Shown here one piece after another: positions 1 through 64,000 of a stretch of DNA of 64,000 nt. Below the pieces are notes generated by a model. That model was not told the DNA's origin, made no database searches, and was given only the letters and a program-made list of their open reading frames with translations. Position numbers and translations under genes: made by a program. Numbering within the stretch: the stretch's first letter is position 1; each line of letters begins with the position of its first letter. The DNA comes from Dysgonomonas hofstadii (lineage in GTDB: Bacteria > Bacteroidota > Bacteroidia > Bacteroidales > Dysgonomonadaceae), in NCBI RefSeq assembly GCF_014196915.1, contig NZ_JACIEP010000006.1, positions 186,001-250,000 on the forward strand. The letters are read 5' to 3'.

Positions 1-1
1 T

Positions 2-604
2 ACAGACAAGGAAGCTATGCCTACGAAAGATAGTATATTAGAACTGACAAAAGAGAACCCTGATAAACTGATGAAAGAAGTGTCGATTATCTTACCTAAT
101 CACCACGACGTAAGGGAAGAAGACGTAAACATTCAACGTCTGGGAGCAGCATTGATCCTGGCACACGAAACAAATGTGACAGATATAGAATCTCTGTTAT
201 TGCTTCAGGGAGTTGGTCCACGCACCCTGCAATCACTCACATTGGTAAGCGAAGTGATACACGGTACCCCTTCCCGGTTTTTCGATCCGGCACGGTTCTC
301 TTTTGCCCATGGGGGAAAAGATGGGCATCCATTCCCTGTTCCGACAAAGATTTATGATCAAACAATCGGAATATTGGATAAGGCTATTCACCAGTCGAAA
401 CTGGGAGATAAAGATAAGTCCGATGCCTTGAGAAATTTGTCTAAAATATCACTCGAGATAGAAAAAGGATATACTCCGAACAACTATTTCAATGACCTTG
501 TACAACACGAACGGAACACCTCCTATAAATATGGCGGAAAGACAGTATTCGGTGATGCCAAGAAACCAAAAGACAATGGAACACAATTAAAACTATGGGA
601 TTGA
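2..604 (+). CDS. DUF763 family protein, C-terminal part (5' end outside window)
   Basis: The reading frame is open from the first bases of the window, so this is the C-terminal part of a longer protein; the first in-window ATG at 17 is not a true start. The sequence matches my memory of the DUF763 family. A central stretch with LLLLQGVGPRTLQSL resembles a helix-hairpin-helix-like segment, followed by SRFFDPARFSFAHGGKDGHP and a tail ending in QLKLWD. DUF763 proteins occur in archaea and some bacteria; their biochemical role is not established, and a nucleic-acid link is only a guess from the GVGP motif. It is followed after about 100 bases by the type IX secretion gene porP on the same strand. 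The family call is fairly sure, the function is not. Confidence 0.75.
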   Translation, partial: TDKEAMPTKDSILELTKENPDKLMKEVSIILPNHHDVREEDVNIQRLGAALILAHETNVTDIESLLLLQGVGPRTLQSLTLVSEVIHGTPSRFFDPARFSFAHGGKDGHPFPVPTKIYDQTIGILDKAIHQSKLGDKDKSDALRNLSKISLEIEKGYTPNNYFNDLVQHERNTSYKYGGKTVFGDAKKPKDNGTQLKLWD

Positions 605-674
605 TTTTTGATCAAAGGAAAGCAGATCATACAATTTGTTACCCGTTTAACCGTTATTAATAAATAAATTGTAA

Positions 675-682
675 TTACTTTG
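675..682 (+). promoter_or_regulatory. Possible promoter of porP
   Basis: TTACTTTG resembles the Bacteroidetes -7 box TAnnTTTG with one mismatch and lies 26 bases before the porP ATG. No good -33 TTTG is visible. Confidence 0.4.
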
Positions 683-708
683 CATCCGATTATCTATGAT
701 ATTTCCGA

Positions 709-1656
709 ATGAGGGTTAAATATATAATACTACCAATATTGTTTTTTGTTATGGGGCTCGGTTCTGTATATGGACAATGGGATCCCCAACTAAGCCAGTA
801 TTGGAGGATGAAGAATTATTATAATCCCGCATTTATAGCTGAAACCAATAACATAGAGAGCGCCCTATTACACCGTCGTCAATGGGAAGGATTTACAGAT
901 CCGCCAATATCCTCCATAGTTTCCATGAATATGCCGGTCAAGTTCTTTGGCAAGGAACATGGCGTAGGAATCATCATGACGAATGAAAAATTCGGACTGT
1001 TTTCCAATACTTACATGATGGGGCAATATATGTACAAATTCAAGTTCAAGAATAACAAATTCCTACATATAGGCATACAAGGAGGAATGCTGAATATTGA
1101 TTTCGATGCAGCCAGTATACATATCCCGGAGAGCGATTATCACGATCAGAATGACCCGGCAAAACCGACAGGCAGCGGAAGCAAAACTGTCGATGGTGGA
1201 TTAGGTGTAGCGTGGATCGCCCCGAAATATTATGTCGGCTTTTCAGTAAATCACCTCTGGGAACCGAAATTCGATATAGCAGAAGACCGTTCTGCCTTTG
1301 TAGGACGAACCTACTATTTGATGGGAGGATACAATATAATGCTTAATAATCCGTTGTTAGAGTTGCAACCTTCTGCGTTCCTTAAATCCGATGCTGTTGT
1401 ATGGCAACTCGACTTAACATCTAAAGTTGAGTATAATAAGATGTTCAATGGCGGAATATCTTGGAGAAAAGGCGAAGGTTTTGTATTTTTGCTGGGTGTA
1501 AAAATAAGGAATATCGACGCCGGGTATTCTTACGACCTGAATACGGGCTCAGCCTTGTCTGCCAGCAATGGTAGCCATGAGCTTTTTATACGGTACAGCA
1601 TTCCGTTGACCAAGAAGAGGGAACCAGGGCCAAGCAAGAGCATAAGAATATTATAA
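709..1656 (+). CDS. porP: PorP/SprF family type IX secretion outer-membrane protein
   Basis: 315-residue outer-membrane protein with a signal peptide (about residues 1-22, ending VYG before QWDPQLSQY). PorP/SprF proteins are predicted beta-barrels of the type IX secretion system; SprF-type members help export specific substrates, and P. gingivalis PorP is required for secretion. Family signs are the start of the mature protein (QWDPQLSQYWRMKNYYNPAF), the HRRQWEGF segment around residue 57, alternating aromatic and polar strands, and a C-terminus ending in SHELFIRYSIPL before a short basic tail. It is the first gene of a unit followed 87 bases later by porK and then porN, as in the classical porPKLMN order but without porL and porM. 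PorP paralogues also occur as substrate-specific partners elsewhere, so it need not serve the core machine. Confidence 0.9.
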   Translation: MRVKYIILPILFFVMGLGSVYGQWDPQLSQYWRMKNYYNPAFIAETNNIESALLHRRQWEGFTDPPISSIVSMNMPVKFFGKEHGVGIIMTNEKFGLFSNTYMMGQYMYKFKFKNNKFLHIGIQGGMLNIDFDAASIHIPESDYHDQNDPAKPTGSGSKTVDGGLGVAWIAPKYYVGFSVNHLWEPKFDIAEDRSAFVGRTYYLMGGYNIMLNNPLLELQPSAFLKSDAVVWQLDLTSKVEYNKMFNGGISWRKGEGFVFLLGVKIRNIDAGYSYDLNTGSALSASNGSHELFIRYSIPLTKKREPGPSKSIRIL

Positions 1657-1743
1657 ACAGTAGAAGAAACAAGAACATAATAATACATAATACAAAATTA
1701 CATCAAACAAGAAATCGGTAGCTAAAAGCTAATAAAGATAAAT

Positions 1744-3156
1744 ATGAAACAGCTGTTATTTGCAACTATAGCTTCACTTATGATACTTACTTCCTGCGGC
1801 AGTTCGTCGGGAGGGGCCAGTATCGGAGGTGAAGTAACAGGCGAAAAAGGTTCTTCATGGGCCGAGCCTGCACCACACGGAATGGTCTTGATTTCGAGGG
1901 GATCTATTGAAATGGGCCCCGCCGAAAATGATTCACTATGGGATATAAAGGCTAATCCAAAAGGAGTATCGATAGACAATTTCTGGATGGATGAGACGGA
2001 AGTCACAAACTCCAAATACCGCCAGTTTGTTTATTGGGTACGGGATTCCATTATCAGGGAACGTTTATCCGTTATAGACGAAACATTTAAGATAACAGAA
2101 GACCGTTATGGAGATCCGATAAAGCCATACCTTGATTGGAAGAAATCTATACCACGCAGGCCGTTGGAAGATGAAGAAATGGCTATCAATAGCGTGACAT
2201 TCGTTCATCCTATCACCCAACAAAGAGGTCTGGATCCACGACAGATAAACTTCATTTACGAATGGTTCGACTATACCGAGGCTGCCAAACGCCGCAATCG
2301 CCTGGATCCGTCAGAAAGGATTCTCAACACGGATATTACAGCCAATCCAAATGAGGTTATAACTATTTCTAAAGATACAGCCTACCTCAATGAAGATGGA
2401 TTGCCGGTAAATGAAACGATAATAAGGCCTCTGACTTCGCTCTTCGACTTTGTACATACAAAGATTATAAATATCTACCCTGATACGACAGTCTGGGTGA
2501 ACGACTTCAATAATGCATACAACGAGCCATATATGCGCATGTACTTCTCCCATACCGGATACAATGACTATCCTGTAGTAGGTGTGACATGGGAACAGGC
2601 AACCGCCTTCTGCGAATGGAGAACCAAATTCTACCGTATGGGACAACCCCGCAACGCACGTCCTATCGAAAACTTTCGTTTACCAACAGAAGGAGAATGG
2701 GAATTTGTGGCACGTAACGGACGTACCGAAAACAAATACCCATGGGACAGAGAAGGCACAATGGACGAAAAAGCCTGCTTCATGGCCAACTTCAAACCGG
2801 GAGAAGGGAACTATACAAAAGATGGAAACCTGATACCTGCACGGGTAGCTTCATACATCCCTAATCGTTTTGGCGTATACGATCTGGCCGGGAACGTATC
2901 GGAATGGACTTCCACTGCATACACAGAATCGGGTACAGCCTTGATGAACGATATGAATCCGCAATACCGTTACGATGCGGCGAAAGAAGATCCCTACTCT
3001 ATAAAGAAAAAAGTAGTTAAAGGTGGTTCATGGAAAGACATAGGCCGCAATATCCGTGGAGATATGCGTGAAGGCGAGTTCCAGAACCAGCCACGCTCAT
3101 ATATCGGGTTCCGTTGTGTAAGAACACAAGTAGGCTTTGCAAAATCAAAGAAATAA
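1744..3156 (+). CDS. porK: Type IX secretion lipoprotein PorK/GldK
   Basis: 470-residue lipoprotein with a short signal peptide and lipobox LTSC (lipidated Cys18). GldK/PorK has a formylglycine-generating-enzyme-like (SUMF1/FGE) fold without known enzymatic activity and forms, with GldN/PorN, the periplasmic ring on the outer membrane in type IX secretion. Supporting segments are PHGMVLISRGSIEMGP at the domain start, DNFWMDETEVTNSKYRQFV, the typical long insertion, NFRLPTEGEWEFVARNG, NRFGVYDLAGNVSEWT, and the terminal KGGSWKD...RSYIGFRCVR of the FGE-sulfatase family. Length is usual for the family. The stop codon lies only four bases before the porN start, so the two are surely cotranscribed. 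In known clusters porL and porM sit between K and N; here they do not. Confidence 0.93.
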   Translation: MKQLLFATIASLMILTSCGSSSGGASIGGEVTGEKGSSWAEPAPHGMVLISRGSIEMGPAENDSLWDIKANPKGVSIDNFWMDETEVTNSKYRQFVYWVRDSIIRERLSVIDETFKITEDRYGDPIKPYLDWKKSIPRRPLEDEEMAINSVTFVHPITQQRGLDPRQINFIYEWFDYTEAAKRRNRLDPSERILNTDITANPNEVITISKDTAYLNEDGLPVNETIIRPLTSLFDFVHTKIINIYPDTTVWVNDFNNAYNEPYMRMYFSHTGYNDYPVVGVTWEQATAFCEWRTKFYRMGQPRNARPIENFRLPTEGEWEFVARNGRTENKYPWDREGTMDEKACFMANFKPGEGNYTKDGNLIPARVASYIPNRFGVYDLAGNVSEWTSTAYTESGTALMNDMNPQYRYDAAKEDPYSIKKKVVKGGSWKDIGRNIRGDMREGEFQNQPRSYIGFRCVRTQVGFAKSKK

Positions 3157-3160
3157 GGAC

Positions 3161-4207
3161 ATGAGAAAGATAGTTCAAATAACAATCATATTGATTTCCT
3201 GTTTATGTGCTGTACCATATCTTGATGCACAGGAACAAACAGGATCACTACGCGAACGACTGGCAAGGAAACAGCAAGAACAGCAGGGAACACAAGCCGA
3301 CAACGGAGCGCAGGTAAAGAAAATGACCGTCCGGGCAGAAATGAAGAATGTAGAAAACGCTCAGGACATGGCCAATGCTACCTGGGTAAGGGAAGTATAC
3401 CGCATTCTGGATCTGACCAAAGGGAAGAATGCCGCATTGTACTACCCTCCGCAACCTGTAGGCGACAAAATGAACCTGTACACAATGATCTTTAAACTGA
3501 TGGCTGATGGTAACCTGACAGCTTACGAGTGGAACGATGGTCGTGATCTGTTTGTGGACGAGCTCAAAGTCAACTTCGAAAATGTGCTGAAGAACCTGGA
3601 GATACCATATCAGAAAAACGGGAATAAATACACCTATGATGAATTCAGCATCCCTGGCAATGAAGCTCTTAGATACTACATCAAGGAAGCCTGGTATTTC
3701 GACCAGTCCAATTCTGTAATGGGAATCAAAGTACTGGCAATTTGCCCGGTACTGATGCGTCAGGAATATTTTGAGGGAATAGATAATTTCTCTAACCCCG
3801 AACAGGGAATGCCACAACCCCAGTTCTGGATTCCATACGAAAACATCCGCCCTTATGCTGCTCAGATGCCTATTATGGCTTCGAATCTGAACAATGTAAT
3901 GAATAAGACCATTGACGATTATTTTAACATGCGGCTGTATGAAGGAGAAATATATAAGACCACTAATATGGAAAACAAGCTCCTCATGCAACAGTTCAAG
4001 ACTCCTGAAGAATTGAAATATGCTCAGGACAGCATAGAAAGCCAATTAAAGGACTTCGATAAGAATCTCTGGGTAATAAACGATTCTGTAAAAGCTTTGG
4101 AACAACAGAGCAATACCAAAAAGCAAAAGAAACAGAAAGCGCCAAAGGCCAGTAAATCTTCGTCTTCCGGAAACGCTACTTATTCAGCCAGAGACCGTAG
4201 ATGGTAA
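3161..4207 (+). CDS. porN: Type IX secretion ring protein PorN/GldN
   Basis: 348-residue exported protein. I chose the ATG at 3161 because it begins a clear signal peptide (MRKIVQITIILISCLCAVPYLDAQ) just after the porK stop; an upstream in-frame ATG lies inside porK. GldN/PorN partners GldK/PorK in the outer-membrane-associated periplasmic ring of type IX secretion. Recognisable segments are ANATWVREVYRILDLTKGKNAALYYP, the GDKMNLYTMIFKLMADG region, the ALRYYIKEAWYFDQ segment and the RQEYF and QPQFWIPYENIRP regions typical of GldN. The C-terminus is lysine/serine-rich and basic. A strong hairpin terminator follows at once, so the operon ends here. PorL and PorM, the inner-membrane motor partners that usually precede this gene, are absent. 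Confidence 0.93.
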   Translation: MRKIVQITIILISCLCAVPYLDAQEQTGSLRERLARKQQEQQGTQADNGAQVKKMTVRAEMKNVENAQDMANATWVREVYRILDLTKGKNAALYYPPQPVGDKMNLYTMIFKLMADGNLTAYEWNDGRDLFVDELKVNFENVLKNLEIPYQKNGNKYTYDEFSIPGNEALRYYIKEAWYFDQSNSVMGIKVLAICPVLMRQEYFEGIDNFSNPEQGMPQPQFWIPYENIRPYAAQMPIMASNLNNVMNKTIDDYFNMRLYEGEIYKTTNMENKLLMQQFKTPEELKYAQDSIESQLKDFDKNLWVINDSVKALEQQSNTKKQKKQKAPKASKSSSSGNATYSARDRRW

Positions 4208-4214
4208 GAAATAG

Positions 4215-4245
4215 AAAAGACTGCAATTGCAGTCTTTTTTCTTTT
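4215..4245. terminator. Rho-independent terminator after porN
   Basis: Perfect hairpin AAAAGACTGCA/TGCAGTCTTTT followed by a T-rich run. It sits between porN and the convergent U32 gene and could work in both directions. Confidence 0.85.
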
Positions 4246-5518
4246 ATGCCTTTTCTACAAACTTCTTTTTCTGTTCCACTTTCACTAGTTTGAAGAGCTT
4301 GTCCGATGGACGTATCTTCTCATCTACCTTGATAGAGAACCTTTCACCTTTTACTGTTTCATTCACGGATTCCATACCAACGCGTATCTCCTCAACTGTT
4401 TGAAAGACTGCTCCGGTAGTCGGGCCTGTGATTAGAACCTCATCGCCTACTTTCAATGACTGGGTTTCCATCTGGAACTCGGCAACTCCCAGATTAGAAA
4501 AATATTTGATGCTTTTCGCGATGTACATCTTTTTCTTTGTCGATCCCGAACCGTATACACTCGACCACTCGCCCAACCTTTGCCCAAGATAATAACCATC
4601 CCAGAATCCACGGTTAAATACAGTAGCAAGGCGTTCGTCCCATTTAGCTATTTTATCCTCTGTGAATGTACTTTCACAATATGCTTTTACGGCTTCCTTA
4701 TAACATTCGACTACCGTACGTACATACTCAGGCCCCCGGGCACGTCCCTCTATCTTAAATACACGCACTCCGGCATCCATCATCTTGTTCATAAAATGGA
4801 TCGTTTTCAGGTCTTTGGGCGACATAATGTATTCGTTATCGATTTCCAGTTCTATTTCACTGTCCTTATCCTTTACAATATATCCCCGGCGACAAATCTG
4901 ATTGCAGGCACCTCTGTTGGCCGACAAATCTTTTTCATGCAGGCTCAGGTAACATTTACCCGACACAGCCATGCAAAGCGCCCCGTGTGAAAACATTTCG
5001 ATGCGGATAAGTTCTCCATTTGGTCCTTTTATCTGCTGCTCTACTATATCCTTATATATAGACGCAACCTGATCGAGGTTTAACTCCCGTGCCAAAACCA
5101 CCACATCAGCAAATTGCCCGTAAAACTTCAACGCTTCAGTATTAGTTATATTCAGTTGGGTTGAAAGATGTACTTCTACTCCAATACTACGGGCGTACAT
5201 CATAACAGAGACATCCGAAGCAATAATGGCCGATAATTCCGCTTCTTTCGCCGCATCCACTATCTGGTGCATCAGTGCGATGTCATTGTCATATATAATA
5301 GTATTCACTGTGAGGTAACTTTTCAGGCCTTTTTCTTTACAGATATTTGCGATCTGTTTGAGATCATCGATTGTAAAATTATTCGACGATCGGGCACGCA
5401 TATTCAATCCCTCGATACCGAAGTAGATAGAATCCGCACCGCCTCGTATAGCTGCCATAAGCGAATCGTACGATCCCACAGGAGCCATTATTTCAAAATC
5501 GGATATATTATATTTCAT
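4244..5518 (-). CDS. U32 family peptidase-like protein (TrhP/RlhA type)
   Basis: 424-residue soluble protein of the U32 'collagenase-like' family. Members studied in E. coli and Bacillus (TrhP, RlhA) act in hydroxylation of tRNA or rRNA pyrimidines with prephenate; true peptidase activity is doubtful for most. The N-terminal TIM-barrel start is EIMAPVGSYDSLMAAIRGGA. The family signature around residues 175-190 (EMFSHGALCMAVSGKC) is followed by NRGACNQICRRGY, giving Cys182, Cys189, Cys205 and Cys209, the probable iron-sulfur ligands. A small C-terminal beta domain (about residues 330-420) ends the protein. Length fits the TrhP-like group, but this sequence alone cannot separate tRNA from rRNA targets. 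The gene is monocistronic with its own promoter and is convergent with porN. Confidence 0.85.
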   Translation of the reverse strand: MKYNISDFEIMAPVGSYDSLMAAIRGGADSIYFGIEGLNMRARSSNNFTIDDLKQIANICKEKGLKSYLTVNTIIYDNDIALMHQIVDAAKEAELSAIIASDVSVMMYARSIGVEVHLSTQLNITNTEALKFYGQFADVVVLARELNLDQVASIYKDIVEQQIKGPNGELIRIEMFSHGALCMAVSGKCYLSLHEKDLSANRGACNQICRRGYIVKDKDSEIELEIDNEYIMSPKDLKTIHFMNKMMDAGVRVFKIEGRARGPEYVRTVVECYKEAVKAYCESTFTEDKIAKWDERLATVFNRGFWDGYYLGQRLGEWSSVYGSGSTKKKMYIAKSIKYFSNLGVAEFQMETQSLKVGDEVLITGPTTGAVFQTVEEIRVGMESVNETVKGERFSIKVDEKIRPSDKLFKLVKVEQKKKFVEKA

Positions 5519-5548
5519 TTTTAGCTAATTACTGGTCGATAGAAGCTG

Positions 5549-5580
5549 CAAAATTACGCTTTTAATGCGATAGCTGCAAA
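5549..5580 (-). promoter_or_regulatory. Promoter of the U32 gene
   Basis: On the minus strand TAATTTTG (5549-5556) matches the -7 box TAnnTTTG, and TTTG (5577-5580) is a -33 box 20 bases upstream. The start codon follows about 30 bases downstream. Confidence 0.7.
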
Positions 5581-5658
5581 TCAGAGGATAACGCAATAAA
5601 TATTATTGATGGCTGATTTATAAAACCTGTAATTACAGAGAGTCACCGTACATTTTAA

Positions 5659-5712
5659 CAAAAAAGTTACAAAACGGACAAGTTTTTAGCCTTTAGCTGT
5701 TAGCTTTTAACT
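5659..5712 (+). repeat. Dispersed intergenic repeat, copy 1
   Basis: Shares an uninterrupted block with TTTTTAGCCTTTAGCTGTTA and the preceding GTTACAAA...GACA with 38319-38364. A weaker relative of the first half occurs near 13051. Confidence 0.6.
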
Positions 5713-5917
5713 GTAAATATCGAAGAGCATGTAGAACTTGCACAAGAATCTGACGTACAAATTAAATCTAAATTATTTTATGAGGCGTTTTTGAACACTT
5801 ACATACTAATTCAGCAAAAACAAAGGCAGGCATTTGACTACCTAAATAGCTCAAAACACTCATATACATTATTTTATCGCTAATATAATGAGATAATTAT
5901 AGTCCGATGTAAATTTA

Positions 5918-6496
5918 TCATCCCCATATAGTAGGTGATGTAATTATATTCGCTATGATATTTGACAAGACGTCATTTCCAAAGCTTTTAAGTTTATTCA
6001 ATACATTTTCTTTGCCCTCTTTCGGGCTATCCTTGTATTCATGTACTACTTGTTTAAGTTCATCAAATTGCCTTTTTGTTAATTCGTTTTCTATAGATTC
6101 TATAAATATATTAAGTGTTATTAATTGGTTTTGTTCCTGGTTCTGTGAAAGATTATTTGTTATATGAATTGCATTTTTATTAACATTTTCTACTCTTTTT
6201 ACTATTTGAGGCATTTTCTGTATAGCTACAAGTAATCCAACTATTTGTTTATGAGTATCCGGAGAAAAATTATATTTTTCTATATTTTCCATTTCTTCAC
6301 AATCTTCCGGAAAATTTATTTTTAAAAAACGTTTTACTGATGATTTCCAATTTGCATACTTTCCGGCATCATCAACATAATAAACAGTGGTTAGTCTTAT
6401 AATACCAGGTGTCGGAGGCATAGGGTGTATCTCATTAATTAAAATGTTGCCCTCTTCTATTAAGCTATGAAGCAAGTTTAGTATATTTTCATCCAT
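5918..6496 (-). CDS. Hypothetical protein, AT-rich orphan
   Basis: 192-residue soluble protein that I do not recognise. It has no signal peptide or membrane segment. The N-terminal half is mixed alpha/beta with the segment RLTTVYYVDDAGKYANWKSSVKRFL; the C-terminal half (about residues 95-180) looks helical and charged, with possible coiled-coil stretches (QNQEQNQLITLNIFIESIENE). Such an N-domain plus helical tail is seen in small cytosolic proteins next to mobile or defence islands, but nothing nearby proves that. Its codons are more AT-rich than those of the neighbouring housekeeping genes, suggesting later acquisition. A possible -7 box TAAATTTG lies at 6517-6524 on the minus strand, about 20 bases before the ATG. 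It stands alone between two intergenic repeats. Confidence 0.6.
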   Translation of the reverse strand: MDENILNLLHSLIEEGNILINEIHPMPPTPGIIRLTTVYYVDDAGKYANWKSSVKRFLKINFPEDCEEMENIEKYNFSPDTHKQIVGLLVAIQKMPQIVKRVENVNKNAIHITNNLSQNQEQNQLITLNIFIESIENELTKRQFDELKQVVHEYKDSPKEGKENVLNKLKSFGNDVLSNIIANIITSPTIWG

Positions 6497-6570
6497 AATC
6501 GTTAATATGATTTTTACAAATTTAACAAAAAGGCAGACAAATCTGACGAAAATTAAATATTTATTCTCTT

Positions 6571-6638
6571 ATTTCAAAGATCGTTTCTACTTACTACTTT
6601 AACTCCTCTGACTACTTTCCATATAGATAAACTTCTCC
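6571..6638 (+). repeat. Partial copy of dispersed intergenic repeat (right flank)
   Basis: ATTTCAAAGATCGTTTCTAC ... ATAGATAAACTTCT matches the right end of the repeat at 13439-13495, with a short insertion; its start also matches the right end of the copy at 38384-38571. No palindromic core is present here. Confidence 0.55.
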
Positions 6639-6667
6639 AATTTTAATTCAGTTTAATCTACAAAAAC

Positions 6668-6706
6668 AAAGGCTAAAAATCAGCATTAACCTGATTTTTA
6701 ACCTTT
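6668..6706 (-). terminator. Terminator of asnB
   Basis: Hairpin AAAGGCTAAAAATCAG / CTGATTTTTAACCTTT with loop CATTAAC, followed on the minus strand by TTTGTTTTTG. It lies just after the asnB stop. Confidence 0.75.
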
Positions 6707-6727
6707 ATAAAAACTACCTATACACAA

Positions 6728-8398
6728 CTACTTATCATAAGCCACCTCATGAACGGCTTTTACAGCGCGCCCCGAAGGATCTATCCTGTTCTTGAACGAA
6801 GCATCCCATTCCAACGCCGTAGCTGTACTACATGCTACGGATGGCACCGAAGGCACAGTCTGTGCTGCTGATGCAGAAGGGAAATGACTTTCAAATATAG
6901 AACGATACCAATATTCCTCTTTCGACATAGGCGGATTGATCGGAAAACGCTCTGCTGCATGCAACATTTGCTTATCCGATACTTTTTCTTCAGCCACCGT
7001 TTTCAATGTATCTATCCAACTATACCCTACCCCATCCGAGAACTGTTCTTTTTGTCTCCATGCTACACTCTGGGGAAGATAATCTTCAAAAGCCTGACGC
7101 AGGATATGTTTTTCTATCTTTCCGTTTCCGCACATTTTATCTTTAGGATTCAAACGCATAGCCACATCAATAAATTCTTTATCAAGAAAAGGCACACGCC
7201 CCTCTACTCCCCATGCGGCCAAAGATTTGTTTGCCCTCAGGCAGTCGTAAAGATGTAATCTGTCTAGTTTACGAACGGTCTCTTCATGCAACGCTTTTGC
7301 ATCAGGCGCCTTGTGAAAATAAAGATACCCTCCGAAAAGCTCGTCAGAGCCCTCGCCTGACAGCACCATTTTCACACCCATCGATTTGATAAAGCGTGCC
7401 AACAAGTACATTGGTGTAGACGCCCGCACTGTAGTTACATCATAAGTCTCTATATGATAGATAACATCACTCAGTGCGTCCATTGCCTCTTCTACGGTAA
7501 AATGAATTTCGTGATGAATAGTGCCTATATAATCCGCTACTTTTTGTGCAGCAACTAAATCCGGTGCTTCTTTCAAACCTACTGCAAACGAATGAAGCTG
7601 AGGCCACCATGCTTCCGACTTACTATCATCTTCTATACGGTGTGAGGCATACTGTTTGGCTATTGCAGAGATTATTGATGAATCCAATCCACCCGAAAGA
7701 AGTACACCATAAGGCACATCCGACATAAGCTGGCGATGCACAGCAGCCTCCAATGCAGACTGGAGTTCAGTAATATCAGACATATTCTCCTTTACATTGT
7801 CGTACTCCATCCAGTCCCGTTCATACCACTTTTGCAGCGTATTTCCTTCTTTTGTAAAAATATAATGTCCCGGAAGGAATTCCTTTATATTAGGACACAC
7901 ACCCTCAAGAGCTTTCAATTCGCTGGCCACATAAAACTGCCCTCTGTCATCATAGCCTGTATATAAAGGAATAATACCCATATGATCACGTCCGATCAAT
8001 ATCACATCCTTTTCTACATCATACAGAGCAAAAGCAAAGATACCGTTCAAATCTTCGAACAGGCCTGCTCCTTTATCCCTGTAAAGAGCTAATATCACTT
8101 CACAATCGGAGTGAGTAAGAAACTCATAATCCGGGTATTTACTTCGAATCTCTTTATGATTATATATTTCACCGTTAACGGCTAAAACTAATTTCCTATC
8201 CTTACTATATAAAGGTTGTTTTCCCGAATCAACCCCCACTATAGAAAGTCTTTCGTGAGCTAAAATAGACTTATCGCCACAATAAATACCGGACCAGTCC
8301 GGCCCACGATGACGTATCTTCTTTGCCATCTGCAATACCTGGCTGCGTAAAATACCGGTATCTTGTATCAAGTCAAATACTCCTACAAATCCACACAT
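6728..8398 (-). CDS. asnB: Asparagine synthase (glutamine-hydrolysing), AsnB
   Basis: 556-residue cytosolic enzyme that converts aspartate, glutamine and ATP to asparagine, glutamate, AMP and pyrophosphate. The protein starts MCGFVGVFD, so Cys2 becomes the N-terminal nucleophile of the class II glutaminase domain (about residues 1-190, with RHRGPDWSG and NGEIYNH motifs). The C-terminal synthetase domain carries the PP-loop SGGLDSS at residues 235-241 and the GEGSDELFGGY motif. Length fits bacterial AsnB. The C-terminal tail is rich in Ala, Ser and Pro. Monocistronic, with its own promoter and terminator. It joins glnN, gltBD and gdhA of this window as a nitrogen-metabolism gene. Confidence 0.96.
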   Translation of the reverse strand: MCGFVGVFDLIQDTGILRSQVLQMAKKIRHRGPDWSGIYCGDKSILAHERLSIVGVDSGKQPLYSKDRKLVLAVNGEIYNHKEIRSKYPDYEFLTHSDCEVILALYRDKGAGLFEDLNGIFAFALYDVEKDVILIGRDHMGIIPLYTGYDDRGQFYVASELKALEGVCPNIKEFLPGHYIFTKEGNTLQKWYERDWMEYDNVKENMSDITELQSALEAAVHRQLMSDVPYGVLLSGGLDSSIISAIAKQYASHRIEDDSKSEAWWPQLHSFAVGLKEAPDLVAAQKVADYIGTIHHEIHFTVEEAMDALSDVIYHIETYDVTTVRASTPMYLLARFIKSMGVKMVLSGEGSDELFGGYLYFHKAPDAKALHEETVRKLDRLHLYDCLRANKSLAAWGVEGRVPFLDKEFIDVAMRLNPKDKMCGNGKIEKHILRQAFEDYLPQSVAWRQKEQFSDGVGYSWIDTLKTVAEEKVSDKQMLHAAERFPINPPMSKEEYWYRSIFESHFPSASAAQTVPSVPSVACSTATALEWDASFKNRIDPSGRAVKAVHEVAYDK

Positions 8399-8423
8399 AA
8401 TTCTTTACTTCTATAAATTTCAA

Positions 8424-8431
8424 CAAAAATA
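8424..8431 (-). promoter_or_regulatory. Promoter -7 box of asnB
   Basis: TATTTTTG on the minus strand, 26 bases before the ATG, fits TAnnTTTG. No clear -33 box. Confidence 0.55.
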
Positions 8432-8583
8432 GATCATTTTATTTTAATAAAGAAATTTTTAGTTTCAAAATAGCATATATTTATTATAATTTAAACCAAA
8501 AAGACATTTCAATAAAGAATATTTAAGACATATGTAACAGTCACATTTAACTATGGGCAAATACATATCCCAAAATATATGCT

Positions 8584-8591
8584 TATATTTG
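8584..8591 (+). promoter_or_regulatory. Promoter -7 box of the 8620 lipoprotein gene
   Basis: TATATTTG followed by C, 28 bases before the ATG, is an exact TAnnTTTG match. Confidence 0.6.
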
Positions 8592-8619
8592 CAAAAACAT
8601 TTACAAAACAGTTTTACTT

Positions 8620-9144
8620 ATGAATAAAAATACATTCAGCTTACTTGCTATCCTAATCATATGCCTGTCTTTTTTGTCGTGTGGAGATGACGAAAAAGCA
8701 GAACGTCCAACCATACTCGGCGAATGGTATACTACCGGCTGGTTTTTGGACACAGGAAACGAAGAGATAGACGACTGGATTAACGGACTGCTTCGTCAGG
8801 ATCTTAAGGATTTTATTATAAAAAGAGAATTTATTCCCATTGAAAATGGAGATGGTACAATAGGAGCGGTTTACACGACATCTAAAGAAATTGATTCTCC
8901 GAATGGTCCTGATTTCAGATCCAGACAGGGAACTTACAAGATAGAAGGAAATGTTATATATTTGGATGAAGAACAATTTAATACGTCTGAGGCAACAATC
9001 CAGATAGGAGAAAAAATAATGATAACAGAAATAAAAGTAGATAAAGCCTATCTTACCACTTTGCTTAGCGTTCTCTTTTCTTTGACAAGCAGTCAGATAC
9101 CCGATGGCACAACAGGTACATTAAAAATGTATGAAGCCAGATAA
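8620..9144 (+). CDS. Hypothetical lipoprotein, lipocalin-like
   Basis: 174-residue predicted lipoprotein with signal peptide MNKNTFSLLAILIICLSFLSC and lipidated Cys at about residue 21, followed by acidic GDDEKAE, which resembles the Bacteroidetes signal for export to the cell surface. The mature part begins PTILGEWYTTGWF, the usual opening of small lipocalin-like beta-barrel domains in this phylum, and continues with beta-rich, polar sequence. I cannot place it in a named family with confidence and no ligand can be inferred. It stands alone with its own promoter upstream of the rplU operon. Confidence 0.7.
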   Translation: MNKNTFSLLAILIICLSFLSCGDDEKAERPTILGEWYTTGWFLDTGNEEIDDWINGLLRQDLKDFIIKREFIPIENGDGTIGAVYTTSKEIDSPNGPDFRSRQGTYKIEGNVIYLDEEQFNTSEATIQIGEKIMITEIKVDKAYLTTLLSVLFSLTSSQIPDGTTGTLKMYEAR

Positions 9145-9159
9145 TCTTTTCGCTCAGAA

Positions 9160-9191
9160 TTTGAATTTTTAAAAGCAATTTATTATCTTTG
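9160..9191 (+). promoter_or_regulatory. Promoter of rplU-rpmA
   Basis: TTTG at 9160-9163 and TATCTTTG at 9184-9191, 20 bases apart, form a full Bacteroidetes promoter. It leaves a leader of roughly 75 bases before rplU that could hold a ribosomal-protein control structure; I could not assign one. Confidence 0.75.
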
Positions 9192-9272
9192 CCACCCGAT
9201 TGCCAATAGGCCAACAAGAAACCGGATGTAAAACGGTTCGCCTCAGGCACATAACCTGTAAATATAAAACAG

Positions 9273-9584
9273 ATGTACGTAATTGTAGACATTCAGGGAC
9301 AACAGATGAAAGTTGAAAAAGACCAGAAATTGTTTGTTCACAGAATCAACGCTGAAAATGGCTCTCAGGTAGAGTTCGAAAAAGTATTATTAGTAGATAA
9401 CGATGGCGCGGTAACAGTAGGAGCTCCTACAGTCGAAGGCGCTAAAGTGGTGGTAGAAGTAGTGTCTCAGGTAAAAGGAGAAAAAGTACTTATATTCCAC
9501 AAAAAGAGAAGGAAAGGTCACCGTAAATTAAATGGTCACCGCCAACAATTCTCAGAAGTTATAGTTAAAGAAATTATTGCTTAA
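9273..9584 (+). CDS. rplU: Ribosomal protein L21
   Basis: 103-residue large-subunit protein bL21, which binds 23S rRNA. The sequence starts [24 protein letters not shown] and contains KVLLVDNDG, the [31 protein letters not shown] basic segment with the family signature, and the C-terminal V-I-V-K-E-I strand. Length is exactly typical. It is followed after 20 bases by rpmA, the invariant partner, in a two-gene operon. Confidence 0.98.
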
Positions 9585-9604
9585 TCAGTTAAAAATAAGA
9601 GAAA

Positions 9605-9868
9605 ATGGCACATAAGAAAGGTGTAGGTAGTTCGAAGAACGGCCGTGAATCGGAAAGCAAACGATTGGGCGTTAAAATATTTGGTGGTGAAACTGCAAAA
9701 GCAGGAAACATTCTGGTACGTCAGAGAGGAACAACTCATCATCCCGGAGAAAATGTAGGCATGGGTAAAGACCATACTTTGTTTGCTTTAGTAGATGGCA
9801 CTGTAGTATTCCGCAGAAAGAAAAACGACAGATCGTATATATCTGTTGTTCCGAAAGCAGAAGCTTAA
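9605..9868 (+). CDS. rpmA: Ribosomal protein L27
   Basis: 87-residue protein bL27 near the peptidyl-transferase centre. It starts [24 protein letters not shown], with the family motif [21 protein letters not shown]. The start Met is directly followed by AHKKG, so there is no N-terminal extension of the Firmicutes type that needs cleavage. Second gene of the rplU operon; a hairpin terminator follows. Confidence 0.98.
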
Positions 9869-9891
9869 AAACATATTAAAATAAGAATAGG

Positions 9892-9924
9892 AAAGCAGTC
9901 TGATAAGTTCAGGCTGCTTTTTTG
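9892..9924 (+). terminator. Terminator of rplU-rpmA
   Basis: AAAGCAGTCTGA / TCAGGCTGCTTT hairpin (one G-T pair), followed by TTTTTTG. Confidence 0.85.
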
Positions 9925-10052
9925 TATCCCTAAAAAAGAGTAGACATACCGATTAATATACCTATTTTTCGGTATTGCCGGACATTGAGAAATGCTGTTT
10001 CTTTGCATCAGATAAATCAAATTATAATTATAACACAAAAAGGAGGCTTGAA

Positions 10053-10553
10053 ATGTCAAAAATAGGAATCTACTACGGTTCAACAACCGGAAACACTCAG
10101 GAAGTAGCAGAAGAAATTGCAAAAAAATTAGGTGTAAGCAATTCTGACCTGTTCGATGTAGCAAAAGCAAACGCCGACTACTCAGCTTACGATGTAGTTT
10201 TGTTCGGAACATCAACACTCGGATTCGGAGACCTGCAAGACGACTGGGAAAGCTATATAGACAAAGTAAAAGCCGCAAACCTCGAAGGCAAAAAAATAGC
10301 TTTATTCGGTTGCGGAGACTCGTCCTCATACAGCGATACTTTCGGTGACGCTGTAGGTAAAATATATTATGTGATAAAAGATAAAGGCGCTCAGATAATC
10401 GGACAGGTAAGCACAGACGGTTACACTTATGACGATTCGGAAGCCGTAGTGAATAGTCAATTTGTTGGTCTACTGATCGATAACGACAACGAACCAGATA
10501 TGACAGAAGAGCGCATAAACAACTGGGTAGAAGTATTAAAGCAAGCTATTTAA
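10053..10553 (+). CDS. fldA: Flavodoxin
   Basis: 166-residue FMN electron carrier. The start at 10053 is chosen because an unusually strong AGGAGG ribosome site (10041-10046) stands before it and the protein then opens MSKIGIYYGSTTGNTQE, the canonical flavodoxin beta1 and phosphate loop (residues 9-15); an upstream in-frame ATG adds 26 non-homologous residues. Further signs are VVLFGTSTLGFGDLQDDWE, the first FMN-stacking loop, and LFGCGDSSSYSDTFGDAVG, the second. Long-chain type by length. It can pass electrons to and from pyruvate or 2-oxoacid:ferredoxin oxidoreductases. The DUF2023 gene starts immediately after its stop, a pairing common in Bacteroidetes. Confidence 0.95.
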   Translation: MSKIGIYYGSTTGNTQEVAEEIAKKLGVSNSDLFDVAKANADYSAYDVVLFGTSTLGFGDLQDDWESYIDKVKAANLEGKKIALFGCGDSSSYSDTFGDAVGKIYYVIKDKGAQIIGQVSTDGYTYDDSEAVVNSQFVGLLIDNDNEPDMTEERINNWVEVLKQAI

Positions 10554-10919
10554 ATGAATAATCTGCGTATTTTCTACCATCTGATCTACGAATACAAAAA
10601 AGGGGTGCGCGACCTCATGCTTTGTACCCTCACCGCTGACGCAGAGGAAAAGGTCAGATGGAAACTGGAAAGAAATACTATCAGATACAAAATTCATAAA
10701 TTAAAAAATGGTAACATAAATGTTTTCTTCGGCAAAGACGAATGCATGATCGTGGCAGATAAAATCTGTGGAAGCAAACCGTTGAATCTGCTCACTCCCG
10801 AAGAAGACTTTATACTGGGTATTTTACTCGGCTACAGTATCAGCGAACAATGTAACCGCTACTGTAAGAAAAAGAAAATAGCAAAAGAAAATATTTCAAA
10901 CAGACTTTGTTTAACATAA
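10554..10919 (+). CDS. DUF2023 family protein, flavodoxin partner
   Basis: 121-residue soluble protein matching DUF2023 as I know it (opening NNLRIFYHLIYEYKKGVRDLMLCTL, then INVFFGKDECM, and SEDFILGILLGYSI-like segment). Its ATG directly abuts the flavodoxin stop codon, so the two are translationally linked. The function is unknown; constant pairing with flavodoxin suggests a regulatory or redox-related role. The C-terminus holds CNRYCKKKKIAKEN, with two cysteines near a basic patch. No membrane segment. Confidence 0.85.
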   Translation: MNNLRIFYHLIYEYKKGVRDLMLCTLTADAEEKVRWKLERNTIRYKIHKLKNGNINVFFGKDECMIVADKICGSKPLNLLTPEEDFILGILLGYSISEQCNRYCKKKKIAKENISNRLCLT

Positions 10920-10949
10920 CTTTTCTATTGATAGTTTTTAGTTGATCTC

Positions 10950-10982
10950 AAATCCTCGTAGACGTGATGTCTATGGGGATTT
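10950..10982 (+). terminator. Probable terminator of fldA-DUF2023
   Basis: Stem AAATCC.C.TAGAC / GTCTA.G.GGATTT with loop GTGAT; followed by only a weak T run (ATATTTTC). Confidence 0.5.
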
Positions 10983-11054
10983 ATATTTTCAGGCATATAC
11001 AAACAATATCATATCTTCAATGTTTTAATATATAGATAATCCAATTAGATTCCG

Positions 11055-11693
11055 ATGAAAGATTTATTCGACCTACGAAGAGATTTTGCGCTTAAGACTT
11101 TTGCCGAACAAGAGGCCACTGCCGACCCTTTGGCATTGTTTGAATTATGGCTGAATGAAGCTATTCAGGTAAAAGCCTTGGAACCGAATGCAATGACTCT
11201 TTCCACAGCCACAACAGATGGAAAACCGTCTTCACGGGTAGTTCTACTGAAACAGGTGAAAGGAGGATTTGTTTTCTTTACCAACTACGACAGCAGGAAA
11301 GGACAACAAATCGCAGAAAACAACCATTGCGCTTTGAATTTTGTGTGGCACGAACTTGAGAGACAAGTCAGGATAGAAGGCATTGCAGAAAAATTATCCG
11401 AAGAAGAATCAGACAGTTATTTTGAAATTCGCCCCGAAAAGAGCAAACTTGGCGCATGGGCTTCTCCTCAAAGCAAAGTGATACCAGACAGGGAGTACCT
11501 GGAAAAACTGGTAGTCGACTACGAACAAAAATTTAAAGGCAAAGAGATACATCGCCCCACCAACTGGGGAGGATATATTGTAACGCCTAACCTGATTGAA
11601 TTCTGGCAGGGACGAAAAAACCGCCTGCACGACAGAATACAATATACACTCAATAATGATAACAGCTGGAAGATAGAGCGGCTAGCCCCATAA
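11055..11693 (+). CDS. pdxH: Pyridoxamine 5'-phosphate oxidase
   Basis: 212-residue FMN enzyme that oxidises pyridoxamine or pyridoxine 5'-phosphate to pyridoxal 5'-phosphate, with oxygen as acceptor in known members. Family segments: ADPLALFELWLNEAIQ, NAMTLSTATTDGKPSSRVVLLK, FFTNYDSRKGQQIAEN, HWELERQVRIEG-like, and the C-terminal signature EFWQGRKNRLHDR before ERLAP. Length is typical. It makes the cofactor of DapL in this window. It ends five bases from the convergent pncB stop, leaving no room for a terminator between. Confidence 0.96.
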   Translation: MKDLFDLRRDFALKTFAEQEATADPLALFELWLNEAIQVKALEPNAMTLSTATTDGKPSSRVVLLKQVKGGFVFFTNYDSRKGQQIAENNHCALNFVWHELERQVRIEGIAEKLSEEESDSYFEIRPEKSKLGAWASPQSKVIPDREYLEKLVVDYEQKFKGKEIHRPTNWGGYIVTPNLIEFWQGRKNRLHDRIQYTLNNDNSWKIERLAP

Positions 11694-11698
11694 TCGTC

Positions 11699-12862
11699 CT
11701 ACATCAGCCCTAACGTTCTTAAACTCAGGTCTATTTCTTTATCATCGCCGGTATGCTTACCCTCTACATCCGACAACTTCACCGCTTTCAGATATACCTT
11801 ATTATTTTTATGGGGTTTCACATCTGTGAGTTTTATCACTATATTGAGCGGTTTGGCACCCACATCGTTCGAAAAGAAAGTTCCTATACCATACGTATCG
11901 TGAATGCGCGCCGCCACATGATCTTTTATCTGTTTCACAGATTCCAGATTCAGAGAATCACTGAACACCAGGGTTTTTGAAGTCGGATCGATACGGCTTT
12001 GCTCGTAAAATTTTATCGCTTTATCGGCAAAGACGAGAGGATCGCCGCTGTCGTGCCTTACCCCATCGAAAAGTTTAGCCTGCTTTTGACTGAATGAATC
12101 GAAGAAAGCATCGGTCGTATACGTATCTGTCAACGCAATACCCAAACTACCGTCATATACATCTACCCACGCTTCTAACCCCTTTATATTCGCCGAACGG
12201 TAGCCAAACACGGCCCCGTGATACATAAACCATTCGTGAGGCATAGTACCTATCGGCGTTGTATTATATTTCATTGCCAGATAGACATTACTTGTGCCCT
12301 TAAAGTATTCCCCTGAATTGGCCTGTAATGCTGCCACAACCTGATCCTGTACATCAAATGAAAAACGACGCCGGGTACCGAATTCCGAATAATCGGCTTC
12401 CATCTCTTTAAGAGCCTTTGCTTTTTCAATCGCTTTTTCGACTACATTGTGTGGTACCGCATTCGTCATTTTAAAGTAAAGTTCCGAGATTATTGCCAGC
12501 AATGGCACTTCCCACAATACAGTACGATACCAGTAACCTTCGATGACAACGCTAAGCTCACCTCCATTTTGTATAATCCGCACCTCTTCCGGATCATATC
12601 TGTATCCCTCGAGGAAATCGATAAATACGGGGTCAAAAAAATAACACCTTTTCTCTATATATCTTTTTTCTTCCTGCGTAAGCTTCAGATTTGCCATCGC
12701 CGCCACTTCTTCCTTCATCCTTTCGGCAAACCCCTCCGGGAATTCTGTTTTACCTCTGTTGGTGAATGCATATTTTACATACGACCATGGATAGAGTTTT
12801 TGTATGGCATGCATTACCGAAAACTTATACAAGTCGTTATCTGTGAAATGTTTTATGATCAT
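11699..12862 (-). CDS. pncB: Nicotinate phosphoribosyltransferase
   Basis: 387-residue enzyme of the NAD salvage (Preiss-Handler) route that joins nicotinate and PRPP, with ATP hydrolysis, to nicotinate mononucleotide. Signs are FTDNDLYKFSVMHAI at the N-terminus, GTRRRFSFDVQDQV, GTSNVYLAMKYNTTPIGTMPHEWFM containing the regulatory histidine region, and VRHDSGDP. Length fits the bacterial PncB group. Monocistronic on the minus strand with a long spacer upstream; a possible -7 box TAACTTTG is at 12989-12996 but is over 120 bases from the start. Confidence 0.96.
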   Translation of the reverse strand: MIIKHFTDNDLYKFSVMHAIQKLYPWSYVKYAFTNRGKTEFPEGFAERMKEEVAAMANLKLTQEEKRYIEKRCYFFDPVFIDFLEGYRYDPEEVRIIQNGGELSVVIEGYWYRTVLWEVPLLAIISELYFKMTNAVPHNVVEKAIEKAKALKEMEADYSEFGTRRRFSFDVQDQVVAALQANSGEYFKGTSNVYLAMKYNTTPIGTMPHEWFMYHGAVFGYRSANIKGLEAWVDVYDGSLGIALTDTYTTDAFFDSFSQKQAKLFDGVRHDSGDPLVFADKAIKFYEQSRIDPTSKTLVFSDSLNLESVKQIKDHVAARIHDTYGIGTFFSNDVGAKPLNIVIKLTDVKPHKNNKVYLKAVKLSDVEGKHTGDDKEIDLSLRTLGLM

Positions 12863-13198
12863 AATATATTGTTTTATAGATATAACTTGATATAACAGGA
12901 TATTGTTTATTTACATGAAGACTATGCGATACAATTAATCAAATACAACTATTTGAGTAACGTTCCATATTTTCCTTTTGCCAAACTTCAAAGTTAAACA
13001 TATTTACTTCTGAACCAATACTCTATTTCTTAGATGTAATAAAAGAATTAACTAAAAAGTTACAAAAGTTACACTTTTGCAGCTTTTTCAATCAAAACCT
13101 GACACGTTCTTAGTTTATCAGTTTTAAGTTTACTAGCCTGCTAGTTCTATTTATTAATATTCCTTCTAGTAAACTAGTATACTTTTTTTCTAGTACAC

Positions 13199-13449
13199 TA
13201 ACTAAAGCCTGACAAACCTTACAAGTTTTCTATTTTTTCTGGGCTTTGCCAGAACCTCCCCTTGGGGCCTCGCTGGCGCGGACATCTTGTCCGTGTCTTA
13301 CCCGAAGCAAGAATGATCTGTCTTTATTGCTTCGCAACACACAGACTGGAAGTCTGCGCGAGCAGAAGAGAAACGCAGTTAAATCCCAAAAACGAAAAAC
13401 TTGTTTACTTGTATCCCGTTTACTTGTCAACTTTATCCATTTCAAAGAT
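13199..13449 (+). repeat. Dispersed intergenic repeat with REP-like palindrome pair, copy A
   Basis: Two short palindromes, CGGACATCTTGTCCG (13279-13293) and CAGACTGGAAGTCTG (13342-13356), sit in a core flanked by CTGACAAACCTTACA on the left and AAAAACTTGTTTACTTGTAT...TTTATCCATTTCAAAGAT on the right. The same flanks occur in the same orientation at 38384-38571, where the core is inverted. This resembles REP/BIME elements mobilised by REP-associated tyrosine transposases (RAYT), but no such gene is in the window. Confidence 0.75.
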
Positions 13450-13611
13450 TGCTTCTACTGGACTACTATCTACTAACATAGATAAACTTCTTCACGTTTC
13501 ATAAACAATTAAATAAAAGATATTTTGATTTAAAAAGACACATAAATACATTAAAGGGATGTCATTAAAAGATGAATCCTTGATTTTTGTAAAACCATCT
13601 TTCTTAATTAT

Positions 13612-13654
13612 ATCTTTTTGATACATCTTTTTATAATTACCAAATCAAAAAGAT
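13612..13654. promoter_or_regulatory. Candidate operator upstream of dapF
   Basis: Perfect 11-bp inverted repeat ATCTTTTTGAT (13612-13622) and ATCAAAAAGAT (13644-13654), centres 32 bp apart (about three helical turns). The same word occurs in inverted arrangement before gltB. Confidence 0.4.
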
Positions 13655-13778
13655 TTTTTATTTCATTAAAAAAGAAAAAATGTTATAATATTCTTGCGAA
13701 TTCGAATAATTTGTATGAAATTTGCATCGAAATAAGAAATCGAACAAAATATACAATAAAATTTACGTCTTAGACTAG

Positions 13779-14621
13779 ATGAGAAATCTGAAATTTACAA
13801 AAATGCAAGGAGCCGGAAACGATTATATTTACATAAACGGCTTTGAACACCATATAGAAAACCCCTCTGAACTGGCAATAAAATTAAGCGACAGAAACTT
13901 TGGTATCGGCTCAGATGGTTTAGTGCTTATCTTACCATCCAAGACCTGCGACTTCAGAATGCAAATGTTTAATTCAGATGGATCTGAAGCCGAGATGTGT
14001 GGAAATGCTTCGCGCTGTGTAGGCAAATTTGTTTACGACAACGGACTGACTACAAAAAAAGAAATAACACTGGAAACATTAGCCGGAGTGAAGTATATCA
14101 CATTACTGGAAGGAAACGAAAAAGCGCGGAAGATAACAGTAGATATGGGCGAACCTATACTCGATCCGGTTTTAATACCTGTAAACATAGATATGCAACC
14201 TGTATTAAATTATCCATTGGATATAGACAGCAAAATATGGAAAATATCCTGTGTTTCGATGGGAAATCCACATGCCGTGACATTTACCGAAGGTATCAAA
14301 AATCTGGATTTACCGGTTATCGGGCCTAAATTCGAAAAGCATCCGATATTCCCCCGTAAGACCAATACCGAATTCATAGAGGTTGTAGACAGGAACACAC
14401 TCAATATGCGTGTATGGGAACGTGGAGCCGGAGAAACCCTGGCCTGCGGAACAGGTGCCTGCGCTGCGGCAGTAGCCGCTATACTGAACGGTTATTGCGA
14501 CAGAAAGATAAGAATACATTTACTGGGCGGAGACCTCGAAATAGAATGGAAAGAGGAAAACAACCATATCTACATGACAGGTGAGGCTGTAACGGTATTT
14601 GAAGGAGAATTAGTAAATTAG
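13779..14621 (+). CDS. dapF: Diaminopimelate epimerase
   Basis: 280-residue cytosolic enzyme that converts LL- to meso-diaminopimelate for lysine and peptidoglycan. The two catalytic cysteines are seen as Cys74 in MCGNASRC and Cys223 in [11 protein letters not shown]; the N-terminal [14 protein letters not shown] and the central [10 protein letters not shown] motif are typical. Length is normal. It heads a probable operon with dapL (96 bases later) and glnN, so the substrate made by DapL flows directly to DapF. Confidence 0.97.
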
Positions 14622-14717
14622 CATATTAACAAATAATAAATTGAAATAATTAAAAAGAAAATTAGATAAGAAGCATTTGCATATTTGCTAATTATCACAT
14701 TTTCAAATTAAAATCAC

Positions 14718-15950
14718 ATGGCATTTATAAACGAAAATTATACAAAACTTCCCAGCAGCTACCTGTTTTCAGATATTGCACGGAAAGTTACCGAATTTAA
14801 AACAGCGCATCCCGATGCGAACATTATACGCCTGGGCATTGGCGACGTTACCAAACCCTTACCTCCTGCTATTGTAGAAGCTTTGCACAAAGCCGTAGAC
14901 GAAATGGCCGATGCTTCCACATTCCGCGGATATGGCCCCGAGCAGGGATACGATTTTTTAGTGAATACAATTGTAGAAAACGACTACAAAGCACTGGGTT
15001 TAGATATATCTTCGGACGAAATATTTGTCAGTGACGGATCGAAAAGCGATACCGGGAATATTGGTGACATCTTAGGGCTTGACAATATTGTAGCCATTAC
15101 CGACCCGGTTTACCCCGTATATGTAGATACGAATGTGATGGCCGGACGTGCCGGAGATTTGCAGGCTAATGGTAAATGGAGCGAGATTGTTTACCTGCCA
15201 TGCACTGCCGAAAACGATTTCGTGCCGGAACTGCCAAAAGAAAAGGTAGACATCGTATACTTATGCTACCCCAACAATCCGACAGGGACAACCCTTACTA
15301 AAGACCAGCTGAAAGTCTGGGTTGATTATGCACTTAAAAACAATGTGCTTATTTTGTTCGACGGAGCTTACGAAGCATTTATTACTGAAGGTGATGTACC
15401 TCACAGCATATACGAAATAGAAGGAGCCAAAGAAGTCGCCATCGAATTCCGCAGCTTCTCAAAGACCGCAGGCTTCACCGGAACCCGCTGTGCATACACT
15501 GTAGTACCTAAAGCACTGATGGGGTACACCAAATCGGGAGAAAAAGTTTCATTGAATAAATTATGGAACAGACGCCATACAACTAAATTCAATGGAGTCC
15601 CATATATTATCCAACGGGCAGCTGAAGCATGTTATTCCCCGGAAGGGAAAAAACAGGTAAAAGACACAATAAATTATTATCTGACCAATGCTAAAATAAT
15701 CCGTGAAGCCCTATCCACACAAGGATTACAAGTCGTTGGCGGAATTAATTCGCCTTACATCTGGGTAAAAACACCCAATGGAATGACATCGTGGCAATTT
15801 TTCGACTATTTGCTGAGTGAGCTGAATATAGTAGGTACGCCGGGAGTAGGGTTCGGCCCTAGTGGAGAAGGCTATCTGCGGTTAACAGCTTTTGGCACAC
15901 TCGAGAATACCAGGGAAGCCGTCAGCCGGTTAAAAAAGATTTTAATTTAA
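14718..15950 (+). CDS. dapL: LL-diaminopimelate aminotransferase
   Basis: 410-residue PLP enzyme that converts tetrahydrodipicolinate and glutamate to LL-diaminopimelate in one step, bypassing DapD/C/E. Family signs are [20 protein letters not shown] at the start, [27 protein letters not shown] (183-191), and the PLP lysine in [14 protein letters not shown] (Lys249). Length matches DapL of plants, Chlamydia and Bacteroidetes. The gene lies between dapF and glnN; an AT-rich inverted-repeat-like spacer separates it from dapF. It consumes glutamate, which the downstream GSIII and GOGAT enzymes make. Confidence 0.96.
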
Positions 15951-15982
15951 AAGATCATATATAACTCAATAAATCCAATTTT

Positions 15983-18160
15983 ATGACAAAGTTACGTTTC
16001 AAAGCAGTAGCACTGGCCTCGGAAAGGAAACCTATCAACGTAGTAAAACCTAAAGGCAAGACATCGGAGTATTACGGTGAAAAAGTTTTCAACCGTAAAG
16101 CAATGACAAAATACTTGTCAAAAGAAACTTTTGACGCATTACATAATGCCATCGACAGAGGTGAGCCTGTAAATCGCAACCTGGCCGAACACGTAGCTGC
16201 CGGCATGCGCATGTGGGCTTTGGAAAACGGAGCGACACACTACACCCACTGGTTTCATCCTCTGACAGACGGTACTGCCGAAAAGCACGATGCGTTTGTT
16301 GAGCATGACGGACAGGGGGGTATGATCGAAGAGTTTGAAGGGAAATTATTGGCACAACAGGAACCTGATGCTTCCAGTTTCCCATCGGGCGGCCTTCGCA
16401 ATACATTCGAGGCCCGTGGATATTCGGCATGGGATCCGTCTTCCCCTGCATTTATTGTTGGAGATACATTATGCGTACCTACAATATTTATTTCGTACAC
16501 CGGCGAAGCTCTCGACTATAAAACGCCTTTATTAAAAGCTTTATATGCAGTAAATAAGGCTGCCACCGATGTTGCGCAATATTTCAACAAAGACGTGACA
16601 AGAATACAAGCAAACTTAGGATGGGAACAGGAATATTTCCTTGTTGACGAAGATTTGTTCATGGCTCGTCCCGACTTAGCTTTGACCGGAAGAACGCTGA
16701 TGAGTCACGAAAGTGCAAAGAATCAACAGCTGGAAGACCACTATTTTGGTGCTATCCCTGTACGTGTACAGAAATTCATGGAAGAACTGGAATATGAATC
16801 TTATTCCCTTGGCATTCCTGTAAAGACCCGTCACAATGAAGTTGCACCAAATCAGTTCGAGCTGGCTCCTATATATGAAGAATGTAACCTTGCCGTAGAC
16901 CACAACCTATTGGTTATGTCGGTAATGGACAAGGTCGCACGCAAGCATTCTTTCCGTGTACTGTTCCACGAAAAACCATTCAAGGGAATCAACGGATCAG
17001 GCAAACACAACAACTGGTCACTGACTACCAATACAGGTATCAACCTGCTTTCTCCAGGCAAGGACAAAGTAGCTAACCTACGCTTTATTACATTTGTTGT
17101 AAATATTCTGGCAGCTGTTCACAAAAACAATGCTTTACTCAAAGCGTCTATTTCTTCAGCGACCAACGCACATCGTTTGGGTGCGAACGAAGCGCCCCCG
17201 GCAATCATCTCTGTATTCCTGGGAACACAGGTAAGTGATATTCTCGATAAATTTGAAAAAAGCTCGGTAAAAGATGCAATTGTTGTAGACAGCAGAAAAC
17301 AGATTAGCCTGGGCGTAGGACAAATTCCTGAAATCCTGCTCGACAATACAGACCGTAACCGCACATCTCCATTTGCGTTTACCGGAAACCGTTTCGAATT
17401 TCGTGCGGTAGGTTCTTCTGCCAACTGTGCATCTGCTATGACTGCATTGAACGCTTCAGTAGCAGAACAATTGAAAGCATTCAAACTGGAAGTAGATATG
17501 CTGATCGAAAAAGGAAAATCTAAAGACGAAGCCCTTTACGAAGTTCTGAAAAAATATATCAAAGAATCACGTCCTATCCGTTTCAACGGTAACGGTTACA
17601 GCGACGAATGGAAAGCTGAAGCTAAAAAACGCAAACTGGATTGTGAAACCAGTGTTCCTGTGATTTACGACGCTTACACTTCAAAACAAAGCATCAAAAC
17701 ATTCGAAGGTATACTTTCTGAGATTGAGCTTCATGCCCGCAATGAGGTGAAATGGGAGACATACACCAAAAAGATACAGATAGAATCGCGCGTGTTAGGT
17801 GATCTGGCTTTGAACCATATCATTCCGGTAGCAATCTCATATCAGTCTATTCTGTTAACCAACGTATCGAAACTGAAAGAAATTTCAGACGATTATAAAA
17901 CATTAGGAGCAGAACAGTTACGCCTGATAGAAAAAGTTTCTACCCACGTAAATGCGATCAATGCCAAAGTGCACGAAATGATCGATGCCCGTAAAATAGC
18001 AAACAACATAGAAAGCGAACGGGAAAAAGCAGTTGCATATCACGACACTGTAGCGCCTCATCTGGATGAGATCCGCTATCATGTAGACAAACTGGAACTG
18101 ATCGTAGACAATGAAATGTGGCCACTGGCTAAATACAGGGAATTACTATTCATCCGATAA
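15983..18160 (+). CDS. glnN: Type III glutamine synthetase
   Basis: 725-residue GSIII enzyme that makes glutamine from glutamate, ammonia and ATP. Type III enzymes (about 700-730 residues, hexamers stacked into a dodecamer) are the common form in Bacteroidetes and cyanobacteria. Signs are the N-terminal FNRKAMTKYLSKETF, THYTHWFHPLTDGTAEKHD, the NLGWEQEYFLVD and RHNEVAPNQFELAP active-site segments, NGSGKHNNWSL and RNRTSPFAFTGNRFEFRAVG. No adenylylation site of the type I kind is expected. It follows dapL by 32 bases and ends in a strong terminator, so dapF-dapL-glnN is likely one transcript. Confidence 0.97.
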   Translation: MTKLRFKAVALASERKPINVVKPKGKTSEYYGEKVFNRKAMTKYLSKETFDALHNAIDRGEPVNRNLAEHVAAGMRMWALENGATHYTHWFHPLTDGTAEKHDAFVEHDGQGGMIEEFEGKLLAQQEPDASSFPSGGLRNTFEARGYSAWDPSSPAFIVGDTLCVPTIFISYTGEALDYKTPLLKALYAVNKAATDVAQYFNKDVTRIQANLGWEQEYFLVDEDLFMARPDLALTGRTLMSHESAKNQQLEDHYFGAIPVRVQKFMEELEYESYSLGIPVKTRHNEVAPNQFELAPIYEECNLAVDHNLLVMSVMDKVARKHSFRVLFHEKPFKGINGSGKHNNWSLTTNTGINLLSPGKDKVANLRFITFVVNILAAVHKNNALLKASISSATNAHRLGANEAPPAIISVFLGTQVSDILDKFEKSSVKDAIVVDSRKQISLGVGQIPEILLDNTDRNRTSPFAFTGNRFEFRAVGSSANCASAMTALNASVAEQLKAFKLEVDMLIEKGKSKDEALYEVLKKYIKESRPIRFNGNGYSDEWKAEAKKRKLDCETSVPVIYDAYTSKQSIKTFEGILSEIELHARNEVKWETYTKKIQIESRVLGDLALNHIIPVAISYQSILLTNVSKLKEISDDYKTLGAEQLRLIEKVSTHVNAINAKVHEMIDARKIANNIESEREKAVAYHDTVAPHLDEIRYHVDKLELIVDNEMWPLAKYRELLFIR

Positions 18161-18172
18161 AAGAAAAATATG

Positions 18173-18212
18173 AAAAGAGCCTGAAATACCAATATTTCAG
18201 GCTCTTTTATTT
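18173..18212 (+). terminator. Terminator of glnN
   Basis: Sixteen-base perfect stem AAAAGAGCCTGAAATA / TATTTCAGGCTCTTTT with loop CCAA. Confidence 0.9.
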
Positions 18213-18224
18213 CATATAATATAC

Positions 18225-18232
18225 TATCTTTG
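18225..18232 (+). promoter_or_regulatory. Promoter -7 box of the 18263 gene
   Basis: TATCTTTG, an exact TAnnTTTG match, 30 bases before the ATG. Confidence 0.65.
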
Positions 18233-18262
18233 TTGGCCTAACACGGATCTAACTATACCACG

Positions 18263-19366
18263 ATGAAAACAAAATTGGCACTACTCATTCTTCTAGTACT
18301 ATCCTGTAATTATTTATTTAGTCAGTCTGGTTTTAAACAAGGCTATATAGTAAAGCTATCCGGAGATACTGTCTATGGAGAAATAACCCTTATGGGAGAT
18401 AAAACGATGAACAAGGAATGTGTTTTCAGGCAAAAAGACACGGCTCAGATATACTACCCGGGCGAAATAAAAGCATATTGTATCATTAACAATAAACTTT
18501 TTGTATCAAGAAATATGAACGGAAAAGATGTTTTTCTCGAATATCTGATTCATGGAATACTAAACGTTTACTATCTGCGTGATGATACCGGAGAACACTA
18601 CTATGTAGAGAAAGATGGCTTAGGTATGGAAGAATTAATATATTCCGAAAAATATGTCAAAAAAGGTGATGGAACAGAATATCTGGAAAAATCGAATGAT
18701 CATATCCGTATATTAAATAAGTACACATCTGATGTCCCTGATATGGTGAAATTTCAAAAAGAAATAAAAAAAATCATAAGACCCGGACATGGCAACCTGA
18801 TAAAAATTGCAAAGAAATACCATGAAGAGGTCTGTCCTGACGATGCCTGTACTATATTCAGACAGAAATCAAAAGTAAGGATAGACCTCGAACTCTTAGG
18901 AGGTGCCGCAAATTATAAAAGTCTCATATTTGACAACGAACAACCTTTTGGTGGCACAAATTTTATGACAGGATTATACGCCTACATCTGGTTACAAAGA
19001 GAGTCGGACTCTTTCTTTTTCAAAACCGGAGTAGCTCTATCTCCTCAGAAAGAATGGGACTGGAACAATGTACAATCCGATTTAAATTATACATATGCAA
19101 GAGAAGGTAAAAATAAGTTGTATCACAAAATACCCTTCTTTATGGAATACATGTACAGTAAATATAATATACAGCCCAGAATAGGCCTTGGCCTGAACCT
19201 CCATCAATTTAAATATACTGCTATCGGATCTAATGTTGGAGTCAATATAAAATTGTACGAAAAGATATACTTGTCCCTGAATTATGAAATAGACTGGACA
19301 ATCAGATCTTTTCCGAATAAGCTTTGCACACAATCTTTTTATGGAGGAATACGATACTCTTTATAA
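18263..19366 (+). CDS. Hypothetical exported protein, outer-membrane beta-barrel-like C-terminus
   Basis: 367-residue protein with a signal peptide (MKTKLALLILLVLSCNYLFSQ, cleavage near residue 20). The mature N-terminal part opens GYIVKLSGDTVYGEITLMGD, a motif seen in many uncharacterised Bacteroidetes surface proteins. A central lysine-rich, CPDDAC-containing segment follows. From about residue 205 alternating hydrophobic and polar strands (RIDLELLGGAAN, FMTGLYAYIWLQ, YGGIRYSL at the end) suggest a small outer-membrane beta-barrel. Function unknown. It has its own promoter and terminator between glnN and gltB, so it is not part of either nitrogen operon. Confidence 0.75.
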   Translation: MKTKLALLILLVLSCNYLFSQSGFKQGYIVKLSGDTVYGEITLMGDKTMNKECVFRQKDTAQIYYPGEIKAYCIINNKLFVSRNMNGKDVFLEYLIHGILNVYYLRDDTGEHYYVEKDGLGMEELIYSEKYVKKGDGTEYLEKSNDHIRILNKYTSDVPDMVKFQKEIKKIIRPGHGNLIKIAKKYHEEVCPDDACTIFRQKSKVRIDLELLGGAANYKSLIFDNEQPFGGTNFMTGLYAYIWLQRESDSFFFKTGVALSPQKEWDWNNVQSDLNYTYAREGKNKLYHKIPFFMEYMYSKYNIQPRIGLGLNLHQFKYTAIGSNVGVNIKLYEKIYLSLNYEIDWTIRSFPNKLCTQSFYGGIRYSL

Positions 19367-19388
19367 TTAAATATATAATATAAATATT

Positions 19389-19424
19389 AAAAGAGTCACG
19401 CTTAAATATAAGTGTGACTCTTTT
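19389..19424 (+). terminator. Terminator of the 18263 gene
   Basis: AAAAGAGTCACGCTTA / TAAGTGTGACTCTTTT stem with loop AATA. Confidence 0.9.
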
Positions 19425-19436
19425 CGTTTTTGATAA

Positions 19437-19508
19437 AATCTTTTTGTAATATAAAACGAAAAAATATTACATTTTAATTAAAAATGCATATTTTATCAAT
19501 CAAAAAGA
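19437..19508. promoter_or_regulatory. Candidate operator upstream of gltB
   Basis: AATCTTTTTG (19437-19446) and ATCAAAAAGA (19499-19508) form an inverted pair, centres about 62 bp apart. Each lies beside a TTGATAAAA or TTTTATCAA half-site. The right box is just upstream of the gltB promoter. It shares its word with the dapF upstream region. Confidence 0.4.
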
Positions 19509-19530
19509 ATTTATTAACAAATATATTTTG

Positions 19531-19538
19531 TACTTTTG
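19531..19538 (+). promoter_or_regulatory. Promoter -7 box of gltBD
   Basis: TACTTTTG fits TAnnTTTG, about 60 bases before the gltB ATG. Confidence 0.6.
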
Positions 19539-19598
19539 TCAAATATTACATTGGAATAATTTCCAATTTCTCATTCAATCATATATTCAACTATTACT

Positions 19599-22500
19599 AT
19601 GCAAGATTTAAAATCAGCAATTCAGCACGGATTATATGATCCAGCCTACGAACACGACGCTTGTGGAGTAGGAATGGTATTGCATATGAAAGGTGCTAAA
19701 TCGCATGCTATCGTAGAGAACGGACTTCGAGTCCTGGAGAACATGACACACCGGGGAGCCGAAAACGCAGATAACAAAAGCGGAGACGGCGCAGGTATCA
19801 TGCTGCAAATTCCCCACGAATTTATTCTGTTACAGGGAGTCCCTGTTCCGGAAAAAGGGCATTATGGGACAGGATTGGTCTTTTTACCAAAAGGCAAAGC
19901 TGAACTCGAATCGTGCATGATCACCCTGACCCAGCACATTGAAAAAGAGGGGCTGAAACTTCTGGCTGTTCGCGATGTACCTGTCAATAGTGAAATATTA
20001 GGTGAAATGGCACTATGCAATGAGCCACATATCAAACAGATATTTATCGTCGGTGAAGAAGGCATGTCTCAGGACGAACTGGAACACCGTCTCTATATTC
20101 TTCGAAAAAAAATAGAGAAAGAGATATTTAACTCTAAAACATTCTCGATGGCGACAAAACGTTCTTTTTATGTTGTCAGCCTGTCCACCAAGCGTATTAT
20201 ATACAAAGGGATGTTGTCTTCCGAACAGTTGAGACATTATTACCCCGACCTGCTGAATCCGCATCTGACAAGCGCCATCGCCCTTGTACACTCCCGATTC
20301 AGCACCAATACATTCCCCACCTGGGATCTGGCACATCCGTTCCGCATGGTGGCGCATAATGGAGAGATTAATACGATAAAAGGAAACCGCTTATGGATGG
20401 AAGCCCGGGAAAGCGTTCTGAAATCCGAATTACTAGGTAATATCAATGATATATGGCCTGTAGTTCAACCGCATATGAGCGACAGTGCATCGTTTGACAA
20501 TGTACTGGAATTCCTCGTCATGTCGGGCAAATCGCTTCCTCATGCCATGGCAATGATGGTTCCGGAATCGTGGAACGATAAAAACCCTATTTCAACCGAA
20601 CTGAAAGCATTTTACGAATACCATAGTTTATTTATGGAGCCATGGGATGGTCCTGCCACTCTGCTCTTTTCCGACGGGCGGTATGCAGGTGGGCTGCTAG
20701 ACCGCAACGGGCTACGCCCTGCCCGTTACCTGATGACAAAGAATGATGTAATGGTAGTAGCATCCGAAATGGGAGTTTTGCCATTCGAGCCATCCGAAAT
20801 CAAAGAAAAAGGGCGTCTGCGTCCGGGCAAAATGCTGATGGTAGACACTGAAACCGGCACTATACAATACGATGCAGAACTGAAAGAGAATCTTGCAAAA
20901 GCTTATCCTTATCGTGAATGGCTATCCAAGAACCGTATCTCGCTGGATGATATATCATCTGGCCGGACACCAAAATACAGTGTGGATAATTATACCAAAT
21001 TGCTAAAAGTTTTCGGATTTTACAAGGAAGACATCGAAAAGATCATTATTCCGATGGCCGCAGAGGGAAAAGAGCCGACAGCATCTATGGGGAATGATAC
21101 GCCTATTGCCGTACTATCGAATAAGCCGCAGCGTTTATTTACTTATTTCCGTCAATTATTTGCACAGGTAACAAATCCTCCTATCGACCCGATACGTGAA
21201 GAATTGGTCATGTCATTAGCCGGATACATAGGCTCACTACATAAAAACATATTGGAGCCAATGCCCGAACATACAAAGATGGTAGGTTTATCTAATCCGT
21301 TTTTATCTAACCGTGAACTGGATTTACTTATCCACCTGCAATACAAAGGCTTCAAATGTGAGGTACTGCCTATGCTCTTTGACCCTAAACAAGGGGGTAC
21401 CGGACTTGAAAAGGCAATAGACACGCTATGTAAACAAGCCGAAAAGGCGGTAGACAACGGCAATAATTATATTATACTGAGCGACAGGGGAATTGATCCC
21501 GATCATGCGGCAATTCCTTCATTACTGGCTGTTTCTGCTGTCCATCATTACCTGATAGAACGCCGTAAACGCATGCAGATAGATATTGTGGTAGAATCTG
21601 CCGAGCCACGCGAAGTAATGCATTTCGCTTTGCTGTTCGGATATGGAGCGAATGCCGTGAATCCATATCTGGCATTAGCTGTAATCGAAGACCTTGTTAA
21701 GAAAGGCGATATACAGCTCGACTTCTACACAGCAATGAAGAACTATGTGAAATCCGTCAACAAAGGTTTACTCAAAACCATGTCGAAGATGGGGATTTCC
21801 ACTCTCAGAAGCTATATCGGAGCACAGATATTCGAAGCCATCGGTATCAGCAGTCCTGTTATTGAGAAATACTTTAAAGGCACAACCTCAAAAATCGAAG
21901 GTATTGACCTGAATGATATTGCAAGCGATACACTGGAAGCTTTTTATGAAGCTTTTGAAGATGACTTTGTTGATCCGTCCCTGATCAATCAGGGAATATA
22001 CGCCTGGAGGCGTAACGGAGAATACCACGCATGGAATCCCGAAACGATCTCTAAATTGCAAATGGCAACCCGTCTGGGTAGTTATAAAAAATTCAGAGAA
22101 TACACAGAAAGTATTAACAAAAAGCCTGAAAAGATATTCCTGCGCGACTTCTTAGACTTCGATCCGGCTAAGAAGCCGATCGATATATCGGAGGTAGAAT
22201 CCGTCTCAGCCATCACTAAACGTTTTGTGACAGGTGCCATGTCATTTGGTTCTATCAGCCGTGAAGCACATGAAGCAATGGCTGTAGCTATGAATGCGAT
22301 AGGAGGTAAAAGCAATACCGGAGAAGGGGGTGAACTTCCCGAACGATTTGCGACGAATGCCCGTTCTGCAATCAAACAGGTAGCATCAGGACGCTTCGGG
22401 GTTACCACTGAATATCTTATCAATGCTGATGAAATACAAATAAAAATAGCACAGGGAGCAAAACCCGGTGAAGGAGGACAGCTTCCCGGATTTAAAGTGG

Positions 22501-24116
22501 ATAAGGTCATAGCAAAGACAAGGCATTCCATTCCGGGAATCTCACTTATCTCCCCTCCCCCACATCATGACATTTACTCCATAGAAGACCTGGCGCAGTT
22601 GATTTTCGACCTAAAGAGTGTAAATCCAATAGCACAGATCAGTGTAAAACTGGTATCGGAAAGCGGTGTAGGTACAGTTGCCGCCGGAGTAGCTAAAGCG
22701 AAAGCCGACCGTATCATAATCAGTGGTTGCGAAGGCGGAACAGGCGCAAGTCCTGCCAGTTCGATCAAACACGCCGGACTTCCGTTAGAGATAGGTTTAG
22801 CCGAAGTGCAACAAACATTGGTATTGAACGGACTGCGTGGACAAGTCTATCTGCAATCGGACGGGCAGCTGAAGACAGGTCATGATATTATCGTCGCTAC
22901 TATGCTGGGAGCCGAAGAGTATGGATTTGCTACCAGCGCACTTATTGTACTGGGCTGTATCATGATGCGCAAATGCCACCTGAATACTTGCCCCGTGGGA
23001 GTAGCTACTCAAAATGAAGAGTTGAGGAAGAAATTTATCGGACGAAGCGAATACCTGGTTAACTATTTCAACTTCCTCGCAGCAGAAGTACGGGAATACC
23101 TGGCAATGCTGGGTGTAAAATCACTGGATGAAATAGTAGGACGTACCGATCTGTTGAAATATGTAAAAAGCGATATCAATAAGAAAGTCGAAAAACTCGA
23201 TCTGTCACGCCTGCTCTATTTTCCTACAGAGGCTAAAGAAAACGCAATACACCATATAAAAAACCAGGAACATAAACTGGACGATGTATTAGACAGAAAA
23301 CTGATCACGACATCGCGCATGGCTATCGATAAAACCATGCCTATCGAAATATCGCATGTGATAAGGAATACCGACCGTACTGTCGGGGCTATGCTTTCGG
23401 GCGAAATAGCTAAGAAATATGGAAATACAGGCCTTCCTACTGACACGATAAAATGTACATTCCAGGGATCGGCCGGGCAAAGCTTCGGAGCTTTTCTTGC
23501 TCACGGAGTAACTTTCCGGCTCGAAGGAGATACGAACGATTATGCAGGGAAGGGCTTGTCGGGAGGTAAGATCATCATTGTGCCTCCTACTGTATCAAGT
23601 TTCAGGCCAGAAGAAAATATCATTGCAGGTAATACTCTCTTGTATGGTGCTACTTCGGGTGAAATATACATAAACGGGCGAGTAGGCGAACGCTTTTGTG
23701 TGCGTAATAGCGGCGCAACTGCCATAGTGGAAGGTGCAGGCGATCACTGTTGTGAATACATGACAGGCGGGCGGACTGTGGTTCTGGGCGCAACCGGACG
23801 CAATTTTGCAGCCGGTATGAGTGGCGGTGTTGCCTATGTATACAATATAAATGAAGATTTCGATTACTATTGTAACATGCAAATGGTGGAATTATCCCTG
23901 ATAGAAGACACGTATGACAGCCGTGAACTTCGCCAACTGATAACGAATCATTATGTATACACTAACAGCCCTCTGGCAAAACACATTCTCGACCATTGGA
24001 ATACCGAAGTAGAAAGATTCATGAAAGTTACACCGATTGAATATAAAAAGGTATTGCAGGATGAAAAACTGGAAGCTATAAAGAAAAAGATAGCGCAGGT
24101 AGAATTTGATTATTAA
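19599..24116 (+). CDS. gltB: Glutamate synthase (NADPH-type GOGAT), large subunit
   Basis: 1505-residue iron-sulfur flavoprotein that hydrolyses glutamine and transfers the ammonia to 2-oxoglutarate. After a 21-residue propeptide the catalytic Cys22 (EHDACGVGMV) becomes the N-terminal nucleophile of the class II glutaminase domain. The central and FMN-binding domains follow (GAMSFGSISREAHEAMA, GEGGELPERF, KPGEGGQLPG). The 3Fe-4S ligands are Cys1120, Cys1126 and Cys1131 in CIMMRKCHLNTCPVG. The C-terminal beta-helix domain has the usual glycine-rich repeats. Full length. gltD follows 76 bases later. Paired with glnN upstream, it completes the GS-GOGAT cycle. Confidence 0.98.
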   Translation: MQDLKSAIQHGLYDPAYEHDACGVGMVLHMKGAKSHAIVENGLRVLENMTHRGAENADNKSGDGAGIMLQIPHEFILLQGVPVPEKGHYGTGLVFLPKGKAELESCMITLTQHIEKEGLKLLAVRDVPVNSEILGEMALCNEPHIKQIFIVGEEGMSQDELEHRLYILRKKIEKEIFNSKTFSMATKRSFYVVSLSTKRIIYKGMLSSEQLRHYYPDLLNPHLTSAIALVHSRFSTNTFPTWDLAHPFRMVAHNGEINTIKGNRLWMEARESVLKSELLGNINDIWPVVQPHMSDSASFDNVLEFLVMSGKSLPHAMAMMVPESWNDKNPISTELKAFYEYHSLFMEPWDGPATLLFSDGRYAGGLLDRNGLRPARYLMTKNDVMVVASEMGVLPFEPSEIKEKGRLRPGKMLMVDTETGTIQYDAELKENLAKAYPYREWLSKNRISLDDISSGRTPKYSVDNYTKLLKVFGFYKEDIEKIIIPMAAEGKEPTASMGNDTPIAVLSNKPQRLFTYFRQLFAQVTNPPIDPIREELVMSLAGYIGSLHKNILEPMPEHTKMVGLSNPFLSNRELDLLIHLQYKGFKCEVLPMLFDPKQGGTGLEKAIDTLCKQAEKAVDNGNNYIILSDRGIDPDHAAIPSLLAVSAVHHYLIERRKRMQIDIVVESAEPREVMHFALLFGYGANAVNPYLALAVIEDLVKKGDIQLDFYTAMKNYVKSVNKGLLKTMSKMGISTLRSYIGAQIFEAIGISSPVIEKYFKGTTSKIEGIDLNDIASDTLEAFYEAFEDDFVDPSLINQGIYAWRRNGEYHAWNPETISKLQMATRLGSYKKFREYTESINKKPEKIFLRDFLDFDPAKKPIDISEVESVSAITKRFVTGAMSFGSISREAHEAMAVAMNAIGGKSNTGEGGELPERFATNARSAIKQVASGRFGVTTEYLINADEIQIKIAQGAKPGEGGQLPGFKVDKVIAKTRHSIPGISLISPPPHHDIYSIEDLAQLIFDLKSVNPIAQISVKLVSESGVGTVAAGVAKAKADRIIISGCEGGTGASPASSIKHAGLPLEIGLAEVQQTLVLNGLRGQVYLQSDGQLKTGHDIIVATMLGAEEYGFATSALIVLGCIMMRKCHLNTCPVGVATQNEELRKKFIGRSEYLVNYFNFLAAEVREYLAMLGVKSLDEIVGRTDLLKYVKSDINKKVEKLDLSRLLYFPTEAKENAIHHIKNQEHKLDDVLDRKLITTSRMAIDKTMPIEISHVIRNTDRTVGAMLSGEIAKKYGNTGLPTDTIKCTFQGSAGQSFGAFLAHGVTFRLEGDTNDYAGKGLSGGKIIIVPPTVSSFRPEENIIAGNTLLYGATSGEIYINGRVGERFCVRNSGATAIVEGAGDHCCEYMTGGRTVVLGATGRNFAAGMSGGVAYVYNINEDFDYYCNMQMVELSLIEDTYDSRELRQLITNHYVYTNSPLAKHILDHWNTEVERFMKVTPIEYKKVLQDEKLEAIKKKIAQVEFDY

Positions 24117-24118
24117 TT

Positions 24119-24168
24119 TGTCAATTAGCACATTAGCATATTCGAAAATATATTTGCTAATCTGCTAA
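24119..24168. repeat. AT-rich inverted repeat in the gltB-gltD spacer
   Basis: AATTAGCACATTAGCA and TGCTAATCTGCTAATT face each other around a short AT-rich loop. Similar TTAGCA words occur in the dapF-dapL spacer (about 14618-14695). No strong T tract, so a processing or stabilising hairpin is as likely as a terminator. Confidence 0.55.
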
Positions 24169-24192
24169 TTCCCAAATTTTCACATTAATAAC

Positions 24193-25617
24193 ATGGGAAA
24201 TCCAAAAGCATTTTTGACAGTAAAAAGAAAAGACGCGGGATATCGTCCTGTTCAGGAGCGCACTCTCGATTTCGGAGAAGTAGAACAGACACTGAACACT
24301 GAAGACAGACGTGAGCAGGCATCCCGTTGTATGGATTGCGGTGTTCCATTTTGTCACTGGGGATGCCCGTTAGGTAACAAAATGCCCGAATGGCAGGAAT
24401 ATATTTACAAAGGAAACTGGAAACTGGCAGCGGAAATACTGATGCAGACCAATGACTTCCCTGAATTCACAGGACGTATCTGTCCGGCCCCATGCGAAAA
24501 GTCATGTGTGCTCTCCATTCACCGCGCACCGGTAACCATTCGCGAAAATGAAGCGGCCACATTAGAACAGGCATTCAACGAGGGCTATATACAACCGAAA
24601 GTTCCGGCAAAACGTACAGGTAAAAGAGTAGCTGTAATTGGTTCCGGACCATCGGGTTTAGCTGTTGCAAATCAGTTGAACCAAAAGGGGCATGACGTCA
24701 CTGTATATGAAAAAAGTTCACATATAGGAGGGTTGCTCCGCTTTGGTATTCCTGATTTTAAGCTCAATAAAAACATTATCGACCGCCGCCTCAAATTAAT
24801 GGAAGCAGAGGGCGTTAAGTTTATTGTAAATACCGAAATAGGGAAAGACATTAAAGGAAAAGATATTCTTAAAGGATATGACGCTATATGTGTAGCCATT
24901 GGTTCACAGGTACCCCGCAATCTCCCTATCGAAGGACGCGAATTAAAAGGGGTTTACTATGCAATGGAATACCTTACTATGCAGAATAAGCTGATAGCAA
25001 AAGAAGAGGTTCCTGCGGATCAGATCATCGATGCAAAAGGTAAGAACGTGCTGGTTATCGGCGGCGGAGATACCGGTTCGGACTGCATCGGAACTGCCAA
25101 CCGCCAGGGTGCTGCTAATATACTGCAAATAGAAATTTTGCCTAAGCCTAAAAAACTGGAAGATATAGAAAATCCATGGCCTGCACCATTTCCTGTTGTA
25201 CTCAAAACATCCTCATCCCATCTTGAGGGTTGCGAACGCCGCTGGTCTCTCAATACAAAACGATTTATAGGAGAAGACGGTAAGCTAACCGCTGTTGAAC
25301 TTATAGAGGTGGCCTGGGAACAGGATGAATCGGGAAAGCATATAATGAAAGAGGTAGGAAAACCCGAAATATTGAAAATCGATTTCGTTTTTCTTGCACT
25401 TGGCTTTGTTCATCCGATTCAAGAAGGATTATTGCAGGAACTGGGAATAAAAACAGATGACATACGCCATAATGTAACTACAGACCAGAAACGGGCGACA
25501 AATATAACGAAAGTATTCGGCGCAGGCGACTGTGTCAGCGGGCAATCACTGGTGGTAACAAGCATAGCATCAGGGAGAAAAACGGCAGAACATATAGATG
25601 AATTTTTAAAACAGTAA
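24193..25617 (+). CDS. gltD: Glutamate synthase, small subunit
   Basis: 474-residue FAD and iron-sulfur protein that feeds electrons from NAD(P)H to GltB. The N-terminal cysteine clusters for two 4Fe-4S centres are CMDCGVPFCHWGCPLGN and CPAPCEKSC. The FAD fingerprint VAVIGSGPSGLAVANQL and the NAD(P)H fingerprint VLVIGGGDTGSDCIG follow, and the C-terminus has the FGAGDCVSGQSLVV FAD motif. Typical length and domain order. Cotranscribed with gltB. Confidence 0.97.
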   Translation: MGNPKAFLTVKRKDAGYRPVQERTLDFGEVEQTLNTEDRREQASRCMDCGVPFCHWGCPLGNKMPEWQEYIYKGNWKLAAEILMQTNDFPEFTGRICPAPCEKSCVLSIHRAPVTIRENEAATLEQAFNEGYIQPKVPAKRTGKRVAVIGSGPSGLAVANQLNQKGHDVTVYEKSSHIGGLLRFGIPDFKLNKNIIDRRLKLMEAEGVKFIVNTEIGKDIKGKDILKGYDAICVAIGSQVPRNLPIEGRELKGVYYAMEYLTMQNKLIAKEEVPADQIIDAKGKNVLVIGGGDTGSDCIGTANRQGAANILQIEILPKPKKLEDIENPWPAPFPVVLKTSSSHLEGCERRWSLNTKRFIGEDGKLTAVELIEVAWEQDESGKHIMKEVGKPEILKIDFVFLALGFVHPIQEGLLQELGIKTDDIRHNVTTDQKRATNITKVFGAGDCVSGQSLVVTSIASGRKTAEHIDEFLKQ

Positions 25618-25696
25618 TAGTTAAGTTTTAGTTAAAATTAGTTACCAATAATTTATAAGCAGAGAGCAGGGAATCTGAAGTTATGTAAATAAATCA

Positions 25697-25704
25697 TATC
25701 TTTG
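25697..25704 (+). promoter_or_regulatory. Promoter -7 box of the calycin-like lipoprotein gene
   Basis: TATCTTTG, exact TAnnTTTG, leaving a leader of about 70 bases. Confidence 0.6.
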
Positions 25705-25776
25705 TGCAGCTTTTGGTGAATTGAATGCATCAATATACCAACAGTAGTTAATTTAATGAATTAAAAAGAATCTATT

Positions 25777-26274
25777 ATGAACAAAAAATTTATCTATTTA
25801 TTAGCGTTGGTATTCTCACTTGGTTTGACTTTTACAGCTTGTAGTGATGACGACGATGATACAACTACAGATTATGCAAATGAGATCGCCGGTACATATG
25901 CAGGAGAACTTAGTATTCCTCTGGGAGAAACTATAGGAACTATTAAGACAGATAAAGATATAGCATTGACAAGAACTGCTGATAACGTAGCTACCCTTAA
26001 ATTGGAAAATTTATCAATTCCGTTGGGAGATGTAGATTTTGAGGTTGGAGATATTGTAGTTCCTAATATATCTATCACAAAGAGTGGTTCAACTTATACT
26101 TTAGCAGAAACAACTACTACAATAACAGTTCCTACTCTTGAAGGAGGAACTACGAATGCTAATGTTAAAGTAAAAGGTACAGTTGTTAGCGGTGCAATGA
26201 CTCTGACTATAGATGTAGATAATGTTCCGGTATTTGAAACATTAACAGTATCATTTGCTGGAGATAAAGAATAA
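25777..26274 (+). CDS. Calycin-like domain lipoprotein
   Basis: 165-residue lipoprotein with signal peptide ending LTFTAC and an acidic SDDDDD stretch after the lipidated Cys22, the pattern tied to surface lipoproteins in Bacteroidetes. The mature part, from EIAGTYAGELSIPLG, matches the Bacteroides calycin-like domain (PF13944 as I remember it): repeated short beta strands such as NLSIPLGDVDFEVGDIVVPNI and a Thr-rich middle. Ligand unknown. Very acidic and threonine-rich with no catalytic motif. Single gene with promoter and strong terminator. Confidence 0.75.
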   Translation: MNKKFIYLLALVFSLGLTFTACSDDDDDTTTDYANEIAGTYAGELSIPLGETIGTIKTDKDIALTRTADNVATLKLENLSIPLGDVDFEVGDIVVPNISITKSGSTYTLAETTTTITVPTLEGGTTNANVKVKGTVVSGAMTLTIDVDNVPVFETLTVSFAGDKE

Positions 26275-26300
26275 TTGCATTAATTATTTTATTATACACA

Positions 26301-26340
26301 GAAAAGCGGTTTTTGGAAACAAAACCGCTTTTCTTTTTTT
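26301..26340 (+). terminator. Terminator of the calycin-like gene
   Basis: GAAAAGCGGTTTT / AAAACCGCTTTTC hairpin followed by seven T. Confidence 0.9.
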
Positions 26341-26373
26341 ATATTGCTTATCTTTAAACTGACTAATTTATTT

Positions 26374-26919
26374 ATGGCTAAAACTACGATTAAATACACG
26401 ATTCTGCTTAGTTTATTAATCATACTGATTACTTCGTGTGGCACGCAGCGAACTGCGACAGGCGTATTATACGACCCCAAAGAAGTAGCCGAATTATCCG
26501 ATAAATTAGGAATCAGACTAAGCAATACAGATAAAGATGACGACAGAAATATACCCCTTTATGCCGAATCATCCTTATGGTTGGGTGTACCCTACCGTTA
26601 TGGCGGACTTTCCCGTAAAGGGTTGGACTGTTCGGGTTTTGCATATCTTATCTATCAGAAAGTATACAATAAGAAGATTCCCCGTTCTACATCTGATCTG
26701 GCAAAAATGAAAATGCACAAAATATCGAAAACGGACTTACAGGCCGGCGATCTGGTATTCTTTGCTACAGCCAAGAGCCACAAAAGGATAAACCATGTAG
26801 GCATCTACCTTAAAGACGGGCTTTTTGTACATGCATCCACGTCCAACGGAGTAATAGTCAGTCATCTTGACGAGGGTTACTACAGCCGGACATGGAAGCA
26901 GGCAGGCCGCATAAAATAA
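26374..26919 (+). CDS. NlpC/P60 family lipoprotein (murein hydrolase)
   Basis: 181-residue lipoprotein of the NlpC/P60 cysteine peptidase family, which cleaves the D-Glu-to-diaminopimelate bond of peptidoglycan peptides. I chose the ATG at 26374, which gives a clean signal peptide ending ITSCGTQ; a more upstream ATG would overlap a likely -7 box (TATCTTTA, 26349-26356). The catalytic Cys is in GLDCSGFAYLIY, the His in RINHVGIYLKDG, preceded by the usual WLGVPYRYGG. It is followed by a longer paralogue, so this is a tandem pair. Confidence 0.92.
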   Translation: MAKTTIKYTILLSLLIILITSCGTQRTATGVLYDPKEVAELSDKLGIRLSNTDKDDDRNIPLYAESSLWLGVPYRYGGLSRKGLDCSGFAYLIYQKVYNKKIPRSTSDLAKMKMHKISKTDLQAGDLVFFATAKSHKRINHVGIYLKDGLFVHASTSNGVIVSHLDEGYYSRTWKQAGRIK

Positions 26920-27014
26920 AGAAAAGAAGTCCTTAAAATATTATAAAAAACATTATACCATACACTTGGATTAATCCGAATTACTTATTTTTATCGGGTT
27001 TTAAACTAACGTAT

Positions 27015-27785
27015 ATGAGTCTACGAAAAAACTTAAAGCGGATACCATCTATATTCTTGATCTTTTCCATGGCTGTTTTACCAATCTCTGCTATTTCTGT
27101 AAAAAGCGCTAAATCGGGAAAGAAAAAGCAAAAAACAAGCTCCGCTGTAACGACTAAAAAGGTTGAGGTTGTTCAATCTTCTCAAAACATAGAAATGACT
27201 GCCAATGATGGCAGCCCTATCACCCTGCCAAAAGTTGAAAAACGTCTTGTAGAACAATCAACTCTCTTTTCGTCTTCAAACGACCTGCTGGCAGATGCGG
27301 ACATAAACAAGTCGCTGTCTCACCTGAAAGAGCGCCTGATAGAACAAAAGGAAATGCAGGAATTATCAGTTCGTCTGGGTATTGCAATCACAGATCCTGC
27401 CCATCTGGATTTGTACAGAGAAGTTGCTGACTGGCTGGGCACACGCTACCGCCGGGGAGGCATGAGCCGTAAGGCTGTTGATTGCTCCGGGTTTACAAGC
27501 CTTATTTATAAAAATGTATATGACCAGCAAATAGACAGGGTAAGTACCACTATTGCCAAAAATCTGAAAATATCTGTTTCCAAAGAGGACCTTATCCCAG
27601 GAGATATGGTTTTTTTCTCTACATTCAACAAAAAATATATCAATCATGTTGGTATATATATAGGAGATGGTAAATTCATCCACGCTTCTATAAAGAAAGG
27701 TGTTATTGTCAGTTCGCTAGTGGAAGGTTATTATAGCAAAGCCTGGAGAAAAGGCGGCCGCAATATAGAAACAGAGAATATCTAA
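27015..27785 (+). CDS. NlpC/P60 family exported hydrolase, tandem paralogue
   Basis: 256-residue relative of the preceding gene with an N-terminal signal sequence (SIFLIFSMAVLPISA) and no lipobox, then a lysine- and serine-rich linker of about 90 residues, then the hydrolase domain from about residue 115. The catalytic Cys is in AVDCSGFTSLIYKNVY, the His in YINHVGIYIGDGKF, and the block WLGTRYRRGGMSRK mirrors the first copy. The domain order suggests a linker that spans or binds the wall. Likely a periplasmic D,L-endopeptidase. It ends just before a bidirectional terminator. Confidence 0.9.
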   Translation: MSLRKNLKRIPSIFLIFSMAVLPISAISVKSAKSGKKKQKTSSAVTTKKVEVVQSSQNIEMTANDGSPITLPKVEKRLVEQSTLFSSSNDLLADADINKSLSHLKERLIEQKEMQELSVRLGIAITDPAHLDLYREVADWLGTRYRRGGMSRKAVDCSGFTSLIYKNVYDQQIDRVSTTIAKNLKISVSKEDLIPGDMVFFSTFNKKYINHVGIYIGDGKFIHASIKKGVIVSSLVEGYYSKAWRKGGRNIETENI

Positions 27786-27807
27786 ACAAAATACAAAATA
27801 AAATATG

Positions 27808-27841
27808 AGAGGCTGTCTTCCTGAAAAGACAGCCTCTTTTG
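27808..27841. terminator. Bidirectional terminator between convergent genes
   Basis: AGAGGCTGTCTT / AAGACAGCCTCT hairpin with T run on the plus side; the minus-strand operon also ends 24 bases away. Confidence 0.8.
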
Positions 27842-27864
27842 TTCATATAATCAGAACAATCCGG

Positions 27865-29568
27865 TTATTCGACCTTAAAAACTGACATAGCCTCAACAAC
27901 TTTTCCATCAGTAGTCAAGCCTTCCACCTTAACGGTATACTCACCTTGCAAATCGGATGTATAAAACGGGACTGATAACGACCTACTACCATTTGTAGGT
28001 ATATGTGGTGCCCAGTAAAGAGTATGCCTGAAATCCGGCAAACGGCTCTCCTGCTTCGATTCATTATCATAATCCGGCATATAGAACTGGCGACAAATCT
28101 GTGTGCCTTCATAATCGAAGAACTGACACGATTCGTCCATCTCAAGGTCAGGATAATTTAAATTATAGGTATAAAAAGACAGAATACCATCAAAGATCTG
28201 CCCTCCAAAAACATACTTATCATAATAAATATCCAGTTGTTTAACCAGTAACGGATTGTATTTCAGCGCGATGCCATGATCGAGAATAGGTACGCCATCG
28301 ATAAGGACTAAAGTATTTCCTGTAGAGAATCCCATATCTTCTCTATATAAAGATATATAAGACTTACCTTGTGTTCTGCTTATGCGTACCTGATTTACAA
28401 ATTCAGTAATCACCTCATGCATTGTAACAAAACGGGTATATTCGTCAAGTGAATACGAATTTTGTGGTCTGGATGAAAAATAAGGATACTCATACTCAAA
28501 TTGATTAAGGTAATTATTCATATAAGCATATAATACCTGCAGTCCTACGCTTCTGTCCAGCAATTGCTCCTTATATGCAGAATCTAATGGTAACGATTGC
28601 CGCTTCGGCTTATCACCATGCTGTGTACTAAACGGCGATTCTATGTCTATCCTATATCTTTTCCCTGAAACATTTTGCAGGGTTGTGGCAATCTCTTTTA
28701 CACCGTTTGTATGTCTTGTATAAAAAGAGACAATCCCGTTATCATCAATATGACCTGAAAAGAAATGAATTTTATCACCTATATAAGACATAAAAGGGAC
28801 TACATATCTTTCATGCTCAGTTTGTCCTGTTTCTATATTTACTAATTTACCTGATATTATATGACCTTCATATTCGGGCAAATATTTATTCTCAAATATT
28901 TTATTTCCAACAGATTTAATACTACTGCGCCATTCAGTTAAGGACTTACCATCTGCAATGGGTAATAAGTCTTTCCCTGCTACAGAAACAGATAGTGTAT
29001 GAATATTGTCTGGTAAATTATCCAATATAATTTTTGCTGCTCCACGCCGGGAATATACAGCATTATCTGTAGCTAGAGAAATCGTATTGTTCATCTTTTG
29101 TAGTTGCGGGGCAGACAATGATGTTGTTACAGATTTTGAATTTTCCGGCTTTTCCTCATTATTAAAAGTGTTAATTACAGCAATATCTTTATTAAAGAAG
29201 ACACCGGTTCCCTCATTTTTCATATAACGGGTGTAAGCTACAACCCGGTAATAACCGGTTGGCAATATAGCAGGTAACGCAATCCACCCCTCACCTACTC
29301 CATTATTTATATCCAGTTTTATCTGCACCCGGGATTCTGATCCGTCCAACAGTTCTACATAAGCTATCTTACTAAGAAAAGAAGGTTTACCATCTGTATC
29401 CGTAGTTATCAGTTTAAGCCAGACAAGTTCACCTGACAGATACACTTGCTTATCCGTTTGCAGATATATACGCTCTTGCAACATATCTGTACCTTTCGCC
29501 GTCACCTGAAAGCAAGTAAACAGTATAAAAATAAACATTAATAAACCCGATAGATATTTTATCTTCAT
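27865..29568 (-). CDS. Exported MG2-like domain protein, TonB operon member
   Basis: 567-residue protein with a signal peptide (MKIKYLSGLLMFIFILFTCFQVTA). The first 130 residues resemble the macroglobulin-like MG2 domain: ERIYLQTDKQVYLSGELVWLKL, then LPTGYYRVVAYTRYMKN. Similar proteins lie beside TonB receptors across Bacteroidetes and are usually unnamed. A central region is beta-rich; near residue 420 it carries GNTLVLIDGVPILDHG, a plug-like short motif often found in these proteins. It is the last gene of a four-gene minus-strand operon. Family members are often 800 or more residues, so this one is short, but it ends cleanly. Role unproven, perhaps periplasmic binding or surface assembly. 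Confidence 0.65.
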   Translation of the reverse strand: MKIKYLSGLLMFIFILFTCFQVTAKGTDMLQERIYLQTDKQVYLSGELVWLKLITTDTDGKPSFLSKIAYVELLDGSESRVQIKLDINNGVGEGWIALPAILPTGYYRVVAYTRYMKNEGTGVFFNKDIAVINTFNNEEKPENSKSVTTSLSAPQLQKMNNTISLATDNAVYSRRGAAKIILDNLPDNIHTLSVSVAGKDLLPIADGKSLTEWRSSIKSVGNKIFENKYLPEYEGHIISGKLVNIETGQTEHERYVVPFMSYIGDKIHFFSGHIDDNGIVSFYTRHTNGVKEIATTLQNVSGKRYRIDIESPFSTQHGDKPKRQSLPLDSAYKEQLLDRSVGLQVLYAYMNNYLNQFEYEYPYFSSRPQNSYSLDEYTRFVTMHEVITEFVNQVRISRTQGKSYISLYREDMGFSTGNTLVLIDGVPILDHGIALKYNPLLVKQLDIYYDKYVFGGQIFDGILSFYTYNLNYPDLEMDESCQFFDYEGTQICRQFYMPDYDNESKQESRLPDFRHTLYWAPHIPTNGSRSLSVPFYTSDLQGEYTVKVEGLTTDGKVVEAMSVFKVE

Positions 29569-29597
29569 ATCTTATATATTTAGTTCTTTTACAGAAA

Positions 29598-30728
29598 TTA
29601 CTGATGATCATTCGGCCAAAATGGAGGTTTTGCTTTTGTTCCCCCATTATGCCTGCAATCCATACACTTTAGTGGAGCAATGGTGTACTGTATAGGAGGA
29701 GGATCCGGTAAAAAAGAGACTATACCATAGCTACCATCCGGATAACCTTCCTCTATTTTACAAACGAGGGAGCCGTCTATATAACCTTCTATATAGACAT
29801 CGTTCGGGTAAGAGTAAAAAAACGTTTTACTGGTCGTCGTGGAAACATCAACGTATCCGATAACCGGATTATCAGGGTTCGTTACACAAGTAATATTCCC
29901 CTTCATCTCAGATGGCATAGGGCCAAATATACTCCCCATCTCTTCTATATTCTTCTCTAAATTTACAATATAGTCATATGCTGCCTTACGTAACGAATTC
30001 TGTTTAACTTCAATATAATAGAGCATAGAAAAACGTTCATCGTTTTCATTTGTTTCCATTATTTTCTTACCTATAATACGATTTTCCGACAATGATTCGG
30101 ATGTAGCTACAGAATAGCCTTTCGATTCATTGTAAACCCAGCAATAAAGCCCGGGATTTATTGGCCCGTTTACCTGATCATACATCGCCAGGGTATCGGC
30201 GACTATACCTCCCAAAGCTTTTATTCTCGATTGTATTTCCCATATCTCATTATATGTCCAGCGATAATATTTGGAATTCTCTTCCGAGCCGTGAGTAGAT
30301 ACCCGTACCGATACATCTTCAGCATCGTCCTTCTGTACATAAATTTCATCAATTTCTGTAGTTTCCATAGGCTCCATATAATCTGACTGATACTCCAGCC
30401 CATCCAAATTTATAATTAACCGGTATTTCTGCCCTGCCTTAAGCTCATCTATAAATGCAGTATAATCTCCATAATTAGAATTAAGTGCAAACGGAAAAGT
30501 TGTTCCATCGGTACATTCTATCCGCATCTGTGCATTCATCACCAGCTTTACATTCGACGTATTATCATTTAGCCCTACACTCCGGGTTAACTTTATCGTA
30601 GTTTCCCCTTCCGATATTATTCCGTCAACGATAAGTAAGTTGCTTGCCTCATCTATTCCTTTCGGACTAAATTCCTCTACACAGCTGACAAACAGCAACA
30701 TTAAAAATATATAAATAACATTCTTCAT
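29598..30728 (-). CDS. DUF4249 lipoprotein
   Basis: 376-residue predicted lipoprotein. I use the ATG at 30728 (MKNVIYIFLMLLFVSC, lipid Cys16); a TTG further upstream would overlap the receptor stop. It matches the DUF4249 pattern: NLLIVDGIISEGETTIKLTRS, AGQKYRLIINLDGLEYQSDY, and a Cys-containing C-terminal MDCRHNGGTKAKPPFWP. DUF4249 proteins pair with TonB receptors and are thought, by analogy with SusD, to sit on the receptor as surface lipoproteins. It lies directly after the receptor and before the MG2-like gene. Confidence 0.85.
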   Translation of the reverse strand: MKNVIYIFLMLLFVSCVEEFSPKGIDEASNLLIVDGIISEGETTIKLTRSVGLNDNTSNVKLVMNAQMRIECTDGTTFPFALNSNYGDYTAFIDELKAGQKYRLIINLDGLEYQSDYMEPMETTEIDEIYVQKDDAEDVSVRVSTHGSEENSKYYRWTYNEIWEIQSRIKALGGIVADTLAMYDQVNGPINPGLYCWVYNESKGYSVATSESLSENRIIGKKIMETNENDERFSMLYYIEVKQNSLRKAAYDYIVNLEKNIEEMGSIFGPMPSEMKGNITCVTNPDNPVIGYVDVSTTTSKTFFYSYPNDVYIEGYIDGSLVCKIEEGYPDGSYGIVSFLPDPPPIQYTIAPLKCMDCRHNGGTKAKPPFWPNDHQ

Positions 30729-30736
30729 AATGTATT

Positions 30737-33496
30737 TCAAAATTTAATATTATAAGACAAATATGGAATAGGCACACCAAATATAGCTAGTTTATATCCC
30801 TTTATCAGTCCATCTTCGTATTGATAATATACAGAATGAGCATTCTTGCGACCTGTCACATTATATACACCAAACGATATCATGCTATGGGTTAACAATG
30901 TCAAATGATGGCTGGGCTCTATGTTAAATGATACATCCATCCTGAAATAATCAGGAACACGATATTTATTACGATCAGAATAATATACATATTCTTTATC
31001 AGCATATACATACTTAGATATAGGTAATGTCACAGGACGTCCTGTTGTATATTCGCAGTTGAGAGAAAAACTAAACCTATGGGTAAACTTATAATTACTT
31101 ATAAATTTGAATTCGTGAGGCTTATCAAAGTCAGCAGAATACCACTCTCCCCTGTTCACAGGTATAGATATACGTTCATCATCCTGTTTCAACTGAGTTC
31201 TCGAATAGGTATAACTCACCCATCCGTTCAGCTTTCCGGCAGTCTTTTTCAGCATCAATTCTACACCATAGGCTCGCCCTTTAGTATTCAGAACATCTCT
31301 TTCCAGATTATGATTCATTATCAGTTTGGCTCCGCTACGATAATCGAGATAATCATCCATCGTTTTATAGTAGGTCTCAATAGAAGCTTCCAATATATTA
31401 TTATAGAAATTCTTATATACACCCACTGCAAACTGTACGCCTTTTTGAGGTTTAATATTCACATCACTCAGTTTCCATGTATCAGTTGGCGACATAATCG
31501 CAGTATTCGATATTTTATGAATATACTGCCGCATCGTATTCACACCTGCCTTAACCGACAAGTCGTCGGAAAAAGCATAACGGGCTGATAAACGGAATTC
31601 GGGACCATGATATGTTTTTAGTATTCCGCTTTTATTATCAACTGTTTCCGTAACGGTTTCCTCAGATGGCAGTGAACCCGGATCGTAAAGGTTATAACTG
31701 CGTGTGCCTAAAACATTGAATATAGAATACCTAATACCAAAATCGATAGCGAGTTTCGAATTAACATTCCATTGGTCTCCAATATAAAACGCAGATTCTA
31801 ATGCCTTTTCTTTTTGAATCTGATCTGTAAGTATAATAGATTCGTCTCCATTAGGTGTAATTGTCCCAGGATTCAGGTTATAGTGAAGAGAATTGAATCC
31901 GAAGTTGAAAGTATGTTCATTGTTATAATACCATGACAAATCAGCCTTGCCATACATTTGATTAACAACAAATTCAAGCTTATACCCCTCCGGCGGATTA
32001 ACAACATTGCGTATATTATAATCATAATGATCGTAACCCGCAGTAAAGACTCCTGTTACCTTCGGTGAAAATACATGCCGCCACTTCAGCGACCCGTTTC
32101 CATTTCTGTATCCGTATTTTTCGTCTTGCTGAAATCTGAAATTATCCTGACTATAATAGCCACTGGCATAGATTGTATTCCTCTCATCAAATTTATGTGT
32201 AATACCCAGATTGATATCATAGAAATTAGCATTACCATCTTTATATCCGCTTTTTTCTGGTAGCTGTTTTAACAACCAGTCAGAATAAGTTGTACGTCCA
32301 CCCAGAATAAATGAACCTTTTTCTTTAACGATAGGCCCCTCTACCGCAAGACGGCTGGTAAGTAATCCTATGCTGGCCGCTCCATGAAATTCTTTATTAT
32401 TCCCCTCACGCCCGTTTATATCCAACACAGAAGATATCCGTCCACCGTATTTAGACGGAATACTACTCTTATATAATTCCATATCTTTTACAATATCCGG
32501 ATTAAAAGCTGAAAATAATCCGAACATATGAGTGGGATTATAGATTGTACCATCATTATACAGAATCAAGTTCTGATCGGTAGCTCCTCCCCTTACATTG
32601 AATCCGCTTGAAATTTCACCAACCGACTTAACCCCCGGCAGCATCATTACAACCCGCAAAATATCGCTTTCGCCAAATACTGTCGGCACGTTCTTTATTT
32701 CTTTCATTTTCAAACGTTCCACACCCATGGTCGTTTGCTTTATATTATCTTTTCTATCGGCCTGAACAGTAACTTCGCGTAAGGCATATACTTTTTCTAC
32801 AGATTGTATATCGAGTCTTCCTTCAGAATGTAATAATATCTGCCTTTTTGTTTCTTTCTGCCCTGCACCACTAATACTCAATTCGTGTCGTCCGGGCGAA
32901 ACCGATAACGAATAATAACCATAGGTATCAGTCATTGTAGCAATACTTGTACCCTCTATATAAACAGAGACTCCGGGTACGGGTTCACCTGTTTTCATAT
33001 CAAGAACATAACCGGTAAGATTCGCCTTTCCTGATGTTTTTTGTGAAGGATTTCCTACTTCATAAATCTTAAATTCAGATATTGCTCTTCTATCCTGATG
33101 TTCATTTATTAATGACAGCGTGGAATAGACTGTTGAATCCATTATATTATAAGCCTGTTTACTACCAAACATATTCTCAGGCAAATAAGTCATCAACTTT
33201 TTATTCTTAAGTATAAATATATAATTCTCATATTTTGAAATCTGATAAGGAGTATTTGCAAAAGCAGCCTGCAATATCGTCAGAGGGTCTTCTTGCCGGT
33301 ATGTTACTGATACCTTAACCGAATCCATTTCAGAGGGGACACAAAATATTTGATAAGGTGAAGCAGCCTCTATCTTCTTTAATAATTCTAATACCGGTTG
33401 ATCTTTAAGATCCATATCTATTTTTTGTTGTGAAAAAACAGGCAAAGCCAGCATTAAAAAAGCGATGATAATATAATTGGAATATCTCATAATCAT
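30737..33496 (-). CDS. TonB-dependent outer-membrane receptor with STN domain
   Basis: 919-residue receptor with signal peptide (residues 1-22). An STN (secretin/TonB short N-terminal) domain covers about residues 24-95, then a carboxypeptidase-regulatory-like domain (about 165-240; TGYVLDMKTGEPVPGVSVYI), a plug (about 255-365; VFGESDILRVVMMLPGVKSVG, FNVRGGATDQNLILYNDGTIY) and a 22-strand barrel to residue 919. The STN domain usually signals to a FecR anti-sigma, but no FecR gene is in this operon. Its start overlaps the upstream stop by ATGA, showing coupled translation. Substrate unknown; it is not a SusC/RagA-type signature and its partner is DUF4249, not SusD. Confidence 0.92.
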   Translation of the reverse strand: MIMRYSNYIIIAFLMLALPVFSQQKIDMDLKDQPVLELLKKIEAASPYQIFCVPSEMDSVKVSVTYRQEDPLTILQAAFANTPYQISKYENYIFILKNKKLMTYLPENMFGSKQAYNIMDSTVYSTLSLINEHQDRRAISEFKIYEVGNPSQKTSGKANLTGYVLDMKTGEPVPGVSVYIEGTSIATMTDTYGYYSLSVSPGRHELSISGAGQKETKRQILLHSEGRLDIQSVEKVYALREVTVQADRKDNIKQTTMGVERLKMKEIKNVPTVFGESDILRVVMMLPGVKSVGEISSGFNVRGGATDQNLILYNDGTIYNPTHMFGLFSAFNPDIVKDMELYKSSIPSKYGGRISSVLDINGREGNNKEFHGAASIGLLTSRLAVEGPIVKEKGSFILGGRTTYSDWLLKQLPEKSGYKDGNANFYDINLGITHKFDERNTIYASGYYSQDNFRFQQDEKYGYRNGNGSLKWRHVFSPKVTGVFTAGYDHYDYNIRNVVNPPEGYKLEFVVNQMYGKADLSWYYNNEHTFNFGFNSLHYNLNPGTITPNGDESIILTDQIQKEKALESAFYIGDQWNVNSKLAIDFGIRYSIFNVLGTRSYNLYDPGSLPSEETVTETVDNKSGILKTYHGPEFRLSARYAFSDDLSVKAGVNTMRQYIHKISNTAIMSPTDTWKLSDVNIKPQKGVQFAVGVYKNFYNNILEASIETYYKTMDDYLDYRSGAKLIMNHNLERDVLNTKGRAYGVELMLKKTAGKLNGWVSYTYSRTQLKQDDERISIPVNRGEWYSADFDKPHEFKFISNYKFTHRFSFSLNCEYTTGRPVTLPISKYVYADKEYVYYSDRNKYRVPDYFRMDVSFNIEPSHHLTLLTHSMISFGVYNVTGRKNAHSVYYQYEDGLIKGYKLAIFGVPIPYLSYNIKF

Positions 33497-34254
33497 TCTT
33501 CATTGAGTTTTTCATAATACTGAACGACTAAAGCAAAAGACTCGTCCTTATCTTTACTAAAATTCAATTTATTATCTTTTATAAATTGTTCAAGCTCCTC
33601 CTTATTCGTCTTTAACACTTTTAGTAGTGAGCCCTTATTATTTATCTTATGAAATTTTCCATCTACATATATATAATATGTTATCGTTTGTTTAACATTT
33701 TGTATAGATGCGACAAATGATGGATAAGTATATCTTTTATAAAGAGAGTATTTCCCTCCATAAAACTGCATATAATAACCTTCTGTCGGAAGTTTATTGG
33801 ATCTGTCAGGAATAAGGAAGAAGAGTCTGTAACCGAATAAATCTGCATATTTCAGCCTTAACGGATCAAGTACGATCATACCCGTTTTATCAGGAGCCAG
33901 TACAACCAGTTCGTTATTCATAAGATCCAGACGCATAGTTATATCCGGATATACGATATCATCAAAAAACAGTTGTCCTGTTGTATAAGAAGTCTTTTCT
34001 CCTTTTATAAAATAAGAAGGGTCTGTTGCATTTTTTTCTTCTGACCTGGGCTTAAGATATGGTATTGCTCTATTAAGCAATATACTACTTGCCATTTTCC
34101 CTGAATAAATTACCGATTGGTTTCCTGCTTTTCTAAGATAGTCTGAAATAATAGAGTCTTCTTTCAGGCTGTTGTCATCCCTGATTAAAGACTGCGCGAC
34201 TAAACATAGATGTGAAAATAAAAGTATGGCTAATACAAAAACCTGTTTTTTCAT
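33493..34254 (-). CDS. Hypothetical exported protein, first gene of the TonB operon
   Basis: 253-residue protein with a signal peptide (MKKQVFVLAILLFSHLCLVAQ). It is not recognised. The mature part contains short beta strands and aromatic-rich segments such as YYMQFYGGKYSLYKRYTYPS and ends in an acidic helix. It overlaps the receptor by four bases. Proteins of this size at the head of TonB/DUF4249 operons are common in Bacteroidetes without a known function. Confidence 0.6.
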   Translation of the reverse strand: MKKQVFVLAILLFSHLCLVAQSLIRDDNSLKEDSIISDYLRKAGNQSVIYSGKMASSILLNRAIPYLKPRSEEKNATDPSYFIKGEKTSYTTGQLFFDDIVYPDITMRLDLMNNELVVLAPDKTGMIVLDPLRLKYADLFGYRLFFLIPDRSNKLPTEGYYMQFYGGKYSLYKRYTYPSFVASIQNVKQTITYYIYVDGKFHKINNKGSLLKVLKTNKEELEQFIKDNKLNFSKDKDESFALVVQYYEKLNEE

Positions 34255-34746
34255 ATTTTCCTATGTGTTTTTCATTATAACAAGGTTATTCCTGTCACAA
34301 AGCATATTTATAATTATCCCTGCTTAACAAATATAACTTAATTTCACTTATGTTAACCAACAGGTATAAATTGAAGTAGATTATTATCCAGAGACAATAA
34401 CACAATGAATTATATATCAAATGCTTATAATTAACATTTAAATATTCAAAGTAGATTTACAGAAAAATGATATAAGGAATAAGCTTTATGAAAAAGAATC
34501 AAATAGAATGTTGCGGATATTATTGTATAAATAGAATATATCAATGTTTTATAAAAAAGAAAAGGTTGTCATCCCGACAACCAATCTTCATTTTTAACCT
34601 TAAATCTAATACTATGAAAAACACGTAATATTAACGTCTGCAACGATAAAATAGTTTATCACCTGCGTATTAAAAAAGTTAAAATGAAGCAAAGGTTCGT
34701 TAACGTCCAGTCTGAATGCGGGTTTCAAGACAGTATAATATTATTA
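34255..34746. other. 492-base intergenic region with orphan SusC-type leader
   Basis: Between the divergently unlinked TonB operon and the AddA-like gene. No full gene. At 34564-34628 on the plus strand lies a hairpin plus start-codon context resembling the leader of SusC-type genes (listed separately); a 46-codon frame from 34488 runs through it and stops at 34628. The rest is AT-rich. Confidence 0.65.
34564..34628 (+). promoter_or_regulatory. Orphan SusC-type leader element, copy 1
   Basis: Hairpin GGTTGTC-ATCCC-GACAACC (34564-34582), then CAATCTTCA...TAACC.TAAATCTAATACTATGAAAAAC. The ATG at 34614 opens a five-codon frame (MKNT, stop). Nearly the same element lies on the minus strand at 43699-43778. 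No receptor gene follows. Confidence 0.55.
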
Positions 34747-37700
34747 TCACACTTCAACAACTTTGCCTAATGCTATATAACAAATATATCCCCGAACATT
34801 CTTATAGCCCATTTTCTGTATCTGGCTGATATAATATTTTACCTGACGGATATATTTTGAGTTTTCTTTTTCTCCAAATTTATAATCAATAACCACAACC
34901 TCATCCTTACTTATCATAACCCGGTCGGGACGACTGAAAGTACCTTTCGGTTGTAATATCTGTATCTCATTTAAGACCTTATACTGTCCCGAATACCAGG
35001 ATGAAACCACAGGATCGGACAGATATTTTTCCAACAGCCCCGACAATTCAATCTTCTGAGTATTGGTTATATTACCTGAGATATGGTATTCTTCCAAAGC
35101 CTTTTCTATATCATCAATTGTCTCTATCCGGCTCACGATCTCGTGCATCAGCATACCATAATCACGCTTACCTGAATCAGTAAAGTAATATTTGTTTTTC
35201 AGCAATAGCTTAATACGTTCATCATAGGATATGCTGGATAGGGCGTCTACATTTATTTCTTTGACAGAGACGGATCCCTTTGTTTCAACAGGACTATAAC
35301 CTTTCCCGATATCAAAAACGCCCGATTCCTCATCCAGATATTCCGGCAGATCGATATGAGCATGCTCACCGGATAAAATACCGGAGGAGGTACGCACAAC
35401 GTTCCAAAGCAAAGATGATATACTGTTGATCTCATCCCTTTTAGGACGCGGAGCAAAAGCAATTAATTCATTTTTAGCACGGGTAAAAGCTACATACAGA
35501 ATGTTCAAATTATCAATATAAGCATGAAGCCGTTCATCGAAATATTCATAATCGAAGATCGTATTTTTCAGTTTCTGGGAATATTTCACCGGTACCAGAT
35601 GCAGACGGTCGAATGGTTCTACTTTAGGATGGCACCAGAGAATAGTGGTTTGCCTGTGGTCTATTTCCCAGCTACAGAAAGGAAGAATCACGACATTGAA
35701 ACCCAATCCTTTCGACTTGTGGATTGTCATAATTCGTATAGCATCCTGTCCGTCAGGAGTAAAGATGGTCTTCTTTATACCCGTTTCGTCCCACCACCGG
35801 AGAAATGCGTCCAGATCGGATGTACTACGGATCGTAAAATCAAGTACCATATCCAGAAACGATTGTATGTATACCTGCTCATTCTCTTCCATTGCATTAT
35901 GGAACAAGCCGAATATCTCTTCGGTCATCTCATACAGTGGAAGTTCTCTGATCCTGTCCAGTTCCTTTACAATATCTTCCGGAAGATCTTCTTTTCCTGA
36001 GAAATACTGCTGCAAAGCATCCTCAGCGCTCAATTGGTTATTATATTTGAAATACTCAAATACAGCCAATGCCCTTAAAGAGGCATCCAGCGGATTATGC
36101 AAGTATTTCAACAGGGCAATAATAAGTTTTATGCTCTTGGAATTACTCACAAACAAGGCTTCGTCCGATATAATATCGTAGCGATATTTAGAACCTGCAT
36201 ATCTGCTTTTATATTCCAACAGGCAATTGGCCACATCGGCACCCTCCTTTTTCGTGCGCACCAGTACAGCTATATCTTTCAGGCTATATCCTCTATCCTG
36301 TAGTTCTTCTATTTGCTTCGGCAGTTGCTCCAGTACATATTCCTGCCAGATACGTTCATCCGTATCTACGAACTCTACCTTAACCCGTCCTTCATTACCT
36401 TTACTTTTAGCGGGAGTTTGCTGGTACAGTCCGTCATACGCTTTTGAGATACGCGACAGAAAAGGAGACAAACGCTTGTCTTCTACATCCTGCAACGATC
36501 CGTTAAATGTATCCTGCAACAGAGTAGAACCAATAGAGAACACAGCATTATTGAAAGCTATGACGTTTCGTGCGCTTCGCCAGTTCGAATCCAATGTTTC
36601 ATGGTTTATCCTGTCGGCACCAAAGTCTATATCAAGTTGCTCATCCAATAGTTTCCAGTCAGAGTTTCTCCAGCGGTAGATGCTTTGTTTAACATCGCCT
36701 ACTATGAAGTTCTTATTTCCGGCCGCTATACTATCTCTCACCAGAGGGAGAAAGTTCTGCCATTGCATACCTGATGTATCCTGAAACTCGTCTATCATAT
36801 AATTATTGATACGCAAGCCTACTTTTTCATATATAAAAGGAGACTCATTTCCTTCGATAATACGGTTCAGCAACTCGGTAGTATCCGAGATCAGCATTAC
36901 ATTATTCTCTGCGGCATTTTCCCTTATCTTCTTATCCACATCACCCAATATACCCAATGTAAAGAAATAACGGTTTATTTCATAGGCGGTCTGGTAGGTG
37001 CGTGAGTTATCGTAATGGACGATAATATCCTCAACACAGGTATTCAGCCCGGGGTATACATCTTCAATTTGGCTCTTTATATCAGCCGGAGTTTTTGCCG
37101 TATACCAGTTATCACAACTACCTGGCAGCGTGCGGAAAGTATTGCTGGGTTCATCCATTGCGCCATTGGCCCACTTCAGGAAACTAAAAAAAACCGAACG
37201 TGATCCCCCTTTAAAATCATCGGGTTTCAATCCAAAGCGGGTCATTATATTCAATGCCTTCTCTCCTATTTGCTGCGAATGCTTCTCAAATGTCTGAATA
37301 ATGGCAAAAAGCATATCTTTATAATCAGCCATCAGTTGCTTATCGGCAATATCCTGCTGCACCTGATTGCTATATGCCTTATAGCTTTCTTTAAGAATTT
37401 CTTTCGAAAGCGATTGTATATCGTTACGGATATTCCAGGTCTCGCCGTTCTCAACCTTTTCTTCCGAGAAACGGATCAGCCAGTCAAGCAGTAGTTTATT
37501 ATCGCTACGTTCCAGATCATACAGCATGGAATCGATAGCCTCTCCCAATACTTTGTCAGTATCAAGCTCTACGTTATATCCTCCGCCCAGACCAATTTCC
37601 CGTGTAAAAGCACGCATGGTCTGCTGAAAGAATTTATCTATGGTACTCACCGAAAAGGATGAATAATCGTGCAGTATGCGCACAAGTATATCCCGGGCCT

Positions 37701-37986
37701 CTTTCTTTACCTGTTCTTCGTTGTAGCTATACTCATCGCTCAACAGTTCTATATACGGGGAATCCTCTCCTTTTGCCAGCTTAGCCAGCTCTGTCACGAT
37801 ACGGGTTTTCATCTCGTCGGTAGCCTTATTGGTAAAGGTAACCGCCAGTATATGCCTGTATGCGTAAGGGGAAGAAAATAACAGGCACAGGTATTCAGCA
37901 GTCAGCCGGTGAGTTTTCCCCGAGCCTGCCGACGCTTTATAAACATTCAGGTTTATTTCATCGTCAAATAATCCGTGCTTTAGCAT
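34747..37986 (-). CDS. AddA-like UvrD-family helicase-nuclease
   Basis: 1079-residue protein using the ATG at 37986, which gives MLKHGLFDDEINLNVYKASA directly before the helicase core; longer frames overlap yciH. It is a superfamily 1A helicase of the RecB/AddA group (double-strand break end resection). Walker A is KASAGSGKT (about residues 17-25), motif II region MIDEFQDTSGMQW, motif V MTIHKSKGLGFNVVI, and a C-terminal PD-(D/E)XK nuclease (SRPDRVMISKDEVVVIDYKFGE). Bacteroidetes AddA is often annotated as UvrD-helicase domain protein. The AddB partner is not in this window. It overlaps the yciH stop by 23 bases. Confidence 0.88.
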   Translation of the reverse strand: MLKHGLFDDEINLNVYKASAGSGKTHRLTAEYLCLLFSSPYAYRHILAVTFTNKATDEMKTRIVTELAKLAKGEDSPYIELLSDEYSYNEEQVKKEARDILVRILHDYSSFSVSTIDKFFQQTMRAFTREIGLGGGYNVELDTDKVLGEAIDSMLYDLERSDNKLLLDWLIRFSEEKVENGETWNIRNDIQSLSKEILKESYKAYSNQVQQDIADKQLMADYKDMLFAIIQTFEKHSQQIGEKALNIMTRFGLKPDDFKGGSRSVFFSFLKWANGAMDEPSNTFRTLPGSCDNWYTAKTPADIKSQIEDVYPGLNTCVEDIIVHYDNSRTYQTAYEINRYFFTLGILGDVDKKIRENAAENNVMLISDTTELLNRIIEGNESPFIYEKVGLRINNYMIDEFQDTSGMQWQNFLPLVRDSIAAGNKNFIVGDVKQSIYRWRNSDWKLLDEQLDIDFGADRINHETLDSNWRSARNVIAFNNAVFSIGSTLLQDTFNGSLQDVEDKRLSPFLSRISKAYDGLYQQTPAKSKGNEGRVKVEFVDTDERIWQEYVLEQLPKQIEELQDRGYSLKDIAVLVRTKKEGADVANCLLEYKSRYAGSKYRYDIISDEALFVSNSKSIKLIIALLKYLHNPLDASLRALAVFEYFKYNNQLSAEDALQQYFSGKEDLPEDIVKELDRIRELPLYEMTEEIFGLFHNAMEENEQVYIQSFLDMVLDFTIRSTSDLDAFLRWWDETGIKKTIFTPDGQDAIRIMTIHKSKGLGFNVVILPFCSWEIDHRQTTILWCHPKVEPFDRLHLVPVKYSQKLKNTIFDYEYFDERLHAYIDNLNILYVAFTRAKNELIAFAPRPKRDEINSISSLLWNVVRTSSGILSGEHAHIDLPEYLDEESGVFDIGKGYSPVETKGSVSVKEINVDALSSISYDERIKLLLKNKYYFTDSGKRDYGMLMHEIVSRIETIDDIEKALEEYHISGNITNTQKIELSGLLEKYLSDPVVSSWYSGQYKVLNEIQILQPKGTFSRPDRVMISKDEVVVIDYKFGEKENSKYIRQVKYYISQIQKMGYKNVRGYICYIALGKVVEV

Positions 37987-38302
37987 ATCCTTCCTTTTGC
38001 AGAAGTTCGAGTATCTTACTACGGAAATCACCTTGCACGATGATCTCCCCGTCTTTGGCAGAACCGCCTACTCCGCATTTCACTTTCAGCATTTTTCCGA
38101 GAGCTTCCATATCTTCCGTAGTCCCTACGAAACCGGTAATCAGCGTCACGGCTTTTCCTTTCCGGTTGCGTTTGTCGAGGGATATACGAAGAGCCTGTTT
38201 CTCTTTCAGTATTGTTTCCTCTTCCTGCTCATCGTCTGTGTCATATTTAAAGTCCGGATTGGTAGAGTATACCACATTCAGACGGTCTTTCCAGTCGCTC
38301 AT
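37964..38302 (-). CDS. SUI1/eIF1-like translation factor YciH
   Basis: 112-residue soluble protein of the YciH/SUI1 family: RNRKGKAVTLITGFVGTTED and GKMLKVKCGVGGSAKDGEIIVQGDF match the eIF1-type fold. The family is related to the eukaryotic initiation factor; in bacteria it may affect initiation fidelity. The gene runs into the start of the AddA-like gene, so they are probably cotranscribed. A weak -7 box CATCTTTG lies at 38331-38338 inside the dispersed repeat. Confidence 0.9.
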   Translation of the reverse strand: MSDWKDRLNVVYSTNPDFKYDTDDEQEEETILKEKQALRISLDKRNRKGKAVTLITGFVGTTEDMEALGKMLKVKCGVGGSAKDGEIIVQGDFRSKILELLQKEGYAKARII

Positions 38303-38318
38303 ATATTTCTTATTTTAA

Positions 38319-38364
38319 CTAAAAACTTACAAAGATGACAGATTTTTAGCCTTTAGCTGTTAGC
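38319..38364 (+). repeat. Dispersed intergenic repeat, copy 2
   Basis: TTTTTAGCCTTTAGCTGTTA block with upstream CTTACAAAGATGACA, matching 5659-5712. Confidence 0.6.
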
Positions 38365-38383
38365 CAATAGTTATAAGCTTATT

Positions 38384-38571
38384 AACTAAAACCTGACAAA
38401 CCTTACATATTTTATATTCTTTTTTTTCCCTTGCTCGCGCAGACTTCCAGTCTGTGTGTTGCGAAGCAAAAAAATCGCCCAGCGAGGCACGGACAAGATG
38501 TCCGCGCTAGCGGGTGAAAAACTTGTTTACTTGTATCTCGTTTACTAGTCAACTTTATCCATTTCAAAGAT
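38384..38571 (+). repeat. Dispersed intergenic repeat with REP-like palindrome pair, copy B
   Basis: Palindromes CAGACTTCCAGTCTG (38440-38454) and CGGACAAGATGTCCG (38490-38504) in the inverted order of copy A, each the reverse complement of the A sequence. The flanks CTGACAAACCTTACA and AAAAACTTGTTTACTTGTAT...TTTATCCATTTCAAAGAT keep the same orientation as in copy A. Confidence 0.75.
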
Positions 38572-38630
38572 CATTTATTATTGGCACATCGGCATATTAA
38601 CCAATCAGCACATTATACCTTATAGATAAA

Positions 38631-39110
38631 TTAATCTTTAATTCGTTTGAAATTCTCATCAAAATTTTTCCTGTCAAAATTTTCATAACGTGGCTTAGTC
38701 GGGACATAATCATCATTATCCCACAATGGGCTTGTCAACATCAGGTCGGCACTGTAACGGTTGCATGCTATGGGCACATTGTGCACACGGCATTGGCGAA
38801 GTAACATCATAATATCAGCTTCATGCGGCTGAGGATTCAGATCGTCTATCAGGAATACAGCCAGATCTATCTCATGACGTACCACCATGGCAGCAATTTC
38901 GGCATCACCACCCATCGGCCCCGAATTCATACGGGTAATATCGGCATAAATACCTTTCTCCTCAAATGCTTCTTTAATTAGCATTCCGGTAGTTCCTGTA
39001 CATACCAGATGGTGTTTTGAAAGAAAAGCAGAGTTATAATAACACCATTCTACCATATCTGCTTTGCGATGATCGTGCGCCACAAGCGCTATTGTCAGTC
39101 TTCTGTTCAT
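38631..39110 (-). CDS. mgsA: Methylglyoxal synthase
   Basis: 159-residue enzyme that turns dihydroxyacetone phosphate into methylglyoxal and phosphate, a bypass of lower glycolysis when phosphate is low. Family signs are ALVAHDHRKADMVEWC at the N-terminus, TGTTGMLIKEAFEEKG, the catalytic-Asp segment MNSGPMGGDAEIAAMV, and LDDLNPQPHEADIMMLLRQCR-like segment near residue 100. Length fits the family. Its neighbour 23 bases upstream on the same strand is the metallo-beta-lactamase, so the two may share a transcript, although their functions are unrelated. Confidence 0.95.
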   Translation of the reverse strand: MNRRLTIALVAHDHRKADMVEWCYYNSAFLSKHHLVCTGTTGMLIKEAFEEKGIYADITRMNSGPMGGDAEIAAMVVRHEIDLAVFLIDDLNPQPHEADIMMLLRQCRVHNVPIACNRYSADLMLTSPLWDNDDYVPTKPRYENFDRKNFDENFKRIKD

Positions 39111-39133
39111 TTTAATCGTTTTGTTAATAAATA

Positions 39134-39868
39134 TTATTTCTCTAATAATTGAAGTGTATGTAACATAAGTTCCACGCCCCCTATCGCCCCATGTCCGGGA
39201 ACAACTGTTTTCACATCCGGGAATCTAACTATCATTTTTCGCATTGTTCCAGGCCATGCTTTTACATCGGCATCGGCAAGATTTCCCAGGCTTTCTGATT
39301 TCATATCCTTAACACAGCATCCTCCGAATAAGATATTTTCGGATGGCAACCATACTGTAATATTATCGGTTGAATGCCCGCCTCCCATATAATAACACTT
39401 GACAGGAATATTCTGAAAAACCAATGCCAAAGAATCGGTAAAACCATGTTGCGGCAATGGCAGTTTTTTCTCTTTTGCTATATCGATAGTCATTTGATTG
39501 GTATATGCATCTACACCTTTTGTTTGCAGATATCCCAAGCCACCCATGCAATCTTCATGCCAATGAGAAGGAATAAACGTGGTTATAACAGCTTTCAAAG
39601 AGTCTTTTGTCCATTTATACAACTCTTCCGTCTGCTCATTGTTCCATGGAGAATCAATCATCAGAGCTTTACCTTCTTTTACTATTAGTAAACCATTGGC
39701 ACCTACCTTTCCGAAATTTTCCATTTGCAAATAAGATATATGCATATATACATTCTCAGATAGTTTCCTGATCTCCAGATGATCAGAAACCTCTATCTTT
39801 TGCTGAGCCACAACAGGAAAAACCGCAATCGCCAGAATCAATAAAACAGATGATATCCTTCTTCTCAT
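39134..39868 (-). CDS. Subclass B1 metallo-beta-lactamase, CfiA/CcrA-like
   Basis: 244-residue periplasmic zinc hydrolase with signal peptide (MRRRISSVLLILAIAVFPVVAQQ). All six B1 zinc ligands are present: His102, His104, Asp106 in SHWHEDCMGG, His165 in GGGHSTDN, Cys184 in FGGCCVKD, His226 in VPGHG. The Cys after Asp106 is the CcrA-type variant of this position. Long blocks (TFIP.HWH.DC.GGLGYLQ, NQMTID.AKEK, GHGFTDSL-like, NILFGGC, VVPGHG) resemble the Bacteroides fragilis CfiA as I recall it. Such enzymes hydrolyse penicillins, cephalosporins and carbapenems; activity here is inferred. A -7 box lies at 39921-39928. No mobile element adjoins it. Confidence 0.93.
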   Translation of the reverse strand: MRRRISSVLLILAIAVFPVVAQQKIEVSDHLEIRKLSENVYMHISYLQMENFGKVGANGLLIVKEGKALMIDSPWNNEQTEELYKWTKDSLKAVITTFIPSHWHEDCMGGLGYLQTKGVDAYTNQMTIDIAKEKKLPLPQHGFTDSLALVFQNIPVKCYYMGGGHSTDNITVWLPSENILFGGCCVKDMKSESLGNLADADVKAWPGTMRKMIVRFPDVKTVVPGHGAIGGVELMLHTLQLLEK

Positions 39869-40184
39869 TTTTTAGTCATTAAGCGAAATCAAAGCTTTAA
39901 ATATTATTTTTTATTTCATTCAAAGATAAGATATTTCCATGTAATTCCGATTACGAAACAATGAATCATTCAAACTGCCCCAGACCTTTTTTATCTACAG
40001 AAAAGGTGTTAATTTATCAAAATTAAGGTTAACCACAGAGTTACAACCTATTCTTTTTTATCGTAAATTTACATCATAAATAGCACATAACATACTCATT
40101 ATAAAAACATCAGATACTTTATGTCATGAGAGGAGCATATAGTATTGCAGTGAATATACCTCTCCAATTTTCATTTAATCTTTT
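39869..40184. other. 316-base intergenic region
   Basis: Divergent spacer between the metallo-beta-lactamase and a small coiled-coil gene. It holds a minus-strand -7 box near the left end; otherwise AT-rich with nothing further recognised. Confidence 0.5.
39921..39928 (-). promoter_or_regulatory. Promoter -7 box of the metallo-beta-lactamase gene
   Basis: TATCTTTG on the minus strand, 53 bases before the ATG. Confidence 0.55.
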
Positions 40185-40496
40185 ATGTCTAAAGTTATTT
40201 CAGAACAGATCGAAAAAACTCAAATGCTGCTAAACGGGCTGGAAGGAAAAGCCGAACTGGTAAAAAACAAAGGATTGGACGACGAATTTATAAAAAAACT
40301 AAGTGTTAACAATCAACAAATGACAGTCTATAACGAAGAGTTGGATAAACTAAAAGCAGAATTGAAGGCAAAAACGATTCAGGCTAACCGGAAAATAATG
40401 GAAATAAAATCGCAGGTAAAAGATGCGAAAAGAGTTATCAAACGGGATTTTTCACAATACCAATGGCGAGAATTCGGGATCAACGACAAGCGATAA
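40185..40496 (+). CDS. Small coiled-coil protein, hypothetical
   Basis: 103-residue cytosolic protein with no signal or membrane segment. Residues 1-90 are almost wholly helical with a heptad-like pattern (ELDKLKAELKAKTIQANRKIMEIKSQ), and the C-terminus is basic with the aromatic patch FSQYQWREFGINDKR. Not recognised. Followed 30 bases later by another small gene on the same strand. Confidence 0.6.
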   Translation: MSKVISEQIEKTQMLLNGLEGKAELVKNKGLDDEFIKKLSVNNQQMTVYNEELDKLKAELKAKTIQANRKIMEIKSQVKDAKRVIKRDFSQYQWREFGINDKR

Positions 40497-40525
40497 AGGA
40501 TTAATCCAAAAATGAATTAAATATT

Positions 40526-40831
40526 ATGAACATGATGGAAGACAATACAGCTTTAGCTTCGCTATTCGAACTGACAATGGACAATGTTTATGATCTGTCG
40601 GAAGAGAATGTTTCCTATTTACTGAATAAGCTGATCAGCGACCTGCCTAGAGAAAAGCGTCCTCCTTATGTTAACATAATAAGCAAAGCTTTCGATTTCA
40701 GGTCGATAGGTTCAAGTAACCATACTTTAAAATCAGATTTGATGATATCCGGATATAAATTCTTCCCGATACCTTACAATAACAAACTGATAATGGGAGT
40801 AAGACGAAAAAGATCAGTGAAGGTATATTGA
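40526..40831 (+). CDS. Small hypothetical protein
   Basis: 101-residue cytosolic protein, not recognised. Acidic N-terminal half (NMMEDNTALASLFELTMDNVYDLSEENVSYLL), basic C-terminus (VRRKRSVKVY). No domain seen. Probably cotranscribed with the preceding coiled-coil gene and ends before a bidirectional hairpin shared with clpC. Confidence 0.55.
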   Translation: MNMMEDNTALASLFELTMDNVYDLSEENVSYLLNKLISDLPREKRPPYVNIISKAFDFRSIGSSNHTLKSDLMISGYKFFPIPYNNKLIMGVRRKRSVKVY

Positions 40832-40863
40832 TCTGCCGGCTTGAATCCAAAGCTATAATAATA

Positions 40864-40893
40864 AAAAAAGGTGCCCAAATTGGACACCTTTTT
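40864..40893. terminator. Bidirectional terminator, 40526 gene and clpC
   Basis: AAAAAGGTGCCC / GGACACCTTTTT stem with one mismatch and A/T tails on both sides, lying between convergent genes. Confidence 0.75.
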
Positions 40894-40910
40894 ACACACA
40901 TACACTTACC

Positions 40911-43427
40911 TTACTTTGCTATCGCTTTCAGTTTATCTTTGTCTTTATCTACTTTGAATTTGATAGTACCGCCTTCTTTCACTGCACCAGAAAGTATCAG
41001 TTCGGCTATTTCGTCCTCCACATAGTTTTGGATAGCACGTTTCAGTGGACGGGCTCCAAATTGCACATCATACCCCTTGTCTGCCAAAAAGTCTTTTGCC
41101 GGCTGATCCAGTTCTATCGTGTAACCAAGCTCTCCCATCCGCTTGTAGAATCCGTTCAATTCGATATCTATGATCTTCTCGATAGAGGTTTTATCTAACT
41201 GATCGAATGTAATAATGTCATCCACACGGTTCAGGAACTCAGGCGAAAATGTTTTATTCAATGCTTTCTGAAGCACACTTCTCGAATATTCCCTGTTAGC
41301 GGCATCTTTCTTATTGAACCCGATACCTCCGCCAAAGTCTTTCAATTGGCGTGTACCTACGTTCGAAGTCATGATCAGTATCGTATTCTTGAAGTCGATC
41401 TTACGTCCCAGACTATCGGTCAGATGGCCTTCGTCCATTACCTGAAGCAATATATTATATACATCGGGATGGGCTTTTTCGATCTCATCGAGTAATACCA
41501 CAGAATATGGTTTGCGCCGTACTTTTTCACTCAACAATCCGCCTTCTTCGTATCCTACATATCCCGGAGGTGCTCCAACCAGACGCGATACATTAAATTT
41601 CTCCATATATTCACTCATATCGATACGGATCAATGCATCGGCAGAGTCGAACAATTGCTCTGCGATCTTTTTAGCCAAGTGAGTCTTACCGACCCCTGTA
41701 GGGCCAAGGAACATAAACGAGCCGATCGGACGGTTAGGGTCCTTCAGACCGATACGGTTACGCTGTATCGCTTTCACTATTTTATTTACAGCCTCATCCT
41801 GACCAACTACGGCAGCTTTCAGGCTGTCTTTCATGCCGACAAGCTTGAGACCTTCCGATTCACCGATACGTTGCACCGGAACACCGGACATCATGGATAC
41901 TACTTCGGCAACCATTTCTTCGGTTACAGTTTCCGGCTTTTCTTTCAGCGAAGCTTTCCATTCGGCTTCGGCCGCATCAAGCTTAGCCATCAACTGGCGT
42001 TGTGTATCACGGAAACTGGCTGCCAATTCATACTTTTGGGCTTTTACAGCTTCACCTTTTTGCTCGATGACGCCTTTTAACTCCTCTTCTATTTCTTCTA
42101 TCTCTTTCGGAACCTGAATGTTGGCGATATGCATACGTGATCCGGCCTCATCCAGGGCGTCTATGGCCTTATCGGGGAAGTTACGGTCTGTAATATATCT
42201 GTCAGTCAGTTTCACACAAGCTTCAAGCGCAGCTTCAGTATATTTCACATTGTGATGTTCTTCGTAACGCTCTTTGATATTGTGCAATATCTGTAATGTT
42301 TCTTCGGCAGTGGTAGGATCTACCATTACTTTCTGGAAACGGCGTTCAAGTGCTCCGTCTTTTTCAATATTTTTACGATATTCATCCAGGGTGGTTGCAC
42401 CGACACATTGTATTTCACCACGAGCCAGAGCCGGCTTCAGCATATTGGCAGCATCCAGCGAACCGGTTGCTCCACCTGCGCCTACAATGGTATGTATTTC
42501 ATCGATAAACAATATTATGTTCGGATTCTTGGATAATTCGTTTAATATTGCTTTGATCCGCTCCTCAAACTGTCCACGGTATTTTGTTCCTGCCACTACC
42601 GAAGCCATATCGAGGGCAATAACACGTTTATCGAATAATACACGCGAAACCTTCTTCTGAATAATACGTGACGCAAGACCCTCTACTATTGCAGATTTAC
42701 CGACGCCCGGCTCACCGATAAGTATAGGATTGTTTTTCTTGCGACGACTCAATATTTGCGCCAATCGCTCTATTTCTTTTTCTCGGCCTACTATCGGATC
42801 GAGCTTGTTCTCCAATGCAGCCTTTGTCATGTCGATACCAAAATTGTCGAGTACAGGCGTATCTGTGGCCTGTCGAGGTTGTTGAGTGCCAACTCCCCCG
42901 GCGTTATTGTTCACCGGTTCGTCGTCTTCGTCATCGTCGTCAGTAAAATCAGCACCCATACGAGGCGATTGCTTGCTGTTCTTATCCAGCAGATCGCTCA
43001 TACTTTTTATGTAAGTAAATGCTCCGTTATAATCCATATGATATTCTTCCAACAGCATAGCGGCAATATTGTCGTGATCTTTAAGAATCGCCAGAAGCAA
43101 ATGTTCCGAGTCTGTCTCCTGACTTTTGGTCAAACGGGCTTCCAGAATACTCATCTTTAAGATCTTTTCTGTGCTTTTGCTCAATACTATTTCACTGTTT
43201 GGGTATGCATCCTCCTGTTGCTTTAATATGTTATTATCAATACTGTCTTTAAATTCAACTAAATCTACTCCGAAATCTTTCAATGCCTGTATGGCTAATC
43301 CTTCTCCGTTGCGGAGAATTCCAAGCATCAAATGTTCAGGTGCCAGATAGTTGGTTTGTTAGCGTCCGGCCTCCTCGCGACTGTAGGTCATGATTTTGCG
43401 GACTCTTGGTGAAAAATTATTTTCCAT
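40911..43427 (-). pseudogene. clpC: clpC with an in-frame nonsense codon near the start
   Basis: Encodes the Hsp100 unfoldase that feeds substrates to ClpP. From the normal ATG at 43427 the frame reads MENNFSPRVRKIMTYSREEA-GR and then TAA at 43359-43361 (codon 23), continuing in the same frame with QTNYLAPEHLMLGILRN. The codon stands where the family has Leu, so one base change (TTA to TAA) explains it. After that everything is intact: two Clp_N repeats, Walker [14 protein letters not shown] and GPTGVGKTHLAKK, a UVR-like segment, and a normal C-terminus, 838 residues in all. Restart at a downstream Met (codon 34) would give a protein lacking the first helix. A real mutation, readthrough or sequence error are all possible. 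Confidence 0.85.
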
Positions 43428-43459
43428 AACCCTGTTATTTGATGTTCTGTGTACTATTA

Positions 43460-43467
43460 CAAATATA
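43460..43467 (-). promoter_or_regulatory. Promoter -7 box of clpC
   Basis: TATATTTG on the minus strand, 33 bases before the ATG. Confidence 0.6.
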
Positions 43468-43698
43468 AGACTAAATTCTAAAAACTTTTTCAGAGATAAT
43501 CTTAATTAACTTCTTAAATATTCAAACAAAAATGATGCCATAAAGTTTTTGTATGCATAATAAAGTTAAAAGCCAAATTTCAAACTGTCTATAAATCAAT
43601 GCAAATATATTTCTTTTTGGTTAAATAATTGTTGTAATTTTGTTATATTGATATTAAATAAATATTTTTTATATCATTTTGTTTGCATAATTAAAAAA

Positions 43699-43778
43699 TC
43701 ATCTATACATTTGTAATGTATTTTTCATGGTATTAGATTTATGGTTAGGAGTGAAGATTGGTTGTCGCGATGACAACC
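43699..43778 (-). promoter_or_regulatory. Orphan SusC-type leader element, copy 2
   Basis: Minus-strand hairpin GGTTGTC-ATCGC-GACAACC (43760-43778), CAATCTTCACTCCTAACCAT then AAATCTAATACC and ATG at 43728. The frame reads MKNTLQMYR and stops. It is the near twin of the element at 34564-34628. Confidence 0.55.
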
Positions 43779-43909
43779 TTTCTGTTTTATATACACAGAG
43801 GAATAATATATAAATATACAATCATCAGTTAATTGTTTCATATATAGCACCTTGCGAAAAAATAATTCAGTTTTAACCATGAAATAAGTTAAATATATTT
43901 ATTTTCTCT

Positions 43910-43917
43910 TACATTTG
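43910..43917 (+). promoter_or_regulatory. Promoter -7 box of the ECF sigma gene
   Basis: TACATTTG fits TAnnTTTG, 20 bases before the ATG. Confidence 0.6.
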
Positions 43918-43936
43918 TTAATGCTATTGAGCCAGT

Positions 43937-44506
43937 ATGAAAAGCAGACAAATGAAAGCTGATAATAGTAGTGTTTTTGTTTCCTTTAAGCTTTATTATG
44001 ATGCAAATGTTTCACATCTGATATTATTTGCCAATCGTTTCGTGCCAATTGATACAGCAAAAGATCTTATTCACGACCTTTTTCTGGAAATATGGGAAAA
44101 TCTTGATTCCTTTGAAAAATTACCTACTCGTTCTTATCTTTTTAAAGCTGTAAAAAATAGATGTATCAACTACCTGAAAAGAGAGCAGGTTAGAGAAAAT
44201 TATATTTCGTATATTCAAGTAGAAAATAAGCTTGTAGGACTTGAATACTACGATTCGTTTGAAAAACTGCTTGTAGAAAAAGAAGGAATACAGGAAATAT
44301 ACAATCAAATAGAGGCTTTACCCGACAAATGCAAGCAAATATTCAAGCTGGCCTATTTTGAAGATAAAAAGAATGCAGAGATTGCCATCATATTAGGATT
44401 GTCTGTCAGGACAGTGGAACACCAATTATACCTGGGATTAAAGACTTTACGGGATAAGCTACAGCCAAAAAGAAAAAATAAACGAAAATTTTTCATTTTC
44501 TTTTAA
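43937..44506 (+). CDS. ECF RNA polymerase sigma factor
   Basis: 189-residue extracytoplasmic-function sigma factor of the Bacteroidetes FecI-like group. Region 2 is LFANRFVPIDTAKDLIHDLFLEIWENLDSF with the -10-binding segment SYLFKAVKNRCINYLKRE; region 4 is QIEALPDKCKQIFKLAYFEDKKNAEIAIILGLSVRTVEHQLYLGLKTLRDKL, a helix-turn-helix. The C-terminus is strongly basic. It precedes a FecR-type anti-sigma gene and a SusC gene, the standard surface-signalling module for polysaccharide or glycan use. The target gene susC is now broken, so the factor may have lost its main client. Confidence 0.92.
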   Translation: MKSRQMKADNSSVFVSFKLYYDANVSHLILFANRFVPIDTAKDLIHDLFLEIWENLDSFEKLPTRSYLFKAVKNRCINYLKREQVRENYISYIQVENKLVGLEYYDSFEKLLVEKEGIQEIYNQIEALPDKCKQIFKLAYFEDKKNAEIAIILGLSVRTVEHQLYLGLKTLRDKLQPKRKNKRKFFIFF

Positions 44507-44554
44507 GTAAATCTTATCAGATACTTGTCTTTTTATAAAAGAGAAAATCTGAAT

Positions 44555-45571
44555 ATGGAAAATACGTCGCCAATACCCGAGGATATAATTATCAGAAACA
44601 TCCAGGATGAAGCAACTGATGATGAAAAGCGTCAGCTAAACCAATGGCTACAGGAGAATAAAAAGCATGTAGAATTATACTGCCAGCTGGAAGAAGTCTG
44701 GAGCTCCCGTAATGTATTGGATCAGAATATTCTTCAGGAAGGATGGGACAGGCTCTGTCAAGATATGAAGAGTATAGATCAAAGTCATACATATCCCCTA
44801 TATCAAAAAATACACTCAAAAATTTCATGGATGCGGTACGCAGCTGCCGTTTTTATAGGAGTACTGATTACATCGGCTGTCTGGTTCGGTCTGAGGCATA
44901 CGATTCCGGTCGAACAGAAACCCTTTATACAGAATGTCGTGTATAACCGTGAAGGAGTACAACAGCTAATATTGCCTGATGCTTCAGAGGTCTTTATCAA
45001 CGAAAACAGCAAATTAACATATCCCGAAGAATTTCAGGGAGGGAAGCGTCTGGTATTACTGGAAGGAAAGGCATTTTTCGATGTGCATAAAAACAAAGCA
45101 TCACCCTTCATTGTCCGTGTAGGCAACATCGATATAGAAGTCACGGGAACAAAGTTTTTCGTTGATGCCATTACAGGCAGTAAGGCCTCTGTCGTACTTA
45201 TGTCTGGTGGCGTAAATGTAAATTGCTCAGACAACACCGGAAAGAAAACTTTTGCAAAACTTATACCTGGACAGGAAGCAACCATTGATATAGTCACAGG
45301 AGGTATTCAGATTGCAAATGTCGATACAGATTACTATACAGTATGGAAAGATGGTACTTATCGTTTTACGGATGAACCTCTTGACCGAATTATCAGTTTC
45401 GTATCCAGACGCCTCGGTCAGGATATACAGATATCACCTTCTCTCAGAGCAAGGCGATTTACGGGAAGGATAGCTTCTGATGACGATATTAGGAGCATAT
45501 TGGCAGTAATTAGTAAGAGTTATCCTATTAAATATCAAATAACAGATAAAAAAGTAAAGATATATGAATAA
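44555..45571 (+). CDS. FecR-family anti-sigma factor
   Basis: 338-residue inner-membrane anti-sigma factor (start at 44555; an earlier in-frame ATG adds ten unlikely residues). Residues 1-80 are the cytoplasmic sigma-binding part (DEATDDEKRQLNQWLQENKK), one membrane helix lies near 100-120 (MRYAAAVFIGVLITSAVWFGL), then the periplasmic FecR domain (PFIQNVVYNREGVQQLILPD, VTGTKFFVDAITGSKASVVL) and a C-terminal DUF4974 domain (FTDEPLDRIISFVSRRLGQD). It would sense the STN domain of the neighbouring receptor, which is truncated in its barrel but keeps this domain. Confidence 0.93.
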   Translation: MENTSPIPEDIIIRNIQDEATDDEKRQLNQWLQENKKHVELYCQLEEVWSSRNVLDQNILQEGWDRLCQDMKSIDQSHTYPLYQKIHSKISWMRYAAAVFIGVLITSAVWFGLRHTIPVEQKPFIQNVVYNREGVQQLILPDASEVFINENSKLTYPEEFQGGKRLVLLEGKAFFDVHKNKASPFIVRVGNIDIEVTGTKFFVDAITGSKASVVLMSGGVNVNCSDNTGKKTFAKLIPGQEATIDIVTGGIQIANVDTDYYTVWKDGTYRFTDEPLDRIISFVSRRLGQDIQISPSLRARRFTGRIASDDDIRSILAVISKSYPIKYQITDKKVKIYE

Positions 45572-45759
45572 AAAATGACTTCAATTTGTCTAACCTTAAA
45601 ATCTTGTGCCAATGAAAAAATTATAGTTAACCTTTAAAAAGAAAAGCCGGAAAACAATTGCTTTCCGACTCCCAGAGTTTTCAATTTTAATAACCTTGCC
45701 AACAACCTCATATCTTGGCGGATCCGGTTGAAGGCGATAAATTAAAAACAATCAAATGT

Positions 45760-48214
45760 ATGAAAAAATACAGATTTAGAATTCCAATTTCCAAACATTT
45801 ATTACTTATTATGAGAATAAGCTACTTTTTATTCTTTATTGGAATATTACAAACACAGGCAACAAACACTTATGCTCAAGAAACGTCACTCACAATCCAT
45901 GAGAACAGTATCGAACTTGAAAAACTCTTTAAGAAGATAGAAGCGCAAACCGACTTTTACTTCTTTTATAGCAACGATAAGATCGATAAAAGCATAAAAG
46001 TCAATATCAACGTGGAGAATAAGACTATTTATGAAATATTAAATGTTGTATTGAAAAACACCAATATCATTTATCAGGTAAAAAATAAGGCTATTATTTT
46101 AAATCTGGATAAGGATTTGAAACAGCTTCAGCAACCTCAACAACCTTCCAGGAAAAAGATTACAGGAACAGTGGTTGACGAACAAGGTATACCCATCACC
46201 GGAGCCAGCATAGCAGAAAAGGGCACGACAAATGGGGTCATGACCGATGCTGACGGCGGTTTTACTATTTCAGTATCCGAGAATGCAATTATTCTCGTAT
46301 CATTTGTCGGTTATATAGCCCAGGAGATTGCCGTAGGTAATCAAAGTGAGTTGAATATATTGTTGAGAGAAAACCTGAATATATTGGATGAAGTGGTGGT
46401 TGTCGGATTCGGAACTCAAAAGAAAGTGAACCTGACGGGATCTGTTAGTACAATCGACTCGAAGATGTTGGAAAACAGACCTGTTATGACGGCTGCACAA
46501 GCGCTACAAGGTGCGGCTGCCGGATTGCAGATAACACAGAATTCCGGAAGCATGGAAAGTAGAGCCAGCATAAATATCCGTGGCGTAGCTACTATTGGAG
46601 AAGGTTCGAGCGGGAGTCCACTGATATTGATAGACGGCATGGAGGGCGACATCAATGCCATCAATCCGCAAGATATAGAAAACATATCGGTATTGAAAGA
46701 TGCTGCCGCATCTTCTATCTATGGCTCGCGCGCACCTTTTGGTGTCATATTGGTTACGACAAAAAAAGGACGAAGCGGAAAAGCAACATTAAACTATAAT
46801 AACAGTTTTCGCTGGACTTCTCCGATGTTATTGCCTAAGACTGCCGATTCCTATACGTTTGCATTATTCTTGAATGACGGATGTATAAACGGTGGAACTA
46901 CTCCTTTTTTCTCAGATGATAAGATACAGAGAATATTAGATTATCAAAACGGGAAAATAACAGAGTCTATTGTTCCTAATCCGAGCAATCCGTCCAAGTG
47001 GGGAGACGGCTATGTTTATGGGAATGATAATGTAGACTGGTTCAAAGCTATTTTCAGGGATGAGGCTTTCTCCCAGGAGCACAATTTAAGTATCAATGGT
47101 GGCTCCGAAGATATGCACTATTTTGTCTCTGCCAACTATTTGGGACAAGATGGGCTAATGCAATTTAACCAGGACAAATACAACCGTTATAGCAGTACAG
47201 TAAAGCTGGGTGCGAAAGTGACAGATTGGTTGCAATTTAATTATAACAGCCGTTTTATACGTGAAGATTACGGTCGTCCTACCGATCTTACTAATAATTT
47301 ATTTTATTATCTGGTTATCCGAGGCTGGCCGACATTGCCGTTGTATGACCCTAATGGCCAACTTTATAGTTCTCCGACCCCGGCATTAGGCTTGCGTGAC
47401 GGTGGGCGCGACAATAAAAGAACAGATAACCTATACCAGCAGGCGCAACTTGTCTTTGAGCCGGTTAAAGGTTGGAAGACGTTTGGAGAGTTTAATTACC
47501 GGATAGAGAATATAGAGCGCAGTTGGGATTATCAAAAGTTATACAACCACGATGTAGATGGTAATCCATACGTTTACAGGAGCGGCTCACATGTATATGA
47601 AGGCCATATTACAAGTAACTTTATGAATACCAATATCTATTCGGAATATAGTAAACAATTAAAGTCAGGCCATAATTTTAAGGGAATGGTCGGTTTCCAG
47701 GCCGAACTTATGAAATATAAGACTATTTCGCTACAGCGCGAAGGCATAATTGTATCTACACTTCCATCGGTCGATCTTACATCCGGTATCGACGCCAGCG
47801 GAAAAGAAGTTACACCTACTGTTAGTGGAAGTTTCTCGGATTGGGCGACAGCCGGTTTCTTCGGCCGTATCAATTACGACTATAAGCAACGCTATCTGGC
47901 AGAAATAAATTTACGTTATGACGGAACTTCACGTTTCAGATCTGATAAACGTTGGAAGATGTTCCCTTCTTTTTCTTTAGGTTGAAATATTGCACGCGAA
48001 AATTTCTGGCAACCGTGGGAACATATGGTAGGAACATTGAAGGTAAGGGCTTCTTATGGAGAATTGGGTAATCAGAATACAACAAGCTGGTATCCTACTT
48101 ACCAAACAATGTCTGTCAACGCATCCAACGGCACCTGGCTGATAAACGGCGCAAAACCGAACACAGCATATGCACCCGGATTGGCAAGTTCATTATTAAC
48201 ATGGGAACGGATTA
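45760..48214 (+). pseudogene. SusC/RagA-type TonB receptor, decayed
   Basis: Begins (ATG 45760) as a full FecA-type SusC with signal sequence, STN domain (TSLTIHENSIELEKLFKKIE), CarboxypepD_reg domain, plug (LDEVVVVGFGTQKKVNLTGS, ASINIRGVATIGEG) and barrel strands. A TGA at 47983-47985 replaces the Trp codon in SFSLGWN, and the frame then continues in phase (NIARENFWQPWEHMVGTLKVRASYGELGNQ...SLLTWERIK) until about 48214, where homology stops and unrelated sequence follows. Roughly the last quarter of the barrel and the whole susD partner are missing. It is therefore dead or at best a signal-only fragment. Spacer before it carries the usual leader hairpin (45648-45671). Confidence 0.9.
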
Positions 48215-48547
48215 AAATTTGCACAATAACGCTCTTTCTTCTTAACACCACTTACACTACGAACTGGTTTATACAGCAGGAAAACCCGGATATTCAGGTT
48301 TTTCTGTCTGTTGGCCAGTGTTTGTATTTTATAAGAAAAATCTGGGATAAAACATTGACAATAAGACAAAAAGAATTTGCAGCAGTTTCCACAGGTAACT
48401 GCATAAAGTGAACACAAAAAGAATATCCACAAAAGTGAATTAAATGGATGACTAAAATCAATGTATCGTGCAAAACACAGGAAGAAATATATTTACTCCC
48501 ATATTAAATAAAAATTTTAACTTTGGTATTGATAAAACAATACTATA
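48215..48547. other. 333-base region after the susC break
   Basis: Sequence after the break has no similarity to a receptor. Short open frames on both strands (for example 48196-48432 on the minus strand) show no recognised domain. Likely junction debris plus the promoter region of the next gene. Confidence 0.5.
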
Positions 48548-49609
48548 ATGGATACAGCAGAATTACTCAACATTCGCCTATACAACCAGTTACTTTCGGT
48601 TCATAATATACAGACGCCCGGTGAAATTGTGGCATGGATGGGAGCCATGCAATCCCAGGCACTCGATATGGCTAAATGGGCAATTGGTGTCCGGTTAGAA
48701 AACAAGCATGTTAGCGACATTGAGGAAGCTTTAAATACAGGCCAGATTATTCGTACCCACATACTGCGTCCAACCTGGCATTTTATTTCTGCTGAAGATA
48801 TTCACTGGATGTTCAATTTATCCAATCCGCGACTGAAGCCGATCTATCGCTCATATGCAAAAACATACAATGCCGACGAACCACTTATCTATCGTACCAT
48901 TCCTATTTTGGAAAAGGCGCTGATGGATGGTAAACATCTGACCAAACAGGAGATTGGCAATGCCTTGCTAGAACAAGATGTGGTGCTAGATGACAATCAT
49001 TTGAAGTCTTTACTTTCCTACGCTGAAATGGAAGGAATTCTGGTTAACGGCCGTATAAATGGAAACAAACAAACCTTTACGTTACTGGAAGAATGGGTTC
49101 CCGGCAAAAAGACACTCAGCAAGGAGGAAGCATTGGAGCGCTTGGCCCGGAAATATTTCACAAGCCACGGTCCGGCTACTATTCACGATTTTATCTGGTG
49201 GTCAGGATTGTCGATCACCGAATGCAAACTAGCTGTCAGGCTAATTGAAACCGATTTTGTTTGCGAAACTATTAACGGACGTGATTTTTGGATGAAAAAC
49301 GATATAAAGGTTCCTCCGGTTGATAAAAATTCAACTTTACTGCTCCCTCCTTTCGACGAATTTGTAGTCAGCTATAAAGACCGTTCCGAAATTATAACAG
49401 ATACCCACTATGGCAAAGTGATGACAAAGAATGGTTTGTTTTCCCCTACGATTATGCTGAACGGGGAGATTATCGGTTCATGGAAAAAAACCATGCAAAA
49501 AGGTTCAGCAAAGACAACTCTTTCTTTCTTTCAAAAAACTCAGAAAAAGATTCTACAGCTCTTCGATCCTGAAATAAAACGGCTGGAGAATTTTTATTCC
49601 TCCAGATAA
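48548..49609 (+). CDS. Winged-helix protein of the AlkZ/YcaQ DNA glycosylase-like family
   Basis: 353-residue cytosolic protein matching the HTH_42 winged-helix family. Tandem winged-helix domains in this family act in AlkZ and YcaQ as DNA glycosylases that unhook interstrand crosslinks and bulky alkylated bases. The N-terminal segment RLYNQLLSVHNI..WMGAMQSQALDMAKWA contains Gln35-Ser-Gln37, the QxQ pattern of the AlkZ-like branch. ILRPTWHFISAEDIHWM and LPPFDEFVVSYKDRS are further family segments. The single gene follows the broken PUL, so it could have been carried in with it or be core; activity is inferred. Confidence 0.85.
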   Translation: MDTAELLNIRLYNQLLSVHNIQTPGEIVAWMGAMQSQALDMAKWAIGVRLENKHVSDIEEALNTGQIIRTHILRPTWHFISAEDIHWMFNLSNPRLKPIYRSYAKTYNADEPLIYRTIPILEKALMDGKHLTKQEIGNALLEQDVVLDDNHLKSLLSYAEMEGILVNGRINGNKQTFTLLEEWVPGKKTLSKEEALERLARKYFTSHGPATIHDFIWWSGLSITECKLAVRLIETDFVCETINGRDFWMKNDIKVPPVDKNSTLLLPPFDEFVVSYKDRSEIITDTHYGKVMTKNGLFSPTIMLNGEIIGSWKKTMQKGSAKTTLSFFQKTQKKILQLFDPEIKRLENFYSSR

Positions 49610-49973
49610 AACAAAAAAATTAGAATAAGAGGCTGTCCCAAAAGTTTGATTCCGCCTCTATTCGGTTTTTATAAGCCTCAATATACGCATTCCCTAAATA
49701 AACAAAAATAGCATAATCAGAAACACCCCGAATCACATATCAATTTCACACCAAAACAACCAGAACAACGACAAAACACATTGTTAAAAATCAAAAAAAA
49801 CGTCAACTTGTCATTCTGCTAAAATCGCATAAAATAATATTCAAAAATATATTATGATATATCTTCTTTTTATTATATTTGAAGACAAATTGTAAGCCCT
49901 TTTCATTGATTTTTACAAAACAGGACTTATAAGACCAGAAAACTTAACTGTAAATCTAAAAACCAATAACATT
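49610..49973. other. 364-base intergenic region before pntAA
   Basis: No gene. A weak hairpin AGAGGC/GCCTCT (49628-49659) just after the 48548 gene resembles an IS end or terminator. The rest is AT-rich and ends in the pnt promoter. Confidence 0.6.
49874..49881 (+). promoter_or_regulatory. Promoter -7 box of pntAA-pntAB-pntB
   Basis: TATATTTG fits TAnnTTTG, leaving a leader of about 90 bases. Confidence 0.6.
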
Positions 49974-51131
49974 ATGATTATCGGAATTCCTAAAGAAATT
50001 ATGCCCGGTGAAGCTCGAGTTTCAGCAACCCCTGACACCGTGAAAAAATTTATCACAGACGGTGCAACCGTATTAGTAGAACAGAACGCCGGAGCGGGAT
50101 CATTCTTCTATGATGACGAATACGTAAAAGCCGGAGCACAGATTATAGCCTCGGCAGAAGAGATTTTCCAGAAAGCCGATCTGATACTTAAAGTAAAAGA
50201 ACCATTATTCAACAAGAACTACAATAAACATGAGGTAGACCTGATGCACGAAGGTCAATACCTGATCACATTTATACATCCGGCTTCCCCGGTAAATCAT
50301 GAAATGGTGAAAATGCTGGCAGCCAAAGGCGTTATCAGTATGACACTTGACGGTGTTCCCCGTATTTCCCGTGCCCAAAACATGGATGCCTTGACATCGA
50401 TGAGCACATGTGCTGGATACAAAGGCATTTTGATTGCAGCAAATGACATGGCTAAATTTATTCCTCCGATGTTTACTGCCGTAGGTTCGGTACAGCCAGC
50501 CAAAGCCCTGGTTATAGGCGTCGGTGTCGGTGGGTTACAGGCCTTAGCCACAGCCAAAAGGCTAGGAGCCATCACTTATGCGACAGACATTCGTCCTGCG
50601 GCTATGGAACAAGCCCAAAGTTTAGGAGCCAAAATAATAGACATGGGAATACCTGCTGATCTGGCTGTAGGAACAGGGGGGTATGCCAAAAACCTGCCCG
50701 AAGAGTGGATCATAAAGGAACGGGAGAAATTACGCGAGGTTATAAAAGACATGGACATTGTCTTCTGTAGCGCATTAGTTCCCGGCAAAATGGCACCGAT
50801 ACTCATCACTGAGGATATGGTAAAAGAGATGCCTAACGGCTCCGTACTGGTAGACATATCTATCGATCAGGGAGGAAACTGCGATATTACTCCTGCAGGA
50901 ACGAAAGATGTTAAACATGGGGTAACATTGATAGGGATCAAAAACATTCCGGGATTGTTGCCGACCAGTTCTACCTGGATGTTTGCCAACAATGTGTACA
51001 ATCTCGTTAAATATCTGACAAAAGATGGTAAAATAGAACTCGACAGAGCCGACGAGATTGTAGACTCCATCCTTGTTTCCATCGATGGTCAGGTAGTACA
51101 CACAGGAGCACTGGAAGCCATGAATAAATAA
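49974..51131 (+). CDS. pntAA: Proton-translocating transhydrogenase, alpha subunit part 1 (domain I)
   Basis: 385-residue soluble NAD(H)-binding subunit (domain I) of the split transhydrogenase, like the Rhodospirillum and Thermus forms. It swaps hydride with NADP(H) bound to domain III. Seen: MIIGIPKEIMPGEARVSATPDTVKKF at the start, the RQD-loop-like YKGILIAANDMAKF region, and the NAD fingerprint VIGVGVGGLQALATAKRLGA (about residues 180-200). Length typical. Cotranscribed with pntAB and pntB: 12 and -4 bases apart. Confidence 0.96.
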   Translation: MIIGIPKEIMPGEARVSATPDTVKKFITDGATVLVEQNAGAGSFFYDDEYVKAGAQIIASAEEIFQKADLILKVKEPLFNKNYNKHEVDLMHEGQYLITFIHPASPVNHEMVKMLAAKGVISMTLDGVPRISRAQNMDALTSMSTCAGYKGILIAANDMAKFIPPMFTAVGSVQPAKALVIGVGVGGLQALATAKRLGAITYATDIRPAAMEQAQSLGAKIIDMGIPADLAVGTGGYAKNLPEEWIIKEREKLREVIKDMDIVFCSALVPGKMAPILITEDMVKEMPNGSVLVDISIDQGGNCDITPAGTKDVKHGVTLIGIKNIPGLLPTSSTWMFANNVYNLVKYLTKDGKIELDRADEIVDSILVSIDGQVVHTGALEAMNK

Positions 51132-51143
51132 TAGAATCGAATA

Positions 51144-51452
51144 ATGAATCCAATATTTCTGATAATAATATTTGGGATAACGTCGATTGTCGGTTATCTC
51201 ATAATAAAGAATGTGCCAAGTCTTTTACACACCCCTTTAATGACAGGAATGAATGCCTTGGCAGGAATCTGCCTTCTGGGAACAATTGTCACTGTGGGGT
51301 ATTCGTATCAAAACGGAGGTACAGGCCTGGTTATCGGTCAGATTTTCGGTGGAATAGGGGTTATCCTGGCCACGGTGAATGTAGTTGCCGGATTTGGAGT
51401 CACACACCGGATGCTGCAAATGTTCAACCCTAAGAAAAAAGACAAGGAATGA
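51144..51452 (+). CDS. pntAB: Transhydrogenase alpha subunit part 2 (membrane part of domain II)
   Basis: 102-residue membrane protein with three helices: IFLIIIFGITSIVGYLII, GMNALAGICLLGTIVTVGYSY and GLVIGQIFGGIGVILATVNVV. It forms part of the proton channel with PntB. It overlaps the pntB start by four bases, so the two are translated together. Normal length for the split subunit. Confidence 0.94.
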   Translation: MNPIFLIIIFGITSIVGYLIIKNVPSLLHTPLMTGMNALAGICLLGTIVTVGYSYQNGGTGLVIGQIFGGIGVILATVNVVAGFGVTHRMLQMFNPKKKDKE

Positions 51453-53410
51453 TGACAGAAACAATATACTACATTGTTTGCAGTGTACTCTCGCTACTAT
51501 CTTTACTCGGTATATCCATGATGAGTAAGGTACGCACATCTGTAGCAGGAAATCTGATCCTTTCATTTTGTCTTCTGGCCGGAGTAATAGTAACACTGAT
51601 ATACTACCAGATATTCGAAGTAACAACGATTTACGCATTCATACTTGCCGGCACAATTGTAGGTGCCATTATGGCCTATAAAGTGCAGATGATACAGATG
51701 CCACAGACAGTAGCGATGCTGAACGGGCTGGGAGGATTGGCAGGAGGTATTGTCGGGATACTGACACTTATCAATATCGGGGTAAAACCATCCAATTATC
51801 CTCTTTTTGTCAATGTCACTGCCACTTTGGCTATTGTGGTGGGTATGGTTACATTTGTCGGGAGTATGGTAGCCGCAGGAAAACTGCACAGGCTTATATC
51901 CCAAAGGCCTATTGTGTGGAAAAATCATCATCTGATTTCTGTCATACTGATTATAATGATGATCGCATCCGTCATATTTGCATTCTTTATAGGGGATGGT
52001 TACGGTATTATATCCAATATCTACTTTATATTGATATTAAGTACTGTTTCAGGTTGTCTGTTTGGACTAACATTCTCGATCCGGATAGGTGGCGCCGACA
52101 TGCCGATAACAATATCTTTATTGACTTCTTTGGCCGGAGTTGCCGCCGCTATCGCCGGAATGGCAATAGGAGACCTTCTTGTAGTCGCTATCGGAGGCAT
52201 TGTTGGTTCATCGGGACTTGTACTCACACAGATTATGTGCAGGGCTATGAATCGTAGCTTAATGACCATACTGATGGGTAAAACGTCTGTTGCTCCGACT
52301 AAAGAAACAGCCGCAAAACAAGGAATAGCGAAACCTAAAGAATCTGACACTTCAAAGGAACAATCACTTAGCGAAGTTGTAAGAGCCGCCAAACGGGCGA
52401 TCATTGTTCCCGGCTATGGAATGGCGCTGGCACAGGCGCAGCATCAGGTAAAGCAACTGGCCGATGCTCTGGAAAAACAAGGCACGGAAGTTAGATACGC
52501 CATACATCCTGTGGCAGGAAGAATGCCCGGACACATGAATGTGTTGCTGGCCGAAGCTGATGTCGCTTACGACCAACTGTATGAAATGGATGCCATAAAT
52601 GACGATTTCAAGGATACGGATCTGGTCGTGGTCATAGGAGCAAACGATGTGCTGAATCCGGCCGCGAAAGATGCCGTAGACACACCGATATATGGAATGC
52701 CGATACTGAATGTGGATCTGGCAAGACATATCATTATCTGTAACTTCGACCTGAAACCGGGTTATGCCGGGGTGCCCAATCCGCTTTATGAAATGAAGGA
52801 AAAGGTATTGATGTTATTGGGCGATGCCAAAGAATCGCTGAATAAGATAATCGGTGAAATAAATACCGGTAAAACATCTGTTTCCGAACCTGCATCTGAA
52901 GGCATAAACATAGGGGATGTTACAAAATCCGCCAAACGGGCGATCATTGTTCCCGGCTATGGAATGGCGCTGGCACAAGCGCAGCATCAGGTAAAGCAAC
53001 TGGCCGATGCTCTGGAAAAACAAGGCACGGAAGTTAGATATGCCATACATCCTGTGGCAGGAAGAATGCCCGGACACATGAATGTGTTGCTGGCCGAAGC
53101 TGATGTCGCTTATGACCAACTGTATGAAATGGATGCCATAAATGACGATTTCAAGGATACGGATCTGGTCGTGGTCATAGGAGCAAACGATGTGCTGAAT
53201 CCGGCCGCGAAAGATGCCGTAGACACACCGATATATGGAATGCCGATACTCAATGTGGATCAGGCAAGACATATCATTATCTGCAATTTCGACCTGAAAC
53301 CGGGTTATGCCGGGGTGCCCAATCCGCTTTATGAAATGAAGGAAAAGGTATTGATGTTATTGGGCGATGCCAAAGAATCGCTGAATAAGATAAAAAATGA
53401 ATTAAATTAA
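51449..53410 (+). CDS. pntB: Transhydrogenase beta subunit with duplicated NADP(H)-binding domain III
   Basis: 653 residues; normal Bacteroidetes PntB has about 460-470. Residues 1 to about 275 are the membrane domain II with the usual helices. Then comes a hydrophilic linker, a complete domain III (about 313-467), a second diverged linker, and a second complete domain III (about 494-648). Each copy has the NADP fingerprint VPGYGMALAQAQHQ, the GANDVLNP segment and the LKPGYAGVPNPLY loop. The two copies share 458 of 465 bases at an offset of 543 bp, with one amino-acid change (Leu for Gln in NVDxARH). Linkers differ (39 and 23 residues from GKTSV to the domain). Both copies look functional. 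The duplicate is real, not a misassembly, because copies and linkers differ. Confidence 0.95.
   Translation: MMTETIYYIVCSVLSLLSLLGISMMSKVRTSVAGNLILSFCLLAGVIVTLIYYQIFEVTTIYAFILAGTIVGAIMAYKVQMIQMPQTVAMLNGLGGLAGGIVGILTLINIGVKPSNYPLFVNVTATLAIVVGMVTFVGSMVAAGKLHRLISQRPIVWKNHHLISVILIIMMIASVIFAFFIGDGYGIISNIYFILILSTVSGCLFGLTFSIRIGGADMPITISLLTSLAGVAAAIAGMAIGDLLVVAIGGIVGSSGLVLTQIMCRAMNRSLMTILMGKTSVAPTKETAAKQGIAKPKESDTSKEQSLSEVVRAAKRAIIVPGYGMALAQAQHQVKQLADALEKQGTEVRYAIHPVAGRMPGHMNVLLAEADVAYDQLYEMDAINDDFKDTDLVVVIGANDVLNPAAKDAVDTPIYGMPILNVDLARHIIICNFDLKPGYAGVPNPLYEMKEKVLMLLGDAKESLNKIIGEINTGKTSVSEPASEGINIGDVTKSAKRAIIVPGYGMALAQAQHQVKQLADALEKQGTEVRYAIHPVAGRMPGHMNVLLAEADVAYDQLYEMDAINDDFKDTDLVVVIGANDVLNPAAKDAVDTPIYGMPILNVDQARHIIICNFDLKPGYAGVPNPLYEMKEKVLMLLGDAKESLNKIKNELN
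52386..52850 (+). repeat. Tandem domain-III repeat in pntB, copy 1
   Basis: 465-bp direct repeat, 7 base differences to copy 2 at 52929-53393, offset 543 bp (in frame). Confidence 0.95.
52929..53393 (+). repeat. Tandem domain-III repeat in pntB, copy 2
   Basis: Partner of 52386-52850; ends at the PntB C-terminus. The similarity extends weakly to the GKTSV word at the start of each linker (about 52278 and 52868), hinting that the duplicated unit first included the linker. Confidence 0.95.
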
Positions 53411-53429
53411 TTTTTACTGATATTCATGT

Positions 53430-53460
53430 AAAGAGACACTATTAAGTGTCTCTTTGTTTT
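53430..53460 (+). terminator. Terminator of the pnt operon
   Basis: AAAGAGACACT / AGTGTCTCTTT hairpin with loop ATTA, then GTTTT. Confidence 0.85.
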
Positions 53461-53478
53461 ATATTAAGGGCACAACCG

Positions 53479-53506
53479 TTTGAGTTTTATAAAAACATTA
53501 TCTTTG
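53479..53506 (+). promoter_or_regulatory. Promoter of the IMPACT gene
   Basis: TTTG (53479-53482) and TATCTTTG (53499-53506), 20 bases apart, form a full Bacteroidetes promoter. The start codon at 53512 is only six bases past the -7 box. Confidence 0.7.
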
Positions 53507-53511
53507 TGCCT

Positions 53512-54108
53512 ATGGAGGATGCTTATAAAACAATAACGAATATATCCAAAGCTACATACACTGAAAAGCGCAGTAAATTTATTGCGTATGCTATTCCTAT
53601 ACAAACCGTAGAAGAGGCAAAAGCCGAAATAGATAAACTCCGGAAAGAATATTACGATGCTCGCCATGTATGTTGGGCTTATATGTTGGGTGCCGACAGG
53701 CTGGAGTTCAGGGCAAACGATGACGGGGAGCCTTCGGGCACAGCCGGAAAGCCAATACTGGGACAAATAAATTCGAACAAACTGACAAATATACTGATAG
53801 CCGTTATCCGTTATTTTGGTGGAATAAAACTGGGCACAAGCGGACTGATCGTCGCATATAGAGAAGCTGCCGCAGAAGCTATCGCAGAAGCAGATATAAT
53901 AGAAAAAACCGTCGATTTGCAGATATCATTCGGATTCGAATATCCATTTATGAATGATGTAATGAAAGTTGTAAAGGATTTGGAACCTTCTATCCTAAAA
54001 CAGAGCTATGAAATGGATTGCCTGATGACTCTCGAAATACGAAAAGCTAAATTTGACGAATTAAAAAACAGACTTGAAAAAATAGAAAGCCTAAGGTTTA
54101 TAGAATAA
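53512..54108 (+). CDS. IMPACT/YigZ family protein
   Basis: 198-residue soluble protein. The ATG at 53512 is used; an earlier frame start would lie in the promoter. The N-terminal IMPACT (UPF0029) domain carries KRSKFIAYAIPIQTVEEAKAEID, ARHVCWAYMLG, DDGEPSGTAGKPIL and IRYFGGIKLGTSGLIVAYREA, all family blocks. The C-terminal domain is the small YigZ one. YigZ of E. coli is a structure-known protein of unclear role. The transcript seems leaderless or nearly so. Confidence 0.9.
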   Translation: MEDAYKTITNISKATYTEKRSKFIAYAIPIQTVEEAKAEIDKLRKEYYDARHVCWAYMLGADRLEFRANDDGEPSGTAGKPILGQINSNKLTNILIAVIRYFGGIKLGTSGLIVAYREAAAEAIAEADIIEKTVDLQISFGFEYPFMNDVMKVVKDLEPSILKQSYEMDCLMTLEIRKAKFDELKNRLEKIESLRFIE

Positions 54109-54131
54109 AAAAGAGGAAGTATTTCTTCCTC
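54107..54131 (-). terminator. Terminator of the DUF4251 gene
   Basis: Seven-bp stem GAGGAAG/CTTCCTC followed by a T run on the minus strand. Confidence 0.75.
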
Positions 54132-54158
54132 CCCTCTATGTTATTTTATTCAAGCTAC

Positions 54159-54731
54159 CTATAGTTCCTTAGTCTTATCAACCTTATCTATTGTCTCCAT
54201 CTGACAAGAAAATTCGCCGTAATATGTAAATCTTGGCCTAAGATTTTCGGATGTCTTATGGTATAAAGTTACAGTTCCATAACCATCCTTATCTATATTT
54301 AGTGAATAAAAATATTGCACTTTAAATTTATCAAATCTTTTTTGCTGAATGTCTATAATATACCCTCCATCCTTCTGAGGCTTAACTTCGTATACAAGTT
54401 CATCTCTCATCTCTATTGTAGGAGCATTATAATAGTTCTGATACCTTTGCCGGGCATCATTATTAAATACGCCTTTTCTATCCAGGGGAAGACAAACAGT
54501 GAGCACATTATCTGCAAGGCTTAAGTAATAAGGACCTTCCAGATACTCGGGACTTTGATCTATTTTAGAACGTTCAAACTTCTCTGGCTTAAAATATACA
54601 GTGATATTTTTCACCTGAACAGGGGCCGATTCATTAAGATCTACATTCGTTTTGTCCTGAGCCAACAAGCCAACTGGCAATATCATAAGACAAAACAGTA
54701 GAAAAACCAGGCTCTTTACAATTTTTTTCAT
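54159..54731 (-). CDS. DUF4251-like exported protein
   Basis: 190-residue protein with signal peptide (MKKIVKSLVFLLFCLMILPVGLLAQ). The mature part resembles DUF4251: PYYLSLADNVLTVCLPLDRKG, then KDGGYIIDIQQKR and VTLYHKTSENLRPRFTYYGE. DUF4251 proteins are periplasmic or surface, small beta-rich, with unknown role. Monocistronic, convergent with the IMPACT gene. Confidence 0.65.
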   Translation of the reverse strand: MKKIVKSLVFLLFCLMILPVGLLAQDKTNVDLNESAPVQVKNITVYFKPEKFERSKIDQSPEYLEGPYYLSLADNVLTVCLPLDRKGVFNNDARQRYQNYYNAPTIEMRDELVYEVKPQKDGGYIIDIQQKRFDKFKVQYFYSLNIDKDGYGTVTLYHKTSENLRPRFTYYGEFSCQMETIDKVDKTKEL

Positions 54732-54824
54732 ACAAATCAGATACTAAAAGTATAACAACGAAACTCAATATGTTATAAATCTAATAAATATGCACTGTAA
54801 AAACAAAATAAACATCTTAAAAAA

Positions 54825-54865
54825 AGTAAAAGGATTTATCTGATAAACAGATATATCCCTTTACT
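54825..54865 (-). terminator. Terminator of gdhA
   Basis: AGTAAAAGGA..CTG / CAG..ATCCCTTTACT type stem, then T-rich on the minus strand. Confidence 0.6.
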
Positions 54866-54888
54866 ATAAGTCTCTTTTTTCATTATTA

Positions 54889-56223
54889 TTACACTATGCC
54901 CTGCGCCATAACCGCCTTTGCAACTTTCATAAATCCGGCAATATTAGCACCTTTCACATAGTTTACATAGCCATCTTTTTCTGTTCCGTATTTCACACAG
55001 TTTTCATGGATATTCTTCATAATCCATTTCAGCTTTTCATCTACCTGTTCAGAAGACCAGCCCAAACGTTCTGAATTTTGAGTCATTTCCAATCCCGACA
55101 CCGAAACCCCTCCGGCATTGGCAGCTTTACCCGGAGCATAAAGGATCTTGGCTTTTTGGAACATCTCTATTGCCTCCGGCGTAGATGGCATATTGGCTCC
55201 TTCCGAAACCGCAAAGATCCCGTTTGACACAAGTTTTTCAGCATCTTCGCCACTTATCTCATTCTGGGTAGCCGAAGGAAGTGCAATGTCACCTTTCTCT
55301 CCCCAAGGACGGGCATTCGGAACATATTTACATCCGTAAGTATCGGCATATTCTTTAATACGTCCTCGGTATAATTCCTTCAATTCTTTTACATATTCCA
55401 GTTTTTCTGTAGTAATACCCTCCGGATCATATATATATCCGCTCGAATCAGACATGCTTACAGGTATTGCACCCAGTTCAATTAGCTTTTCACACGTATA
55501 TTGAGCTACATTACCCGAGCCCGACACAAGGCATTTTTTACCTTTAATATCGATATTCTTCGTTTTCAGCATTTCCAAAAGGAAATATACATTTCCATAT
55601 CCGGTAGCCTCTGGACGAATTAACGAACCTCCGAATGTTAGGCCTTTTCCTGTGAATGTACCCGTAAACTCATGAGCCAGCTTGCGATACATACCGAAGA
55701 AATAACCTACTTCGCGCCCTCCTACACCTATATCTCCGGCTGGGACATCGGTATCAGGTCCTATATGACGCCACAGTTCTGTCATAAATGCCTGACAAAA
55801 ACGCATGACCTCGGCACTTGATTTTCCTTTCGGATTAAAATCAGAACCACCTTTTCCTCCTCCCATCGGCAAGGTTGTCAGCGAATTCTTGAAAGTCTGC
55901 TCAAATGCCAGGAATTTAAGAATAGAAAGATTAACAGATGCATGCAAGCGCAAGCCTCCTTTGTATGGGCCGATCGCATTGCAGTGCTGTATACGATATC
56001 CCATATTAGTATGTGTATTTCCCTTATCGTCTACCCATGTTACACGGAAAGAAAAAATTCTGTCCGGAATACATAGTCTCTCAATAAGATTTGCTTTCTC
56101 AAATTCAGGGTGTTGATTGTAAACTTCTTCGATTGATTCTAAAACTTCCTGCACTGCCTGATGGTATTCTGGCTCGTTTGGAAATCTGCGCTTCAAATCC
56201 GCTAGAACTTGTTCTGATTTCAT
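54889..56223 (-). CDS. gdhA: NADP-type glutamate dehydrogenase
   Basis: 444-residue hexameric enzyme that makes glutamate from 2-oxoglutarate and ammonium when ammonium is plentiful. Active-site block LPMGGGKGGSDFNPKGKS with the catalytic Lys, GPDTDVPAGDIGVGGREVGY, the nucleotide fold VSGSGNVAQYTCEKLIELG and SEGANMPSTPEAIE are all seen. Length is typical of the 50 kDa type I enzyme. Own promoter and terminator. It complements GS-GOGAT in the window. Confidence 0.98.
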   Translation of the reverse strand: MKSEQVLADLKRRFPNEPEYHQAVQEVLESIEEVYNQHPEFEKANLIERLCIPDRIFSFRVTWVDDKGNTHTNMGYRIQHCNAIGPYKGGLRLHASVNLSILKFLAFEQTFKNSLTTLPMGGGKGGSDFNPKGKSSAEVMRFCQAFMTELWRHIGPDTDVPAGDIGVGGREVGYFFGMYRKLAHEFTGTFTGKGLTFGGSLIRPEATGYGNVYFLLEMLKTKNIDIKGKKCLVSGSGNVAQYTCEKLIELGAIPVSMSDSSGYIYDPEGITTEKLEYVKELKELYRGRIKEYADTYGCKYVPNARPWGEKGDIALPSATQNEISGEDAEKLVSNGIFAVSEGANMPSTPEAIEMFQKAKILYAPGKAANAGGVSVSGLEMTQNSERLGWSSEQVDEKLKWIMKNIHENCVKYGTEKDGYVNYVKGANIAGFMKVAKAVMAQGIV

Positions 56224-56254
56224 TTTATATTAGGTTTTGATTTATAGTATGCCA

Positions 56255-56287
56255 CAAATATAGCAATTTTTACGACAAAATGACAAA
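56255..56287 (-). promoter_or_regulatory. Promoter of gdhA
   Basis: TATATTTG (56255-56262) and a TTTG box (56284-56287) 21 bases upstream on the minus strand. Confidence 0.65.
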
Positions 56288-56390
56288 TCAATTATTCAAA
56301 AAACGTCATTTTTTATTTCAAACATTTATTCTTTAATTTGTTTTAGGATATATATTCTGCATCGGATATCTTTTAATGTTTATTTTTTCT

Positions 56391-56398
56391 TATTTTTG
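56391..56398 (+). promoter_or_regulatory. Promoter -7 box of rfbB
   Basis: TATTTTTG then C, 32 bases before the ATG. Confidence 0.6.
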
Positions 56399-56430
56399 CG
56401 AATAATAATTTATATAAACATAGACATTAA

Positions 56431-57567
56431 ATGACTTATTTAATCACCGGCGGAGCAGGTTTTATAGGCTCAAATTTTGTGAAACATATGCTTGCTGTTC
56501 ATCCTCAGGCAAAGCTTATCATTCTGGATGCTCTCACTTATGCCGGTAATCTGGGCACATTGTCCGAAGAATTAAAAAATCCGAAAGTAACCTTCATTAA
56601 AGGAGATATATGCGACAGGACGGTTACTGAAAAAATATTCACCGATCATAAGATAGATTATGTTGTCAACTTTGCGGCCGAAAGCCATGTTGACAGAAGT
56701 ATAGAAAATCCCCAGTTATTCTTGCAGGTTAATATACTGGGCACTCAGAATCTGCTGGATACTGCAAAAAAATACTGGACTATTGGCAAAGATGAGAATA
56801 ATTATCCTATATGGCGCGAAGGCGTGAAATATCTGCAGGTATCTACCGATGAAGTATACGGATCGTTGGGTAATGAAGGATTCTTCACCGAGGCCACACC
56901 TCTTTCGCCCCGTTCGCCATACAGTGCGGGAAAAGCTGGAGGTGACCTGATCGTACAGGCATATGGCGAAACATATAAGATGCCGGTCAATATAACGCGC
57001 TGTTCAAACAATTACGGACCGTTTCATTTTCCAGAGAAACTCATTCCCCTTATTATAAAGAATATTTTATCCGGAAAAAAATTGCCCGTATACGGAGACG
57101 GCAGTAACGTACGCGACTGGCTTTACGTGGAAGACCATTGTAAGGCAATAGATGCAGTCCTGCACCGTGGACGTGTGGACGAAGTATACAATGTAGGTGG
57201 CCACAATGAAAAAAAGAATATTGAAATTGTACAGCTCGTTATAAAGACAATACACGACATAATGGAAAAGGAGCCAATATATCGTAATATATTGAAAAAG
57301 AAAGATGTTCTCGCCGATGGCAACATCGATATCAGCTGGATCAATAACGATCTTATTTCTTTTGTAAAAGACCGTCAGGGGCACGACCACCGTTATGCCA
57401 TAGACCCGGCAAAAATTTCCACAGAACTGGGATGGTTACCCGAGACTTCTTTTGATAAGGGAATTGTAAAGACTATTTATTGGTATCTCGATAATCAGGA
57501 ATGGGTAGAAGAAGTCACTTCGGGCGACTACATGAAGTATTACGAGCAAATGTACGGTAACAGATAA
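56431..57567 (+). CDS. rfbB: dTDP-glucose 4,6-dehydratase
   Basis: 378-residue NAD-dependent short-chain dehydrogenase of dTDP-sugar (for example rhamnose) synthesis. Fingerprint TGGAGFIGSN, the STDEVYGSLG block, and catalytic YSAGK are present; NFAAESHVDRSIENP is the DTDGD signature. A little longer than the usual 350 residues through an insertion near YWTIGKDENNYPIWREG. No rfbA, C or D is nearby, so the pathway is split. It starts a run of genes through murB to murA. Confidence 0.94.
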   Translation: MTYLITGGAGFIGSNFVKHMLAVHPQAKLIILDALTYAGNLGTLSEELKNPKVTFIKGDICDRTVTEKIFTDHKIDYVVNFAAESHVDRSIENPQLFLQVNILGTQNLLDTAKKYWTIGKDENNYPIWREGVKYLQVSTDEVYGSLGNEGFFTEATPLSPRSPYSAGKAGGDLIVQAYGETYKMPVNITRCSNNYGPFHFPEKLIPLIIKNILSGKKLPVYGDGSNVRDWLYVEDHCKAIDAVLHRGRVDEVYNVGGHNEKKNIEIVQLVIKTIHDIMEKEPIYRNILKKKDVLADGNIDISWINNDLISFVKDRQGHDHRYAIDPAKISTELGWLPETSFDKGIVKTIYWYLDNQEWVEEVTSGDYMKYYEQMYGNR

Positions 57568-57587
57568 CACAATATTCTTGCAGTTTT

Positions 57588-58418
57588 ATGGAACGTCTAA
57601 AATCGATATTAGCTGATAAGATATTGGACTTATCGGCAAACAGCGGAGACGAAGTCAAAGCTAAAATAGACAAAATACAGAGATTCCGGGATTTTGCCAA
57701 TGCACTAAAATCGCTGATGGTAAAATATCCGGCCATCGAAGATGAACTCATCGAAATGGTCAATGATGGTGATTTTGACACTAAGATTGCATCTTCACGG
57801 GTAGATACGGTGATTCGTCTTGCCGATGCAGAAGCAGCACATGCAATTAGATCTGCTCTCCCGGCAGAAGAACCTGTGACCATACAAAATATTCAGAAAG
57901 AAACACCGATTGAAAACGATATAGAAACGATACATAAAGAGATAGCTGAGGAAATAATCAATGAGGAAGTTCCGATAAACCCAGATGATATTCCGATGGA
58001 AATATATGAAGGTGAAGAGGAGCCGGTGTACGAACCCGAAGATATCAGCTATGAAGAAATAGATCCCACACCGGAGGAAGACCCGGAGGGATACATTCCT
58101 TTTGAGAATGTTAATGATGAGAACACTGAACCGGACAGTTTAACGGAACAGATACTGGAAAACAAAGAGAACACAAAATTACCTGAAACTTTGTCAGAAG
58201 AAGAAGACACCTTTCCTAACGAAGAAGAACTTGCTGCTATAAAACGTAAAGTCAACATACGCAGAATAATTCAGGTTGCCGGCATCATACTTGGTGTCGT
58301 AGCTCTTATATTTATTATTAAATTTGTGATGGTACATTGGAAAACCATCCTTATCGTAGCCGGAATACTTCTTGTTCTTGCTATACTAATAACATGGCTT
58401 GTCAAGCGAAAGCGGTAA
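57588..58418 (+). CDS. Hypothetical acidic membrane protein
   Basis: 276-residue protein, not recognised. Residues 1-90 are a helical domain; about 90-215 are very acidic (runs of Glu and Pro such as DIPMEIYEGEEEPVYEPED); then a short basic patch and two C-terminal membrane helices (IIQVAGIILGVVALIFIIKF and ILIVAGILLVLAILITWLV) with a KRKR end. Such anchoring suggests an inner-membrane protein with a long acidic cytoplasmic part. It lies 20 bases after rfbB and 33 before murB. Confidence 0.65.
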   Translation: MERLKSILADKILDLSANSGDEVKAKIDKIQRFRDFANALKSLMVKYPAIEDELIEMVNDGDFDTKIASSRVDTVIRLADAEAAHAIRSALPAEEPVTIQNIQKETPIENDIETIHKEIAEEIINEEVPINPDDIPMEIYEGEEEPVYEPEDISYEEIDPTPEEDPEGYIPFENVNDENTEPDSLTEQILENKENTKLPETLSEEEDTFPNEEELAAIKRKVNIRRIIQVAGIILGVVALIFIIKFVMVHWKTILIVAGILLVLAILITWLVKRKR

Positions 58419-58451
58419 CAGTCATACTTTGTGTAACTAATTTTTCCTGAA

Positions 58452-59459
58452 ATGGACTATTATAGGCAATACCAATTAAAAAATTACAATTCATTTAAAA
58501 CCGAGGCTCTGGCCAAAATATTCTGCCAACCCAAATCGACAGACGAACTCCGGAAATGCCTGGCAGATTATCCTAACGAAAAAAAGCTGATCATAGGAGG
58601 AGGGTGTAATCTTTTCTTCACCAAAGACTTTGACGGACTTGTCATTTGCCCGGATATAAAAGGACTTCGCGAAATTTCTGACGAAGAAGAAGAAGACGAG
58701 GATATATTTCTGGAAGTAAATGCTTCTGAGAATTGGGACGAATTTGTCGATTACTGTGTGGAACGAGGATTCGCCGGATTAGAGAATCTGTCTCTTATAC
58801 CCGGAACAGTAGGAGCTGCACCTATCCAAAACATTGGAGCATATGGCGCCGAAGTGAAGGATGTGATCCGCGAAGTAGTTGCTATGGACCTGGAAACAAA
58901 TGAAGTTGTCTCTTTTGCCAATAATGAGTGTGAGTTCGGATACAGGGATAGTATTTTCAAACGTACCTGCAAATACTTTATTATATCGGTGATCTTTCAT
59001 CTGAAACGGACATTTGTCTATACTCCAAGATACTTCGACCTGAACAAAGAACTGGAAGATATAGAGGAACCGTCCATACAGGATGTACGGAACGCTGTTA
59101 TCCGTGTGCGCCAACGCAAGCTGCCGGACGAGAAAGTATTACCAAATACCGGAAGTTTTTTTAAAAATCCATATATTACACGGGATCATGCAGATCTGAT
59201 AATAGCCGAATATCCTGATCTGCCGGCCTACCCTCAGAAAGGCGGACTGGTGAAAACATCTGCCGCATTCCTGATCGATAAAGCCGGTTATAAAGGAAAA
59301 AGAATAGGTAATATAGGTACATATCCAAATCAGCCTTTGATCATTGTTAATTACGGATCAGCGAACGGAAAAGATATTGTACGCTTTATGCAGGAAATAC
59401 AACAAGCTGTAAAAGATGAATTCAACATTGAACTCGAACCAGAAGTAAGAATATATTAA
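58452..59459 (+). CDS. murB: UDP-N-acetylenolpyruvoylglucosamine reductase
   Basis: 335-residue FAD enzyme that makes UDP-MurNAc with NADPH. LIIGGGCNLFF and SLIPGTVGAAPIQNIGAYGAE are FAD blocks; the catalytic Ser lies in NTGSFFKNPYI and the Glu near the C-terminus (ELEPEVRIY). Type I length. In a run with murA, which supplies its substrate. Confidence 0.97.
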   Translation: MDYYRQYQLKNYNSFKTEALAKIFCQPKSTDELRKCLADYPNEKKLIIGGGCNLFFTKDFDGLVICPDIKGLREISDEEEEDEDIFLEVNASENWDEFVDYCVERGFAGLENLSLIPGTVGAAPIQNIGAYGAEVKDVIREVVAMDLETNEVVSFANNECEFGYRDSIFKRTCKYFIISVIFHLKRTFVYTPRYFDLNKELEDIEEPSIQDVRNAVIRVRQRKLPDEKVLPNTGSFFKNPYITRDHADLIIAEYPDLPAYPQKGGLVKTSAAFLIDKAGYKGKRIGNIGTYPNQPLIIVNYGSANGKDIVRFMQEIQQAVKDEFNIELEPEVRIY

Positions 59460-59549
59460 TCTAATTATGAATTATGAGTTATAAATTCGTTTATATACAT
59501 AAGCGACTCCAAATAATTCATAATTCATAATTCATAATTCATAATACAC
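59460..59549. repeat. ATAATTC tandem repeat and hairpin before murA
   Basis: Four exact and one degenerate ATAATTC units (59513-59547) face GAATTATGA words at 59468-59477, so the spacer can fold into a long AT hairpin right before the murA ATG. Confidence 0.7.
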
Positions 59550-60854
59550 ATGGCATCATTTATAATAGAAGGACGCTGTTGCCTTAGCGGAGAAATAACA
59601 CCTCAGGGAGCAAAAAACGAAGCATTGCAAATAATTTGTGCAACACTACTCACTGCAGAAGAAGTAATCATTGAAAATATTCCTGATATATTGGATGTAA
59701 ACAATCTGATTGCTTTATTGGGCGAGATGGGAGTGGAAACAAAACGCATCAGCGAAGATACATGGTCTTTCAAGGCTGAGAATGTAAATATAGACTATCT
59801 GCAAACACCTGAATTCCTGAAGAAGAGCGCTTCACTACGTGGCTCGGTAATGATCATAGGCCCATTGGTCGCCCGTTTCGGTAAAGCTATGTTGCCAAAA
59901 CCGGGAGGAGACAAGATCGGTCGTCGCCGCCTCGATACGCACTTTATCGGAATTCAAAAGCTTGGTGCCGATTTTATCTATGATGATGCCCTACAGATAT
60001 ACAATATAACCGCCGATAAACTCAAAGGTACATACATGCTTCTCGATGAGGCTTCGGTAACAGGTACGGCCAACATACTGATGGCTGCCGTTCTGGCAGA
60101 AGGCGAAACAACCATCTACAACGCTGCCTGCGAACCATATATACAACAACTAAGCAAACTGCTTAACCAAATGGGTGCGAAGATATCGGGTGTAGGTTCT
60201 AATCTGCTCCGTGTAGAGGGTGTTAGTTCACTTGGCGGAGCACGTCACCGTATACTTCCCGACATGATAGAGATCGGTAGTTTTATCGGTATGGCTGCCA
60301 TGACTTCATCGGAGCTGACAATCAAGAATGTTGCTTATGACGATCTGGGTATTATCCCCGATACATTCCGCCGCCTGGGTATACAACTGGAAAGAAGAGG
60401 AGATGATATATTCATCCCATATCAGAAAGAATATACAATCGATACTTTTATAGATGGTTCCATTCTTACGATTGCCGATGCTCCTTGGCCGGGATTAACA
60501 CCCGACCTTATCAGTGTATTATTGGTTGTAGCCACTCAGGCCAGAGGAAGTGTGCTGATTCATCAAAAGATGTTCGAAAGCCGTTTGTTCTTTGTAGATA
60601 AGCTTATCGATATGGGAGCGCAGATCATCCTCTGTGACCCGCACCGTGCTACTGTGATTGGTTCAGGTAAACGCCCGATGCGCTCTACAACAATGACTTC
60701 ACCGGACATCCGCGCAGGTATAGCCCTACTGATTGCGGCAATGTGCGCTGACGGGAAAAGCACTATTCATAACATTGAGCAGATCGACCGGGGATACCAG
60801 AACATAGATGTACGCCTTAATCAATTAGGTGCAAATATTATGCGATTAGATTAA
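59550..60854 (+). CDS. murA: UDP-GlcNAc 1-carboxyvinyltransferase with Asp in the catalytic Cys position
   Basis: 434-residue enzyme that adds enolpyruvate to UDP-GlcNAc, the first peptidoglycan step. The loop that holds Cys115 in E. coli reads KPGGDKIGRRRLD here, with Asp121 in place of Cys. IIGPLVARFGKAMLP and other family blocks are normal, so the enzyme should work; Asp at this site is known to abolish fosfomycin alkylation in other bacteria. It follows murB by 90 bases. A DUF6891 gene follows it. Confidence 0.97.
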   Translation: MASFIIEGRCCLSGEITPQGAKNEALQIICATLLTAEEVIIENIPDILDVNNLIALLGEMGVETKRISEDTWSFKAENVNIDYLQTPEFLKKSASLRGSVMIIGPLVARFGKAMLPKPGGDKIGRRRLDTHFIGIQKLGADFIYDDALQIYNITADKLKGTYMLLDEASVTGTANILMAAVLAEGETTIYNAACEPYIQQLSKLLNQMGAKISGVGSNLLRVEGVSSLGGARHRILPDMIEIGSFIGMAAMTSSELTIKNVAYDDLGIIPDTFRRLGIQLERRGDDIFIPYQKEYTIDTFIDGSILTIADAPWPGLTPDLISVLLVVATQARGSVLIHQKMFESRLFFVDKLIDMGAQIILCDPHRATVIGSGKRPMRSTTMTSPDIRAGIALLIAAMCADGKSTIHNIEQIDRGYQNIDVRLNQLGANIMRLD

Positions 60855-60902
60855 CCTAAAATTTAGATTAAATACTATTACTATTTTTCAAAATTTTACA
60901 CT

Positions 60903-61544
60903 ATGACAGAAAATGAAAAATATCTCTATGATCATTTCCTAATTAGTATAAAATCAGGACTTGTATCGTTTGAAGATATTATCAACGACGCACTTGAAAT
61001 GGTTGAAGACGAAGGTTGGGAAAAGGAAGTCTCTGAGGATTGGATAAAGACCACCCTCGCCAACGCATACGAAAAACACGAGCAGAAAAGTAAAAGCTGG
61101 CAACGTCCTACCGACACCGATAAGCTGCATGCTGCTTTCGATTCCCTTTGCAGGAATAAGATTGTAGCGCTTCATAATGCTGGCTACACCCAATCGGATG
61201 CTATTTTTGACGTGCAGGACGTTTGGCTGGATCTGGAAGATGAAGGCATAAAACCCATAGGTTACTGCTACTACCATGGGCAGGACCTGGAGAGAGCCAT
61301 CGAAACCGGAGAACTTAATATTGGTTTCTATGGCGAAAAAGAAAACAACGATAAAGAAGCCATAATAATCGGCAACAAAGTTGTTGAAGCACTTAAAAAC
61401 CAAGAATTTGATATCAATTGGGATGGCTCTGCTTCAAAAAGAATAGTTATCGAAAATTTTAACTGGCAGAATGTTTTCACTACAGATGAAGATGTTGACG
61501 ACAAATGGGGATATGACCGTGTATTCCGGCTGATGGAAGAATAA
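60903..61544 (+). CDS. DUF6891-like protein
   Basis: 213-residue acidic soluble protein. The C-terminal half resembles DUF6891 as I remember it: IGYCYYHGQDLERAIETGELNIGFYG, VVEALKNQEFDINWDGSASKRI. No catalytic motif seen; role unknown. Follows murA by 48 bases, same strand, before a terminator. Confidence 0.6.
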   Translation: MTENEKYLYDHFLISIKSGLVSFEDIINDALEMVEDEGWEKEVSEDWIKTTLANAYEKHEQKSKSWQRPTDTDKLHAAFDSLCRNKIVALHNAGYTQSDAIFDVQDVWLDLEDEGIKPIGYCYYHGQDLERAIETGELNIGFYGEKENNDKEAIIIGNKVVEALKNQEFDINWDGSASKRIVIENFNWQNVFTTDEDVDDKWGYDRVFRLMEE

Positions 61545-61562
61545 ATAATTACACATAAGATG

Positions 61563-61600
61563 AATAAGGCAAATCCAGAGGAGGGTTTGCCTTATTTATT
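61563..61600. terminator. Bidirectional terminator
   Basis: AATAAGGCAAATCC / GGGTTTGCCTTATT stem between convergent genes, with T runs. Confidence 0.85.
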
Positions 61601-61609
61601 ATTCATTCT

Positions 61610-62629
61610 TTATTTCTTCCTTATATATCTAATATAAATAAACACACCTATCCCTGTAATCAGAAGTAAAGGCCATATAGTAATCAGAAATACAATCAGG
61701 CTATTAATAATATCCCAGCCCGTTTTAAGTCCTTCGATAGCCCTGTTACCAAAGCCGGGAGTATATTCATCTACAAATTCCTGTTGACGGACAACCTCCT
61801 CCGAATAGCTTATCTTATTCTGGTAAAGATTTATAGTAATAGCACTGTAATTAATTTTATCATTTACCGAAAACTCCTTTACCTTAGCATTATCCGCTGC
61901 CTCCATTGCATAATCCAGCGACTCTTCTGCGGCAATTACATCATCGAGCTTCCCACTACGTGTATTTATAGCAGTAGATACACGTTGCTGTTTTTTTGCC
62001 AACCTTTGCTGTTTCAGTCTCTCGGCCATTAATTGTGTGGTTACATCACTCGCTTCTATTGTACGATAATCAATAACTACAGCCAACGGAGCTATCTGCC
62101 TGAGCGTTGAATCCAATAATTGATAAGGTACTCTCAATTCCAGATTGGCGGACAGGTTATATTCCTGCCAGATCAGTGCCGAATCTTTAGATATATTTAT
62201 AGTTTGTGATATCATATTCTGATTAGTTATATCTGACTTAATGATAAAACCGTTGTTCTTCAGAATAATATTTTCGATAATATGAGTAGATGATACAACA
62301 TCGTTTACTTTAAATTTCATACCTGCCGTCCGGATAAATTTATGCACTCCGTCATCGTAAGCCGGTATAGCCGCCTGTGATGCTATGAAATTAGGAACAA
62401 TAACAGGAGGAACAAACTTTACCGCGGCCGATTGCTTATCAGTGGCATTTGGTGAATATTCATACATCTCATCTAATGCCTGATCTGCTTTATTCACTCC
62501 GTCTTCTGGAATGTCCATCATAGTATAAGCTTCATCCATTGGTCCCATATTACCCTTGCCACTACAGGACAGTAAGACTATAAATAACCCTATCGTAAGA
62601 GCGATAAAATAATTATTTGTGGTTTTCAT
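61610..62629 (-). CDS. DUF4349 lipoprotein
   Basis: 339-residue lipoprotein (signal ending LLSCSGKGN, lipid Cys22). Matches DUF4349: the ANLELRVPYQLLDSTLRQI core, a coiled-coil (LKQQRLAKKQQRVSTAINTRSGKLDD) and one C-terminal membrane helix (SLIVFLITIWPLLLITGIGVFIYI). Family members are envelope proteins of unknown role. Single gene. Confidence 0.85.
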   Translation of the reverse strand: MKTTNNYFIALTIGLFIVLLSCSGKGNMGPMDEAYTMMDIPEDGVNKADQALDEMYEYSPNATDKQSAAVKFVPPVIVPNFIASQAAIPAYDDGVHKFIRTAGMKFKVNDVVSSTHIIENIILKNNGFIIKSDITNQNMISQTINISKDSALIWQEYNLSANLELRVPYQLLDSTLRQIAPLAVVIDYRTIEASDVTTQLMAERLKQQRLAKKQQRVSTAINTRSGKLDDVIAAEESLDYAMEAADNAKVKEFSVNDKINYSAITINLYQNKISYSEEVVRQQEFVDEYTPGFGNRAIEGLKTGWDIINSLIVFLITIWPLLLITGIGVFIYIRYIRKK

Positions 62630-62735
62630 GATAATATTTTTTAATTTTACCTTTTAGTTAATAGATAGCTATAATTCGTTAATTCCATAAACAGAAGTAA
62701 AATTTATTTGTTTTACCTGCGAAAAGTAAGTATAA

Positions 62736-63215
62736 ATGAAAATTGACAAGACAAATGCCGTCCGGCTACTTGACAAGGAAAAGATTGAATACAAACTAAT
62801 CCCTTACGAAGTAGACGAATCGGACTTGAGCGCGATTCATGTGGCTGAACAATTAAACGAACCTGTAGAACAGGTATTTAAAACGCTGGTGCTGAAAGGA
62901 GACAAAACAGGATATTTTGTATGTATCATTCCAGGAGCTGAAGAATTAGACCTGAAACTGGCAGCTAAGGCCTCAGGAAATAAAAATTGCGATATGATAC
63001 CGATGAAAGACCTGCTCAATATAACCGGATATATCAGAGGTGCCTGTTCCCCTATCGGGATGAAGAGGCTTTTTCCTACTTTTATTGACAAATCGGTCGA
63101 AAAACATGCCACCATCTATATAAGTACAGGAAAGAGAGGTTTACAAATTCAAATAAAACCGACAGATTTAATACAAATTGTCAAAATCAGGACAGAAGTC
63201 CTGACAAACAATTAA
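62736..63215 (+). CDS. ybaK: Cys-tRNA(Pro)/Cys-tRNA(Cys) deacylase YbaK
   Basis: 159-residue editing enzyme of the YbaK/ProX family that clears mischarged Cys-tRNA(Pro). The start KTNAVRLLDKEKIEYKLIPYEVD, EPVEQVFKTLVLKGDKTGYFVCIIP and RGACSPIGMKRLFPTFID are characteristic. Typical length; single gene. Confidence 0.93.
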   Translation: MKIDKTNAVRLLDKEKIEYKLIPYEVDESDLSAIHVAEQLNEPVEQVFKTLVLKGDKTGYFVCIIPGAEELDLKLAAKASGNKNCDMIPMKDLLNITGYIRGACSPIGMKRLFPTFIDKSVEKHATIYISTGKRGLQIQIKPTDLIQIVKIRTEVLTNN

Positions 63216-63342
63216 GTTATCGGAACAACTAACTGAATTTTAGTAAATTAAACAATTAAAATATACCTGAAAACATGTTTAAAGACATCATCTTTTTAGG
63301 ATATTTATCAATTAAAAAGGGAAAAATAAAAATAAATAGGTA

Positions 63343-63350
63343 TACCTTTG
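63343..63350 (+). promoter_or_regulatory. Promoter -7 box of the oxidoreductase operon
   Basis: TACCTTTG, exact TAnnTTTG, 54 bases before the ferredoxin ATG. Confidence 0.65.
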
Positions 63351-63404
63351 CGTAAGGATGGAAATCCGCTCTGCAAAAATGATCAACAAAAATATAATAC
63401 TAAA

Positions 63405-63635
63405 ATGGCCAAAATCAAAGGAACAGTAGTAGTGAATGAGGAGCGCTGCAAAGGCTGCAATCTCTGCGTGGTATCGTGTCCTTGCGATGTCCTGGAGCTA
63501 CAGCCCCGGAATGTAAACCAGAAAGGTTATCATTATGTGTACATGAAAAACCCTGAAGCTTGCATCGGTTGTGCTAACTGCGGATATGTATGCCCGGACG
63601 GATGTCTCACTATTTATAAGAAAAAATTAGCATAA
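63405..63635 (+). CDS. Ferredoxin-type delta subunit of 2-oxoacid:ferredoxin oxidoreductase
   Basis: 76-residue protein with two 4Fe-4S motifs: CKGCNLCVVSCPCDVLE and CIGCANCGYVCPDGC. The ATG at 63405 is used because the longer frame starts with TTG inside the promoter. It is followed 62 bases later by the alpha-subunit-like gene, so it is KorD/VorD-like: it takes electrons from oxoacid oxidation. Substrate cannot be told from this subunit. Confidence 0.92.
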   Translation: MAKIKGTVVVNEERCKGCNLCVVSCPCDVLELQPRNVNQKGYHYVYMKNPEACIGCANCGYVCPDGCLTIYKKKLA

Positions 63636-63697
63636 TATAACGGATTACACCACATATAAGCCCGGATGTAATTTGTTTTTTAATTCAATCAAAGCTT

Positions 63698-64000
63698 ATG
63701 TCAGAAGAAATATTTTTAATGAAAGGCAATGAAGCCATTGCTCATGCTGCTATCAGATATGGAGCCGATGGCTACTTTGGTTATCCCATTACTCCTCAAT
63801 CGGAGATTATGGAAACACTAATGGACGAAGCTCCGTGGAGAACCACCGGAATGGTCGTCCTTCAGGCCGAGAGTGAAACTGCCTCTATAAATATGGTATA
63901 TGGTGGCGCAGGCTGCGGTAAAGCAGTGATGACATCATCGTCGAGCCCGGGAATGAGCCTTATGCTCGAGGGCGTTTCATATATCGCAGCAGGCGAATTG
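63698..64000 (+). CDS. 2-oxoacid:ferredoxin oxidoreductase alpha subunit (VorB/KorA-like), partial
   Basis: ATG at 63698; frame runs open to the window end (101 residues seen). [34 protein letters not shown] and [35 protein letters not shown] are the family N-terminal blocks. Products in the family are 3-methyl-2-oxobutanoate or 2-oxoglutarate oxidoreductases. C-terminal part and the beta and gamma genes lie outside. Confidence 0.92.

Follow-up and report, generated by a model that had tools for sequence, protein, structure and literature searches.

Among the closest described systems to the locus studied here is the canonical proton-translocating NAD(P) transhydrogenase in its three-subunit form (R. 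rubrum and T. thermophilus, PntAA-PntAB-PntB). For the canonical enzyme, the parts of PMC5742237 available to us describe the swivelling of domain III, an asymmetric domain III in the dimer, and the Asp-Arg pair of domain II (D213 and R265 in E. coli), and KRS is a named motif of the NADP(H) site of PntB in the accessible part of PMC9529548. The window, that is, the whole 64,000-nucleotide stretch of Dysgonomonas hofstadii DNA that was analysed, holds a locus with the same gene order, domain I and 4TM subunit, the same domain II fold and coupling residues, and the same domain III fold with its GYGMA, AGRMPGHMN, GAND and GYAGV motifs. It is unlike the canonical system in having two tandem domain III copies, N-x-D instead of KRS, a longer linker, a domain I with equivalents of the alanine dehydrogenase (AlaDH) residues K75, H96 and D270, and a PntB that scores under the NCBIfam PRK09444 equivalog cut-off (566.6 bits against 689).

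Carriers in tandem are also found in E2 (dihydrolipoyl transacetylase) of the pyruvate dehydrogenase complex, where near-identical lipoyl domains on flexible linkers visit several active sites. The domain III array shares with these a varying number of carriers (for E2 chains see PMC8421416, in the part accessible to us). It differs from them in the lack of any sequence relation, in a bound nucleotide in place of lipoyl-lysine and in its presumed proton coupling at the membrane, and the comparison is best taken as an analogy of working, not of membership.

The locus and its two domain III copies

The genes for domain I, the 4TM subunit and domain II with domain III form one operon in the window and in its relatives (Pfam PF05222 and PF01262, PF12769 and PF02233, respectively). 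The features of the window are as follows.

49974..51131, + strand: PntAA-type domain I subunit, 385 aa (Pfam AlaDh_PNT_N and AlaDh_PNT_C; solved structures; residue tallies)
50196..50198, + strand: codon of domain I K75, equivalent to AlaDH Lys75 (residue tally)
50277..50279, + strand: codon of domain I H102, equivalent to AlaDH His96 (residue tally)
50865..50867, + strand: codon of domain I D298, equivalent to AlaDH Asp270 (residue tally)
51144..51452, + strand: PntAB-type membrane subunit, 102 aa (Pfam PNTB_4TM, 86 bits)
51449..53410, + strand: PntB of 653 aa, membrane domain II followed by two domain III copies in tandem
51449..52276, + strand: domain II of PntB, transmembrane helices (model helices; Foldseek)
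52277..52385, + strand: linker 1, poorly ordered in the model (pLDDT <50 at residues 280-303)
52386..52850, + strand: domain III copy 1, 465-bp repeat block
52742..52750, + strand: N-F-D (residues 432-434) at the K-R-S place of copy 1 (alignment to E. coli PntB; loop tallies)
52851..52928, + strand: linker 2 (pLDDT <50 at residues 475-484)
52929..53393, + strand: domain III copy 2, 465-bp repeat block that differs from copy 1 at 7 bases
53285..53293, + strand: N-F-D (residues 613-615) at the K-R-S place of copy 2

The PntB reading frame is open from its ATG start, is covered by Pfam PNTB in two stretches, and is the sole PntB match in the 5.04-Mb assembly, where it lies in the interior of contig C6. 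The second domain III copy starts 543 bp after the first. Of the seven mismatches between the blocks six are silent and one gives L424Q, and identity drops immediately outside the 465 bp. The linkers (about 36 aa and 26 aa) are alike only in fragments, although linker 2 retains a trace of linker 1 in 14 of 15 bases around Gly-Lys-Thr-Ser-Val. The first-pass annotation had described two in-frame domain III units per protomer, with a single amino-acid change between them and diverged linkers beside them, and this description holds. The assembly might still conceal one more identical unit.

In the AlphaFold model of the window PntB (mean pLDDT 77, pTM 0.49) the domain II helices lie between residues 4 and 276, and strands and main helices follow in the same order in both domain III copies. 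Foldseek matched domain II to that of T. thermophilus (TM 0.87-0.90 by target) and domain III to solved domain III chains (target-normalised TM 0.76-0.86). The structures closest to domain I are those of R. rubrum domain I; its model superposes on domain I chains at a TM of about 0.55 and an rmsd of about 9 Å, perhaps owing to a hinge difference or to limited model quality.

Spread of the arrays and history of the copies

Two or more domain III copies were present in 54 of 80 relatives (29 with two, 21 with three and 4 with four), a count that is not a frequency because these were the best 80 of 338 relatives on genome contigs for a two-copy query. An oddity unique to the window strain was rejected, since arrays were found in many relatives. 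All array-bearing PntB proteins fall within one deep clade of Bacteroidales and Clostridia, which comprises 98 of the 145 PntB sampled and whose members have 1 to 4 domain III copies. In the sampled sets all 61 multi-copy PntB, from two phyla, are of the N-x-D type, and no array occurs among the 46 canonical KR copies, all of which are single; the canonical set was drawn from Bacteroidota and Bacillota-type genomes only. The tree of the 145 proteins contains at least 12 changes between single and multiple copies and at least 29 changes of copy number, with 1, 2 or 3 copies in near relatives. The array is not required in the clade, because some of its members have a single copy, including two (G596 and G369) whose genomes were assembled into roughly one contig.

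In the Bacteroidota sample 137 of 296 genomes passed the PNTB cut-off, and among these 137 two above-cut-off domain III matches were present only in the window's own genome; G881 has an additional 54-aa domain III-like fragment below the cut-off. The domain III loop was read in only 10 of the PNTB loci of this sample. Eight loci (L002, L003, L004, L121, L136, L140, L141 and L144) were dropped before counting as duplicates, fragments or truncated, and broken frames in the Porphyromonas-centred sample (e.g. G992, G1000, G1003, G1004) were excluded from the array count.

The first-pass annotation knew of no described PntB with tandem domain III, and we likewise found none in the open-licence PMC papers searched; the layout is not mentioned in the accessible parts of PMC7614955, PMC9529548, PMC5742237, PMC5026163, PMC4691113, PMC5378342, PMC8473912 and PMC10127272. 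That annotation had been ready to give up its claim if the double form were both widespread and already described. The first half applies, because the layout, at 1-4 copies, is common in the whole clade; for the second, no description was found.

The window copies differ at 1 of 69 fourfold sites, compared with 32 to 37 of 58 to 61 between window and Parabacteroides domain III and 27 to 29 of 60 between window and Dysgonomonas PF1-14 domain III. Because the copies are so close at these sites while the linkers share only fragments, gene conversion between the window copies fits. Recent whole-unit duplication also happens in the clade, since the second and third linkers of the Dysgonomonas PF1-14 PntB are identical. 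In the tree of domain III copies (FastTree, midpoint-rooted; for the other trees FastTree and a quick IQ-TREE were used, with long branches flagged) copies group by protein in 33 of the 61 multi-copy proteins, so that about half have homogenised copies. In a subclade of nine PntB the similarity between first and last copy is no more than 53-65%, and these look specialised and not interchangeable. The non-monophyly of the copies in the other 28 of the 61 proteins and the dispensability of the array in single-copy clade members both speak against a carrier array.

The domain III copies are joined by poorly ordered linkers rich in A, E, S and T. The inter-copy linkers (n=104) have a median length of 31 aa (23-54), and these four residues make up 44% of them, as against 23% of domain III. 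The landmark distance across linker 1 has a median of 49 residues in 97 clade PntB versus 39 in 45 canonical PntB.

The N-x-D loop, the proton path and domain I

In the alignment to E. coli PntB, N-F-D replaces K-R-S in both window copies. N-x-D was found in 189 of 189 clade domain III copies, all of which have lost the K and R, and KR[SG] in 46 of 46 non-clade copies; the other domain III site motifs are largely conserved. The N-x-D loop most likely weakens recognition of the 2'-phosphate, so that domain III would carry NAD(H) or would not be strict for NADP(H). Since the replacement occurs in every clade copy read, the NADP(H)-binding label given by the first-pass annotation is doubtful. The opposite exchange, with domain I taking NADP, is unsupported, since 93 of 93 clade domain I retain the NAD-fold Asp that comes just after strand two, which in the window is D205.

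Diaminopimelate dehydrogenase, an NADP(H) enzyme, is encoded directly upstream in 8 of the 8 loci of one subclade whose contigs extend that far, and its adjacency suggests an NADPH role there. This neighbour speaks against lost NADP(H) specificity, the case for which is built on one motif. Lrp-type regulators lie upstream in five loci. Neighbour genes were rejected as a guide to the substrate: among the 225 ORFs listed, 94 were co-oriented neighbours and were scanned, the commonest family accounted for 7 of these 94, and the 25 commonest families (out of 116 for Pfam and 305 for NCBIfam) include no alanine gene.

In the membrane domain the equivalent of E. coli D213 is kept in 98 of 98 clade proteins and that of R265 in 93 of 98, and the window has both. 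The proton path includes H91 and N222 of E. coli. Where E. coli has H91, N stands in 97 of 98 clade PntB and in 39 of the 47 canonical ones; at the N222 place 85 of 98 have N and 12, the window included, have T. Loss of the proton path in the clade as a whole is unsupported, T at this place being a minority state.

Domain I has co-diverged with the clade PntB. The window protein keeps R133, Q135 and D138, the RQD loop of transhydrogenases (in the clade R133 is R in 91 of 93, and Q135 and D138 are kept in 93 of 93). At the same time its R15, K75, H102 and D298 are equivalent to AlaDH R15, K75, H96 and D270, and 93 of 93 clade domain I carry equivalents of all six of R15, K75, H96, D270, Q271 and N300 without exception. 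This set includes one locus twice (L008 = L195) and leaves out L002, L059, L082 and L181 as well as L004, L058 and L185, which have no domain I hit. The equivalents of K75, H96, D270 and Q271 occur in 0 of 21 canonical (KR-clade) domain I, where the Asp270 place holds E in 10, S in 8, A in 2 and G in 1; R15 is present in 21 of these 21 and N300 in 9. The His is also found at the His96 place of R. rubrum domain I, which is outside the set of 21. Domain I thus resembles AlaDH in the six residues and the NAD-fold Asp; it is unlike AlaDH in its RQD loop, in having membrane-subunit and domain III partners, and in scoring below the alaDH TIGR00518 cut-off (182.8 bits against 391.85), nearer PntA than AlaDH.

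What the array may do

We consider it rather probable that the locus encodes a transhydrogenase-type complex of a deep, mostly anaerobe clade, in which the tandem domain III forms a tethered carrier array and strictness for NADP(H) has been weakened. Each domain III would be a tethered carrier of bound nicotinamide nucleotide that moves between domain I, where hydride is transferred, and domain II, where the proton is coupled. With an array, one domain III could be at domain I while another is at domain II, as the first-pass annotation had proposed, or reloading nucleotide. Carriers would then be occupied more of the time, as happens with tandem lipoyl domains in 2-oxoacid dehydrogenases, and recombination between the copies would keep them interchangeable.

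That one domain III was misassembled as two is hardly credible. Contigs of some relatives do end inside domain III (L003, L057, L059, L065, L067), which marks the region as hard to assemble; however, repeats usually collapse in assemblies and do not multiply, and an artefact is unlikely because the linkers are unique and because arrays occur in six genomes that were each assembled into roughly a single contig (G532 with 4 copies; G525 and G997 with 2; G1011, G991 and G988 with 3), on which ground it was rejected for the class. The in-frame joins, the seven differences and the interior contig position point the same way. It is possible, though rather unlikely, that the enzyme works as an ordinary NADP(H) transhydrogenase and that its repeat is unstable and almost neutral. 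Unequal recombination would then add and remove domain III, the extra copies would be tolerated passengers or act weakly through dosage, and N-x-D would be an alternative way of binding NADP(H). The frequent changes of copy number (29), the close relatives with 1, 2 or 3 copies, the diaminopimelate dehydrogenase genes and the largely conserved remainder of the domain III site are in keeping with this. A neutral repeat is nevertheless hard to reconcile with 61 multi-copy proteins from two phyla inside the clade and 0 among 46 KR proteins in the sampled sets, or with the retention of loop and site motifs in the copies read; the loss of K and R from all 189 clade copies tells against ordinary NADP(H) binding.

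A proton-coupled amino-acid or 2-oxo-acid dehydrogenase, with a functional AlaDH-type site in domain I and NAD(H) carried by domain III, seems improbable to us. Hydride would pass between the substrate, NAD(H) on domain I and NAD(H) on domain III, and protons through domain II. The invariant AlaDH residues argue for it, His96 and Asp270 being reported as essential in mycobacterial AlaDH (PMC4691113, in the part available), as do the Lrp-type regulators and the N-x-D loop, with which a strict pairing of NAD and NADP is no longer called for. The tree rooted on AlaDH, in which canonical domain I is nested inside clade domain I, points the same way, but long branches are flagged there. The RQD loop and the profile scores place domain I nearer PntA, R15 and in part N300 are common to canonical domain I, and a retained ancestral pocket, whose His recurs in R. 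rubrum, may only hold nicotinamide. Moreover, the residue set maps uncleanly on activity because K75 and H96 are missing from three of the seven AlaDH-type proteins aligned, including one (L200) above the alaDH cut-off, and the 25 commonest neighbour families hold no alanine gene. We regard as similarly doubtful the form of this proposal in which the clade is an NADH-driven 2-oxo acid reducer (pyruvate and ammonia to alanine, or a relative) and not an NADPH-making transhydrogenase, the NAD(H) on the N-x-D array supplying hydride, whose transfer would drive protons out of the cell. If true, the dehydrogenase reading would give fermenters an ion-pumping electron sink, and the canonical transhydrogenase would have specialised afterwards, losing the amino-acid site and acquiring KRS.

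The natural series of 1, 2, 3 and 4 domain III units per protomer offers a test of rate and coupling against carrier number in an enzyme whose domain III movement between two sites and dimer asymmetry are questions still being worked on. The N-x-D loop offers a test of the choice between NADP and NAD in an enzyme helping to set the NADPH/NADH ratio in many cells, and the domain I with AlaDH residues may have survived as an intermediate that links soluble dehydrogenases with proton pumps. The hosts are anaerobes of gut, mouth and rumen whose energy economy attracts broad interest, and in them both the mode of running and the nucleotide carried may depart from those of the textbook enzyme.

The tandem form of PntB and its spread

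The pnt operon of the window is built of three genes, and the last of them ends in a repeat:

49974-51131, domain I (dI) gene, first of the three-gene operon
51144-51452, gene of the 4TM membrane subunit, second of the operon
51449-53410, PntB gene, third of the operon, its C-terminal end being two copies of domain III (dIII)
52386-52850, dIII repeat block, copy 1, exactly 465 bp
52929-53393, dIII repeat block, copy 2, exactly 465 bp

The two blocks differ at seven bases, one of which alters an amino acid, confirming the claim of the first-pass annotation that this PntB carries two dIII units. The predicted structure, a model of the single protein that is silent on the complex, shows each dIII copy as a complete fold, the linkers that join them being poorly ordered. 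The whole assembly of the strain yielded no second PntB match. Near the operon, on the opposite strand, lies a gene that by eye is glutamate dehydrogenase-like (54889-56223, minus strand). At 45715-48411 (plus strand) a 756-aa ORF is followed by a short ORF, the start of which resembles by eye the interior of a SusC-type outer-membrane receptor; the SusC-type gene there may be truncated or frameshifted.

The tandem-dIII form is a class and not an accident, and it is widespread. A scan of relatives, one genome per species, gave 338 related stretches, and among the best 80, which were analysed, the dIII profile found one copy per PntB in 26, two in 29, three in 21 and four in 4, some of these counts being shortened by contig ends. 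PntB matches were present in 3 of 25 genomes of the window's own genus, where locus L002 has every linker in common with L017, a record from Dysgonomonas, so this genus is probably Dysgonomonas. Among the 247 genomes of a Bacteroidales sample, 64 passed the PNTB cut-off, with arrays (at least two tandem dIII in one PntB) in G000, G138, G212 and G228. The cut-off was also passed by 49 of 398 in a phylum sample around a Christensenella MAG; the 30 loci listed from it comprise 13 with at least two dIII, 11 with a single dIII of N-x-D type (Asn-x-Asp in place of the KRS motif) and 6 with a single dIII keeping KR. Of 26 genomes sampled from the genus to which the Porphyromonas circumdentaria record belongs, 20 passed; in nine of the frames, all unbroken, there are two to four dIII, the remaining frames being interrupted by contig ends or frame breaks.

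Arrays occur in six genomes whose contig is about as long as the full genome, and assembly error is therefore ruled out as their source. The contigs of loci L003, L057, L059, L065 and L067 stop inside dIII, which would be expected of a repeat that disrupts short-read assembly, and the dIII counts of MAGs may be too low. Massilibacteroides vaginae MV12 possesses two separate array-type pnt operons (L009, L010), with dIII copies 96–99% alike within each, and genome G283 encodes two types of PntB (L023, L194), an N-x-D form with three dIII and a KRG form with one, each with its own domain I. The first-pass annotation knew of no described PntB with this layout; we found no description of tandem dIII in PntB in the open-licence literature searched, but as a form it is common, with two to four dIII in many relatives.

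Probable homogenisation and duplication of the copies

Between the two window copies 1 of 69 fourfold sites differs; the corresponding counts are 32 to 37 of 58 to 61 against Parabacteroides relatives, and against Dysgonomonas PF1-14 27 to 29 of 60. The two window linkers have only fragments in common, including 14 of 15 bases around Gly-Lys-Thr-Ser-Val, a stretch that appears to mark the beginning of the unit first duplicated. Divergence is far greater in the linker than at silent positions of the domain, which makes homogenisation of dIII after duplication the simpler account for the window, where the first-pass annotation had left the choice between gene conversion and recent duplication. 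Recent duplication of the whole unit is nevertheless what the sequence of PF1-14 indicates, its second and third linkers being identical.

In 33 of 61 multi-copy PntB the dIII copies group with those of their own protein. In the Parabacteroides loci L006 and L007 fourfold differences amount to 18/69 and 13/67 by position and to 25/62 and 25/63 across positions; the copies thus form separate lineages by position, and conversion is not constant. Within one clostridial-type subclade, which has nine members, the identity of first to last dIII is 53–65%, with NYD or NFD in the first and NLD in the last, so the copies there seem to have specialised.

The nucleotide site of domain III and its partner domain I

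In dIII structures the KRS motif contacts the 2'-phosphate. The NADP(H) site of E. coli PntB is described with this motif, at 424–426 (PMC9529548); in the alignment both window copies have N-F-D there, which places the earlier label of NADP(H)-binding domains in doubt. In place of K and R stand N and an aromatic or aliphatic residue, followed by an invariant D, a change which, if NAD-binding Rossmann folds are taken as a guide, suggests that the 2'-phosphate is no longer demanded. Over 144 loci the loop reads N-[Y,F,L,M]-D in 189 copies and KR[S,G] in 46; all 61 multi-copy PntB are N-x-D, and every KR PntB has a single dIII. In a 145-protein tree the two groups occupy opposite sides of one branch of support 100 (98 vs 47 rows), and the tree requires at least 12 switches between single and multiple dIII and 29 copy-number changes. 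An Arg before the GGADMP motif of domain II (dII) is found in 97 of 98 N-x-D PntB vs 1 of 47 canonical ones; in the window it is residue 212 (52082-52084), directly before the motif.

Domain I follows the same division. N-x-D partners match the window dI with 359–845 bits, the fragment L082 (200 bits) excepted, and KR partners with 201–331. In an alignment with seven proteins of alanine dehydrogenase (AlaDH) type, equivalents of AlaDH Arg15, Lys75, His96, Asp270, Gln271 and Asn300 are present in 93 of 93 N-x-D dI, whereas in canonical dI Lys75, His96, Asp270 and Gln271 are each found in 0 of 21, Arg15 in 21 and Asn300 in 9. Among the seven reference proteins themselves Lys75 and His96 are present in four and missing from three, and locus L200 scores above the alaDH cut-off without either. 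Mycobacterial AlaDH reportedly loses its activity when His96 or Asp270 is mutated (PMC4691113). The N-x-D partners retain the RQD loop and the Asp of the NAD fold. R. rubrum dI, outside the counted sets, aligns with the His of N-x-D dI but carries Q where Lys75 would stand and E in the position of Asp270. On an AlaDH-rooted tree canonical dI branches from within the N-x-D dI, next to L050 and L053 (SH-aLRT 95; some long branches were flagged); the AlaDH residues may therefore be the older state. The window dI sides with PntA over AlaDH in family scores, below both equivalog cut-offs, and its predicted fold groups with R. rubrum dI.

If dIII and dI both worked on NAD(H), plain transhydrogenation would be gainless, and this is what lends interest to the AlaDH-type residues. 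Under standard conditions, roughly 35–40 kJ per mol is released when NADH reduces pyruvate plus ammonia, an amount that suffices to push a proton. A bold reading, which we consider improbable, is that dIII carries NAD(H) and that an AlaDH-type reaction in dI drives the proton; Lrp/AsnC-type regulators upstream of domain I in L018, L020, L030, L044 and L046 (five loci by similarity to the regulator of L020, three by family search) are weakly compatible with amino-acid control. However, diaminopimelate dehydrogenase, an NADP(H)-dependent enzyme, lies immediately upstream of domain I in all eight loci of the divergent-dIII subclade with upstream sequence (L040, L050–L055, L060), an argument for NADPH, and the first 25 neighbour families listed include no alanine gene.

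A possible working of the array

The canonical enzyme is described as having dIII between dI and dII, where it is thought to swivel, the two dIII of the dimer being oppositely oriented (PMC5742237, PMC10127272). The linker to the first dIII has a median of 49 residues in the N-x-D clade vs 39 in canonical PntB, and those between copies a median of 31; the longer N-x-D linkers are rich in A, E, S and T. The idea that one dIII could face dI while another faces the membrane stands. Tandem lipoyl domains (PMC8421416) provide a working analogy: a protomer with at least two dIII, tethered by longer linkers, would be able to use different copies simultaneously for hydride transfer (at dI), for proton coupling (at dII) and for the exchange of nucleotide.
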